Source: Bdellovibrionota bacterium
GTDB lineage: Bacteria; Bdellovibrionota; Bdellovibrionia; Bdellovibrionales; JAEYZS01
Assembly (NCBI GenBank): GCA_040386775.1
Contig: JAZKEU010000021.1
Coordinates: forward strand, 1-44,775
Direction: 5' to 3'
DNA: 44,775 nt
The position numbers were made by a program, and so were the translations under genes. The notes beneath the pieces are model-generated. The model was not told the origin of the DNA. It saw only the letters and a list, made by a program, of their open reading frames with translations, and ran no database searches. Below, piece by piece: positions 1 to 44,775 of the stretch (positions are counted from its first letter, which is position 1; every line of letters begins with the position of its first letter).

Positions 1-32
1 TGCTCTTTTGGATCTAAAAACATAATTTCTCC

Positions 33-106
33 AAAGGTGAGCCGCACCTTTTCCAAACGTTTGCGTCATTTGACGCAAATCTGTGGAAAAGGTGCGGCTC
101 ACCTTT
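33..106. repeat. Long nested inverted repeat at the 3' end of rny
   Basis: The arms at 33-55 and 84-106 are perfect 23-bp reverse complements rich in GC. They enclose a symmetric 4x4 internal loop and a second 9-bp inverted repeat (60-68 and 71-79, core TTTGCGTCA). The right arm overlaps the rny stop codon. Neither strand has a run of T directly after the stem, so it is not a textbook Rho-independent terminator, although as RNA it would form a very stable rod that could stop transcription or protect the rny 3' end. Two other elements in the window share this nested design. Confidence 0.85.
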
Positions 107-1670
107 ATCTTGCGTAGTCTACGGCTCTTACTTCGCGAACTACGGTTACTTTGATTTGTCCTGGGTAGTTCATTTCTCTTTCGATTTTGCGGGCGATGTC
201 GCGGCTGAGCAACAACGACTGTTCATCGGTTACTTTTCCGCCTTCCACAAGAACTCGGATCTCACGGCCTGCTTGAAGAGCAAATGTTCGGATGACGCCA
301 TCAAAGCTATTACCAATGCTTTCTAGATCTTCTAGTCTTCTCACATAAGTTTCGTTGGTTTGTTTACGAGCACCTGGTCTTGCGGATGACAATGCATCAG
401 CCGCTTGTACTAAATGTGCAATCACAGTCTTTGGCTGTTCATCTTCATGATGGGCTCTGATTGCGTGTACGATTCTTTCAGCTTCACCATGTTTTTTTGC
501 AAATTCTGCACCGATGATTGCGTGGGATCCTTCGATAGAATGATCTAGAGCCTTACCGATATCGTGTAATAAACCTGCGCGTTGTGCGGCTTTTATATCA
601 GCACCGATTTCTGCCGCCATCATTCCTGCAAGGAATCCAACCTCGATAGAATGTGTGTAGTTATTTTGTGTGTATGAAGTTCTGTATTTTAAACTTCCTA
701 AAAGTTTTAAAATCTCTGGATGAACCCCTACTACCCCCAATTCAAAACAAGCTTTCTCACCGTCTTCTTTGATGGATTTAAATAATTGTTCTTTTGTTTT
801 TTGCACAACTTCTTCAATACGAGCCGGATGTACTCTGCCGTCTTCTAGTAATGTTTCGATTGTACGTCTTGCGATTTCTCTTCTTACTGGGTCAAAAGAT
901 GAAATGACCACGGCTTCTGGAGTCTCATCAACGATCAGATCCACACCACAAGCGGCCTCAAGAGCTCTGATGTTACGGCCTTCTTTACCGATAATTCTTC
1001 CCTTCATCTCGTCTGTTGGTAGCGCCAGAACGTTGACCGTTCTTTCTGCTGCGTATTCACCAGAGTATCTGGCCATAGCAAGAGAGATGATTTTTTTAGC
1101 TTTTTTCTCTGCTTCTAATTTTGCTTCGTTCTCAATCACTTGAGCTTTTTTAGCGGCATCGATTTCAGCTTCGTGTCTCACCGAGTTTACTAATTCTTCC
1201 TTAGCTTCGCTGGCAGAGTATTTTGAAACTGTTTCCAATTTGTGTTGAAGGTCTTTAAGGTTGTCTTCAAGTCTAACTTCTTTTTCTTTTAATTTTTTTT
1301 CTAAAGTATCAACTTCTTGAGCGCGGCTTTGAGTTTGGCTCAATTTTTCTTTGTACTCTTTCTCCACGGTACTCAGTTTTTGATCCATGTTTCTTTCTTT
1401 GTCTTTGAGAGATCTTTCCGTATTGGCGATTTGATCTTTTTGACGTTTCAAATCGGTTTCAGTGTTTTTTCTCATTTGGATTTCTAGATCTTTGGCTTTT
1501 TGCTTAGCGGCACCTTCGATTCTTTGAGCTTCGAATTGCGCTTTACTTAAAAGACGATCTGCTTCCGACTTTGCCTTCTTATTTTTGTTGCCTTCAGCGA
1601 TACGACGACCGATCACAAATATTGCGAAACCAACGATCATACCAACGAAAACATAAATTGCTTCCATCAT
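105..1670 (-). CDS. rny: Ribonuclease Y
   Basis: This is a membrane-anchored endoribonuclease that starts mRNA decay. The 521 residues match the family's usual length. They show an N-terminal membrane helix (about 5-21), a long charged coiled coil (about 30-200), a KH RNA-binding domain with the GRIIGKEGRN signature near 224-233, and an HD phosphohydrolase domain with HDIGKALDH starting at 369. The metal ligands H369 and D370 are present. Two ATG codons stand in tandem at the start, and the first overlaps the TGA stop of the upstream cyclo-ligase gene, so the two are translationally coupled. The gene is the last of the zapA-fthC-rny set, and its stop lies inside a long inverted repeat. The assignment is very secure. 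Confidence 0.97.
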   Translation of the reverse strand: MMEAIYVFVGMIVGFAIFVIGRRIAEGNKNKKAKSEADRLLSKAQFEAQRIEGAAKQKAKDLEIQMRKNTETDLKRQKDQIANTERSLKDKERNMDQKLSTVEKEYKEKLSQTQSRAQEVDTLEKKLKEKEVRLEDNLKDLQHKLETVSKYSASEAKEELVNSVRHEAEIDAAKKAQVIENEAKLEAEKKAKKIISLAMARYSGEYAAERTVNVLALPTDEMKGRIIGKEGRNIRALEAACGVDLIVDETPEAVVISSFDPVRREIARRTIETLLEDGRVHPARIEEVVQKTKEQLFKSIKEDGEKACFELGVVGVHPEILKLLGSLKYRTSYTQNNYTHSIEVGFLAGMMAAEIGADIKAAQRAGLLHDIGKALDHSIEGSHAIIGAEFAKKHGEAERIVHAIRAHHEDEQPKTVIAHLVQAADALSSARPGARKQTNETYVRRLEDLESIGNSFDGVIRTFALQAGREIRVLVEGGKVTDEQSLLLSRDIARKIEREMNYPGQIKVTVVREVRAVDYAR

Positions 1671-2299
1671 AAAACTTTCCTTTCTTGAGTCTTTACACCC
1701 GACATCTTACTTTCATTGATAGTAAAAATGTCCTTTTCCGTAACAATAACGTCGACTGGGATATCGTGTTCTGAACTGGGTAAAGATTCGGTAATTTGAA
1801 CAGAGTAGGCCACTCCAACTTTAATGCCTGAATAATTCTTAAGAGTTTTGTCGTAAAAGGCTTTCCCGGAGCCTAGACGCTGTCCCTTAAGATCAAATGC
1901 GATTCCTGGCAAAAGAATACCCTCGATATCCGAGAGTTCGATTCTTTTGGTCTGCCGGATTACTTCCTGTGAAGGCTCCTCAATCTGATATTGATTGAGA
2001 GACCATTTTTGATTTTCGTTTGAGTAAAAACTCAACACTTCGCCATCCACAACAGGGTAACACCATGAGATGTCGACCTTAAGAGAAACTGCTGCTGGAT
2101 TGGCTTCTGATTTAAAAGCACGGTAAGTCGCCCAATATTTATTGGACTTCTTAGGCAGTACTTTTAATAAATTTTCGGCTATTAGATTGCCCGCTAGACC
2201 ATGAGATGGGTCTTTAGATTGCGCACAGAATTCTTCACGCTTAGCTTTGAAGAGCTGTCTCAGATTATTCTTATTTTCAATACTTTCAAAATTTTTCAA
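1667..2299 (-). CDS. 5-formyltetrahydrofolate cyclo-ligase family protein
   Basis: The family (YgfA/FthC, MTHFS) converts 5-formyl-THF to 5,10-methenyl-THF using ATP, in the cytoplasm. The 210 residues show the family hallmarks: an early basic helix with RxxF and KAKREEF, LLPGIAFD in the middle, and RLGSGKAFYDKTL where the usual motif is RLGYGxGxYDR. The glycine-rich loop is therefore somewhat divergent. The only in-frame start before the conserved part is TTG at 2299, with an AAAGG about 10 bases upstream. The gene sits between zapA and rny. The zapA-ygfA pairing is conserved in proteobacteria, which supports the call. metF and metH elsewhere in the window work in the same folate pool. Confidence 0.88.
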   Translation of the reverse strand: MKNFESIENKNNLRQLFKAKREEFCAQSKDPSHGLAGNLIAENLLKVLPKKSNKYWATYRAFKSEANPAAVSLKVDISWCYPVVDGEVLSFYSNENQKWSLNQYQIEEPSQEVIRQTKRIELSDIEGILLPGIAFDLKGQRLGSGKAFYDKTLKNYSGIKVGVAYSVQITESLPSSEHDIPVDVIVTEKDIFTINESKMSGVKTQERKVL

Positions 2300-2311
2300 A
2301 ATTATCTAACC

Positions 2312-2349
2312 TTTGCCCGGCCTAAAATATTTTAGGTTTCAGGGGCAAA
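2312..2349. promoter_or_regulatory. Nested hairpin between zapA and fthC
   Basis: An outer stem TTTGCCC (2312-2318) / GGGCAAA (2343-2349) encloses a 16-bp perfect palindrome (2321-2336, core CCTAAAAT/ATTTTAGG). It fills most of the 79-bp gap between zapA and fthC and ends just ahead of the fthC start region. In many proteobacteria the 6S RNA gene sits at this junction, but this gap is too short for a full 6S RNA. It may tune fthC translation or processing of the operon mRNA. Confidence 0.6.
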
Positions 2350-2378
2350 CACGGCTAGTCGACTTGAACTAAGTAATC

Positions 2379-2711
2379 TTAGTGATCGAGTCCTAGCTGT
2401 GGTGTACGGCTAGACTCTAAGTTGGCGAGGATTTCCTGAGCTTTAATTTCAACATCCGAAAGTTCATTCAATGCTTTTTTCTTAAACACGAGCTGTTCTT
2501 CGGCTAAATTTAAACATGCCAGTATGGCTGCTGTTTGTAATGAATCTGTTTTAGTTAAAGTTAAAGATTGCTGAATTTTATTATTAACAAATTGAACAAG
2601 CTGTTGAACGGTCTCTTCCGAATGAGAAGATTTTAAACGTAAAGAGATACCACCGATTTCAACTTCATAAACATTATGTTGTGCTTTATTTTCAATTGCC
2701 AAAGCTTTCAT
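2379..2711 (-). CDS. zapA: Cell division protein ZapA
   Basis: ZapA binds and cross-links FtsZ filaments at the division ring. The ORF is open from 2813, but the ZapA fold begins at the ATG at 2711 (MKALAIENKAQHNVYEVEI), giving 110 residues. A GGGAG sits just before that ATG, and a plausible promoter lies inside the 5' extension, so I chose the shorter form. Visible features are the N-terminal beta region with VEIGGISLRLKSS, followed by a long helix of heptad character (VQQLVQFVNNKIQQ, then LACLNLAEEQLVFKK), which is the family's dimerisation coiled coil. It is the first gene of the zapA-fthC-rny operon. Similarity to ZapA is moderate but context and pattern agree. Confidence 0.85.
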   Translation of the reverse strand: MKALAIENKAQHNVYEVEIGGISLRLKSSHSEETVQQLVQFVNNKIQQSLTLTKTDSLQTAAILACLNLAEEQLVFKKKALNELSDVEIKAQEILANLESSRTPQLGLDH

Positions 2712-2762
2712 ACTCCCGCACCAATTATCAATTGTTTCCTTACGTTTTATAAGCAACAAAAG

Positions 2763-2813
2763 ATTAGGGTCTAACCTAATAATAATTCTCGCAAATTTCC
2801 GAATTTTCGTCAA
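2763..2813 (-). promoter_or_regulatory. Putative zapA promoter with overlapping dyad
   Basis: On the minus strand a TTGACG box (2808-2813) is followed after exactly 17 bases by GAGAAT (2785-2790), a fair sigma70-like match. Directly downstream, where transcription would start, lies an inverted repeat ATTAGG-6-CCTAAT (2763-2780). Its position over the start site suggests an operator or a 5'-end hairpin. The sequence shows the boxes and the dyad; their function is inferred. Confidence 0.5.
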
Positions 2814-2834
2814 TTGAAAAGCTATCGATAGAAG

Positions 2835-4454
2835 CTAATTCTTTGCTTGGTCCGATATCGCGTAGGCATGGTTCACCAAAAGTCCAGTTATCCGCCTGAA
2901 ATCACTCAATAGATCCATATGAATAGAGCTCGTGTTGATACTCTCTTGAAGTCCCTTTTTAAGACGCTCGATGTGAGATTCTTTGAATTGTTTTTCAAGC
3001 TTTCTTAACTCTCTTTTTTTAGTGATAACGCGGTTAGCAAGGTCCCGGTCTTGAAGATGGAAGCATGTCAAAGACATCGTAGCGATCTCCATCACCACTT
3101 TATGCATTTCATTGATCTCTCTCCAACCCTCTTCACTGAATTGAAGCTTTAATGCATGTTTTTTGCGCGCTAGTTCCATGATCGAATTGTCGATCACATC
3201 GCCCGCACTTTCCAAATCACTGATATAAGTAATAAGGTTCATGTTTTCTTCGCCCAGCTCACCCGATGGTGTTGAAAGTTTGGCCAAAAAGAGTTTGATT
3301 TCTCTTTGAAGCATATCCACTTGATTATCACGGTTACGAATACTTTCAATCAGCTCGGGGTCCTCTTGCTTAAATAGATCCTTACATTCTTTTAGCATAC
3401 TGATGACGATATCGCCCATTCTTAGAGCTTCTCTTCTCGCTTGTGCAAAAGCCAATTCTGTATGCTGGTAAGTTTCCAAATTCAAATACTCTGGACCGAA
3501 CTCTTTTTCTTGCGCTGTTCTTGGAAAAAGCTTTTCGATGATTTTGGCACCTTGATCTATCAACGGATAGAACATGATTGCAGATATAATATTTAAAATT
3601 GTGTGCGCATTCGCAACATCACGTACAATAGAATCAGACGTTGGCATATATTGCGAAATCACGGCATCCGTTAAAATATAATAAATTGTAAATGGAATGA
3701 TCTTATAGAAAAAGTGTGCCCACGCCACCTGTCTACCGACGTAATTTGACCCTATAGAGGCAATGAGGGCCGTCGCCGTGGTCCCAATATTTGCACCGTA
3801 AATCATATAAAGAATTTCTGTAAAACTAAAAATTCCTGAGCTACCCAAGCTCATCGCAAAACCCAACGTCACGGCACTACTTTGGAAGACTGCCGAGAGG
3901 ACTGCTGATAAAGCTAAAATATAAAAAACGTTTTGCTTAAGATTAGTAAATACTTCCATCATGAAGTCGTACTTCTTAATAATCTCTGTTCCCTGCCCCA
4001 TCATATCGAGACCTATAAACAAAAGACCAAAGCCAACAACAACACCAGCCAAGCTTTTTGGAATGCGTTTTTTAGATGCAAAATAAAAAATAAAACCGAA
4101 AATAAAAATAGGAAGTCCATACTCTGAAATATGAAATGACATGATCTGAACAGTGAACGTCGTACCGATAGCCGTGCCCACGATCAAACCCATCACTTGC
4201 GACAATGTCACCACTTGAGCTGAGCCCAATCCCACAAGCATGCTGGTTACTGCGCCTGAGCTTTGTAAGAAGATCGTGAGCGCAACACCTACGAAAATTG
4301 CTAAATACTTTCTGCCTGAGATTTTTTTGAAAAGATCTTGAATACGATTTGCTGCTAATTTTTGCAGTTGCTCGCTCACGAGACTCAGACCATACATAAA
4401 GAATGCAAGGCCTCCGAATATTAAAGCAACCGCTGAATGATTTTCCCAATTCAT
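2835..4454 (-). CDS. Na+/phosphate cotransporter family membrane protein with PhoU-like tail
   Basis: This 539-residue protein resembles the YjbB/NptA type of Na/Pi cotransporter. The N-terminal half holds two related membrane repeats carrying the family's QSS signatures, QSSGAVTSMLVG near residue 64 and QSSAVTLGFAMSLG near 191, each in a hydrophobic hairpin. The C-terminal third (about 330-535) is soluble, helical and charged, as in the PhoU-like domain fused to many members. It likely moves phosphate with sodium across the inner membrane. The start at 4454 precedes the first hydrophobic segment, but no strong ribosome site is visible. It lies upstream of zapA with a short gap that contains the putative zapA promoter. 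Direction of transport cannot be read from sequence. Confidence 0.92.
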   Translation of the reverse strand: MNWENHSAVALIFGGLAFFMYGLSLVSEQLQKLAANRIQDLFKKISGRKYLAIFVGVALTIFLQSSGAVTSMLVGLGSAQVVTLSQVMGLIVGTAIGTTFTVQIMSFHISEYGLPIFIFGFIFYFASKKRIPKSLAGVVVGFGLLFIGLDMMGQGTEIIKKYDFMMEVFTNLKQNVFYILALSAVLSAVFQSSAVTLGFAMSLGSSGIFSFTEILYMIYGANIGTTATALIASIGSNYVGRQVAWAHFFYKIIPFTIYYILTDAVISQYMPTSDSIVRDVANAHTILNIISAIMFYPLIDQGAKIIEKLFPRTAQEKEFGPEYLNLETYQHTELAFAQARREALRMGDIVISMLKECKDLFKQEDPELIESIRNRDNQVDMLQREIKLFLAKLSTPSGELGEENMNLITYISDLESAGDVIDNSIMELARKKHALKLQFSEEGWREINEMHKVVMEIATMSLTCFHLQDRDLANRVITKKRELRKLEKQFKESHIERLKKGLQESINTSSIHMDLLSDFRRITGLLVNHAYAISDQAKN

Positions 4455-4508
4455 TCTTTCAGTCTTGCATTGTTTGGGACGTTGATCAAGGTCCTCGTTT
4501 GCTTTTAA

Positions 4509-4623
4509 AAGATTAAATTTCTTTTAGCGGGATACGCCTTCCGGGCTTCTCCTCTCAGGCATGAGTACATGCCTTCGCCCCATCCATGGGGACGGAAAAT
4601 CCCGCTAAAAGAAATTTAATCTT
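4509..4623. repeat. Long inverted repeat with internal branched hairpins
   Basis: Perfect 25-bp arms lie at 4509-4533 and 4599-4623. The enclosed 65 bases can fold further: TTCCG/CGGAA (4539-4543 with 4593-4597) forms an inner stem, which carries two hairpins, AGGCATG/CATGCCT (4557-4563, 4568-4574) and CCCCAT/ATGGGG (4578-4583, 4586-4591). The result is a three-way junction on a long rod. It sits between two minus-strand genes and 76 bases past the stop of the lipoprotein gene. There is no clear U-tract and I see no target-site duplication. It could be a terminator, a structured RNA or a non-autonomous repeat. Confidence 0.85.
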
Positions 4624-4698
4624 CTAAATGCTTGCGACGATCTTAGAAAAAATAAAATACGGAAAAATAAAACTTATAAATTGTAGATTGATTGGGGG

Positions 4699-5130
4699 TT
4701 AATTTTTTAGGAGTTGGGTTTGAGTGATTTCTTTTTCGGCGTATACGTTCGGTACTAAGAGGAGGTCGGTTTTTCTATTTAGACCTTCTATGCTGAATTT
4801 TACGTAATATGATTCGTTGGCTTTTACTGGAAATTTTATTTTTAGCCCTTTCCAAGGAAGAGGTCTGCCGAAGGCGCTGTCTTTGTAATAAACTGTGGCT
4901 TCGCCTGGATCTATCTGCTGAACATAATATCCACCTAAAGATAATTTACCGATTTTGTTGTCGTTAATATAAAACCATGGGACATCGGGATTGAGCGAAT
5001 CTGCTTGAGTATATGTTCTATATAAATATACAGTCGCTTTGTCTGAATTTGGTTTTTCTAAAATAAATGGTGTCGTTTTCTTAGGATACGCACAACTCGA
5101 TAAAACTAAAATTAATAACCAGTATTTCAA
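4699..5130 (-). CDS. DUF2846-like exported lipoprotein
   Basis: The 143 residues begin with a short lipoprotein signal ending in the lipobox LSSC at about residue 12. The body has the pattern of DUF2846 proteins: a YLYRTY strand, a DNKIGKLSLGGYYVQQIDPG segment (an exposed ligand or property feature followed by GGY and PG), and a late strand YYVKFSIE. The start codon is TTG at 5130 with a GGAG seven bases upstream. No ATG precedes the signal peptide. Family members are small envelope lipoproteins of unknown role. A long inverted repeat lies downstream. Confidence 0.7.
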   Translation of the reverse strand: MKYWLLILVLSSCAYPKKTTPFILEKPNSDKATVYLYRTYTQADSLNPDVPWFYINDNKIGKLSLGGYYVQQIDPGEATVYYKDSAFGRPLPWKGLKIKFPVKANESYYVKFSIEGLNRKTDLLLVPNVYAEKEITQTQLLKN

Positions 5131-5198
5131 GATTTTGCTCCAGTTAATTAAGCCGCGAGAAAGCGAATTATAGATCTCCGCTTTTTATGCAGTCTAAG

Positions 5199-5657
5199 TT
5201 ACATACATAAACGATTGTATGTTTTGATTTTTCTAGTCAATTCTCTGATCTCGGATTGATTCATTGGTTTGTATGTCACAAGGCCATCTTCAGTTTCAAC
5301 TATCAAGGTATTACCATGCTCTATCATTTCAGGTGTTAGGTTAGCCTTTTCCTTGGCATTGAGTTCGTAAGCTTTGCATGAACTAGAATTTAATTTGCCT
5401 GTGGTTAAGCTGTAATTCTCAATGTGTATGGCGCTCTCATCATCTGATACTATCAATCCAATGATATTTTTATTATTTTTTAGGGCATAAAAATCTAAAT
5501 TTACTGCCCATAATAATACTCTCAATCCAAACTGCCCAGGGATGCTATCCAGTTTCCAAGCCTTATATGCAGAGTCTTTGGACGTTTGATTTTCGGTTGT
5601 AGCTGCTTTTACATTTAAACTTGTGATAATAATCGCAAATAAAACTAATAACTTCAT
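5199..5657 (-). CDS. Exported protein of unknown function
   Basis: I do not recognise this family. The 152-residue product starts with a clear Sec signal peptide (MKLLVLFAIIITSLNVKA, cleavage probably after the A at 18) and the ATG at 5657 has an AGGAG six bases upstream, so start and export are well supported. The mature part is small and mixed, with a hydrophobic strand pair (FGLRVLLWAVNLDFYAL) and two cysteines, one of them in the C-terminal RLCM, which could pair in the periplasm. It lies in line with ftsY upstream and the lipoprotein gene downstream, 111 and 68 bases away. Confidence 0.75.
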   Translation of the reverse strand: MKLLVLFAIIITSLNVKAATTENQTSKDSAYKAWKLDSIPGQFGLRVLLWAVNLDFYALKNNKNIIGLIVSDDESAIHIENYSLTTGKLNSSSCKAYELNAKEKANLTPEMIEHGNTLIVETEDGLVTYKPMNQSEIRELTRKIKTYNRLCM

Positions 5658-5768
5658 ACTTTTCTCCTAGAAGTCCGGAGCTTATTTGATAATAATGTCC
5701 AAGTATAGATGTCAGAATTTTTGACAGGTACATTTTACCTGATCGGAATTTTCTCAACCCTCATGTTT

Positions 5769-6860
5769 TCAAATAATAGAATTAATAAATTCTTCCGAGT
5801 TGAAAGTTCTTAGGTCTTCGACCTTTTCTCCAACACCGATAAGTTTTATATTGAGATTTAAGTCGCTAACAACACCTAAAGCTACTCCGCCTTTTGCGGT
5901 GCCGTCCATTTTTGTGATGATGACTCCTGTCACGCCGATGGCTTCGTTAAATTCTTTGGCCTGGATCAATGCGTTTTGCCCTGAATTTGCATCTAAGACC
6001 AGTAGAACTTCATGTGGAGTTCCCGGTACAGCTTTCTCCATGACTCTTTTAATTTTCTTCAATTCTTCCATAAGATGACTTTGCGTGTGCAGCCTCCCCG
6101 CCGTGTCGACGATCAAAACGTCCACTTCTGCTTCGGATGCGGCCTTTACCGCGTCAAAAGCAACGCCACTGGGATTGTCTACGCCTTCGGGCGAAAAAAA
6201 TAGTACGGAGCTTCTATCGGCCCAAACCTTCAATTGTTCTTTCGCCGCCGCTCGAAAGGTATCGCCCGCCGCAATCATCACTTTTAAACCTTGCGATGCA
6301 AGTTTGTTGGAAAGCTTTCCGATGGTTGTTGTTTTACCCGCACCGTTCACCCCAATAATCATCCATACTTCTGGTTTATGTTTTAATTCTGTATTGGTAA
6401 TCATGGAAAGTTCTGAAGAATTTTTTTTAAAAATATCTTTCATTTCGCTTTTCAAAAGAGATCGCAAACTCTCCGAATTGAGTTGCTCACCCTTGGCTTT
6501 GTTTTGAATCTGCAAAAGAAGCTTGTGCACGGTCTTAGGACCTAAATCTGAAGTGTAGAGAACCTCCTCAATACTCTCCATCTCATGGGATTCAAGACTG
6601 TTGTTGGGTCCTAGGGCCTGCGATAGACGGCCCCAAAAACCCTTCTTGGTATTGGCTAAAGCCTCTTCAAGACTCACCAGCTTTTCGCGTGGCTTTAAAA
6701 CTACTTCTTCGGGTTTAGATTTTGGAATTTCAGAAGGAGTTGAGGTTTTTCTATTCTTGAGAGCCGCGAACAATCCTGCGCCTAGCACTGAAAGAAGTAC
6801 TAAGCCAACAACGCCCAACTCAACGAGACCCCAACCTAAACTGTTGACCAAATCCATCAT
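5769..6860 (-). CDS. ftsY: Signal recognition particle receptor FtsY
   Basis: FtsY is the SRP receptor GTPase that docks ribosome-nascent chain complexes at the membrane. The 363-residue protein has an N-terminal membrane helix (about 9-33), a basic/acidic linker, and the NG domain. Visible GTPase motifs are GVNGAGKTTT (170-179), DTFRAAA, DTAGR and TKMDGTAKGG. The real transmembrane anchor contrasts with the acidic amphipathic A-domain of E. coli FtsY. Tandem ATGs open the gene with GAGAGG five bases upstream. It is divergent from metF. The call is certain. Confidence 0.97.
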   Translation of the reverse strand: MMDLVNSLGWGLVELGVVGLVLLSVLGAGLFAALKNRKTSTPSEIPKSKPEEVVLKPREKLVSLEEALANTKKGFWGRLSQALGPNNSLESHEMESIEEVLYTSDLGPKTVHKLLLQIQNKAKGEQLNSESLRSLLKSEMKDIFKKNSSELSMITNTELKHKPEVWMIIGVNGAGKTTTIGKLSNKLASQGLKVMIAAGDTFRAAAKEQLKVWADRSSVLFFSPEGVDNPSGVAFDAVKAASEAEVDVLIVDTAGRLHTQSHLMEELKKIKRVMEKAVPGTPHEVLLVLDANSGQNALIQAKEFNEAIGVTGVIITKMDGTAKGGVALGVVSDLNLNIKLIGVGEKVEDLRTFNSEEFINSII

Positions 6861-6953
6861 ACAAACCTCTCAAGTCCTCAGGGGACATTTAGAATGGCCA
6901 ATCTAAAAAAATATTTAAACTTTGTCACGCCGCTATTTTTATATAACCGGTGA

Positions 6954-6982
6954 TTGCAAGAATTCGTCATAATTGCTATGTA
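6954..6982 (+). promoter_or_regulatory. Putative metF-metH promoter
   Basis: TTGCAA (6954-6959) and TATGTA (6977-6982) are separated by 17 bases and lie about 40 bases before the metF ATG. Both boxes are imperfect. I see no S-box, SAH or other recognisable riboswitch in this leader. Confidence 0.35.
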
Positions 6983-7022
6983 TATAGCCTCACACATCAA
7001 TAAGGTATCAGTAAAAGGTTGC

Positions 7023-7967
7023 ATGAAAGTCATTGAGCATATCCAAAAAGCTAGAGATCCGATTTTTTCGTACGAAATTATTCCACCCAATCGTGGCAGA
7101 TCAGTAAAAGATATCATCGATATCGTAGAAAAATTAGCCGCCTACAACCCTCCTTGGATTGATGTAACTGCACATGCATCTAGTGCCTACTACCATGAAA
7201 CTGGTGATGGAAAACTTGAAAGAAGAACCATCAAGAAGAGACCCGGAACTCTCGGTATTTGTGGAATTATTCAAAATAGATTTAAAATTGATACAGTAGC
7301 GCACATTTTGTGTTTAGGTTTTACCAAAGAAGAAACTGAAGATGCGCTCATCGAATTGAATTATCTCGGCATCGAAAACGTTTTGGCTTTAAGAGGCGAC
7401 ACGCTCAACTATGATAAACAACCTGCAAAAAACAGAACGGCCAATCAGTACGCCTCTGAGCTTGTGTCACAGTTGAGCAATTTAAAAAAAGGAATCTTCT
7501 TAGAGGAAATTAGCGAGAGTAGTGCTTTGGATTATTGCGTGGGCGTTGCAGGATATCCGGAAAAGCATTTTGAAGCGGCAAATTTAAAAACAGACATTAT
7601 GCATTTGAAACAAAAAGTCGATCAAGGCGCGGACTACGTCATGACGCAAATGTTTTTTGACAATCAAAAATTCTTTGATTTCGTCAGTCACTGTCGCGCG
7701 GCGGGAATTACTGTTCCGATTATTCCTGGTTTAAAAATATTAAAATCGGCAGCGCAATTAAAAACTCTTCCCAAAAATTTCTACATGGATATCCCTGCGG
7801 AACTTTCGGATGAAGTTTTAAAAAATCCAGATCACGCAGTTGAAATTGGAAAACGTTGGGCCATGAGACAAACAGAAGATCTCTTAAGAGCCAATATTCC
7901 CTACGTGCACTACTACGTAATGAATGATGTGGATTCCGTAACTGAAGTCGTTAAAAAATTTAAATAG
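7023..7967 (+). CDS. metF: Methylenetetrahydrofolate reductase
   Basis: MetF reduces 5,10-methylene-THF to 5-methyl-THF with FAD, supplying the methyl group for MetH. The open frame begins earlier, but the family starts at the ATG at 7023 (MKVIEHIQKARDPIFSYEI), which has an AAAAGG just upstream; this gives 314 residues. The FSYEIIPP motif carries the catalytic glutamate position of the family. LALRGDTL (the LRGD motif), GVAGYPEKH and TQMFFDNQKFF follow in the expected TIM-barrel order, ending in an IIPGLK strand. It is followed after 48 bases by metH, so the two are co-transcribed. Confidence 0.95.
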   Translation: MKVIEHIQKARDPIFSYEIIPPNRGRSVKDIIDIVEKLAAYNPPWIDVTAHASSAYYHETGDGKLERRTIKKRPGTLGICGIIQNRFKIDTVAHILCLGFTKEETEDALIELNYLGIENVLALRGDTLNYDKQPAKNRTANQYASELVSQLSNLKKGIFLEEISESSALDYCVGVAGYPEKHFEAANLKTDIMHLKQKVDQGADYVMTQMFFDNQKFFDFVSHCRAAGITVPIIPGLKILKSAAQLKTLPKNFYMDIPAELSDEVLKNPDHAVEIGKRWAMRQTEDLLRANIPYVHYYVMNDVDSVTEVVKKFK

Positions 7968-7974
7968 ACCTTTA

Positions 7975-8002
7975 GAGAATAAACCAGTGAGAATAAACCA
8001 GA
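7975..8002 (+). repeat. 14-bp tandem duplication in the metF-metH spacer
   Basis: Two adjacent copies of GAGAATAAACCAG plus T or A occupy 7975-7988 and 7989-8002. The second copy runs into the GAGG that probably serves as the metH ribosome-binding site. A recent slippage or duplication event is the simplest origin; it lengthens the intercistronic gap by one unit. Confidence 0.8.
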
Positions 8003-8015
8003 GGAAATACAATCC

Positions 8016-11000
8016 GTGAAGAAGTCTTCTTTACTTTTAGAGCTTGAACAGACATTGAAAAACAGAATCATGATTCTTGATGGAGCCATGGGAACTGTGA
8101 TTCAAACGTATAAGCTGAATGAAGAAGATTTCAGAAAAGGTCATTTCGAAAATCATCCCAAAGATTTAAAAGGCAACAATGATCTTCTGGTTCTCACAAG
8201 GCCTGACATCATCAAACAAATTCATTTGGATTATCTAAAAGCTGGCGCAGACATCATTGAAACCAACACTTTCAACGGAACAAGAATCGCTCAAGCTGAT
8301 TACAATCTTGAATACATAGCTCCGGAATTAAACCGCGCTGCTGCTCGTCTTGCTAAGGAAGCTTGCATTGAGTTCATGAGAGACAACCCTGACCGAAAAT
8401 GTTATGTTGCAGGAGCAATGGGACCTACAAATAAAACGGCTTCCATTTCTCCCGATGTCAACAATCCTGGTTACCGAGCGATCTCATTTGATGAGCTCGT
8501 GGCAAATTATTACGAAGAGGCAATCTGTCTACTTGAAGGTGGTGCCGATATTTTACTTCCTGAAACAACGTTTGATACTTTGAATGTTAAGGCTGCACTT
8601 TTTGCAATTCAAAAAATTGAAGAAGAAAGAAAAGAAAAATTACCCGTGATGATTTCGGTGACGATCACCGATCAATCTGGAAGAACTCTTTCCGGACAAA
8701 CAGTGGAAGGCTTCTGGAATTCCGTGAGACACATGAAACCACTTTCTGTCGGAATCAACTGTGCTTTAGGTGCTGAAGAAATGCGTCCTTATATGCAGGA
8801 TCTTTCGAACATCTCCGAAGTGTATGTGAGCTGTTATCCCAATGCTGGTTTACCAAATCCATTATCAATTACAGGTTACGATGAAACTCCTGAATCTCTC
8901 AGTGGAACATTATTGGAATTTGCTGAGAGCGGATTCCTAAATGTTGTGGGTGGCTGCTGTGGTACGACTCCCCCACATATTGAGGCAATCAGTAGACGCC
9001 TTAAGAATATTAAACCTCGCGCGCGAAAAGACTTAGAATCTAGAACTCGTTTATCAGGACTAGAATCACTCAATCTAAAATCAGATGGTGATAGACCATT
9101 CATTATGGTTGGGGAAAGAACCAACGTCACCGGTTCTCCAAAGTTTGCCTCTCTCATTAAAGAAGGCAAATACGATGAAGCACTCACAGTTGCTAGGCAA
9201 CAAGTTGAGAACGGCGCAAACATCATCGATATAAATTTTGATGAAGCGATGATTGATGGACCAAAAGCAATGAAGGACTTCGTAAACCTTGTGGCTTCTG
9301 AACCTGACATTTGTAAAGTCCCCATCATGATCGATTCTTCCAAGTGGGAAGTGATTGAAGAAGGACTTAAGTGTCTTCAAGGAAAAGGAATCGTCAATTC
9401 CATTTCACTTAAAGAAGGCGAAGAAGAGTTTCTAAGACAAGCCAATATAGTTCGCAAATATGGTGCGGCAGCTGTCGTTATGGCCTTTGATGAAAAAGGC
9501 CAAGCCGTTGAAACGGAAGATAAAGTTAGAATCTGTTCACGTGCCTATAAACTTCTTACAGAAAAAGCGGGATTTGAACCAGAAGATATTATCTTTGACC
9601 CTAATATTTTAACCGTCGCCACGGGAATGAGCGAGCATGATAACTATGCCGTAAACTTTATCAACGCGATTCCGGAAATCAAAAAAGCCTGTCCCGGAGC
9701 CTTGATCTCTGGCGGTGTTTCCAATCTTTCATTTTCTTTTAGAGGAAATAATAAAGTCAGAGAAGCCATGCATACAGTCTTCCTCTATCAGGCCATTTCT
9801 AAAGGCCTCGACATGGGAATCGTCAATGCCGGAATGCTGGAAGTATTTGAAGAAATCGATCCGATCCTTCGCGAAAAATGTGAAAATGTAATTTTAAATA
9901 AACATGCTGGGGCCTCGGAAGAATTGATCGACTTGGCTGAAAGCTATAAAAACCAAGCTGGTCAAAAAAATATTCAAAATTTAGAATGGAGAGAAAACTC
10001 TCTAGAAGAAAGAATTTCTCATTCTCTGGTCAAGGGTATTGAAACTTTCATCGATGAGGATACAGCCGAAGCTCTGGCCAAGTACAAACGTCCTCTCGAT
10101 GTCATCGAAGGTCCCCTTATGGGTGGAATGAAAGTCGTGGGCACACTCTTTGGCACCGGGAAGATGTTCCTCCCTCAAGTGGTTAAGAGTGCGCGTGTTA
10201 TGAAAAAGGCCGTGAAATATCTTGAACCTTACATGGAAGAAGAAAAAAAGAAGTTCTTAAAAGAAGGCCAAGTTTCCAGTCAAAATACATTCTTGATTGC
10301 CACCGTTAAAGGCGATGTGCATGACATTGGAAAAAATATTGTATCGGTAGTGCTTGCTTGCAACGGTTATAAAGTGATTGATCTCGGAGTGATGGTTTCA
10401 TGCCAAGATATCGTAGATAAAGCCAGAGAACTCAATGTGGATCTCGTAGGACTCAGTGGCTTGATTACTCCCTCTCTTGATGAAATGGCAAATAACTTAA
10501 AAGAATTCGAAAGAATAGGACTCAACAAACCCGTGCTTGTGGGCGGTGCAACCACTTCGAAAGTTCATACCGCAGTCAAGTTAGATCCCCACTACTCTCA
10601 GGCCGTTTGCCATGTCGGTGATGCCTCTCTGGTGGTAGAAGTTTGCAATCAGCTCATCAGTGATAAAAATAAAAAAGCTTATATTGAAAAGACCAAAGCG
10701 AATTACAAAGAAATCAGAGAAGCCTATTTGAGCTCTCTAGACGAAAAAAATAAATTTATGCCTATCCAAGAAGCCCGCACCAAGGGCTTTAAAACTGATT
10801 GGGATAAAGTTGATATCGAACAGCCTGAGTTCAAGGGTGTTCGTGAATTCAGTTTTACTGTGAAGGACATCGAACCTTATATCGATTGGTCTCCTTTCTT
10901 TTGGACTTGGGGATTAAAAGGTGTTTATCCACAAATTTTAGAAAAATATGATGGAGAAGCTAAAAAAGTATTCGATGAAGCTCAAATATTTTTAAAAAAA

Positions 11001-11708
11001 TTCACTTTCGAAAATACCATTCGTCCAAAAGCCATAGTGGGAATTTTTGATGCCTACTCCACGAATAAAGATTCGGTGATTATCCACGAAAATGGCAAAG
11101 AAATCGATACGCTGACCTTCATGAGACAACAGAGAGAAAAAGAAGCAGTCTCTGGCGTCTATCACTGTCTGTCTGATTTTATTGCACCGGATATTTCTAA
11201 AAAAGATTCTATGGGTATGTTTGTTGTGACCGCCGGCAAAGAAATTGATGAGATGGCTAAATCTTATGAAGATCAAGGCGATGACTATACTTCGATCTTA
11301 ATCAAAGCTCTCGGCGATAGAATTGTCGAAGGCCTAGCAGAGCTTTTACATAAAAAAGTGAGAGAGGCTTATGGTTTTGGTAGAAATGAAAATCTAACAA
11401 CTCAAGATCTCATCAAAGAAAAATACCGAGGAATTCGCCCAGCACCCGGTTATCCTGCTTGCCCAGATCATACAGAAAAATCCAAAATTTGGAAACACCT
11501 AAACGCCTTCGAAAGAACTGGCGCAACTTTGACCTCTCACTATGCGATGAGCCCAGGCAGTACGATCTCTGGATATTATTTCAACCATCCAGAATCAAAA
11601 TATTTCCACGTTGGAAAAATCGGTAAAGACCAAATCGCCGATCTCGCTAAAAGAAAAAATATGTCAGAACAAGAATTAGAAAAATTCCTAGCCTCAAATC
11701 TCCTCTAA
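8016..11708 (+). CDS. metH: Cobalamin-dependent methionine synthase
   Basis: MetH transfers the methyl group of 5-methyl-THF to homocysteine through cobalamin. The 1230 residues hold the complete four-module architecture: homocysteine-binding barrel with the zinc cysteines in GGCCGT (near 311), pterin-binding barrel starting at GERTNVTGS, cobalamin cap and Rossmann module with [11 protein letters not shown] (the base-off histidine near 768), and the SAM-binding reactivation domain with [12 protein letters not shown] near 1144. The start is GTG, with GAGG about 11 bases upstream. It is co-transcribed with metF. The organism therefore needs cobalamin for this step, either made or taken up. No truncation is seen. 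Confidence 0.98.
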
Positions 11709-11880
11709 CCAAAAAAGTACCCCCTAGTTTTCTGTACTGTCGATGCGTCATTTGTTGCGGGAATGTTGCATGAAGGAGTGACGTTTTTAAGTAGAGCTGG
11801 CCATTTTAGAGCCTGAATTTATTGTTATACCTAACCTTAGAACTTTAGATTGAGGAATTGTCTTTGCATACAGTAAGGAT
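11709..11880 (+). other. Intergenic region after metH
   Basis: These 172 bases separate metH from the protease gene. I find no strong hairpin with a T-tract for metH termination; only short weak stems (a GTAC pair, a CGTCA/TGACG pair) are present. An AAGGA at 11875-11879 is the ribosome-binding site for the next gene. A 12-codon ATG frame in the middle is likely chance. Confidence 0.4.
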
Positions 11881-11886
11881 ATGAAC

Positions 11887-12822
11887 ATGAAAAAGTACCA
11901 ACTTATGACTTTATTTATTATTGGCCTGATCATCTTTGCCGAGGTCAGTTCCGCTAAAGCCTTTCGCCCCAATAATAATAGCGTAGATTTTTCTGTCGGT
12001 AATTCTTGGGACAGAAGACCACCCAATGACAATGATCTCAGTAATCCTTTAATTCTGAACTTAGTATCTAGAACCGCAAGAATTTATAGCAACACCGGCG
12101 CCAACGGAAAAAGTATTCCTGTTGGCTCAGGAGTATATTTAGGAAAATATCAGAACCAATACATCATGATGACCAACAATCATGTCATTCCTGATCAAAA
12201 ATTTTGTGTTACGGTGGATTCCGTAAAATTTGAAAATCAGAAAAATTTAAAATGTGGTGAAATTATTTTTACCGATTATAAAATAGATATCACAGTATTT
12301 ACTTTACAGAGCAATACCAACGAAGAGCACTTAGAAAATTTACCGCCTATGGAGTTTGAGACCCAAAAAAAATACTCGGCTGGTCAATCATTAATTACCG
12401 CAGGCTTCGGATCTTTTAAAAATAACCAAGGAAGTATAACCATTGATAACAGTCCAAATTGCATATTGATGAGAGGGTCTGATAAACTTTTGAATTTAAT
12501 ATTAAATAATTCTAAAACCTCTCTGCCGGGACTTGCTCATGCTTGCGAACAGTCTGAAGGAGATTCTGGTTCTGTAATTATTGATTCTCTGACTTCAAAA
12601 ATCGTTGGACTGAACTTCTTTGTAGCTACAGAGCGAAATGTAAAGGTCCAAAGCGATAGTATTATTCAAAATAATGTCCTAAATCCCTCCGCGGAAATTC
12701 TAGGAAGCATATCTTATGCAATTCCCTCAGCACTAATCAAAAAGAGTTTAGATAATTCTTTAGTAGATCCTAAACAAAAGCATAAAGATATACTCTATGC
12801 TCTTTTAAGTTTATTTGATTAA
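11887..12822 (+). CDS. Exported trypsin-like serine protease
   Basis: The product has a hydrophobic signal peptide (about residues 3-24, ending SSAKA) and a trypsin-fold catalytic triad in order: H in TNNHVI, D in YKIDITVF, and S in EGDSGS (about residues 99, 134 and 227 counted from this start). GVYLGKY corresponds to the strand before the histidine and IVGLNFF to the strand after the serine. Six or so bases upstream of the earlier in-frame ATG at 11881 there is too little room for ribosome binding; AAGGA at 11875-11879 suits this ATG better. There is no PDZ domain, unlike the Do protease at 43 kb. Four cysteines could form disulphides. Substrate is unknown; a secreted enzyme acting on prey or envelope proteins is only an inference. 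It converges on the gene at 12834 with an 11-base gap. Confidence 0.82.
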   Translation: MKKYQLMTLFIIGLIIFAEVSSAKAFRPNNNSVDFSVGNSWDRRPPNDNDLSNPLILNLVSRTARIYSNTGANGKSIPVGSGVYLGKYQNQYIMMTNNHVIPDQKFCVTVDSVKFENQKNLKCGEIIFTDYKIDITVFTLQSNTNEEHLENLPPMEFETQKKYSAGQSLITAGFGSFKNNQGSITIDNSPNCILMRGSDKLLNLILNNSKTSLPGLAHACEQSEGDSGSVIIDSLTSKIVGLNFFVATERNVKVQSDSIIQNNVLNPSAEILGSISYAIPSALIKKSLDNSLVDPKQKHKDILYALLSLFD

Positions 12823-12833
12823 ATAATTTAGAA

Positions 12834-15488
12834 CTACAAACCAATCGATTCACATGACCAAGTGGTACCATTACAAATTGGCACTTTTTTACAGTTTAAA
12901 CTATTTCCACCACAGGCAAATATCACGCAATTGGGTTTGGTCGCCGCACTACATCCACCAGATCCAGATCTATTTGCAATGCATGGTGCATCTGTACCGC
13001 CACTAGAACCTAGGCACGCCCAACTCCAAGGACCTGTGCCTGTAACCGCAGATACCGCTCCTACAGAACACAAGTTTAGCGTCGGTGCAGACCCAACAGT
13101 TGTTCCGTTTGCCGTTCCACAAAGACCATTGACTGGCGGAACACCCGTACATGCAACACTCGATGATGGTGTACCAATTGTTCCAGTGCATGAATTTAAG
13201 ACAGGACAATATCTAGGACCGCAATTTGAATTCGCAGGAGTAGTTGTATTCACAGGACAAGGTGGAGTTGCGCAAGTCGTATTGCATTTTCCGGAAGCAT
13301 TACAGTATGAGCCCGCTTCACAAGAATTTCCGCCAACTTTGAATGCACCATATTCAAAACATGAATTGGCTGTATCGGTCGCAGAAGTATAAGGAACACC
13401 CATAAGAGTAGTGCTGTATGCTGTCGGATTTGTCGCTTGCGATCTCCCACATGGATCCATCGCTAGCATGCAATAATTATTTCCTGGCGCTTGCAAACAA
13501 CCAGAGTGCTGCATCGGATCCCAACCTATAGTTGCATTTGGGCACGCACCAATTGTTGGCGTGAATCCGCCATTCACATTCGGACACAGAGAAACAACTC
13601 CGCAAGCTTTTGTAGCAGCTGTTGGATATGTGACTTGATTTTCAAAATCAGGATTTGTACCAAACACTTGGTTTCCAGCGTTAGCAATACCAATCGCGGT
13701 ATTCCCATCTTTACACCAATCTTGACTGCGTGTTGCTCCTGCCCCACCACAATCATTTACAATATTCATATCAAAATCATAAGCACCATCTATAGCCGAG
13801 GCTGGAAGTTGAACAGCGCAATTACCACCCGTACAAACACAGGCAGGATTTTGAACAGTACCATTCGGTAATCTTAGAGTCGCTGTACAAGAATCTGTTA
13901 CAAAACCTGAATATGCTCCTGCAGGTACAGCATATGTCACAGGAACAGAAAATCTAGGAGCGCCACTTTCACACTGATACTGATTTGCACCGAAAGGGTT
14001 AAGTGCTGTCGCATATTTCGCCTGTGAGGTGATCGTATTGTCTCGCCCAAGTTGCGTAGCAAGAGTGGTGGGAGCTATACGAAGTGTAGTTTCTGTAATG
14101 CTTCCAACGACTGGCGCAGGTGGAATTACAACAAAGTGAGGATCCGATGCAGCCGCGCAACTGTTTGGATTTGTACTGCAGAATGAAGGACCAATATTTC
14201 CTCCAGTATCCACGGCTCTCACATCAACAACGTAAGCTCTGCCCTCAGTCAAACTTGAAAGAGTGATCGTGGCATTCGTTGTGACTTCTGATCTTTCGTC
14301 GTTGTATGTTGGAGTGTATTCAATTCTTACCGTACCCGCATTTGCACCGTTATGATCATAAACGCTAGCGGTTTCACACGGCTCCCAATGATTTGGGTTG
14401 TTTGTAAACCAATTCTTTTCGCCGATCTTACATAAGAAAGAAGACCCAGGCTCTGATTCTAAACAGTTATTTACGCAAGCTGTGTTCGAAAAAGTATTAA
14501 ATAAATTAAGTGCTCCCAAACTGTTACAAGCTCTACTCTCCACTTGAGATAAACACTGAGTAAGACAGCTTGATCCTGAAGAATTTTTTACAGTTTTAAC
14601 TTTGAAAACTACAGGAGTAGTAGCATTGCAATGAGAAGGAAGACCATTTTTCCCTGCAGGACAAAACGCGCCTTGACCTTGCATTTCCATTAAAGTTAAA
14701 GAAGCGGCCTTATCTGCATTTTGCTTGATCGTCCCACCAGCAACGCAAGATTTGCCATTGCCAACCCCATCCATTGTTACTTTTACTTTAAATTCTGTTG
14801 GAGTACTATATGTGGATCCAGGGATGTTTGCGATTGCAAGTCTTCTGCCGGTGCATATGCTTGCCCCCGCAGGAGATTTAAAATTAACTGCCAAATCAAT
14901 TGTTACATTTTTTTCTGAAATACGAAGACCGGGACGAGTTGTTGAATCATCTAAAAATCTTGTTCCACAATTTGGATTATTCATATCCAGATCTGAACAA
15001 CAAAAATCACCGCTTGCGGCCAAAGCCAAAAGCCTATTCGTTGAATTTTTAATATTTAGGTTGTTGAAATATTTCCAGTTGTTGGGAATTGCCTGAGCAT
15101 TGTTTGAGATACTCATACGAAAACCTGAAGGCCCCGTGAAAAGTGGAGCCGATACTCCCCCAAATACAAATCTATCCAAACCATCATCTGTTTTATCAAG
15201 ACCCTTTGCGTAATTCATAGTTCCTGGAACCGGGCCGTAAGATGAAATGAATAAAGACGTTTCATCTTTCTTTATGTATTCCACAATCGAATTTGCAATA
15301 TTTTGACAGCTACCAGAAAGTTCAAGTTTTACATTCTGTTGATTTTGGCTAGTTACAAAATGGGCCACGACTAAAGCAATCGTTACCACCATCCCTGCCG
15401 CCGCCAGGGCGCCGACCAATCCTATGCCATTTTCATTTAACAACTTTTTTATATGGTTTTTTTTTGAATGGTTTTTCATAATGATCAT
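12834..15488 (-). CDS. Large cysteine-rich surface protein with pilin-like N-terminus
   Basis: This 884-residue product begins with a basic leader, then G21 followed by IGLVGALAAAGMVVTIALVV, which looks like a type IV prepilin cleavage site and helix. The usual Glu at +5 is Gly, as in some minor pilins. The remainder is extracellular in character: about 50 cysteines, Ser/Thr/Gly-rich, a fibronectin-III-like stretch near 385-430 (ATITLSSLTEGRAYVVDVRA), and near the end a segment with SAPTLNLCSVG and GTGPWSWACLG of the kind found in repetitive bacterial surface proteins. An alternative ATG lies three codons downstream at 15479; neither has a strong ribosome site. I infer a tip or adhesin-like minor pilin. 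The gene is monocistronic, with its promoter not evident. Confidence 0.7.
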   Translation of the reverse strand: MIIMKNHSKKNHIKKLLNENGIGLVGALAAAGMVVTIALVVAHFVTSQNQQNVKLELSGSCQNIANSIVEYIKKDETSLFISSYGPVPGTMNYAKGLDKTDDGLDRFVFGGVSAPLFTGPSGFRMSISNNAQAIPNNWKYFNNLNIKNSTNRLLALAASGDFCCSDLDMNNPNCGTRFLDDSTTRPGLRISEKNVTIDLAVNFKSPAGASICTGRRLAIANIPGSTYSTPTEFKVKVTMDGVGNGKSCVAGGTIKQNADKAASLTLMEMQGQGAFCPAGKNGLPSHCNATTPVVFKVKTVKNSSGSSCLTQCLSQVESRACNSLGALNLFNTFSNTACVNNCLESEPGSSFLCKIGEKNWFTNNPNHWEPCETASVYDHNGANAGTVRIEYTPTYNDERSEVTTNATITLSSLTEGRAYVVDVRAVDTGGNIGPSFCSTNPNSCAAASDPHFVVIPPAPVVGSITETTLRIAPTTLATQLGRDNTITSQAKYATALNPFGANQYQCESGAPRFSVPVTYAVPAGAYSGFVTDSCTATLRLPNGTVQNPACVCTGGNCAVQLPASAIDGAYDFDMNIVNDCGGAGATRSQDWCKDGNTAIGIANAGNQVFGTNPDFENQVTYPTAATKACGVVSLCPNVNGGFTPTIGACPNATIGWDPMQHSGCLQAPGNNYCMLAMDPCGRSQATNPTAYSTTLMGVPYTSATDTANSCFEYGAFKVGGNSCEAGSYCNASGKCNTTCATPPCPVNTTTPANSNCGPRYCPVLNSCTGTIGTPSSSVACTGVPPVNGLCGTANGTTVGSAPTLNLCSVGAVSAVTGTGPWSWACLGSSGGTDAPCIANRSGSGGCSAATKPNCVIFACGGNSLNCKKVPICNGTTWSCESIGL

Positions 15489-15561
15489 AGTCTGTTATCG
15501 GATCAAGCGAGTCAAAACTAGACATAAATCTAACTGAATGTCTCAACACGAGACAGTGCTC

Positions 15562-17442
15562 CTAAATCTCAATCTGTACGCCCACTTCGATCACATTTTG
15601 CGGAGGAATACTAAAGAACGCCATCGGCCTTTCTGCATTTCTCGACATCAGAGCAAATAGTCGCTGTCTCCAGCTTTTAAAGAATGACTTTTCCTTCGTT
15701 ACGATTGTTTCTCTACCTAGAACAAAAGTGGTGTACTCGAGTGGAAAATGAAGACCGGCTTCTTGGCAGGCTTTTAAAATCAAATATATATTTGGCTTTT
15801 CCATAAATCCAAAATAAGCACGCACTCTGTGGAAATTAGGTCCCAGGTCTCTAATTTTAATTCGTTCATCAGGATGAACCGTCGGGACTTCTTTGGTTTT
15901 GATCGTGAGTAACATGATGTTTTCATGGAGAACTTTGTTGTGCTTCATATTGTGAATGAGAGGAAATGGAACCCCCCAAGCATCACCAGACATAAAGATG
16001 GCATAACCTTTTGCCCTGTGAGGTCTTAATAACTCAACATTTTTTAAAAAATCTTCGACCAAGATAGATCTGCTCTTTAAGATTTCTAAGAGCTGAATTC
16101 TACCTTTTTGCCAAGTCTTCATTACGACATAGATTAAACTGCCAACGAATATCGCGACCCATCCACCGCTCCAAAATTTTACGATGTTCGTAGTAAAGAA
16201 AACCAAATCAACTAAAAGTAACGGAACAAATATCATTAAAACTTTCCAAGGCTTCCAGCCCCATAATTTTAAAGCAACATCCGTTGCAAGAATAGTTGTG
16301 AGAGCTGCAGTACCTGCCACGGCAACACCGTATGCAGAAGCCAATTCACTTGAGCTCTTAAATTCGATCACGAGTAAGATTACTCCAAGCAACATTGCCC
16401 AGTTCATGAATGGTAAATAAATTTGCCCAATCTCACTTTTCGAAGTGTGCACGATCTGCATACGAGGAAAATATCCAAGTTGCATTGCCTGTTTTGCTAA
16501 AGAGAACACACCTGAAATCAGAGCTTGAGATGCAATCACCGTAGCCATCGTAGCAATGATCACCACAGGAATGAGTGCCCATTCGGGAGCTAATTTATAA
16601 AAAGGATTTGATATAGCAGATGGCGTATGAAGAAGAAGCGCGCCTTGACCAAAATAATTTATGATCAGTGCGGGGAAGGCCACAAAAAACCAAGCTTTTT
16701 GAATTGGTGGTCTTCCAAAATGTCCCATGTCAGCGTAAAGAGCTTCTCCACCAGTCACAACTAGGAATACCGACCCTAAAATAAAAAATCCTTCTTTGCC
16801 ATTTTCCATAAAAAACTGAATTGCATAAATTGGATTTAGAGCTCTCAAAACTTCAGGATTATCAATGATGCCGTTAATTCCAAGTGCAGAGAGTGTTAGA
16901 AACCAAACTAAAATTATGGGACCAAAGAAAGTTCCAATTTTTGCAGTTCCATGTTTTTGAAATGAGAACAATAGTACTAGAAGACCTATGGTCAAAGGCA
17001 AAATCACATGCTCAAGATCAGGATTTAAAATTTGAAGACCTTCCACAGCGGATAAGACCGAGATTGCCGGAGTGATAATTCCGTCACCAAATAAAAGTGC
17101 AGCCCCGATAAGACCTGTGAGAAATACCCATCCTCTATTTTTTTCAGCAACAGACACGAGTGACATGAGAGATAAAATCCCACCTTCGCCATTGTTGTCT
17201 GCTCTTAAGATTAAAGTGATGTATTTGAAACAAATTACAACAATCAAAGTCCAAACAATAAGAGAAAGAACTCCAAGGATATTCATTTCATTCAAAGCCA
17301 CCTGATGATGAGGCCCGAAACATTCTCTGAAGGCGTAAAGAGGACTTGTCCCGATATCACCAAAAACCACACCGAGTGCTAATAATGAAATTAGCAAACG
17401 TGATTTTTGAGATCCCTGTCCCGTGGTATGTGCTTGATCCAT
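15562..17442 (-). CDS. kup: KUP-type potassium uptake protein
   Basis: This 626-residue protein is a K+/H+ symporter of the KUP/HAK family. The first helix carries the GVVFGDIGTSPLYAF signature (about residues 34-48). About twelve hydrophobic helices follow to residue 450, including GDGIITPAISVLSA and the GGEALYADMGHFG motif, and a soluble C-terminal domain of about 170 residues closes the protein, as usual for the family. The ATG lies in an AT-rich leader without an obvious ribosome site. The gene follows smc by 41 bases on the same strand and might be read from the same transcript. Confidence 0.96.
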   Translation of the reverse strand: MDQAHTTGQGSQKSRLLISLLALGVVFGDIGTSPLYAFRECFGPHHQVALNEMNILGVLSLIVWTLIVVICFKYITLILRADNNGEGGILSLMSLVSVAEKNRGWVFLTGLIGAALLFGDGIITPAISVLSAVEGLQILNPDLEHVILPLTIGLLVLLFSFQKHGTAKIGTFFGPIILVWFLTLSALGINGIIDNPEVLRALNPIYAIQFFMENGKEGFFILGSVFLVVTGGEALYADMGHFGRPPIQKAWFFVAFPALIINYFGQGALLLHTPSAISNPFYKLAPEWALIPVVIIATMATVIASQALISGVFSLAKQAMQLGYFPRMQIVHTSKSEIGQIYLPFMNWAMLLGVILLVIEFKSSSELASAYGVAVAGTAALTTILATDVALKLWGWKPWKVLMIFVPLLLVDLVFFTTNIVKFWSGGWVAIFVGSLIYVVMKTWQKGRIQLLEILKSRSILVEDFLKNVELLRPHRAKGYAIFMSGDAWGVPFPLIHNMKHNKVLHENIMLLTIKTKEVPTVHPDERIKIRDLGPNFHRVRAYFGFMEKPNIYLILKACQEAGLHFPLEYTTFVLGRETIVTKEKSFFKSWRQRLFALMSRNAERPMAFFSIPPQNVIEVGVQIEI

Positions 17443-17483
17443 ATTTTTATAATTTTAGGTAGCGCTGTTAATAAAATTAATAA

Positions 17484-20400
17484 TTACAGTGCTGATACTA
17501 CGCTACCCTTTGCCTCTTCAAGTGATACAGAAACCATTCTCGAAACACCTTTTTCCTGCATTGTTACGCCGTAAAGTTTTTCGTTGATTTCCATAGTGTT
17601 CTTGTTGTGAGTGACGATAATAATTTGCGAACGCTTCGCCATTTCACGAACCAGATCGTTGAAACGGAATACGTTAGCATCATCCAGCGGAGCATCGACC
17701 TCATCCAATAAACAGAATGGAGATGGTTTTACAAGGAAGATCGAGAAGATCAACGCCACTGATGTTAAGGCTTTCTCTCCACCAGACATCAACGTGATGT
17801 TTTGCAATTTCTTGCCCGGAGGCTTTGCCATAATGTCGATCCCTTGTTCGTCTTCCCCTTCGATTTCCACGAGAGTCAATTGAGCCTCACCGCCACCGAA
17901 CAATACTGGAAATACCTTCTGGAATCTTTCATTCACAGATTCAAATGTTTCTCTGAAACGCTTATTGCAGATTCTATTGATACGATCAATAACGCGGCGG
18001 AGATTTTCTTTTGCTTCGGTTAAGTCTGCCTCCTGCTGAACTAAGAACTCATAACGCTTTTGAATGTCGTCATACTCTTGGATCGCAGATAAATTAACTT
18101 CACCGATTTTTTTAATTTTATCTTTAAGTTCATTCACTTCAAGCTCAGTTGCAGCTACATCACATTCGCGCGCGATGTACTCTTGGGACTTGATGGCGAG
18201 ATCAAGCATGTATCGCTCTCTCATTTGATCTACAAGGTATTGTAGTTTCATTTGAGTCTGTTCGATCTTGAATCTCATTTCATTCACTTGCGCTTGTTTT
18301 TCATTTCTAATTCGTTGAATTTCAAGCACACGTTGTTGTTTCTTCATGTGTTCGTTTGAAATTTCCGTGAATTCATTGCGAAGCTCTGAAGATCTCTCTT
18401 CCGCATGTTGAGCCTGTTGAATGATTTGTTCTAATAAAACTTTTTCTTGTTCCAATTGAACTTGATTCACACTGAGCACTTCCGTGTTCAAGTCTGACTC
18501 GTTGATCATTTGATCTAATTTTGTTGATGTTTCATTGTACGAAGTCTCAAGCATATTCACTTGGCTCGTTAAACCTTGTTTCTCTTGAGAACTTTGCGCG
18601 AATTGAACTCTCGCGTTCATCGCATCTATACGAACTTGATCAATTCCAAGCTTGGCTTCTTGATATTCAACTTCAATGGTTTGAGCGCCATTTTCCAATT
18701 CAGATTTGCGATCTCTAAAGCCTGTTGCTCTTTCTTGCTCTTGATCACGTTTTTCTTCTAAAGAAAGTCTTCTGTTATCCACTTCAGACAATTCTTGGTT
18801 TTGTCTTTCCAGAGATTCCGTAACAGATTTTAACTCATTTTCAGCTCTTTCGAGATCTTTTTTGAGTTCTGCGATCATTAATTCTTTTTGAATTTGCTGA
18901 GTCTTAGCACTTTCTAATTCTTTAGCAACTTTATCGAATTGATCTTCCAATTTTTCTAAAGTCATTTGCGAAAGGGCTAGTTTTCCAGCCAATTCATCCT
19001 TGCTTTGAGAAAGTTCTTTAATTTCACGGCGGCGTTTGAGCATTCCGCTATCCGCAGAATCCGAAGCTCCACCTGTAAGAACTCCACCAGCCGTCAATAC
19101 ATCGCCGTCTTCTGTTACGAAGTTCCAGCCCGTGTACTGTGATCTGAGTCTTAAAGCTGTAGAGATGTTGTCTACTACTGCGATATCATCAGTGATGAAT
19201 TCTACGAGAGATTTATATTTATCTGGAGCAGAAATGACTTTTGATAATAATTGTTTTACACCGTCTTCATTTGATGGATCACCCTGACGTTTCAGAGTTG
19301 AAATCATCGCCATGTCACTGGCAAAGAAGCTTGAACGCCCCCCGCTCTTGTCTTTTAAGTGCTGTACCGCTGACAATGAATCTTTCGAGTTGTGAGAAAG
19401 AAGCATTTGGAGCTTAGGGCCCAAAGCTGCTTCCATGGCAATTTCATATTCAGGTGGCACTTCAATTACGTCCGCTACGGGCATGATTTGTGAAACTGAA
19501 CCATCAGCATGGATTTCAGTTTGTGCTTTTTTCCAAAGCATAACGTTTTTAACACCGTCTTCGAACCCTTCAAAGTTTGCTTGGAGATCTTCTAATCCGT
19601 ACAAACGAGATGCCACTTGGTTCAATTCGTCTTTGAATTTTTGTACTTCTACACGTCTTGATTCAACTTGCTCTTCTAGGGCATTTTTGTTCGCTTCGAA
19701 GTTCTCGACATCACTCATGATCGAAAGCTGCATTTGTCTTTCTTTTTCAAGGTCATTGTAGAATGAAGTTTTACGTTTTGAGAATTCTGATTCTTTTTCT
19801 CTCAATGAACTCACAGTTTCTAATAATACATCCCTTTTTTGCTCAACTTCTTCAATTCTAGCTTCAACGCTTGAGATATTGATTTCAACTTGAGTGAGAG
19901 CCGAGTTTACCGTCATCAATTCTCTACGAATTGTGGTTAACTCTTGATCTGCTGTTTGAATGCGAGATTGCATCTTTTGGAAAACTTCTTCTTTTTCCGT
20001 ATGAGATAGCTCTAGGCTTTCAACTTCCAAAGTCACAACCTGAAGTCTCTCTCTTAACTCCATCAATTGGCTCTCTAGAATCCCTTTTCTAGCTTCCGCT
20101 TCTTGCTTCATGGAAGTTTGCACAAGTTGATTTCTTTCTGCTTGTTCCACTTCGAATTTTAATCTTTGAATGATATTTTCTTTTTCACGAACTTGTTCTT
20201 TTCCATTGTTCGCCTGAAGAACTTGTATTTGAACGTATTGTTCTTTTTCTGCGATTTCTAAAGCCAATCTTTCAACGTCAGCACTTAAAGTTTCAAGTTC
20301 TGTTGTGGATTGGATGTCGCTATCTTCGCTATCAGAAAAATTAGTTTTGAGAGTTGATAACTCTTCGTTCATTTGGAGATATTGTTTAGAGCTTAGTAGT

Positions 20401-21089
20401 AACTCTAGATCTTCCACTTGAATTTTTAATTCACGATATCTCTCTGCTCTTTTGGCTTGTCTTTGGAGACTGTCGATTTGGCGTTTTAATTCCGCAATGA
20501 TGTCTTTGAGACGAACTAAGTTTTGATCTGTTGCTACGATTTTTCTTTGCGATTCTCTTTTTCTAATTTTGAACTTTGTAATTCCGGCCGCTTCATCAAT
20601 GAGTGATCTGCGGTCTAAAGGTTTTGCCGTAATGATTTTCCCGATGGCACCTTGTTCGATGATCGAAAAACCTTTTGAACCTGCTCCTGTATCCATGAAA
20701 ATTTCTTGGATATCACGAAGTCTTGCTGGCTCACGGTTAACTAAGTATTCACTGTCACCTGATCTATGCAATCTTCTTGTTACCGAAATTTCTGTGAAGC
20801 TTAAGTATTTTACAGGAAACGGACCACCGTCATTTTCGAGAATCATTGTAACTTCTGCGAATCCACCTGGAGCGTAACCTTCAGCGCCACCAAAGATTAA
20901 ATCTTCCATGCTTTGACCACGTAGATGTTTTGCAGACTGCTCACCCATCACCCAAGTGATGGCATCAACGATGTTTGATTTACCGCAACCGTTAGGACCT
21001 ACGATCCCTGTTACGCCAGCATCAAACAAGATGACTGTTTTATCTTTGAATGATTTAAAACCAACTAGTTCTAATTTTTTAATTCTCAA
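17484..21089 (-). CDS. smc: Chromosome segregation protein SMC
   Basis: SMC forms the condensin ring that organises the nucleoid. The 1201 residues give the full layout: N-terminal ATPase half with Walker A GPNGCGKSN (31-39), a long coiled coil, a hinge (about 510-680, with ALGPKLQMLL and the glycine-rich TGGASDSAD end), a returning coil, and the C-terminal ATPase half with the signature LMSGGEKALTS and Walker B FCLLDEVDAPLDD. The start codon appears to be TTG, overlapping the TGA of ppdK (TTGA), with GGGAG seven bases upstream inside ppdK. That predicts translational coupling to a metabolic gene, which is unusual. No scpA or scpB lies in the window. Confidence 0.97.
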   Translation of the reverse strand: MRIKKLELVGFKSFKDKTVILFDAGVTGIVGPNGCGKSNIVDAITWVMGEQSAKHLRGQSMEDLIFGGAEGYAPGGFAEVTMILENDGGPFPVKYLSFTEISVTRRLHRSGDSEYLVNREPARLRDIQEIFMDTGAGSKGFSIIEQGAIGKIITAKPLDRRSLIDEAAGITKFKIRKRESQRKIVATDQNLVRLKDIIAELKRQIDSLQRQAKRAERYRELKIQVEDLELLLSSKQYLQMNEELSTLKTNFSDSEDSDIQSTTELETLSADVERLALEIAEKEQYVQIQVLQANNGKEQVREKENIIQRLKFEVEQAERNQLVQTSMKQEAEARKGILESQLMELRERLQVVTLEVESLELSHTEKEEVFQKMQSRIQTADQELTTIRRELMTVNSALTQVEINISSVEARIEEVEQKRDVLLETVSSLREKESEFSKRKTSFYNDLEKERQMQLSIMSDVENFEANKNALEEQVESRRVEVQKFKDELNQVASRLYGLEDLQANFEGFEDGVKNVMLWKKAQTEIHADGSVSQIMPVADVIEVPPEYEIAMEAALGPKLQMLLSHNSKDSLSAVQHLKDKSGGRSSFFASDMAMISTLKRQGDPSNEDGVKQLLSKVISAPDKYKSLVEFITDDIAVVDNISTALRLRSQYTGWNFVTEDGDVLTAGGVLTGGASDSADSGMLKRRREIKELSQSKDELAGKLALSQMTLEKLEDQFDKVAKELESAKTQQIQKELMIAELKKDLERAENELKSVTESLERQNQELSEVDNRRLSLEEKRDQEQERATGFRDRKSELENGAQTIEVEYQEAKLGIDQVRIDAMNARVQFAQSSQEKQGLTSQVNMLETSYNETSTKLDQMINESDLNTEVLSVNQVQLEQEKVLLEQIIQQAQHAEERSSELRNEFTEISNEHMKKQQRVLEIQRIRNEKQAQVNEMRFKIEQTQMKLQYLVDQMRERYMLDLAIKSQEYIARECDVAATELEVNELKDKIKKIGEVNLSAIQEYDDIQKRYEFLVQQEADLTEAKENLRRVIDRINRICNKRFRETFESVNERFQKVFPVLFGGGEAQLTLVEIEGEDEQGIDIMAKPPGKKLQNITLMSGGEKALTSVALIFSIFLVKPSPFCLLDEVDAPLDDANVFRFNDLVREMAKRSQIIIVTHNKNTMEINEKLYGVTMQEKGVSRMVSVSLEEAKGSVVSAL

Positions 21090-23788
21090 TGACGAACTCC
21101 CTCAGCTTTGTTCGCGATGGCAGCTTGTGCAGCAGCCAATTTCGCGATTGGAACTCTGTATGGCGAACAACTCACGTAATCTAAGCCCACCGAATGGAAA
21201 AACTCCACACTGGCAGGATCCCCTCCGTGCTCACCACAAATTCCGACCTTTAATTTTTGTTTCACTTTTCGGCCTAATTCAACACCCATTTTCACAAATT
21301 TTCCGACCCCATGCTTTTCAATGGTAACGAAGGGGTCTTTTTCGAAAACTCCAGCATTTACATAGGCTCCCAAAAACTTGCCCGCATCGTCTCTAGAGAT
21401 GCCCAGCGCCGTCTGTGTTAAATCATTCGTTCCGAAGCTAAAAAAGTCAGCATATTCAGCGATCTCATCAGCGCATATCGCGGCGCGTGGTAGCTCAATC
21501 ATAGTGCCAATCAAATAATCAAATTTAGTCTTCGTCTCCGCCTGAATAGCTTGAATTACTTTTTCTGCCTGGCCACGCAAAATGGAAAGCTCTTTTTGTG
21601 TCGAAACCAGGGGGATCATAATTTCTGGAATTACTTTCTTTCCAGATTTCACTAATTCGCAAACAGCCTCAGAAATTGCACGCACTTGCATTTCATAAAT
21701 CTCCGGGAACGTGATCGCAAGTCTGCAACCACGATGACCAAGCATTGGATTGAATTCATGAAGCGAGTGAATTCTGTTTTTTAATTTTTCGAGAGAAATT
21801 TGAATTCTTTCTGATAAATCTTTTTGATCTTTTTCTTCTTGCGGCAAGAACTCATGAAGTGGTGGATCTAATAATCTAATTGTAACCGGAAGACCTTCCA
21901 TAACTTGGAAGATTTCAAAGAAATCTTTTCTTTGAATTGGAAGAAGTTCTCTAAGAGCAACTTTTCTTTCTTCCGTAGTTTCGGCCATAATCATTCTACG
22001 AACGATATCTATTCTATCGGGATCAAAGAACATATGTTCTGTTCTACAAAGTCCAATACCTTCAGCACCAAATCTACGAGCTGTTTTTGAATCATGTGGA
22101 GTATCTGCGTTTGTTCTTACGTTCATTGTTCTGTATTTGTCCGCGAGTTTCATGATGCGTTCAAACTCACCGCTTAAATCTGCCTCGATAGTTTTTACTG
22201 GGCCTTCAAACACTTCACCAGTAGCGCCATCTAGAGTGATCACATCACCCTTTTTAAATGTTTTGCCTGCAGCTTTCATTTCTTGTTTTGCGTATGACAC
22301 TTCGATATCCCCGCAACCTGCAACGCAAGATTTCCCCATTCCTCTTGCAACAACTGCTGCGTGAGAAGTCATTCCACCTCGAGTAGTGAGAATACCTTGA
22401 GATGCTACCATCCCGCTGATGTCTTCAGGAGATGTTTCGATTCTTACGAGAATTGTTTTGATTCCTTTTTCTTTTAATTCCTCTGCCTCTTCAGATGTAA
22501 AAACAATTTGTCCTGAAGCGGCGCCCGGAGATGCTGGAAGTCCTTTTGCCAATAAAATCTTTTTAGCTTTTGGATCGAGTGTTGGATGAAGAAGTTGGTT
22601 TAAAGAAGATGGATCAAGTCTCATCAACCCTTCTTCTTCCGTAATTAATTTTTGATCGATCAGATCACAAGCAATTTTAAGAGCGGCTTTTGCAGTTCTC
22701 TTGCCATTTCTAGTTTGAAGCATCCAAAGTCTACCGCGCTCGATTGTAAACTCAATATCTTGCATGTCTCGGTAGTGAGTTTCTAATTTATTCTGAATTT
22801 CACAAAGCTGCTTAAAGCATTCAGGCATTGCTTCTTCTAGAGATCTTAATCCTGTGCCTTCTGCTTCTTTTTTTGAAATCGGCTGTGGAGTTCTAAGCCC
22901 AGCAACTACGTCTTCTCCTTGAGCGTTAATGAGAAATTCACCATAGAACATTTTCTCGCCAGTCGATGGGTTTCTCGTAAAGCAAACTCCTGTTGCAGAA
23001 TCTTCACCGAGATTTCCGAAAACCATAGATTGAATGTTGACCGCAGTTCCCCATTCTTCTGGAATATCGTGAAGTTGCCTGTAAGTTTTTGCTCTCAGCG
23101 TATGCCAGCTTCTGAAAACTGCTGAAACCGATCCCCACAATTGCTCGATTGGATCTTCTGGGAATTTTACACCAAGGTCTTCTTGAATTTGTTTTTTGTA
23201 TTCTTTAACGAGGAATTTTAGATCGTCCACCGTCATATCCGTGTCGTTCTTGTATTTCTTTGTTTCTTTGAGTTCATCCAAATGCATTTCTAGCATTGAG
23301 TGGTTCATACCCATAACAACGTTTGAATACATCTGAATAAATCTTCTATAAGAGTCCCATGCAAATCTAGGATTTTTACTGTTTTCAGCCAAGCCTTCGA
23401 CCGTAAAATCATTTAATCCCAGGTTAAGGATTGTATCCATCATCCCCGGCATACTGGCTCTTGCTCCCGATCTTACACTCACAAGTAACGGATTTTTAGG
23501 ATCTCCAAACTTTTTACCGATTTCTTTTTCGATTTGTTTTAATGCTTCAAGAGCACCAGCCTTAACAAAGTCTGGGAGTTTTTTATCATTCTTATAAAAC
23601 TCCGTGCAAATGTCCGTACAGATTGTGAATCCCGGTGGAACCAACAATCCCAAGGAAGACATCTCGGCAAGGTTGGCACCTTTTCCACCGAGGGTATTTT
23701 TCATTTTTGCATTTCCCTCGGCTTTTCCGGCGCCGAAAGAATAAATAAATTTATTTGTACCCGTAGCCTGATTCGTTTGCATCTGCAT
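21086..23788 (-). CDS. ppdK: Pyruvate, phosphate dikinase
   Basis: PPDK interconverts pyruvate, ATP and phosphate with PEP, AMP and PPi in the cytoplasm. At 900 residues it is full length. The order is N-terminal nucleotide-binding domain (GGKGANLAEM at 34-43, SVRSGARASMPGMMDT, GVCFTRNPSTG), swivelling phosphohistidine domain with GGMTSHAAVVARG and the catalytic histidine near 476, and the PEP/pyruvate barrel with CRTEHMF, GHRGCRLA, SFGTNDLTQTALG and GICGEHGGDP. A GGAGGAG lies three bases before the first ATG and nine before a second one (M3), so either may be used. It is followed by smc with overlapping codons and preceded by glyS 30 bases away. Confidence 0.97.
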   Translation of the reverse strand: MQMQTNQATGTNKFIYSFGAGKAEGNAKMKNTLGGKGANLAEMSSLGLLVPPGFTICTDICTEFYKNDKKLPDFVKAGALEALKQIEKEIGKKFGDPKNPLLVSVRSGARASMPGMMDTILNLGLNDFTVEGLAENSKNPRFAWDSYRRFIQMYSNVVMGMNHSMLEMHLDELKETKKYKNDTDMTVDDLKFLVKEYKKQIQEDLGVKFPEDPIEQLWGSVSAVFRSWHTLRAKTYRQLHDIPEEWGTAVNIQSMVFGNLGEDSATGVCFTRNPSTGEKMFYGEFLINAQGEDVVAGLRTPQPISKKEAEGTGLRSLEEAMPECFKQLCEIQNKLETHYRDMQDIEFTIERGRLWMLQTRNGKRTAKAALKIACDLIDQKLITEEEGLMRLDPSSLNQLLHPTLDPKAKKILLAKGLPASPGAASGQIVFTSEEAEELKEKGIKTILVRIETSPEDISGMVASQGILTTRGGMTSHAAVVARGMGKSCVAGCGDIEVSYAKQEMKAAGKTFKKGDVITLDGATGEVFEGPVKTIEADLSGEFERIMKLADKYRTMNVRTNADTPHDSKTARRFGAEGIGLCRTEHMFFDPDRIDIVRRMIMAETTEERKVALRELLPIQRKDFFEIFQVMEGLPVTIRLLDPPLHEFLPQEEKDQKDLSERIQISLEKLKNRIHSLHEFNPMLGHRGCRLAITFPEIYEMQVRAISEAVCELVKSGKKVIPEIMIPLVSTQKELSILRGQAEKVIQAIQAETKTKFDYLIGTMIELPRAAICADEIAEYADFFSFGTNDLTQTALGISRDDAGKFLGAYVNAGVFEKDPFVTIEKHGVGKFVKMGVELGRKVKQKLKVGICGEHGGDPASVEFFHSVGLDYVSCSPYRVPIAKLAAAQAAIANKAEGVRH

Positions 23789-23818
23789 TGACTCCTCCGA
23801 CGTTAGCCGACCGTTTTT

Positions 23819-25153
23819 TTATGGTCTCTTGTAATTCTTGAACGATTTTCTAATGTATGAATCCAGCTCATCAATCGCCACGCGATCTTGAACCATGGAA
23901 TCTCGATGACGAACCGTAACTTTTTTATCGTTCAAAGTATCAAAGTCAATCGTTACGCAAAGTGGAGTTCCCGCTTCGTCTTGGCGACGGTAACGTTTAC
24001 CGATACTTCCCGCATCGTCGTACTGAGATCTGTAGTGAGAAAGATCTGAACGAAGTTGAGTGGCGATGTTCATTAATTCTGGTTTTTTAGAGAGTGGCAA
24101 GTACGCAACCTTTACAGGAGCTAATTCTGGATGGAATCCGAGCACCACGCGAACGTCCGTCTCCCCGTCCTTTGCCACATGTTCTTCACGGTAGGCATCG
24201 CACAGAGCCGCCAGCACCATACGGTCACAACCTGCCGAAGTTTCTACCACAAATGGCAAATACTTTTCTTTGTTCGCTTCGTCGAAATATTCCAATTTCT
24301 TTTTCGAAAGTTCTTGGTGATTTTTTAAATCGAAGTCAGTTCTGTTATGAATACCTTCCAACTCATGCCAACCGAATGGGAATTGGAATTCGATATCGTA
24401 AGCTTCTTTAGCATAGTGAGCTAACTCACCGTCTTTGTGTTGATGGAATCTCAAGTTTTCAGGATTGAAACCAATTTTAGAATAATAAGCATTTCTTGTT
24501 TCTTTCCAGTAACTCATGTGTTCATTGTCTGTTCCTGGTTTTACAAAGTATTGCATCTCCATTTGCTCGAACTCACGAGTTCTAAAAATAAAGTTTCCTG
24601 GAGTGATTTCGTTTCTAAAAGCTTTTCCGATTTGCGCGATCCCGAATGGAATTTTCTTACGAGCGGTGACTTGAACATTTTCGAAGTTCACGTAAATCCC
24701 TTGAGCAGTTTCTGGGCGAAGATAAACTACCGACGCTGATTCCTCTACGGGCCCCATAAAAGTTTTAAACATCAAATTGAAGTTTCTTGGTTCTGACAAT
24801 TCTTTGCTTCCGCAAGTGTCGCACACTTTGGGATCTTTCATCTTGTCTACGCGATGACGAGCTTTACATTTTTTGCATTCTACCAGGGGATCAGAAAATC
24901 CATCAATATGTCCTGAGGCTTTCCATACTTGTGGAGCCATCAGGATCGAGGCATCGATACCCACAACGTCATCACGAGAGGTCATCGCCTCCCACCACAT
25001 TTTTTTAATATTATTTTTGAGTTCTACTCCAAGTGGTCCGTAATCCCAGCAAGAATTGAGTCCACCGTAAATTTCTGAGCTTTGAAAAACAAAGCCGCGT
25101 CTTTTGCAAAGTGAAACGAGTGTTGAAAGATCTGAAAGCCTTTTGATTTCCAT
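23819..25153 (-). CDS. glyS: Glycyl-tRNA synthetase (dimeric, archaeal/eukaryotic-like type)
   Basis: This class II synthetase charges tRNA-Gly. The 444 residues match the homodimeric GlyRS rather than the alpha2-beta2 form. The N-terminus has [20 protein letters not shown], a zinc-ribbon-like insert with two CxxC pairs (CKKCKARH and CDTCG), the class II motif 2 region [21 protein letters not shown], and motif 3 with [14 protein letters not shown]. The C-terminal anticodon-binding domain contains [13 protein letters not shown] and [19 protein letters not shown] seven bases before the ATG fixes the start. It leads the glyS-ppdK-smc group and is divergent from the cytochrome gene. Confidence 0.97.
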
Positions 25154-25200
25154 TAATATCTCCCGTACCGGCAGCTGGATGCTGTCGCTACTCTTGTGGC

Positions 25201-25222
25201 ACTAAGAACTGTAGTTCTTAGT
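25201..25222. promoter_or_regulatory. Perfect 10-bp dyad between glyS and the cytochrome gene
   Basis: ACTAAGAACT (25201-25210) and its reverse complement (25213-25222) flank a 2-base centre. It lies in the spacer between divergent genes, about 50 bases from the glyS start and 100 from the cytochrome start, so an operator shared by both is possible; a hairpin is the alternative. Confidence 0.5.
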
Positions 25223-25319
25223 ATCTAATTATGCATGTGGCTATAGAAGTAACTTCAAGCCCTAGACGAGTCAACAATTGGGGCTTGTGTTATCACCGAA
25301 AATATTAAAGAATTTTGAT

Positions 25320-25760
25320 ATGGGAAACACAACTTTAAAGCTTAAACGCACAGCGATGATCATCACTTTTGTGGCCATTTTGTTGGGTGCCTTTGTAATG
25401 CATGCGGAAACACATTCTCAGAAGGACGCTCACAAGAAGGAAGCTGCTCAAAAATCTGTCCAAGAAGCAGGCAAAAAAGCTAAAGCCCTACAGCTCGAGC
25501 CCTGGGAAGCTTGGGATAAGTACCGCGATCAGATGATCACTATTTCTCGTCAATTGGGCGTGACGTGCAACCACTGTCACGACACCAAAAACTATAGGGA
25601 TGCCTCTAAGAAAACCCACCAAATCGCCAAAGCTCACATGGAAATGGTGGATATGATCAATGATAAATACAAGAATTCTTTCTCCGAGAAAGTCGACTGC
25701 TACATGTGCCACAAGGGCGTTGTTAAACCTGAGTTCAAAGAAAAGAAAGAAAAATTCTAG
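25320..25760 (+). CDS. Exported dihaem c-type cytochrome, reaction-centre-cytochrome-like
   Basis: The 146-residue protein has an N-terminal hydrophobic segment (about 11-28, ending MHAE), a lysine/alanine-rich helical linker, and two haem c sites, CNHCH (C83, C86, H87) and CYMCH (C127, C130, H131). The spacing and surrounding words (LGVTCNHCHDTKNY, KTHQIAKAHMEMV, then CYMCHKG) resemble the PF02276-type tetrahaem reaction-centre cytochrome module, here with only two sites. It is probably a small periplasmic electron carrier. An upstream TTG would add 14 residues, but the ATG at 25320 places the signal peptide normally. The stop overlaps that of the convergent gene. Confidence 0.82.
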   Translation: MGNTTLKLKRTAMIITFVAILLGAFVMHAETHSQKDAHKKEAAQKSVQEAGKKAKALQLEPWEAWDKYRDQMITISRQLGVTCNHCHDTKNYRDASKKTHQIAKAHMEMVDMINDKYKNSFSEKVDCYMCHKGVVKPEFKEKKEKF

Positions 25761-26368
25761 ATTTCTTTGCCCGTCAGCAGATTGATCGTCATATCTTTTG
25801 ATTGTGGCTGAGAACTCTTTCCATGCTGTTCATAACCAATAATTACTTTAGGCTGATAGATATCGGCAAAGTCGAAATCAATAGATTCCATTTTGCTATT
25901 TTCAGGAAGCTTAATATCTAAAGTTTGATTCTTAGTGTAATTCCAAATGAGCACATGACCCGGATTGTGAGGCATAATCCAGTATTTTCCGGTCGTTTCC
26001 TCAAAGTAACCGACATTATTTATATTGTCGGGGAATTGTTTTTCATAAACCTTATTTCCTTGGCTCATGGCTGATTCTATCCTCACAACTTGACCTTGAT
26101 AACTTGCGACTTTATTGCCATGTCTCACTAGCAAATCTCGAATGGATTGCGGATTGGGCTTAGCTCTTTCACGCGCATAATGATCATGCATCAAACCATA
26201 AAATTCATCTCGCGTAAGCTGAGTGTCTGAATACATATTTTCTGCACCTGAAAAGATGATGTCATCCACGGTGATTCTATCTGTAAAGAGTGACTCACAT
26301 GTCGACGCTTGTGCGTAAGCATGAGAAGAAAATGACATGAGTGCTATTAATAAAATCAGTGATTTCAT
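25757..26368 (-). CDS. Exported protein of unknown function (CxxLF type)
   Basis: I do not recognise the family. Translation most likely starts at the ATG at 26368, with AAAGG six bases upstream, which gives 203 residues and a standard signal peptide (MKSLILLIALMSFSSHAYA). The mature protein begins QASTCESLF; the same C-x-x-L-F pattern follows the signal peptide in two neighbours. The single mature cysteine is preceded by T, not a lipobox, so it is not a lipoprotein. The C-terminal half is strand-rich (TGKYWIMPHNPGHVLIWNY). A 10-bp hairpin sits directly upstream of the ribosome site. The stop codon shares the CTAG tetranucleotide with the convergent cytochrome gene. Confidence 0.78.
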   Translation of the reverse strand: MKSLILLIALMSFSSHAYAQASTCESLFTDRITVDDIIFSGAENMYSDTQLTRDEFYGLMHDHYARERAKPNPQSIRDLLVRHGNKVASYQGQVVRIESAMSQGNKVYEKQFPDNINNVGYFEETTGKYWIMPHNPGHVLIWNYTKNQTLDIKLPENSKMESIDFDFADIYQPKVIIGYEQHGKSSQPQSKDMTINLLTGKEI

Positions 26369-26380
26369 ATACAACCTTTT

Positions 26381-26403
26381 TGTCGCAAAAAAATTTTGCG
26401 ACA
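26381..26403. promoter_or_regulatory. 10-bp hairpin in the leader of the 26368 gene
   Basis: TGTCGCAAAA (26381-26390) and TTTTGCGACA (26394-26403) are perfect reverse complements around AAA. On the minus strand the stem ends just before the AAAGG ribosome site, so it could affect translation. It has no long T-run after it. Confidence 0.5.
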
Positions 26404-26499
26404 ATCATTTACAATTTTTTAACTAAACGCTCTCACGCTTAGCTTCACCGGAAGATATATTTTCTTGGCACCTATGTATTTTAGGTCTTAAACTCGTGT

Positions 26500-26889
26500 C
26501 TAAAATAATACTTTAATAATCTGATCTGACTGACTTGATGTAAAATTACCATTCTTGATCAAATCTGTTTTAATTTCTGCTGCAATTTCTACCAATTTCT
26601 GTAGCGGTAAATTCATTAGAGGCCCTAGTTCACTTTGTTTATCATAAACCTTTTTCATTGCGCTATCTAAGCTATCTTTTTGCGCCTGATCTAAACTATT
26701 TAATTTTAACGAAACTTCGATTTTGGCATAAAAAGCAGCCTTAACAATGGGAAACTCATCTGAGGCAGAACGCTTAGATTCTGATATTGACAAAAATCCT
26801 ACCGATCTTCCAATTACAATTTTCTCTCCGGACGCTGTATAAAACACTTTTCCATGTTCGGAGGTTGATATATCGCTCAACTTACCCAT
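26500..26889 (-). CDS. Hypothetical protein, probable C-terminal part of a frameshifted gene
   Basis: The ATG at 26889 opens a 129-residue frame with no signal peptide and a weak ribosome site. The frame is open further upstream, to 27033, and that 48-residue extension reads as normal protein (VGLDVIINKRGEKFYIL, then NGDLYFSIEN) yet contains no ATG, GTG or TTG. It begins exactly where the upstream exported protein stops (TAA at 27030-27032) in the adjacent frame. The simplest reading is that both are parts of one exported protein split by a -1 change, either real decay or a sequencing error. The C-terminal half is helical and lysine/aspartate-rich. No family is recognised. Confidence 0.5.
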   Translation of the reverse strand: MGKLSDISTSEHGKVFYTASGEKIVIGRSVGFLSISESKRSASDEFPIVKAAFYAKIEVSLKLNSLDQAQKDSLDSAMKKVYDKQSELGPLMNLPLQKLVEIAAEIKTDLIKNGNFTSSQSDQIIKVLF

Positions 26890-27029
26890 TTGCGAATTCT
26901 CAATCGAGAAGTATAAGTCACCGTTTTTTGAAGGTAGAATATAAAATTTCTCACCTCTTTTATTAATGATGACATCAAGGCCAACCAGAACTCGATTAAA
27001 GTCAGCTTCATTGAAAGCATTTTTGGCTA

Positions 27030-28100
27030 TTAATCAACTAATACACCCATAGATTTAACAGCAAATCCATGTTTTTTAATAAAATCAGACCTAAAAGCAC
27101 TAGTCTCTGAGTTTTCAACTACGGAGTTCATAGAGAGAAGTAAATTTTTTGCTTTTGCCTCATTAGAAAGCTGTAGCATACCATTTTCTATCACCATTCC
27201 AGTTCCATCTTCAGATTTTAGCTTAATCTTTGCATTCAGTCCGTAGCCCATGTGAGGAGAAAAACGTAAACTTCCCCATCGTTTTCTGTTGTTTTGCTCA
27301 AGGACCTGACCTTTTGGTGCAAAATATAGAATCGTTGCGACCGCACTACCGTCTGCCTGCAAAATCTGTGTTGTTAAAAAAGTAACAGCTTCACCATTTT
27401 CAGTTGTTACTTTCAGAGGAGATCCTACCGCCAGACTTCCAATTGTCGTAGTTGTCTGTGTTAGAATTTCAGTAATTTCATTTTTATGAGAAGCATAAAG
27501 TTCTTTGAGGTATTGCGGTATCTTTCCTGCTTTTGCGATCTCTTCAAAATATGAAGGATCTTTATTTTCTCTTGGAAATATAAAAACATTTTCGTTTTGT
27601 ACTAATATTGAAATTAATTTTCCTAATCTTAAAAATTGGGAAAGAGATGTGTGAGTGAATCCAACTTTATTTTCACCAAGAACTTTATAGCCTGTACCTC
27701 TCAAATCAAATGAGTATATTTTGCTATTCAAAATAAACACGTAAGAATGGGGCCTTGCTATTCCTTCAGTAATACTTTCTGCCAAGAACACCTGGGCCTT
27801 TACGATCTCTTCCAAAGAAACCTCACCTTTCGCAATGAGGCTCTGAATAGATGATTGGTGTTTCTTTATAAAGTTCACTTTTGACAATGATAAAACATCG
27901 CTCGATTGCGTGTGATTTAAAGGCTGAAAATTTTCATGACTAAGTCTGCTAGCAATTTGAATGTAAGCACCATAGAGCTTTGATTGCTCTGTTTGTGTTA
28001 ATGAATTAATGGAATTGAAAAGCTGAGCACAAGTTTGCGCACTTACTTTTAGCGAAGACATCACAGCCAACGCAATTACAACGTACCCTAGAATTTTCAT
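27030..28100 (-). CDS. Exported protein of unknown function (CxxLF type), probably truncated
   Basis: From the ATG at 28100 (GGAG seven bases upstream) the product has 356 residues, starting with a signal peptide that ends LKVSAQ; an in-frame start at 28175 would bury this signal behind 25 residues. The mature N-terminus TCAQLFNSINSL carries the CxxLF motif shared with neighbours. A helical N-terminal half is followed by strand-rich sequence (SPLKVTTENGEAVTFLTTQIL, then GSAVATILYFAPKG). I recognise no family. The frame ends at 27030 with VLVD, while a coding-like frame continues one base over, so the intact protein may have been about 530 residues. Confidence 0.7.
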   Translation of the reverse strand: MKILGYVVIALAVMSSLKVSAQTCAQLFNSINSLTQTEQSKLYGAYIQIASRLSHENFQPLNHTQSSDVLSLSKVNFIKKHQSSIQSLIAKGEVSLEEIVKAQVFLAESITEGIARPHSYVFILNSKIYSFDLRGTGYKVLGENKVGFTHTSLSQFLRLGKLISILVQNENVFIFPRENKDPSYFEEIAKAGKIPQYLKELYASHKNEITEILTQTTTTIGSLAVGSPLKVTTENGEAVTFLTTQILQADGSAVATILYFAPKGQVLEQNNRKRWGSLRFSPHMGYGLNAKIKLKSEDGTGMVIENGMLQLSNEAKAKNLLLSMNSVVENSETSAFRSDFIKKHGFAVKSMGVLVD

Positions 28101-28231
28101 ATAACTACTCCAACACAAAAGACGACCCACACGCACTTCCAGTACGATAGGTGTTAATGCAATTTTAGATACCAATTTCAGCGCTTTAGGTCAAATATAC
28201 GAGGGGATGGTGTACTCTTTGCCCAAAATTG

Positions 28232-28249
28232 TTAGTCACTACTGACTAA
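28232..28249. promoter_or_regulatory. 18-bp dyad between divergent exported-protein genes
   Basis: TTAGTCA (28232-28238) and TGACTAA (28243-28249) flank CTAC. It lies about 130 bases from each of the two divergent starts at 28100 and 28372. Short symmetric arms and a short centre resemble a repressor or activator operator more than an RNA terminator. The rest of this 271-base spacer shows nothing else I can support. Confidence 0.45.
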
Positions 28250-28371
28250 TATATGATCATTTTTTTGAACTTTATTTACCTTCCTGCGTCTAAAAAGATT
28301 TCTAATGGATCAAATTTGTCTCCACTCTATAGATTTTTCTGTTAGTGTCCTTCGAGTACGTGGGGTACGAT

Positions 28372-28734
28372 ATGAAGATTCTGGTGGTTTTGGCTCTGAC
28401 ATTTTTTAGTCTACAATCCTTTGCATTGAACGCATGCGGTGCTCTTTTTATGCAACAAGGATTCGTGTTGGAACAAAAGCTCAATGTCTTAGAACTTGCC
28501 GTCACCTATCATCAGAATTACCTCAATTCACCGGAAGGCAAAGCTCAAGTTGCGCGCATGGAAGAACTCTTAAACACCAAATACAAACTCAAAAAAGATT
28601 CCAATGGAAGACCTTATTTTCAAATAGTGTTTGAACCCAAAGAACCCGTTAAAGAATCTGTGCTAGTCGCTATCACTTCTTCTATTCCTAATATGACTGT
28701 CGTTTACAATTTAAATCCCATAAAGAAAAATTAG
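28372..28734 (+). CDS. Small exported protein of unknown function (CxxLF type)
   Basis: The 120-residue product starts at the ATG at 28372 with a signal peptide (MKILVVLALTFFSLQSFA) and continues LNACGALFMQQGFVLEQKL, the third instance in this region of a single cysteine followed by xxLF just after the signal. The rest is a helix with the repeated pattern LEQKLNVLELAVTYHQNYL and a small C-terminal strand pair. No family is recognised. The ribosome site is weak (GGGG). An upstream in-frame ATG at 28345 would misplace the signal. Its stop overlaps the convergent gene's stop by 3 bases within TTAG. Confidence 0.65.
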   Translation: MKILVVLALTFFSLQSFALNACGALFMQQGFVLEQKLNVLELAVTYHQNYLNSPEGKAQVARMEELLNTKYKLKKDSNGRPYFQIVFEPKEPVKESVLVAITSSIPNMTVVYNLNPIKKN

Positions 28735-29099
28735 CCTTTTTTGATATGAACAATGGCGTTGAGGGCCGCTTTTAGAAAAGCTTCGGAATCCTTGCCTTCT
28801 TTGAGGGCTCTTTCAAAGGCTACTCGTGCTTCTGGAATATTGCTGCCTGCCGGAAGACCTAAAACCTCATAGGCATCCCAAGTCTCACCGTTGAATTGAA
28901 ATAGAATATTTAGAACTTTCTCATATTGATCGTTGTTTTCTTGTTTCTCTCGAAAAACAGCCTCAAATTCACCAGCTTCGATTGTGCGTTTATTTTTAGA
29001 GAAATTGAGTTTAGATGGTTTTTGAGACTTGTTGTCTCTCTTGTAGAGAATAAAAAGAATGATGACAAAGAATATGTTTGCCAGTAAAAACCACTTCAT
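28731..29099 (-). CDS. Single-pass membrane protein with a degenerate J-like segment
   Basis: The 122-residue product has an N-terminal anchor (about 3-19) followed by basic residues, so the body is predicted cytoplasmic. Residues 74-100 (WDAYEVLGLPAG, then IPEARVAFERALKEG) closely follow helix I and II of a J-domain, where DnaJ reads YEVLGV and then a run to a basic helix. The HPD tripeptide that should come next is absent; KDSEAF is found instead. It therefore should not stimulate DnaK ATPase in the usual way. The start lies only 28 bases from the divergent mrp-like gene, with no clear ribosome site. Function is unknown; I have reasonable confidence in the resemblance, low in any role. Confidence 0.65.
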   Translation of the reverse strand: MKWFLLANIFFVIILFILYKRDNKSQKPSKLNFSKNKRTIEAGEFEAVFREKQENNDQYEKVLNILFQFNGETWDAYEVLGLPAGSNIPEARVAFERALKEGKDSEAFLKAALNAIVHIKKG

Positions 29100-29127
29100 A
29101 ACTTAAGATTAAAGGTGAAGTAAAGTT

Positions 29128-29919
29128 ATGGCAAATCCTAATCCATTCGACCAGCAAAAGCCCATCCCCAACGTCAAGCATGTGATTGCTATTTCTTCCG
29201 GCAAAGGGGGAGTTGGTAAAAGTACCGTGACTTCTCACCTCGCCTTGGCCCTTGCTCAAAAAGGGGCAAAAGTTGGACTCTTAGATGCGGATATTTATGG
29301 TCCATCTATCCCCAGAATATTTGGGATCTTGAATCAAACCCCACCCGTGAACTCAAGCAACAAATTAGAGCCTATTGAGCGCTATAACGTGAAAATCATG
29401 AGCATGGGACTTCTCGTAGAGGATAATCAAGCGCTTATTTGGAGAGGCCCAATGCTCTTTAAGGCCCTTGAGCAACTCTTGCGAGATGTGAACTGGGGAG
29501 AGCTAGACTATCTACTCGTGGATCTTCCTCCGGGAACTGGCGATGTTCAACTTACACTCTGTCAAAAGATCCCTATGTCTGCGGCTATTACGGTTACGAC
29601 TCCGCAAAATATTGCATTGATTGATGTGACCCGATCTATCGATATGTTCAAAAAACTGAATGTTCCAATGTTTGGATTGATCGAAAATATGTCTTATTTC
29701 CTGGCCCCAAGTGGTGAACGCATGAGTCTTTTTCCTAAAGGCGAATTGGACAAATACATCAAAGAAAATGAAATTCCCAAACTCGCAGAAATTCCATTCA
29801 CTCAAAATACAGCCATGGGTTGTGAAATTGGAATTCCAATTGTGCAGTCAAAACCCGATTCTCTAGAGGGAAACATCTTCGGAGAACTAGCAGAGAAAAT
29901 TCTACGTAAATTCGTCTAA
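29128..29919 (+). CDS. Mrp/NBP35-family P-loop ATPase without the Fe-S cysteines
   Basis: The family carries Fe-S clusters or acts as MinD-like ATPases. The 263 residues have the deviant Walker A SSGKGGVGKST (23-33), LLDADIYGPSIPRIFG, DYLLVDLPPGTGD and the TTPQNIALIDVTRS region, all typical of Mrp/ApbC. The N-terminal DUF59-like domain of longer Mrp proteins is missing. In place of the usual CPxC after ENMSYF the protein has FLAPSGER (residues 191-198), so the bridging Fe-S cluster ligands are gone. Its biochemical role is thus open; a scaffold-independent ATPase is possible. Start by ATG at 29128, with AAAG close by. Confidence 0.88.
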   Translation: MANPNPFDQQKPIPNVKHVIAISSGKGGVGKSTVTSHLALALAQKGAKVGLLDADIYGPSIPRIFGILNQTPPVNSSNKLEPIERYNVKIMSMGLLVEDNQALIWRGPMLFKALEQLLRDVNWGELDYLLVDLPPGTGDVQLTLCQKIPMSAAITVTTPQNIALIDVTRSIDMFKKLNVPMFGLIENMSYFLAPSGERMSLFPKGELDKYIKENEIPKLAEIPFTQNTAMGCEIGIPIVQSKPDSLEGNIFGELAEKILRKFV

Positions 29920-30061
29920 TATTCCAACAGCCTTGTTATTTTTTCCAATTTTGAGTCTAAATTGTGTAGTTGACGACAATATTCGTGCCATCCATTGTGG
30001 TTTTTAGCTTTACCACCGATTCTATATATAACCATGACGATGTCGACAAAGGAGGTATGTT

Positions 30062-30397
30062 ATGAAAACAAAGACCACAGAAACTTCAGATGAAACCACT
30101 TCAAAAACTGCACCGCCACCTACAAATTCTTATGAGAATTTTGATAGCCAACTCAGCGAGTGGTCTCAGAAGCTAGATGAGTTTAAACATAAACTCACAA
30201 AAGTAGGTTCTGATATACAGAACGAAGCCACTCAAAAGATCGAAGATCTAGAAATGAAGTATAAAACCGCCTCTGAAAAAATAAACGATCTTAAGGACAA
30301 AGGACTTTTAGCGAAAGATGAAATGAAAACTGGTTTTGAAAAAGCCTGGAAAGAACTTTTACAGGCTTATGAATCAGCTAGAAAAACTTTTCACTGA
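30062..30397 (+). CDS. Small charged coiled-coil protein of unknown function
   Basis: The 111-residue product has no signal peptide. A Thr/Pro-rich, disordered N-terminus (about 1-25) precedes a long amphipathic, Lys/Glu-rich helix (about 28-108) with heptad-like spacing (LSEWSQKLDEFKHKL, then KIEDLEMKYKTASEKI). It recalls phasin-like or filament-forming helical proteins, but I do not assign a family. The ribosome site is unusually strong: AAAGGAGGT five bases before the ATG, a near-complete anti-Shine-Dalgarno match, so high expression is expected. It stands alone after mrp and converges with the mltD-like gene one base away. Confidence 0.75.
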   Translation: MKTKTTETSDETTSKTAPPPTNSYENFDSQLSEWSQKLDEFKHKLTKVGSDIQNEATQKIEDLEMKYKTASEKINDLKDKGLLAKDEMKTGFEKAWKELLQAYESARKTFH

Positions 30398-30398
30398 C

Positions 30399-31919
30399 CT
30401 ATTTGGGTATGACGAGCTTGGTCCCAACGAGAAGTTTAGATCTTCTACTCAGATCGTTGGCAGCCAAGATTCTTGATAACGACACATTGTATTTTCTAGC
30501 AATATTTAAAAGTGTATCCCCACGTCTTACAATGATCTGCTGTTTCTTGTCTTTTTTAATTCTCTTAGAGCTTTGAGGTTTCTTTTCAGCTGTTCTAGAT
30601 TCTTTAAGCGTCCTCCGTAAATCTTGAATGATCTGTTTTTGGTTTGCTTGTCCTTCTGGAACTTTTAGAAACTGACCCACCCGCAATGCGCTTTTGGAAC
30701 CCAAATTATTCATAGATCTAATTCTAGAAATCGTAGTTCCGTGTTTTTTTGCAATTCTATGAAGAGTGTCACCGTGCTTCACTTTGTATCTGTAACTTTC
30801 ATTTGAACGAACCATTGCGATCGCTCTTGTATTCGCCACATAACTCTTAGACATAGCCACAGTTGCTTTCTCAGTAGAGTTTGTTGGAACTCTGATCACG
30901 AGGCTTTGATTATTTAAGTTCGGAGCAAATTCCGTATTGAATTGTGGATTTAGAGATCTTAAATCTTCGTACTGGATACCCATTTCTTGCGCCATCGTTC
31001 TTAAATTCACAGTTTGGCTCGCCACAACCTCTGAGAATGAAAGAGGCTCGTGATATTCTAAATTTGTAAATCCGTACTTCTCTGGATTCTTGGCAATCAT
31101 TCTTGCAGCGATATATTTTGGAATGTAGTTCGCAGTTTCCTTAGGAAGCATCTTTTTTGTTTCTGCAATTGTCCAGAAATCTCTAGAATCATGCTTCATC
31201 AATACTCTAAACATTCTGTTTTCACCGCCATTATAGCCTGCGAATGCAAAATACCAATTGCCAAATACATTGTATAAACTTCTAAAATATTTTACCGCTG
31301 CAAGGGTAGATTTGAATGGATCTTTTCTTTCGTCGATCAAGGAGTTGATTTGAAGATTGTATCTTCTTCCCGTTGGCGCGATAAACTGCCAGTATCCTAC
31401 AGCTCCCGCATGTGATCTTGCTGAAGAACCAAATCCTGATTCAATCAACGCGATATAAACTAGATCTTCGGGAAGACCATTTTCTTTTAAGATTTTTTTC
31501 ATCGCCGGGAGATATCTTGCAGATCTCTCGAGATATTTTTGCATGTGTACAGACCCACGTTTACTTTGGAAATAATCCAACCATTTTTGTACATGGCGAT
31601 TATAGTGATGTGGAATATCTGGGTAAATTTTTAAAGATACTTTTGCATCCGGAATGTCTACACGAGCTGGCTCCGCTTGACTGGATTTCTCTAAAGATTG
31701 ATCAGTTACCTCAGGTGCACTCACAACGTCTTCTTTTTTTTCTGCATCTTCAGCATCAATAGGAAGAATATTGGGTTGATCTGGGTCTACAGGGATTTGA
31801 ACAATTTCATCTTCATCATGAGCATCATTTTTCGCTTCATATCTCTTGTTCAAAGAACCGCAGCCGGACAATATAAGCACGCAGAGTAAAGTGCTTAACA
31901 ACGTTGTGAAATTTCTCAT
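30399..31919 (-). CDS. MltD-like membrane-bound lytic transglycosylase lipoprotein
   Basis: The enzyme cleaves peptidoglycan glycan strands to 1,6-anhydro ends. The 506 residues begin with a lipoprotein signal and lipobox LSGC (Cys20), a disordered acidic linker, then an SLT domain with catalytic Glu in ALIESGF (E160) and the AVGYWQFIAPTGRRYNL motif. Two clear LysM domains follow (YRYKVKHGDTLHRIAKKHG and IIVRRGDTLLNIARKYN), with a weaker third LysM-like stretch before them. This is the MltD plan. A GGAG lies upstream of the ATG. The second transglycosylase gene is next upstream, 110 bases away, on the same strand. Confidence 0.93.
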   Translation of the reverse strand: MRNFTTLLSTLLCVLILSGCGSLNKRYEAKNDAHDEDEIVQIPVDPDQPNILPIDAEDAEKKEDVVSAPEVTDQSLEKSSQAEPARVDIPDAKVSLKIYPDIPHHYNRHVQKWLDYFQSKRGSVHMQKYLERSARYLPAMKKILKENGLPEDLVYIALIESGFGSSARSHAGAVGYWQFIAPTGRRYNLQINSLIDERKDPFKSTLAAVKYFRSLYNVFGNWYFAFAGYNGGENRMFRVLMKHDSRDFWTIAETKKMLPKETANYIPKYIAARMIAKNPEKYGFTNLEYHEPLSFSEVVASQTVNLRTMAQEMGIQYEDLRSLNPQFNTEFAPNLNNQSLVIRVPTNSTEKATVAMSKSYVANTRAIAMVRSNESYRYKVKHGDTLHRIAKKHGTTISRIRSMNNLGSKSALRVGQFLKVPEGQANQKQIIQDLRRTLKESRTAEKKPQSSKRIKKDKKQQIIVRRGDTLLNIARKYNVSLSRILAANDLSRRSKLLVGTKLVIPK

Positions 31920-32028
31920 CTTATCTCCAATGTCGAGAGTCTACAATATAGCGCCAAAAATTTTACGTTGGGCATCTATCTAATTTAGTATAAAAAACCT
32001 TGGCGCCGCAATCAATAATCAATGGAAC

Positions 32029-34314
32029 TCAGTTTCCAATAGGAGTACTGGACTGTGCCGTAGAATTGACCCAAACCGGATCTTTGACTTGTACCTTACT
32101 CGAGTCAATCAATTGATAAATCAGGTAATTTCTCAATATCGCTTTCACGTAAAATCTCGTTTCATTCCACGGAAGGAGATCCACCCAGACCTCATATTCT
32201 GGACTCGACGTTAATTGAGGAGAAATCCCTGAGGACTGCATCCATCTTTTTAATCGAGTTGGGCCTGCATTGTATGCTGCCAGTGCAAATGGAACGTTGT
32301 TGCCAAAATCTGTAATCATTTTCGCAAAATAATAAGTTCCCATGCGGATATTTGTTTCTGGATCAAATAATGTTGTCGGAATTTCTAGATTTTTAATTTT
32401 TAAAGCTGTAGCAATTTCTTTTGCTGTGGGTGGAATCATTTGCATCAATCCGTAAGCGCTGCTCGATGAAACTGCGAACACATTGAAAGAGCTTTCTTGT
32501 CGAATCAAGCTCATCACAAGTTTTGGATCTACTTTTCTGATGTTAGCTTGTTCAATGATCAATGGTTCAAACTCTTTTGGATAAGCTGTTTGTAGCAATG
32601 AAAAATTTCTTAAGGCAGAGTTTTCATCCCAAGCCTTGTTCAACATAGAAATCGCTTTTGGATAATTAAATGCTGCTGCATAATGTCTTGCAAGCATGGC
32701 AATTCCCTCAGGGTTTTCAGGTACCGGAATTTCATTCAACTCTAAGTTTGCCTCTTCATACCAACCGGCTGCTGATAAAGTTTGGAATCTGTCCCAGGAT
32801 AATTTTTCTTGTGGGCTCAACCAAATGTCCTGCTTTTGAGTAAGTTTTTTCTTTAAACTACCAAAACTCACTTCGCCTTTGTTCAGCTCAGCAACTGCCC
32901 TTAATCCATAGTATGAAAATGGAAATTTCTGAATGAGTATTTGCACTTCTACTTGCGCTCTCTGAGAATCTGTTTTTTGCGCTGTTCTCCAGAGCCAATA
33001 TCTCGCCATCAATTCTAAATCTGAATACTGAAGCTGAGATATTACTTTTTCAAAATTGGAGATGGCTTTAGAATAATTTTTATCTATGTATTGCATCATT
33101 CCTAAATAGAAATACGCATCGACGGACTCTTTTGTTCCAGAATATTTTTCGGTCACTTCTTTAAAATATTTTTGCGCTTTCCCAAAATCCTTATTATGCA
33201 TGGTGGATTTTGCCAAAAGATCTACGATTTCTACGGAAGCAATATCACCTTTTGATTTTGTATAGGCTTCTTCTGCAAGATCCGCGGCATCTTTATACTG
33301 ACCAGTTCGGTAAGCTCTCTTTGCCCAATCTAAAAGCCTTTTTGAATCTGCACGCTTCATCACGTTGATAAAATCATATCTTAGAACTTTAAATTGCTTT
33401 TCATCTTGTTGAGAAATCGATTGATAAGACTCACTGATTCTCTGGGTTGCCCAGTCGGCTCGAAGACTTCCTGGATATTCTTCGATCAACTCCATGCCAT
33501 CTTGAGTTGCTGAGAACAAATCTCCAGATTTTAATGCACCCGTCATTCTCTCTACTATTTTTTGTTCTTCTTGACCAAGGTTCACTAGCAGTGGTTTTTC
33601 TTCGGCAGCTGTGTCTTGATCTTTATCTTTCTTAAATAAAAGTGCAGACTCGATCGCTTTCAATTTATCTCTGAGATTTACGTCATCCTTTTGAACTAAG
33701 CTTTTTAAAATATACGCTTTTGCAGTTAAAAGATTCTGCTGCAAGAAGGAAAGCTCCCCGGCCATTTGGAATGCGCGAGCTTTTTGCTCTGGATTCATCC
33801 AATCCTGAATATCCAAAAGCTCTCCCACCGAAGACCATGCCAATTGTGGTCTGTTTCTGATTTCCCACTCTAGAATTGCAAAATGGCTATCCACATAGCC
33901 GCTCTTTAATTTATCTTTATATGGGCCTCTTAAAAGCCAATCCGGTTGTCCTTTCAATAAGCCATTCAAAACTCTCAACTGAGCAACGCCAGACTTTTTT
34001 GAATTCACCCCGTTCAATTCACAATCGTACTGAACTGAAAGTATCCAGGGTCTCAAAATTTTATTAGAGGCATAAGCCGCCTTGCCTTGTGACTGACAAG
34101 CACTGAAATTTCTTGTGATTTGGGAATTCTTAAGCTGTGCCAATGATTTGTATGCGGGCTTAAGATCTTTCGCTTTTTTATCAAAAATCCAACGTGTTTG
34201 CGGAACTTCTTTTTGAAAATTCATTTGCACTGGCTGAAGACTTGCCATCACGTTGCTCGATAAAAAGACAACTGCTATTCCTAGACTTATGGATTTCGTA
34301 AAACTAAATTTCAC
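32029..34314 (-). CDS. Soluble lytic murein transglycosylase (Slt-like)
   Basis: The product is a periplasmic exolytic transglycosylase. From the GTG at 34314 it has 761 residues; the longer frame starts at 34335, but the ribosome site GAGAGG lies inside its codons 4-5 and six bases before this GTG, and the signal peptide (VKFSFTKSISLGIAVVFLSS) then starts normally. The large middle is alpha-helical with TPR-like units (FGKAQKYFKEVTEKY, YSKAISNFEKVISQL), matching the doughnut-shaped U-domain of Slt. The SLT domain at the C-terminus has catalytic Glu in LIRQESSFN (about residue 607 from the GTG), then AYGLMQMIPPTA and ALAAYNAGPTRLKRW. All motifs are intact. Confidence 0.93.
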   Translation of the reverse strand: MKFSFTKSISLGIAVVFLSSNVMASLQPVQMNFQKEVPQTRWIFDKKAKDLKPAYKSLAQLKNSQITRNFSACQSQGKAAYASNKILRPWILSVQYDCELNGVNSKKSGVAQLRVLNGLLKGQPDWLLRGPYKDKLKSGYVDSHFAILEWEIRNRPQLAWSSVGELLDIQDWMNPEQKARAFQMAGELSFLQQNLLTAKAYILKSLVQKDDVNLRDKLKAIESALLFKKDKDQDTAAEEKPLLVNLGQEEQKIVERMTGALKSGDLFSATQDGMELIEEYPGSLRADWATQRISESYQSISQQDEKQFKVLRYDFINVMKRADSKRLLDWAKRAYRTGQYKDAADLAEEAYTKSKGDIASVEIVDLLAKSTMHNKDFGKAQKYFKEVTEKYSGTKESVDAYFYLGMMQYIDKNYSKAISNFEKVISQLQYSDLELMARYWLWRTAQKTDSQRAQVEVQILIQKFPFSYYGLRAVAELNKGEVSFGSLKKKLTQKQDIWLSPQEKLSWDRFQTLSAAGWYEEANLELNEIPVPENPEGIAMLARHYAAAFNYPKAISMLNKAWDENSALRNFSLLQTAYPKEFEPLIIEQANIRKVDPKLVMSLIRQESSFNVFAVSSSSAYGLMQMIPPTAKEIATALKIKNLEIPTTLFDPETNIRMGTYYFAKMITDFGNNVPFALAAYNAGPTRLKRWMQSSGISPQLTSSPEYEVWVDLLPWNETRFYVKAILRNYLIYQLIDSSKVQVKDPVWVNSTAQSSTPIGN

Positions 34315-34368
34315 CACGTACCTCTCTGGTCTCAATACTTGCTATGGCAAGTCCTACTTTTTTTGATC

Positions 34369-36270
34369 CTAACTATTCTTTTGATAGATTTCTATAGCAC
34401 GAGTCAAATAACCTTTTAAAGATTTGATTTCCTCTTTAAACCTCTTGTCATTAGCAATTGGCCCTACAATTTCTTCCGGAGCAAAGCCCAATGTCTCAAA
34501 ATATTTTAAACTCTGTCTAAATTTATCATCTAAAACTCTCAAAACACTTGGGGGCAATTTTTCAATCAATTGGTCAATTTGATGTGTATCTTGATCCATC
34601 GTCATTTCACTGAGCAGGAAGTCCACCAAGTTCACCACGGATACGCCCGCTTCTCTGAATTTTTTATCGCTCTGAAGTTTTGAGACTCCATTCATACGCT
34701 TGCTCATTTCTTGAACAAGCACAATTCTTTTCTCACCAACTCTAATCTCTTTGATATAAAGCCCCATCAAAGCTAACGCCGTAAGTACAGTGACTATCAT
34801 CCAAATTTTATTCCACATTTCTTGTGTCATTGTGAATGAAGATTCTTTGTAAACCAAATTTGGCAAAGTGATTTTTACTTTTTCTTGAGACTGAGTCATG
34901 AATCCCTGATCACCACCCGATGGCAGTTGATTTTTACCCGCCACAACTTTGAGTGGAATTGGCTGAGTCGTTCTCTTTTCAAATTGACGAGTGTTAGGAT
35001 TAAAAAAACTCACGCTCAGACCCGGAATAGTAAGTTCCCCGGTTTTTCTTGGAATCAACAGAATTTCAAATTCTTTAAAACTTGATCCATCAGTTGAAAA
35101 TTTTGAATCACTCTTTGTATCATATTGCTCAAATCCTTCAGGCAAATTTAAAGCTGGAATCTCAATTTGCTTGGCGTTTCCTTTGCCTTCAAATCTCACT
35201 TTGAAGGTGAAAGGTTCATTTGCTGCCACAGTTGTTTTGTCTACAGAACCCTTGATATCAAATGTTCCAACTGCACCAGAATAATCCGTAGGCTGACCTT
35301 GAGATGGCACCGGCAACACTTCAATTTTTACTGGAGGATTTACTTTGGTGAAAGTATAGGGCTTTCCAAATACACCAAAAGCACTCGACATGATTGCTGT
35401 TGCCCTTAATTTGTAAGAATCAATTGTTGCAGTTCCTGGCTTAATTGGAAAGAGAGCGTAGGAAACGAGCAATGCTTTTTTATATGGCAAACCATTGATC
35501 ACTACGTTTGTAAAATTCAATCTCGTAGCAATCTCGATATCTTCTTTCCAAAAGCTTTTTAGATCTGGATATTTCATCGGTTCAAAGTTTGTTAAATTGT
35601 TTTGCGTATAGAGATACCAGGTCGCTGTGATTTGCTCTCCGGCGTAAACTTTTTGCTTATCCACTTCTACACGAATAAAAAATGCTTCATCAGGATTGAT
35701 ATTCGATGGAGCTTGCTGAGCTTTAGGAATTGTCCTTTGCAACAACTGACTGAAGATCGCATCGGCTTCGTCCATGGCGTCTTGCGCATCATCTTCTCCG
35801 TAGTTTGGCTGAGGCGCCTGCGGTTGTGATGGCCTTACGTTACCAGCACTCTTCATTACTTTTAGATTTATAGAATTACTTCTTAAGGTATTTTGACCCA
35901 CAACCACTTCCGCCGGCGTGATGGTGAACTCTCCAGGAGCTTGCGGCACCAGTCGATAATTAAAAATCTGACGTCTAACAAAACTGAACTTTCCATTTAC
36001 GAATTCACTACGCGATTCCACCTGAGACCCACGATCAACGAGATTAAATCCACTGATATCCGGTAGCCTTGGCTCACCCACTCCACCACTTTCAGAGCTA
36101 GATACAATAATGGAATAGAGAAACGATTGCCCCATCACGATTTGGACTTCGCCATTCGCCTGGCCGTTGATTGTGGCAATCACTTCGTCTTTGGCTTCTA
36201 CTTTAAGGCCTGTGAAAAGAGAAAATAATAATATTAAAGTACTTAAAGCTCCACTACCAATCTTTACCAT
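34369..36270 (-). CDS. batD: BatD-like membrane protein
   Basis: BatD is the last gene of the Bat operon, described for 'Bacteroides aerotolerance', with extracytoplasmic beta domains. Starting at 36270 (AAGGAG seven bases upstream) the protein has 633 residues, with a signal peptide ending LKVEA, several immunoglobulin-like strand-rich blocks (VIATINGQANGEVQIVMGQS, VDKQKVYAGEQITATWYLY, VDKTTVAANEPFTFKVRF), a single membrane helix near the end (IWMIVTVLTALALMGLYI) and a helical cytoplasmic tail. The 36297 ATG would lie inside the batC reading frame and has no such site. It overlaps batC by 17 bases in another frame. It may help the VWA proteins fold or signal; the exact function is unknown in the family. 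Confidence 0.88.
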   Translation of the reverse strand: MVKIGSGALSTLILLFSLFTGLKVEAKDEVIATINGQANGEVQIVMGQSFLYSIIVSSSESGGVGEPRLPDISGFNLVDRGSQVESRSEFVNGKFSFVRRQIFNYRLVPQAPGEFTITPAEVVVGQNTLRSNSINLKVMKSAGNVRPSQPQAPQPNYGEDDAQDAMDEADAIFSQLLQRTIPKAQQAPSNINPDEAFFIRVEVDKQKVYAGEQITATWYLYTQNNLTNFEPMKYPDLKSFWKEDIEIATRLNFTNVVINGLPYKKALLVSYALFPIKPGTATIDSYKLRATAIMSSAFGVFGKPYTFTKVNPPVKIEVLPVPSQGQPTDYSGAVGTFDIKGSVDKTTVAANEPFTFKVRFEGKGNAKQIEIPALNLPEGFEQYDTKSDSKFSTDGSSFKEFEILLIPRKTGELTIPGLSVSFFNPNTRQFEKRTTQPIPLKVVAGKNQLPSGGDQGFMTQSQEKVKITLPNLVYKESSFTMTQEMWNKIWMIVTVLTALALMGLYIKEIRVGEKRIVLVQEMSKRMNGVSKLQSDKKFREAGVSVVNLVDFLLSEMTMDQDTHQIDQLIEKLPPSVLRVLDDKFRQSLKYFETLGFAPEEIVGPIANDKRFKEEIKSLKGYLTRAIEIYQKNS

Positions 36271-36931
36271 TTGGAGTCTCCTTGCTTTTTTTATCATTCA
36301 TTTTGGCGCGAATTTGTTCTTCTTGCCTTTTTAATTCATCTAAAATTCTTCTGACATCTTGCTCACTCAAATCCTGACTTTTGAAAGGCTTTGGAGCTTT
36401 TTTCTTGTTTTGGTCCTGCTTTTGTTGATCAGGTTCTTTTGGTTGCTGCTGCTGCTTTTGATCTTGCTTGTTCTGTTCATCTGATTTTTGCTCCTTATCA
36501 GAATCATTTCCCCCGCCACCATTGCCCTGGAACAATAATTCAATATTGTTTTTTACTTCTTCTGATTCGGGGCGAATATCCAAAGCCGCCTGATAATATT
36601 TTAAGGCACTTGGAATATTCTTTTGCTCTCCATAAACTCTTGCGGCGTTAAATAAGGATTGAAATTTCAAATTTTGATCTTCAGTAGAATTAGCTGTTGA
36701 TAAATATTCTTTGATCGCTTTTTCTGGTTCCTTGGAATTCTCATGAACAACGCCCAAGTTATAATGAAGAGCTCCAGCCTTTGGATAATTCACCACTTCT
36801 TTTTCAAGCTGGATTTTACTATCTATAAGTTTCTCATCTGCAAACATCCCCACAGCCTTGTTATTCTTGTAAACCAACGAAGGATTTTCCGCAAAAGCAC
36901 CACTCAAGAGTAACAGTAATGAAATTATCAT
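36254..36931 (-). CDS. batC: BatC-like TPR protein
   Basis: The 225-residue product has a short signal peptide (MIISLLLLLSGAFA), two to three TPR units (AGALHYNLGVVHENSKEPEKA; SLFNAARVYGEQKNIPSALKY), then a Gln/Lys/Asp-rich disordered tract (about 135-180) and a helical C-terminus (LSEQDVRRILDELKRQEEQI). This layout, TPR plus charged low-complexity tail, is typical of BatC. The ATG overlaps the batB stop (ATGA), and its 3' end overlaps batD by 17 bases, so all three are coupled. Confidence 0.85.
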   Translation of the reverse strand: MIISLLLLLSGAFAENPSLVYKNNKAVGMFADEKLIDSKIQLEKEVVNYPKAGALHYNLGVVHENSKEPEKAIKEYLSTANSTEDQNLKFQSLFNAARVYGEQKNIPSALKYYQAALDIRPESEEVKNNIELLFQGNGGGGNDSDKEQKSDEQNKQDQKQQQQPKEPDQQKQDQNKKKAPKPFKSQDLSEQDVRRILDELKRQEEQIRAKMNDKKSKETPNGKDW

Positions 36932-37971
36932 TTTGGTTTCCTCTCCGTGATATTTTTACGTTCCGTCATCAACATCTCGATCATCAAAAGAATAAAAGCA
37001 ATAAACAATGGAATTTGAAATCTCTCGTCATACTTTTTCATAAAGTCGCTTTCAAATTCCGATTTTTCTAATTTCCCAAGATCTGCTTCCAATTGCCTTA
37101 CTTCATCACCAGTAAACGAAGCATGATAATAGGCACCCTTGCCCTCTGAAGCCAATTGTCTCAAGAAATCAGTGTTGACCTTAGACATAACAATTTGACC
37201 TTCAGAATTTTTTTTGTAGCCCTTCAATTGACCAAAATCATCTCTTGCTGGAATGGGCGCGCCTTGCGCCGTTCCCGCACCAATCGTGAAGATACGCACA
37301 CCTTTACTTACAAGGTCTTTGGCTTGTTTCAAAGTGTCATCGTCATGGTCTTCACCATCGGAAATAAATACTATCACTTTTGTAACTTTAGTGAGCTCGT
37401 CTTCTTCAATTCCACCGCGCTTGAAAGAATCCAGGGCTGCTTTAATCACGGACCCAAAATTTGTTCCTTGATTACTGATGGAGTTCGGGTTGATCGTTTC
37501 TAAAAACATCTTCAACGCTGAATAATCAGTGGTCAGTGGGGACATGAGTGCGGCACTTCCCGCAAAACCAATCAATCCCACTTTATATCCATTCACGCGA
37601 TCCAAAAGCTTGGTAATAATGTTCTTTGAAACTTCTAGACGGTTCGGCTTTAAATCTTCAGCCATCATGGAGTTAGAAATATCGAGTGCAAAAATAATCT
37701 CAATCCCTTCCATTTTAACTTGTTCCGTTGACTCTCCTAATTGCGGACGGGCAAGAGAAATCACAATGAATACGACCGCGAGAATTTCAAGAATAAATTT
37801 TATATTGCGCTTTCTTTTAGAAAGAAAGCCAGTCAAAGAATCATAAATCTCTGCCTTGAATAGTTTTTTAATTTTATCCGAGCGAATTTTGAAAGCCAAG
37901 AAGGCCAAAACAATCAGCACCGGTATTGCTGCCAAATAGTATAAATAAATCATATCTTGAAAACGGAACAT
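36928..37971 (-). CDS. batB: BatB-like VWA-domain membrane protein
   Basis: The 347 residues have two N-terminal membrane helices (about 8-27 and 59-73), a von Willebrand factor A domain, and a C-terminal helix (IPLFIAFILLMIEMLM). The MIDAS motif DxSxS is intact in DISNS (D97, S99, S101), with the threonine loop near MSPLTTD and the acidic residue in SDGEDHDD. A VWA domain with a complete MIDAS suggests metal-dependent protein binding in the periplasm. Start ATG abuts the batA stop (TAG-ATG), after a GGGG tract. The close BatA paralogue precedes it, so the pair arose by duplication. Confidence 0.9.
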   Translation of the reverse strand: MFRFQDMIYLYYLAAIPVLIVLAFLAFKIRSDKIKKLFKAEIYDSLTGFLSKRKRNIKFILEILAVVFIVISLARPQLGESTEQVKMEGIEIIFALDISNSMMAEDLKPNRLEVSKNIITKLLDRVNGYKVGLIGFAGSAALMSPLTTDYSALKMFLETINPNSISNQGTNFGSVIKAALDSFKRGGIEEDELTKVTKVIVFISDGEDHDDDTLKQAKDLVSKGVRIFTIGAGTAQGAPIPARDDFGQLKGYKKNSEGQIVMSKVNTDFLRQLASEGKGAYYHASFTGDEVRQLEADLGKLEKSEFESDFMKKYDERFQIPLFIAFILLMIEMLMTERKNITERKPK

Positions 37972-38976
37972 CTACGGCCCCCTTCTCAAAAGTGTAAGCC
38001 TTAAGAAAAGACTTGCCACCAATAGATAAAAGGCCCACTTCAAATAAGTTTGGTAGAGCTCTGTATATCTTGTGAATTTATTCACTTCAATTTTTGTTTT
38101 TTCTAAACGGTCAATGTCTTGGAAAACTTTTTGCAAAGCCCCTGTGCTACCTGCGCGGTAGTATTTTCCACCCGTTTCACTCGCCAATCTCCCTAAAAGA
38201 TCGTCATTTACTTTCGAGTGGATCGGCTGGTATGTTTTTATAGTTCTACCAAATGGATCGGTCATCGTCACCGGAAGCTGGGCTTCTCCATCTACGCCGG
38301 CACCAATAGAATAAATTTTAATTCCGTAGCCTTTGGCAATGTCTAGAGATGTTTCTGGATCAATGGTTCCAGAGTTATTTTCGCCGTCCGTTAAAAGAAT
38401 AATTACCCGACTCTTCGCCGTAGAATCTTTTAATCTTGCAACAGCATTGGCCAGCGCCACACCAATCGCGGTTCCCATCTTGATGGATCTGGTGGGCTCA
38501 ACTTTTCTTAAGCTTTCTAATAGAATAGGATAATCAAGGGTCAGCGGCACTCTGGTGTAGGATTCACCAGAAAAAACCACTAGGCCAATACGGTCAGAAA
38601 CTCTTTTCTTAATGAAATCTTCAATTGTTTTTTTAGAAGATTCCATACGGTTCACCGGCTGCATGTCTTCAATCAACATACTGTCCGAGATATCTAAGGT
38701 CATCATGATGTCAATACCTTCAACATTTCTTTTTACTTTTGTATCAGAAACTTGAGGTCTCGCCAATGCAAACACCAAACAGATCAATGCTAAAATTTTT
38801 AATAATAATGGCAAACCAGAAAGGTAAGATCTTATCCCTCGAGGAAGCCTTGCAATCTGTCCAAGGCTTGAAAATTTTAACGTCGGTTTTTTCTTGGCTA
38901 AGTATAAAACGTAATAACCAATATAGAGCAAAATCAAAATCAGTAATGAAAAAGCCCAAGGATTATGCCAGGTCAT
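37972..38976 (-). CDS. batA: BatA-like VWA-domain membrane protein
   Basis: This 334-residue paralogue of batB has helices at about 6-26 and 54-72, a VWA domain with intact MIDAS (DISDS at D95, S97, S99; TLDY and LLTDGENNSG as the later metal-site loops), and a C-terminal membrane helix (TYLKWAFYLLVASLFLRLTLL). The ATG overlaps the preceding stop by four bases (ATGA) and lies in a GAGAGGGC context. In other species Bat proteins are needed for resistance to envelope or oxidative stress, but mechanism is not settled. Confidence 0.9.
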   Translation of the reverse strand: MTWHNPWAFSLLILILLYIGYYVLYLAKKKPTLKFSSLGQIARLPRGIRSYLSGLPLLLKILALICLVFALARPQVSDTKVKRNVEGIDIMMTLDISDSMLIEDMQPVNRMESSKKTIEDFIKKRVSDRIGLVVFSGESYTRVPLTLDYPILLESLRKVEPTRSIKMGTAIGVALANAVARLKDSTAKSRVIILLTDGENNSGTIDPETSLDIAKGYGIKIYSIGAGVDGEAQLPVTMTDPFGRTIKTYQPIHSKVNDDLLGRLASETGGKYYRAGSTGALQKVFQDIDRLEKTKIEVNKFTRYTELYQTYLKWAFYLLVASLFLRLTLLRRGP

Positions 38977-39830
38977 GCACGCCCTCTCTTTTTCTGAGAA
39001 AGGGCTTCATCGATAATCTCGGTTAACTTTTGCGCGCGATCCATCAAATACAATCCATCAGATTTTTTGATGTCACTTTTTGTTTTAGCAAATTCAGAAA
39101 AATATTTTTTTATATCGTCGCCATGATCACGATAAATTTTTGGATATTTTTTTTTGATTTCGCCTAAGATCTGACGAATTCCCCAGATGTGCGCAGGGAT
39201 ATGCAAGCTTCGACTTAAAAATATTTTTAAATCTTTATCAATTTGATCCGCAAATCCCCTAGGAGAAATGTGCTCCACTTCCAACGCTTTTTCCATTCTG
39301 CGGACGGACTTAAAAAAACTATCTAAAGGACTCAAGGCCGCTTCTAAGTTTTTTAGATCATCAAAAGCTTTTTTGCGGTTCTTAATTTTCTTAAACTGCA
39401 AGTATGGAAGTGCAATTGTATTTACGATCACTGCCACCAGCAAAATCCAAAACCATATTGGATAAGAAAGTTCCCACATAGGAAAAGAGCCCACCGGCTG
39501 CGGAGGATTTGTTGGGTCCTGCTTCAAAACACTTTTCAAGGACCAATCAAATCCCGTGAGCGTCACTTTATTTTTTCCATCGTACATGACCACTTGATCT
39601 GATTTATGATCTCCAGTTCTATAACTAGTTACTATAAATTCAGATTTGTCTGGCATATAAGTTTGAACTTGCAACAACGTGAGCGAAGGAATTTCGTCCG
39701 TGAGCTGAGGATCTTTAATCTGTAAAGAATCTTGCGCAATTCCCTCTGTTGCCCCTTCACAAGATAGAGCGAGCTTCTCGCCCACCGTAATCTCAGCATT
39801 TTTCGAAAGCTTACAATTCCACTGGCTCAT
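38973..39830 (-). CDS. DUF4381-like Bat-operon membrane protein
   Basis: Members of this group sit between the DUF58 and VWA genes. The 285-residue product has one membrane helix (about 121-142, PIWFWILLVAVIVNTIALPYL) flanked by a strand-rich N-terminal region of about 115 residues with two cysteines (6 and 24) and a helical, lysine-rich C-terminal region of about 140 residues. There is no cleavable signal peptide. The positive residues after the helix predict the N-terminus outside and C-terminus in the cytoplasm. Both of its ends overlap neighbouring genes by four bases. The assignment rests on position and general layout; identity in the first half is not clear. Confidence 0.7.
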   Translation of the reverse strand: MSQWNCKLSKNAEITVGEKLALSCEGATEGIAQDSLQIKDPQLTDEIPSLTLLQVQTYMPDKSEFIVTSYRTGDHKSDQVVMYDGKNKVTLTGFDWSLKSVLKQDPTNPPQPVGSFPMWELSYPIWFWILLVAVIVNTIALPYLQFKKIKNRKKAFDDLKNLEAALSPLDSFFKSVRRMEKALEVEHISPRGFADQIDKDLKIFLSRSLHIPAHIWGIRQILGEIKKKYPKIYRDHGDDIKKYFSEFAKTKSDIKKSDGLYLMDRAQKLTEIIDEALSQKKRGRA

Positions 39831-40702
39831 TTGCGAGACCTCATTTTGAAATAGGAAATGAGCGGATCTACAAAATCATTATTGGTTTGAACAACAATTT
39901 TTCCAACACCAGATTTTCTCAGCTCTTGGTCTCTGAGTTTTTTACTTTCGATACTTTTCTCTTTGTAATGTTTTTTAAATAGCGGACTAGATGTATCTAC
40001 CGCGATGATTTGATCTGTTTCAGAATCTTGCATTTCTACTAAACCCATTGAAGGCAATTCATTTTCAAATTGATCTTCAACAACGACCGCAACCGTATCG
40101 TGCTTCTTACCCAAAAACCTCAGTGAACGTTCGTAGTTCGTGTCGATAAAGTCTGAGAATATAAATATATTTGTTTTTTTATTCAGCACTGCTCGCAGAT
40201 GTTCCATCGCTTCTGAAATTTTTGTTTTCTTACTGCGAGGTTCAAAGAATAAAATATCTCTGAGGATTCTGTGCACATGACCACGGCCTTTCTTAGGAGG
40301 AACGTAATGCTCGACTGTATCCGAGAAAAGCAAGAGACCAATTCTATCGTTATTCTTCACCGCACTAAAACTCAAGAGCGCAGCCAATTGAGCAATTACA
40401 TCTTTTTTTAAGTAATACTTAGAACCAAACTCTCCGGATCCACTCACATCCACAGCAATCATCAACGTGAGTTCGCGCTCTTCATCATATTTTTTTATGT
40501 ATGGCTTATCGGCTCGTGCCGTGAGAGTCCAAGAGATGTGTCGCACATCATCGCCCGGAACATACTCTCTGAAATCAGAAAAAGTCATACCCTGGCCTTT
40601 AAAAGCAGAATGGTACTCTCCTGCAAAAAGAGAGTTCACTAGCTTTCTTGTTTGAATTTCAAGAAGCTTAACTTTTTTTAAAAGCTCAGGACTGAGTTCC
40701 AT
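39827..40702 (-). CDS. DUF58 domain protein (VWA-like)
   Basis: The 291-residue protein has the DUF58 hallmark GDDVRHISWTLTARADKPYIKKY (50-72) and an adjoining VWA-like half with a DVSGS metal site (D85, S87, S89). No membrane helix is present, so it is cytoplasmic or peripheral. DUF58 proteins are typical MoxR partners; the AAA ATPase is thought to act on them. The gene lies three bases after moxR, and its stop overlaps the next gene's start. Confidence 0.92.
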   Translation of the reverse strand: MELSPELLKKVKLLEIQTRKLVNSLFAGEYHSAFKGQGMTFSDFREYVPGDDVRHISWTLTARADKPYIKKYDEERELTLMIAVDVSGSGEFGSKYYLKKDVIAQLAALLSFSAVKNNDRIGLLLFSDTVEHYVPPKKGRGHVHRILRDILFFEPRSKKTKISEAMEHLRAVLNKKTNIFIFSDFIDTNYERSLRFLGKKHDTVAVVVEDQFENELPSMGLVEMQDSETDQIIAVDTSSPLFKKHYKEKSIESKKLRDQELRKSGVGKIVVQTNNDFVDPLISYFKMRSRK

Positions 40703-40705
40703 GAA

Positions 40706-41689
40706 TTATGGCACCTCAATGTGATTTAAAACCTCATTGATAACTTGATCTGTTGATACTTCTTCGGCCTCGGCTTCATAAGTTAAAATGATTCTATGTC
40801 GAAGAACCAAGTAAGCAATGGCTTTCACGTCATCCGCCGTCACGTAACCCCGACCCTTTAGGAAAGCATGAGCTCTCGATGCTTTTGCAAGAGAGATTGT
40901 TGCTCTAGGAGAACCACCCACTTGCACTAAACTTTCAAGCCTCCTCAACCCCATGGCGCTCGGCTGCCTAGTCGCAAAAATAATTTCAACAATGTAGTTT
41001 TTAATTTTTGCATCAATGTAAATTTCATTGATTAATTTTCTCACTCTTAAAATATCATCTTTGCCCATCATCGCATTCACTTTGGGAATTGCATCAGTTG
41101 AAAGATTTTCTAAAATCGTAAGTTCTTCTTGGCGATTCGGATACTTCACCACCGTCTTGAACATAAATCTATCCATCTGCGCTTCTGGAAGTGGATATGT
41201 GCCTTCTTGTTCAATCGGGTTCTGAGTTGCCAAAACCAAAAATGGCATTTCGAGAGGATAGGTAGTATCCCCAATAGTCACTTGCTTTTCCGCCATCGCT
41301 TCAAGCAAAGCACTTTGAACTTTTGCAGGAGCACGGTTGATCTCATCGGCCAAAACTATATTTGTAAAAATCGGACCTTTTTTTGAAGTGAACTCATTTG
41401 TCTTTTGATTATAAATCATCGTCCCCACAAGATCTGAAGGGAGCAGATCGGGAGTGAACTGAATTCTTTGGAATCCCAGCGAAGTGGCCTTGGCAAAAGT
41501 TGAGATCGCCAAAGTTTTTGCCAATCCCGGAAGGCCTTCCAGCAAGACGTGTCCACCGGTGAGTAGGCCCATCATAATACTTTCAGCCATTTCTTTTTGT
41601 CCGATAACAACTTTAGAAACTTCTTGAAGCACGGATTTTATGTATGGATTTTCTTTTTCAATATCACGATTCAATTGTTCGATTTGCAT
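40706..41689 (-). CDS. moxR: MoxR-family AAA+ ATPase
   Basis: MoxR ATPases act as chaperones for VWA proteins. The 327 residues include Walker A GLPGLAKT (52-59), Walker B VLADE (112-116) in the MoxR-specific context DEINRAPAKVQSALLEAM, sensor 1 ATQNPIEQEGTYPLPEAQMDRF, and the C-terminal lid with RHRIILTYEAEAE. It heads the seven-gene moxR-DUF58-DUF4381-batABCD operon, which is read as one transcript from the spacer at 41.7 kb. A clear assignment to the family; substrate inferred from context. Confidence 0.95.
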   Translation of the reverse strand: MQIEQLNRDIEKENPYIKSVLQEVSKVVIGQKEMAESIMMGLLTGGHVLLEGLPGLAKTLAISTFAKATSLGFQRIQFTPDLLPSDLVGTMIYNQKTNEFTSKKGPIFTNIVLADEINRAPAKVQSALLEAMAEKQVTIGDTTYPLEMPFLVLATQNPIEQEGTYPLPEAQMDRFMFKTVVKYPNRQEELTILENLSTDAIPKVNAMMGKDDILRVRKLINEIYIDAKIKNYIVEIIFATRQPSAMGLRRLESLVQVGGSPRATISLAKASRAHAFLKGRGYVTADDVKAIAYLVLRHRIILTYEAEAEEVSTDQVINEVLNHIEVP

Positions 41690-41721
41690 GTCCCTTGTTC
41701 TCCCTAATGATGTGCTCTAAT

Positions 41722-41750
41722 AGGATAGATTTTTAGAAGCTAGGGACCAA
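41722..41750 (-). promoter_or_regulatory. Candidate promoter for the moxR-bat operon
   Basis: On the minus strand TTGGTC (41745-41750), 17 bases, then TATCCT (41722-41727) lies about 35 bases before the moxR start. Spacing is ideal but the -35 box is poor, so this is tentative. Confidence 0.3.
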
Positions 41751-41819
41751 CAAAAATGTGATGCATTACGAGTACTTTACGCAATTGGTCAGAGATGCTG
41801 CGTTCACAGCTAGATGCAA

Positions 41820-41975
41820 TGGTTAGTAATGCTTTAAGTTAACAGGCGACTACAAGGCCGATACAAATGTGTTTTTTAAAAAGACTTGTATCGGCCGCGT
41901 AAGTTATAAGAATATAAAGTAAGTTTTGAGGAATTTAAATTCATTTCGCCTGTTAACTTAAAGCATTATTAACCA
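41820..41975. repeat. Long nested inverted repeat in a divergent spacer
   Basis: The 30-base arms at 41820-41849 and 41946-41975 are reverse complements with one mismatch (a G-U pair in plus-strand RNA). Inside is a second 11-bp stem, GGCCGATACAA (41856-41866) with TTGTATCGGCC (41886-41896), with a 19-base loop. It ends about five bases before the ribosome site of the next gene. Because the neighbours are divergent, it cannot be the terminator of either. It might be a structured leader of the 41989 mRNA, an operator or a mobile repeat; no target duplication is seen. About half of the 299-base spacer is explained by it. Confidence 0.85.
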
Positions 41976-41988
41976 CTGAAGGAGTCGA

Positions 41989-42819
41989 ATGTTTATACAT
42001 CATCGGGGATGGATCTTCTTAGGAATAGTTTCTTTTCTATTTCTAATTGCTGGGCAAGCTTTATTCGGAAGACAAGGCCTTCTTATGGGCTTTCTTGCTG
42101 CCAGTGCTCTTAACTTTTATATTTATTTTGTATCTGAAAAAATGATCTTTAATTTTTTCAAGGCAGAGGCCCTGACAGGACAAGACTCTTGGGGCGTGAC
42201 CTCTTCTCTAGTCAAGGCAGCAGAGAATTTTCATAGCTTTCCCCCGCAAGTTTACATCACAAAAATTGATTCTCCTCTAATTTTTTGCACATCGCGTGGA
42301 TGGGGAAAATCAAAAATCATTCTTTCCGAAGCTCTTCTCAACAAGCTCACTAAAGAAGAAATCCAAGATTTATTAATGATTCACATGCTATACCTTTTAT
42401 CTTTAAGCGCTTTCTTTATTGGATTTAGAGCTCAATTTGCCGAGATCATCTATGTGATTACAAAATTTCTAGATTTAATTCTGTCACTTCCATACATTGT
42501 TAGCGGCCAAGACAAAAAAATCGTATTCTTTCAAAAAATTCTTCTGCCATTCGGAACAATATTTGCTGAGACTCACAAGAAAACCCTTCTTCATGTGGAC
42601 GAACAAGCTGCAAAACTCATTGGCTCAAAAGAAAGATACGCAAAGCTCATCTGGAAACTTCAAGGCCTTCTCCAAACAAAACCTTTCCCCGCTCCACCAT
42701 CTCCTGTGATTTTGTTTATGATCAATCCCTTGACAACTAATGGTTTAGACAAATATTTCCAAAAGCATTTCGGACTCGACGTGAGAATCAAAAATCTCGT
42801 CGGCCACTACCCTATGTAA
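41989..42819 (+). CDS. HtpX-like membrane protein lacking the zinc-protease site
   Basis: HtpX is a membrane M48 metalloprotease that degrades damaged membrane proteins. This 276-residue product keeps its overall plan: an N-terminal helix pair, the G-R-Q-G-L-L stretch at 27-32, a helix with NFYIYFVSEKMIFNFFKAE, the strand PPQVYITKIDSPLIFCTSRG, and SEALLNKLTKEEIQDLLMIH. The catalytic HExxH is replaced by HMLYL (H132 kept; Glu and second His lost), and the third ligand in the ExxxD element is Leu200, though D204 remains. Hence it is probably an inactive relative. ATG 41989 has AGGAG four bases upstream. It leads a three-gene group with DUF1844 and the Do protease. Confidence 0.75.
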   Translation: MFIHHRGWIFLGIVSFLFLIAGQALFGRQGLLMGFLAASALNFYIYFVSEKMIFNFFKAEALTGQDSWGVTSSLVKAAENFHSFPPQVYITKIDSPLIFCTSRGWGKSKIILSEALLNKLTKEEIQDLLMIHMLYLLSLSAFFIGFRAQFAEIIYVITKFLDLILSLPYIVSGQDKKIVFFQKILLPFGTIFAETHKKTLLHVDEQAAKLIGSKERYAKLIWKLQGLLQTKPFPAPPSPVILFMINPLTTNGLDKYFQKHFGLDVRIKNLVGHYPM

Positions 42820-42830
42820 AAGAGGATACC

Positions 42831-43088
42831 ATGACAGACCAACAAAAGATCGAAGCAAATATTTCCACTTTAGCCCTTTCATTAGGATCATCCGCTGCGA
42901 TGGCGATGGGGCTGGCCCCAAATCCAATGAATGGTAAAATCGAAAAAAATATCGAAGTTGCTAAATTCAATATCGACATGCTGATGGTTTTAAAAGATAA
43001 AACCAAAGCCAATCTCACAAAAGAAGAGGAAAATCTTCTCCACAGAATGATTGTCGATCTTCAAACTAAATTCGTACAGGTTAAATAA
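42831..43088 (+). CDS. DUF1844 family protein
   Basis: The 85-residue product has the family pattern: a small helical N-terminus, LALSLGSSAAMAMGLAPNP, a short turn (MNGKIEKNIEVAK), then NIDMLMVLKDKTKANLTKEEENLLHRMIVDLQTKFV. The function of DUF1844 is unknown; no membrane helix or catalytic residues are visible. ATG with GAGGA upstream, 11 bases after the HtpX-like gene and 27 before the Do protease gene. Confidence 0.85.
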   Translation: MTDQQKIEANISTLALSLGSSAAMAMGLAPNPMNGKIEKNIEVAKFNIDMLMVLKDKTKANLTKEEENLLHRMIVDLQTKFVQVK

Positions 43089-43115
43089 GACAAATAAAAA
43101 ACATAAGGAGTGAAT

Positions 43116-44561
43116 ATGAGCAAACTACTCGCTTTAATTCTCACGCTAGGTTTTATTTCTTCATCCCATACGCAAGCACAAGAAGCCGCGTATACGATGA
43201 AGCTAAGCGCCCCCCTACCGGCAAATATTTTTAGCGAACTCGCTAAGAAAATCAGCCCTGCCGTCGTCAGCATTTCTGTCAGCATCAACTACAAAAATAG
43301 ACTTCCCCCTGGTGCTTATCAAGATCCATTCTGGCAATTCTTCGAGCAGTACGGCCAACCCGGAGGCTCCGGAGGCATGCCTCAACCAACCCCGGGAGAT
43401 CTTAAAAATTTTCAACCCGTAGGCACAGGATTCATCATTGAGTCTGATGGATTGATTCTTACAAACTTTCACGTGATCGAAAATGCGGATAGTATTTATG
43501 TTCACGTTGCAAACAACGAAGAAAAATCCTTTGAAGCCAAACTCATCGGTGGGGATAAGAGAACTGACGTCGCCATTCTTAAAATCAACGCGGGAAAAAA
43601 ACTCCCCGTCGCAGATTTAGGTTCTAGCGATAAAGTGGAAGTTGGAGAATGGGTTTCGGCCTTCGGAAATCCTTATGGCCATGAGTTCAGCATGACCAAG
43701 GGAATTATTTCGGCAAAAGGTCGTAAAATCAGAGATCTTAACGCGGTTCCATTCTTACAAACCGATGCTGCGATTCATCCTGGAAATTCTGGCGGGCCAC
43801 TTGTCAATATCAAGGGCGAAGTGATCGGCGTAAACACGGCCGTTGATGCAAGAGCCGTTGGCAGCATTGGTTTTGCTATTCCTATTGATCACATTAAATC
43901 TATTCTTCCGGCTCTTAAAAAAGACGGAAGAGTTGTGAGAGGATTTATTGGGGTACAGATTGATAATATTTCTCCTAGAGCTCAAGCTATCCTTCAAATT
44001 CCCACAGCACAAGGGGCACTCATCATGGGTGTGATGGAACAAGGACCTGCGGATAAAGCAGGAATTAAAGCTTATGATGTCATCACTAAATTTGAAAATG
44101 GCAACATTTCATCTGCAGAAGAATTCAGCGATGCTATCAAAGACTTTCCAATTGGGAAAACCGCAAAAGTAGAACTCTTAAGACAAGGTAAAAAACAAAA
44201 TGTAACTCTTATGATTGCAAATCCACCGGATGAACCTAGAGCCTTAAGAGTCCAAAAGCCTTTGAACCGTAAGGGCGATCAAGCTCCTTTCAGCGTTGGA
44301 TTCAAAGTTGTGGATTTCTCGGAGACTATTGCACAAGAATTGGGAATCGCTCCAAGAGTTCCAAGAGGCCCGATTGTAGTAGAAGTTCAAGCGGGATCAC
44401 CGGCAGCACAAAATGGATTGAAAGTTGGCGATGTGATCTTAGATGTAAATAAGCGTCCCGTGAAGAGCGCAAAAGAAGTGATTTCGGCTCTTAAGAAAGG
44501 CAGCAATCATTTGAGAGTTCAAAAGAAAGCGGAAGTCTCATTTATCTTCTTAGATATATAG
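43116..44561 (+). CDS. degP: Do/HtrA-type periplasmic serine protease
   Basis: Do proteases degrade or refold misfolded periplasmic proteins. The ATG at 43116 follows AAGGAG by five bases; the in-frame GTG at 43110 overlaps that site and is unlikely. The 481 residues have a signal peptide (MSKLLALILTLGFISSSHTQAQ), a trypsin-like domain with H119 (NFHVI), D151 (RTDVAIL) and S225 (GNSGGPL), and two PDZ domains (about 265-355 and 375-475, second with GSPAAQNGLKVGDVILDVN). The Gly/Pro-rich insert at 67-98 before the histidine corresponds to the LA loop. Full length; could equally be named degQ or mucD. Confidence 0.93.
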   Translation: MSKLLALILTLGFISSSHTQAQEAAYTMKLSAPLPANIFSELAKKISPAVVSISVSINYKNRLPPGAYQDPFWQFFEQYGQPGGSGGMPQPTPGDLKNFQPVGTGFIIESDGLILTNFHVIENADSIYVHVANNEEKSFEAKLIGGDKRTDVAILKINAGKKLPVADLGSSDKVEVGEWVSAFGNPYGHEFSMTKGIISAKGRKIRDLNAVPFLQTDAAIHPGNSGGPLVNIKGEVIGVNTAVDARAVGSIGFAIPIDHIKSILPALKKDGRVVRGFIGVQIDNISPRAQAILQIPTAQGALIMGVMEQGPADKAGIKAYDVITKFENGNISSAEEFSDAIKDFPIGKTAKVELLRQGKKQNVTLMIANPPDEPRALRVQKPLNRKGDQAPFSVGFKVVDFSETIAQELGIAPRVPRGPIVVEVQAGSPAAQNGLKVGDVILDVNKRPVKSAKEVISALKKGSNHLRVQKKAEVSFIFLDI

Positions 44562-44642
44562 ATTTCGTAATATACTAGGTTTTGCGGGGCTAACGCGTGC
44601 TTTTAGATTTCGTATCTGAAGATGGGCTTGAGGGCACTTGTT

Positions 44643-44676
44643 GACATCTGAAAAAGTATTTTCAGATGTCTTTTTT
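44643..44676 (+). terminator. Rho-independent terminator after the Do protease
   Basis: A 12-bp perfect stem, GACATCTGAAAA with its complement (44643-44654 and 44659-44670), AGTA loop, is followed by six T. It ends the plus-strand HtpX-like/DUF1844/Do operon, in front of a convergent gene. It is the only textbook terminator I find in the window. Confidence 0.88.
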
Positions 44677-44680
44677 GTTC

Positions 44681-44775
44681 TTAAGTCTGAAGTTTTAGGG
44701 TTTTGAGGTAGGTATTGAAGGCATCTAGATATTTTGTTCGAGCCTCGTATCCTTTCTTGGATTGAATTCTGTTTG
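44681..44775 (-). CDS. 3' end of a minus-strand gene (partial)
   Basis: The last frame, read on the minus strand and open to the window edge, ends at a TAA (44681-44683) five bases past the terminator's T-run. Its 30 residues (KKGYEARTKYLDAFNTYLK, then LQT) look like a real C-terminal helix. The gene cannot be identified from this stretch. Confidence 0.5.
   Translation of the reverse strand, partial: NRIQSKKGYEARTKYLDAFNTYLKTLKLQT

Follow-up and report, generated by a model that had tools for sequence, protein, structure and literature searches.

The product of the gene at positions 41989-42819 of the DNA stretch analysed here (the window, 44,775 nucleotides of contig JAZKEU010000021.1) is, judging from sequence descent and predicted fold, a derivative of the M48 protease HtpX which has lost its zinc site. 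Nearly all members of its order that could be aligned share this loss, the gene stands in a conserved operon and is under strong purifying selection in close relatives, and an active HtpX is present elsewhere in most of the genomes. The dead HtpX, which we call pHtpX, therefore seems to have taken up a new, non-cutting job in the order.

41989..42819, plus strand: pHtpX, a zinc-less HtpX-derived membrane pseudoprotease of 276 amino acids (open reading frame, NCBIfam HtpX, AlphaFold2 and Foldseek)

The first-pass annotation of this DNA had proposed a probable inactive HtpX homologue at these coordinates, and both the open frame and the HtpX homology were confirmed. In a search against the NCBIfam profiles, residues 6-270 matched the HtpX models PRK03001 / NF002826 with E=4.9e-23, with a score of 81.7 bits that lies below the equivalog cut-off of 369 bits for NF002826 (PRK03001). 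The Pfam M48 model did not match pHtpX when the ORFs of the window were searched. A model calculated by AlphaFold2 from 41 aligned homologues reached a mean pLDDT of 91.8 and a pTM of 0.84. The annotation had suggested a structural comparison with M48 proteases and regarded a missing match as evidence against its proposal, but the leading PDB matches found by Foldseek were all M48 proteins (4il3, 3cqb and 4aw6), with an E value of 9e-4 for Ste24p (4il3) and a TM-score of 0.69 on the target for the HtpX domain in 3cqb. Thus, pHtpX agrees with M48/HtpX proteins in sequence similarity and fold, but lacks the HExxH motif and the Glu serving as third ligand. With its catalytic residues gone, its fold kept and selection acting on it across species, it has the properties of a pseudoprotease, and we infer from the lost ligands and catalytic Glu that it is devoid of zinc-dependent proteolysis.

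42379..42393, plus strand: degenerate HExxH motif, I131-H132-M133-L134-Y135 (profile-based alignment comprising 79 members of the order and 14 relatives with an intact site)
42586..42600, plus strand: degenerate ExxxD motif with L200 at the third zinc ligand and D204 kept (same profile alignment)

The annotation had correctly recognised the loss of HExxH and the replacement of the third ligand, the Glu of ExxxD, by Leu200, but its reading of the first motif as HMLYL was shifted by one residue. Because the gap-free alignment with the relatives gives I131-H132-M-L-Y135, the His of the window occupies the column of the catalytic Glu. The protein of the window has neither any of the three zinc ligands nor the catalytic Glu, and the Asp of ExxxD (D204) is retained. 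We counted the state of the site in the 79 order members that were alignable to the profile with a score of at least 60 bits. None of the four zinc and catalytic residues is kept in 37 of these proteins, one in 24 and two in 17, and all four are present in a single one (genome G006). At least two of the four residues are therefore missing from 78 of the 79 proteins, a shared loss which, as judged from the alignment, is far beyond chance. The annotation had considered that intact orthologues would point to a local sequencing error. The possibility that an active HtpX gene was misread or misassembled was rejected and has a practically negligible probability, since the loss recurs in three genera of the same family as well as in these 78 order members, and the frame is intact over 276 codons.

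The aligned order members mostly have Tyr, His, Leu or Phe at position 131 and Gln or Glu at position 132, and they show His, Lys, Ser, Gln or Arg at position 135. Of 75 proteins, 46 carry Tyr or Phe at the place of the third ligand (200), and D204 is present in all 75. The alignment thus suggests that the former zinc cavity was refilled by aromatic or aliphatic residues, often by aromatic ones. Some lineages might still retain a metal or a modified activity, as many members of family f8 read HQ[ILMV]CH and keep both His residues with a Glu-to-Gln exchange. However, the exchange removes the catalytic base, and the HQxCH forms have Phe or Tyr in place of the third ligand, as in the genus containing Bdellovibrio (with Bdellovibrio sp. 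UBA4095), which reads HQ[ILM]CH with Phe as third ligand. The family of the window is without these residues, reading I..H...Y, L..Q...Y or L..Q...H, and contains no conserved substitute ligand. We therefore regard retained metal or modified activity as improbable. A new metal site made up of H132, H202 and D204 was likewise rejected, as it is unconserved even within the family of the window.

The gene stands in an operon-like arrangement with the following neighbours.

40706..41689, minus strand: MoxR-type AAA ATPase, divergently transcribed, bordering the operon throughout the class (open reading frame, synteny)
42831..43088, plus strand: DUF1844 protein of 85 amino acids with no apparent signal peptide and a predicted three-helix fold (Pfam E=1.4e-25, AlphaFold2)
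43110..44561, plus strand: Do/HtrA-family serine protease with two PDZ domains and an intact triad (TIGR02037 E=2e-122)

The HtpX-like gene indeed heads a same-strand row with a DUF1844 gene and an intact Do gene, as the annotation had stated; the ATG at 43116 is a likelier start for Do than position 43110. The three-helix model of the DUF1844 protein gave no informative fold match in the PDB, and no relative in sequence was found there either. The layout with a divergent moxR gene followed by the genes for pHtpX, DUF1844 and Do proved near-constant in an initial set of 61 loci. The DUF1844 gene comes after that of pHtpX in the same orientation in 58/58 cases, with a gap within 300 bp in 57 of them. 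Do comes after DUF1844, again in the same orientation, in 57/57 cases, and all 59 loci with both genes have MoxR in divergent orientation. One genome (G012, locus L064) is the sole one with about 3 kb between the HtpX and DUF1844 genes. The triad of Do is conserved across 91 loci, with His and Asp in 91/91 and Ser in 90/91 (one gap), which indicates that decay is confined to the site in HtpX. The label "envelope-protease operon" given to the row by the annotation needs care because the known topology of HtpX places its protease domain and C-terminus on the cytosolic side, and Do is periplasmic.

Two further observations concern the surroundings of the gene. A MITE-like element at 41817-41978, between the MoxR and pHtpX genes, has 33-nt inverted arms that are 94% complementary, encloses an inner hairpin at 41851-41901 and ends about 10 bp upstream of the pHtpX start. 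It may affect the promoter of pHtpX. Two diverged copies are found in the genome (C8:54269-54394, 78%; C1:58248-58370, 74%). The minus-strand region 34369-41689 holds a MoxR/BatA-BatB-BatD-like gene row, recognised by eye from the translations, with genes for MoxR, a DUF58-like protein, two VWA-type proteins, a TPR-type protein and a large periplasmic protein.

A pHtpX homologue was detected in 81 of 99 relatives. An intact HtpX occupies this operon slot in two genomes of family f11, which belongs to the same class, and in 11 of 12 genomes from other classes of the phylum; in the twelfth, HExxH is intact and the third ligand is changed from Glu to Asp. At these 14 intact-type loci outside the order, DUF1844 is the next gene in all except G123, whose contig stops directly behind the HtpX gene. 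Do follows in all except two, which lie at contig ends. MoxR does not adjoin the operon outside the class. Because other classes have an intact HtpX at this location, the change from active protease to pseudoprotease happened in place, and the ancestor of pHtpX was, from these comparisons, most likely an active operonic HtpX. A horizontal or viral origin was rejected, as no relative was found in viral contigs.

The only intact HtpX found in the slot within the order is that of G006 (L036, 5891-6718), which already has the order-specific tail described below; it may serve as a natural experimental control. In a tree of the neighbouring Do and MoxR proteins, G006 falls inside the order together with the family of the window (99% SH-aLRT), and an AU test disfavours a single clade of degenerate forms (p=0.028). 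The HtpX tree calculated from all columns places G006 beside the intact outgroups with a support of 78, and masking the zinc-site columns gives p=0.50 for the same question. The tree of the neighbours thus favours several losses of the zinc site, and the HtpX tree does not discriminate between one loss and several.

Residues derived in this lineage were identified from the profile alignment.

42070..42072, plus strand: R28 in the GRxG loop joining hydrophobic segments 1 and 2, derived, 93% in the order
42472..42474, plus strand: D162, derived, seen in the order only, 82%
42652..42654, plus strand: W222, derived, common to sister family f11, 88% in the order
42802..42816, plus strand: C-terminal tail G272-H-Y-P-M276, an order-specific G-x-[YF]-P-[ILMV] motif at the exact C-terminus

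The G..P tail is present in 64 of 79 order members and in none of the 14 intact relatives outside the order; R266 is conserved in 100% and G272 in 96% of the aligned order members. R28, G64, D66 and W222 are common to the intact f11 proteins. D162 and the GxYP tail occur in the order only, including the intact protein of G006, and f11 is without both. Because the derived features are present in intact proteins of either f11 or G006, they predate the loss of the zinc site. The edge strand, the substrate-binding element of M48 proteases, is less conserved in pHtpX (N97 19%, A98 53%, F99 57%, G102 72%) than in active HtpX (95-100%). Therefore, pHtpX does not necessarily work through the old substrate groove, and these conservation values speak for new surfaces instead.

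The position of the tail at the exact C-terminus raises the question of whether this conserved, hydrophobic end (-YPI, -YPL or -YPM) could be a ligand for the PDZ domains of Do, which would make pHtpX an activating peptide or an anchor of the protease. The tail is order-specific, and Do has two PDZ domains and always adjoins. We nevertheless consider such a ligand very unlikely, because the C-terminus should be cytosolic by the known HtpX topology and Do is periplasmic. Moreover, residues 271-276 are predicted by AlphaFold2 to be ordered (pLDDT about 90), so that the tail more likely packs on pHtpX itself.

Selection on the gene was estimated in g15, the genus that contains Bdellovibrio (including UBA4095) and differs from the window's own genus. 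For pairs with estimable dS, dN/dS was 0.00-0.05 for pHtpX versus 0.015-0.08 for Do, and 0.11-0.21 for pHtpX in lineages outside g15, with all ratios being rough above a dS of about 1 due to saturation. As far as such ratios tell, pHtpX is under purifying selection, which is strong in g15, and the low values there indicate that it is functional in this genus. If pHtpX were a slowly decaying remnant, kept merely as the head of the operon, erosion would be expected, and it does occur: only similarity traces of HtpX are left in the slot of G005, G007, G023 and G035, and no recognisable HtpX-like gene is there in G014 and G040, with MoxR and DUF1844 present in all six. In addition, reduced genomes have long branches in the tree. 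Accordingly, the function of pHtpX does not extend to the whole order, and DUF1844 and Do can manage without it. Against a remnant stand the low dN/dS values in g15, the invariant D204 and R266 and nearly invariant G272, the gain of new conserved residues, and the open frame in about 80 genomes. Even two small genomes (1.2-1.3 Mb; G069 and G056, loci L088 and L093) have kept a copy that is separated from DUF1844: pHtpX still adjoins MoxR there, and DUF1844 lies on another contig. Hence, mere persistence of a remnant has little probability.

The annotation had recommended a look for an active HtpX elsewhere in the genome, and such a gene was found: the genome of the window codes for three further M48 proteins in which both HExxH and ExxxD are preserved, one of them a canonical HtpX. 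With this canonical HtpX as query, close matches (E<=1e-30), which we call dispersed HtpX, were obtained in 93 of 99 relatives, and both motifs were intact in 30 of 30 loci inspected. No match at this threshold was found in the other six relatives, including G041, which is 97% complete and has pHtpX. In the tree, the operonic proteins form a clade apart from the dispersed HtpX that these genomes encode. In several relatives (among them G030:C404, G035:C24, G019:C6 and G060:C6), proteins of ~630-690 aa with open frames match the C-terminal two thirds of the HtpX model and are possibly another M48 architecture common in the order.

The wide distribution of an intact dispersed HtpX would suit a decoy or regulatory subunit, with pHtpX sharing clients or forming mixed complexes with the active enzyme and thereby restraining or redirecting it. 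In 8 of 12 outgroup genomes with an operonic HtpX that were examined, there is a single HtpX-like match, indicating that the loss of catalysis accompanies a second HtpX copy. However, the presence of pHtpX in G041 does not fit this explanation, and the two proteins are distant from each other, belonging to separate clades with no known oligomer interface. We therefore rate the decoy as unlikely, albeit less so than the other alternatives.

We give an even chance to pHtpX being a non-proteolytic membrane adaptor or scaffold. According to this proposal, it would descend from the active HtpX that headed an ancestral HtpX-DUF1844-Do operon, having changed without leaving its slot, and would keep the four-segment membrane layout with a cytosolic soluble domain, a topology assumed from HtpX. 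Acting without cutting, it may bind membrane-protein clients or protein partners, with the lineage-fixed GRxG loop, the GxDPWG entry to the soluble domain, D162, W222 and the C-terminal GxYP[ILM] tail as candidate binding surfaces. The cytosolic DUF1844 protein would be its most plausible co-worker. pHtpX might then represent the inner-membrane half of a quality-control unit with Do as the periplasmic half, and cutting would have been handed over to the dispersed HtpX. An iRhom-like adaptor role, as the annotation had suggested, is compatible with the strong purifying selection, the active HtpX elsewhere and the new conserved residues seen in the sequences. A more far-reaching proposal, which we put forward tentatively and with more doubt than confidence, is a bacterial, order-wide counterpart of the iRhoms: the operonic HtpX would have gained an interaction surface and the C-terminal tail while active and later lost its zinc site, perhaps repeatedly and independently, and the Bdellovibrio lineage would thereby have obtained an adaptor that no longer cuts and is devoted to membrane-protein quality control.

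Pseudoproteases as a type of protein have been described before, and membrane-bound ones are best known from eukaryotes. In a limited literature search, no publication dealing with pseudoproteases of the HtpX type or with the HtpX of Bdellovibrio turned up, and DUF1844 was mentioned once in passing, so an order-wide, operon-fixed HtpX pseudoprotease appears undescribed. pHtpX is a membrane pseudoprotease in a fixed bacterial operon that also codes for an intact protease, and most genomes have an active paralogue at another place. The stages of the transition are visible in living relatives, from active (other classes) via active with the new tail (G006) and half-dead with HQxCH to fully dead (the window). 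The change from enzyme to non-enzyme is directly testable, and the lineage includes the cultivable predator Bdellovibrio.

Compared to known systems, pHtpX is closest to HtpX itself, the M48 inner-membrane zinc protease (PRK03001 subfamily), with which it shares its length, the hydrophobic segments, the M48 fold, the Asp of ExxxD, the Arg in the C-terminal helix and the place ahead of DUF1844 and Do in related classes; it differs in lacking the three zinc ligands and catalytic Glu and in having the new tail, D162 and W222. Ste24p/ZMPSTE24 (4il3, 4aw6) were among the top Foldseek matches, but these proteases, which have seven transmembrane helices, are active and larger and show only 14-16% identity to pHtpX. 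The iRhoms, pseudoproteases of the rhomboid family, are likewise polytopic, protease-descended, inactive and conserved (PMC3149277, PMC6451368), but they are eukaryotic and belong to another fold and protease class; pHtpX adds only a short tail and no regulatory domain. The plant FtsHi proteins, FtsH homologues without the zinc motif (PMC4070914), are zinc-less membrane metalloprotease homologues beside active paralogues, too. They belong to an AAA+ hexamer family with an ATPase domain, which pHtpX does not have. Finally, the M48 protease BepA has the same fold and exerts a chaperone-like function beside proteolysis via its edge strand, thus representing an M48 protein that acts on a client without degrading it, but it is periplasmic, has kept its zinc site and contains a TPR domain (PMC8423444).
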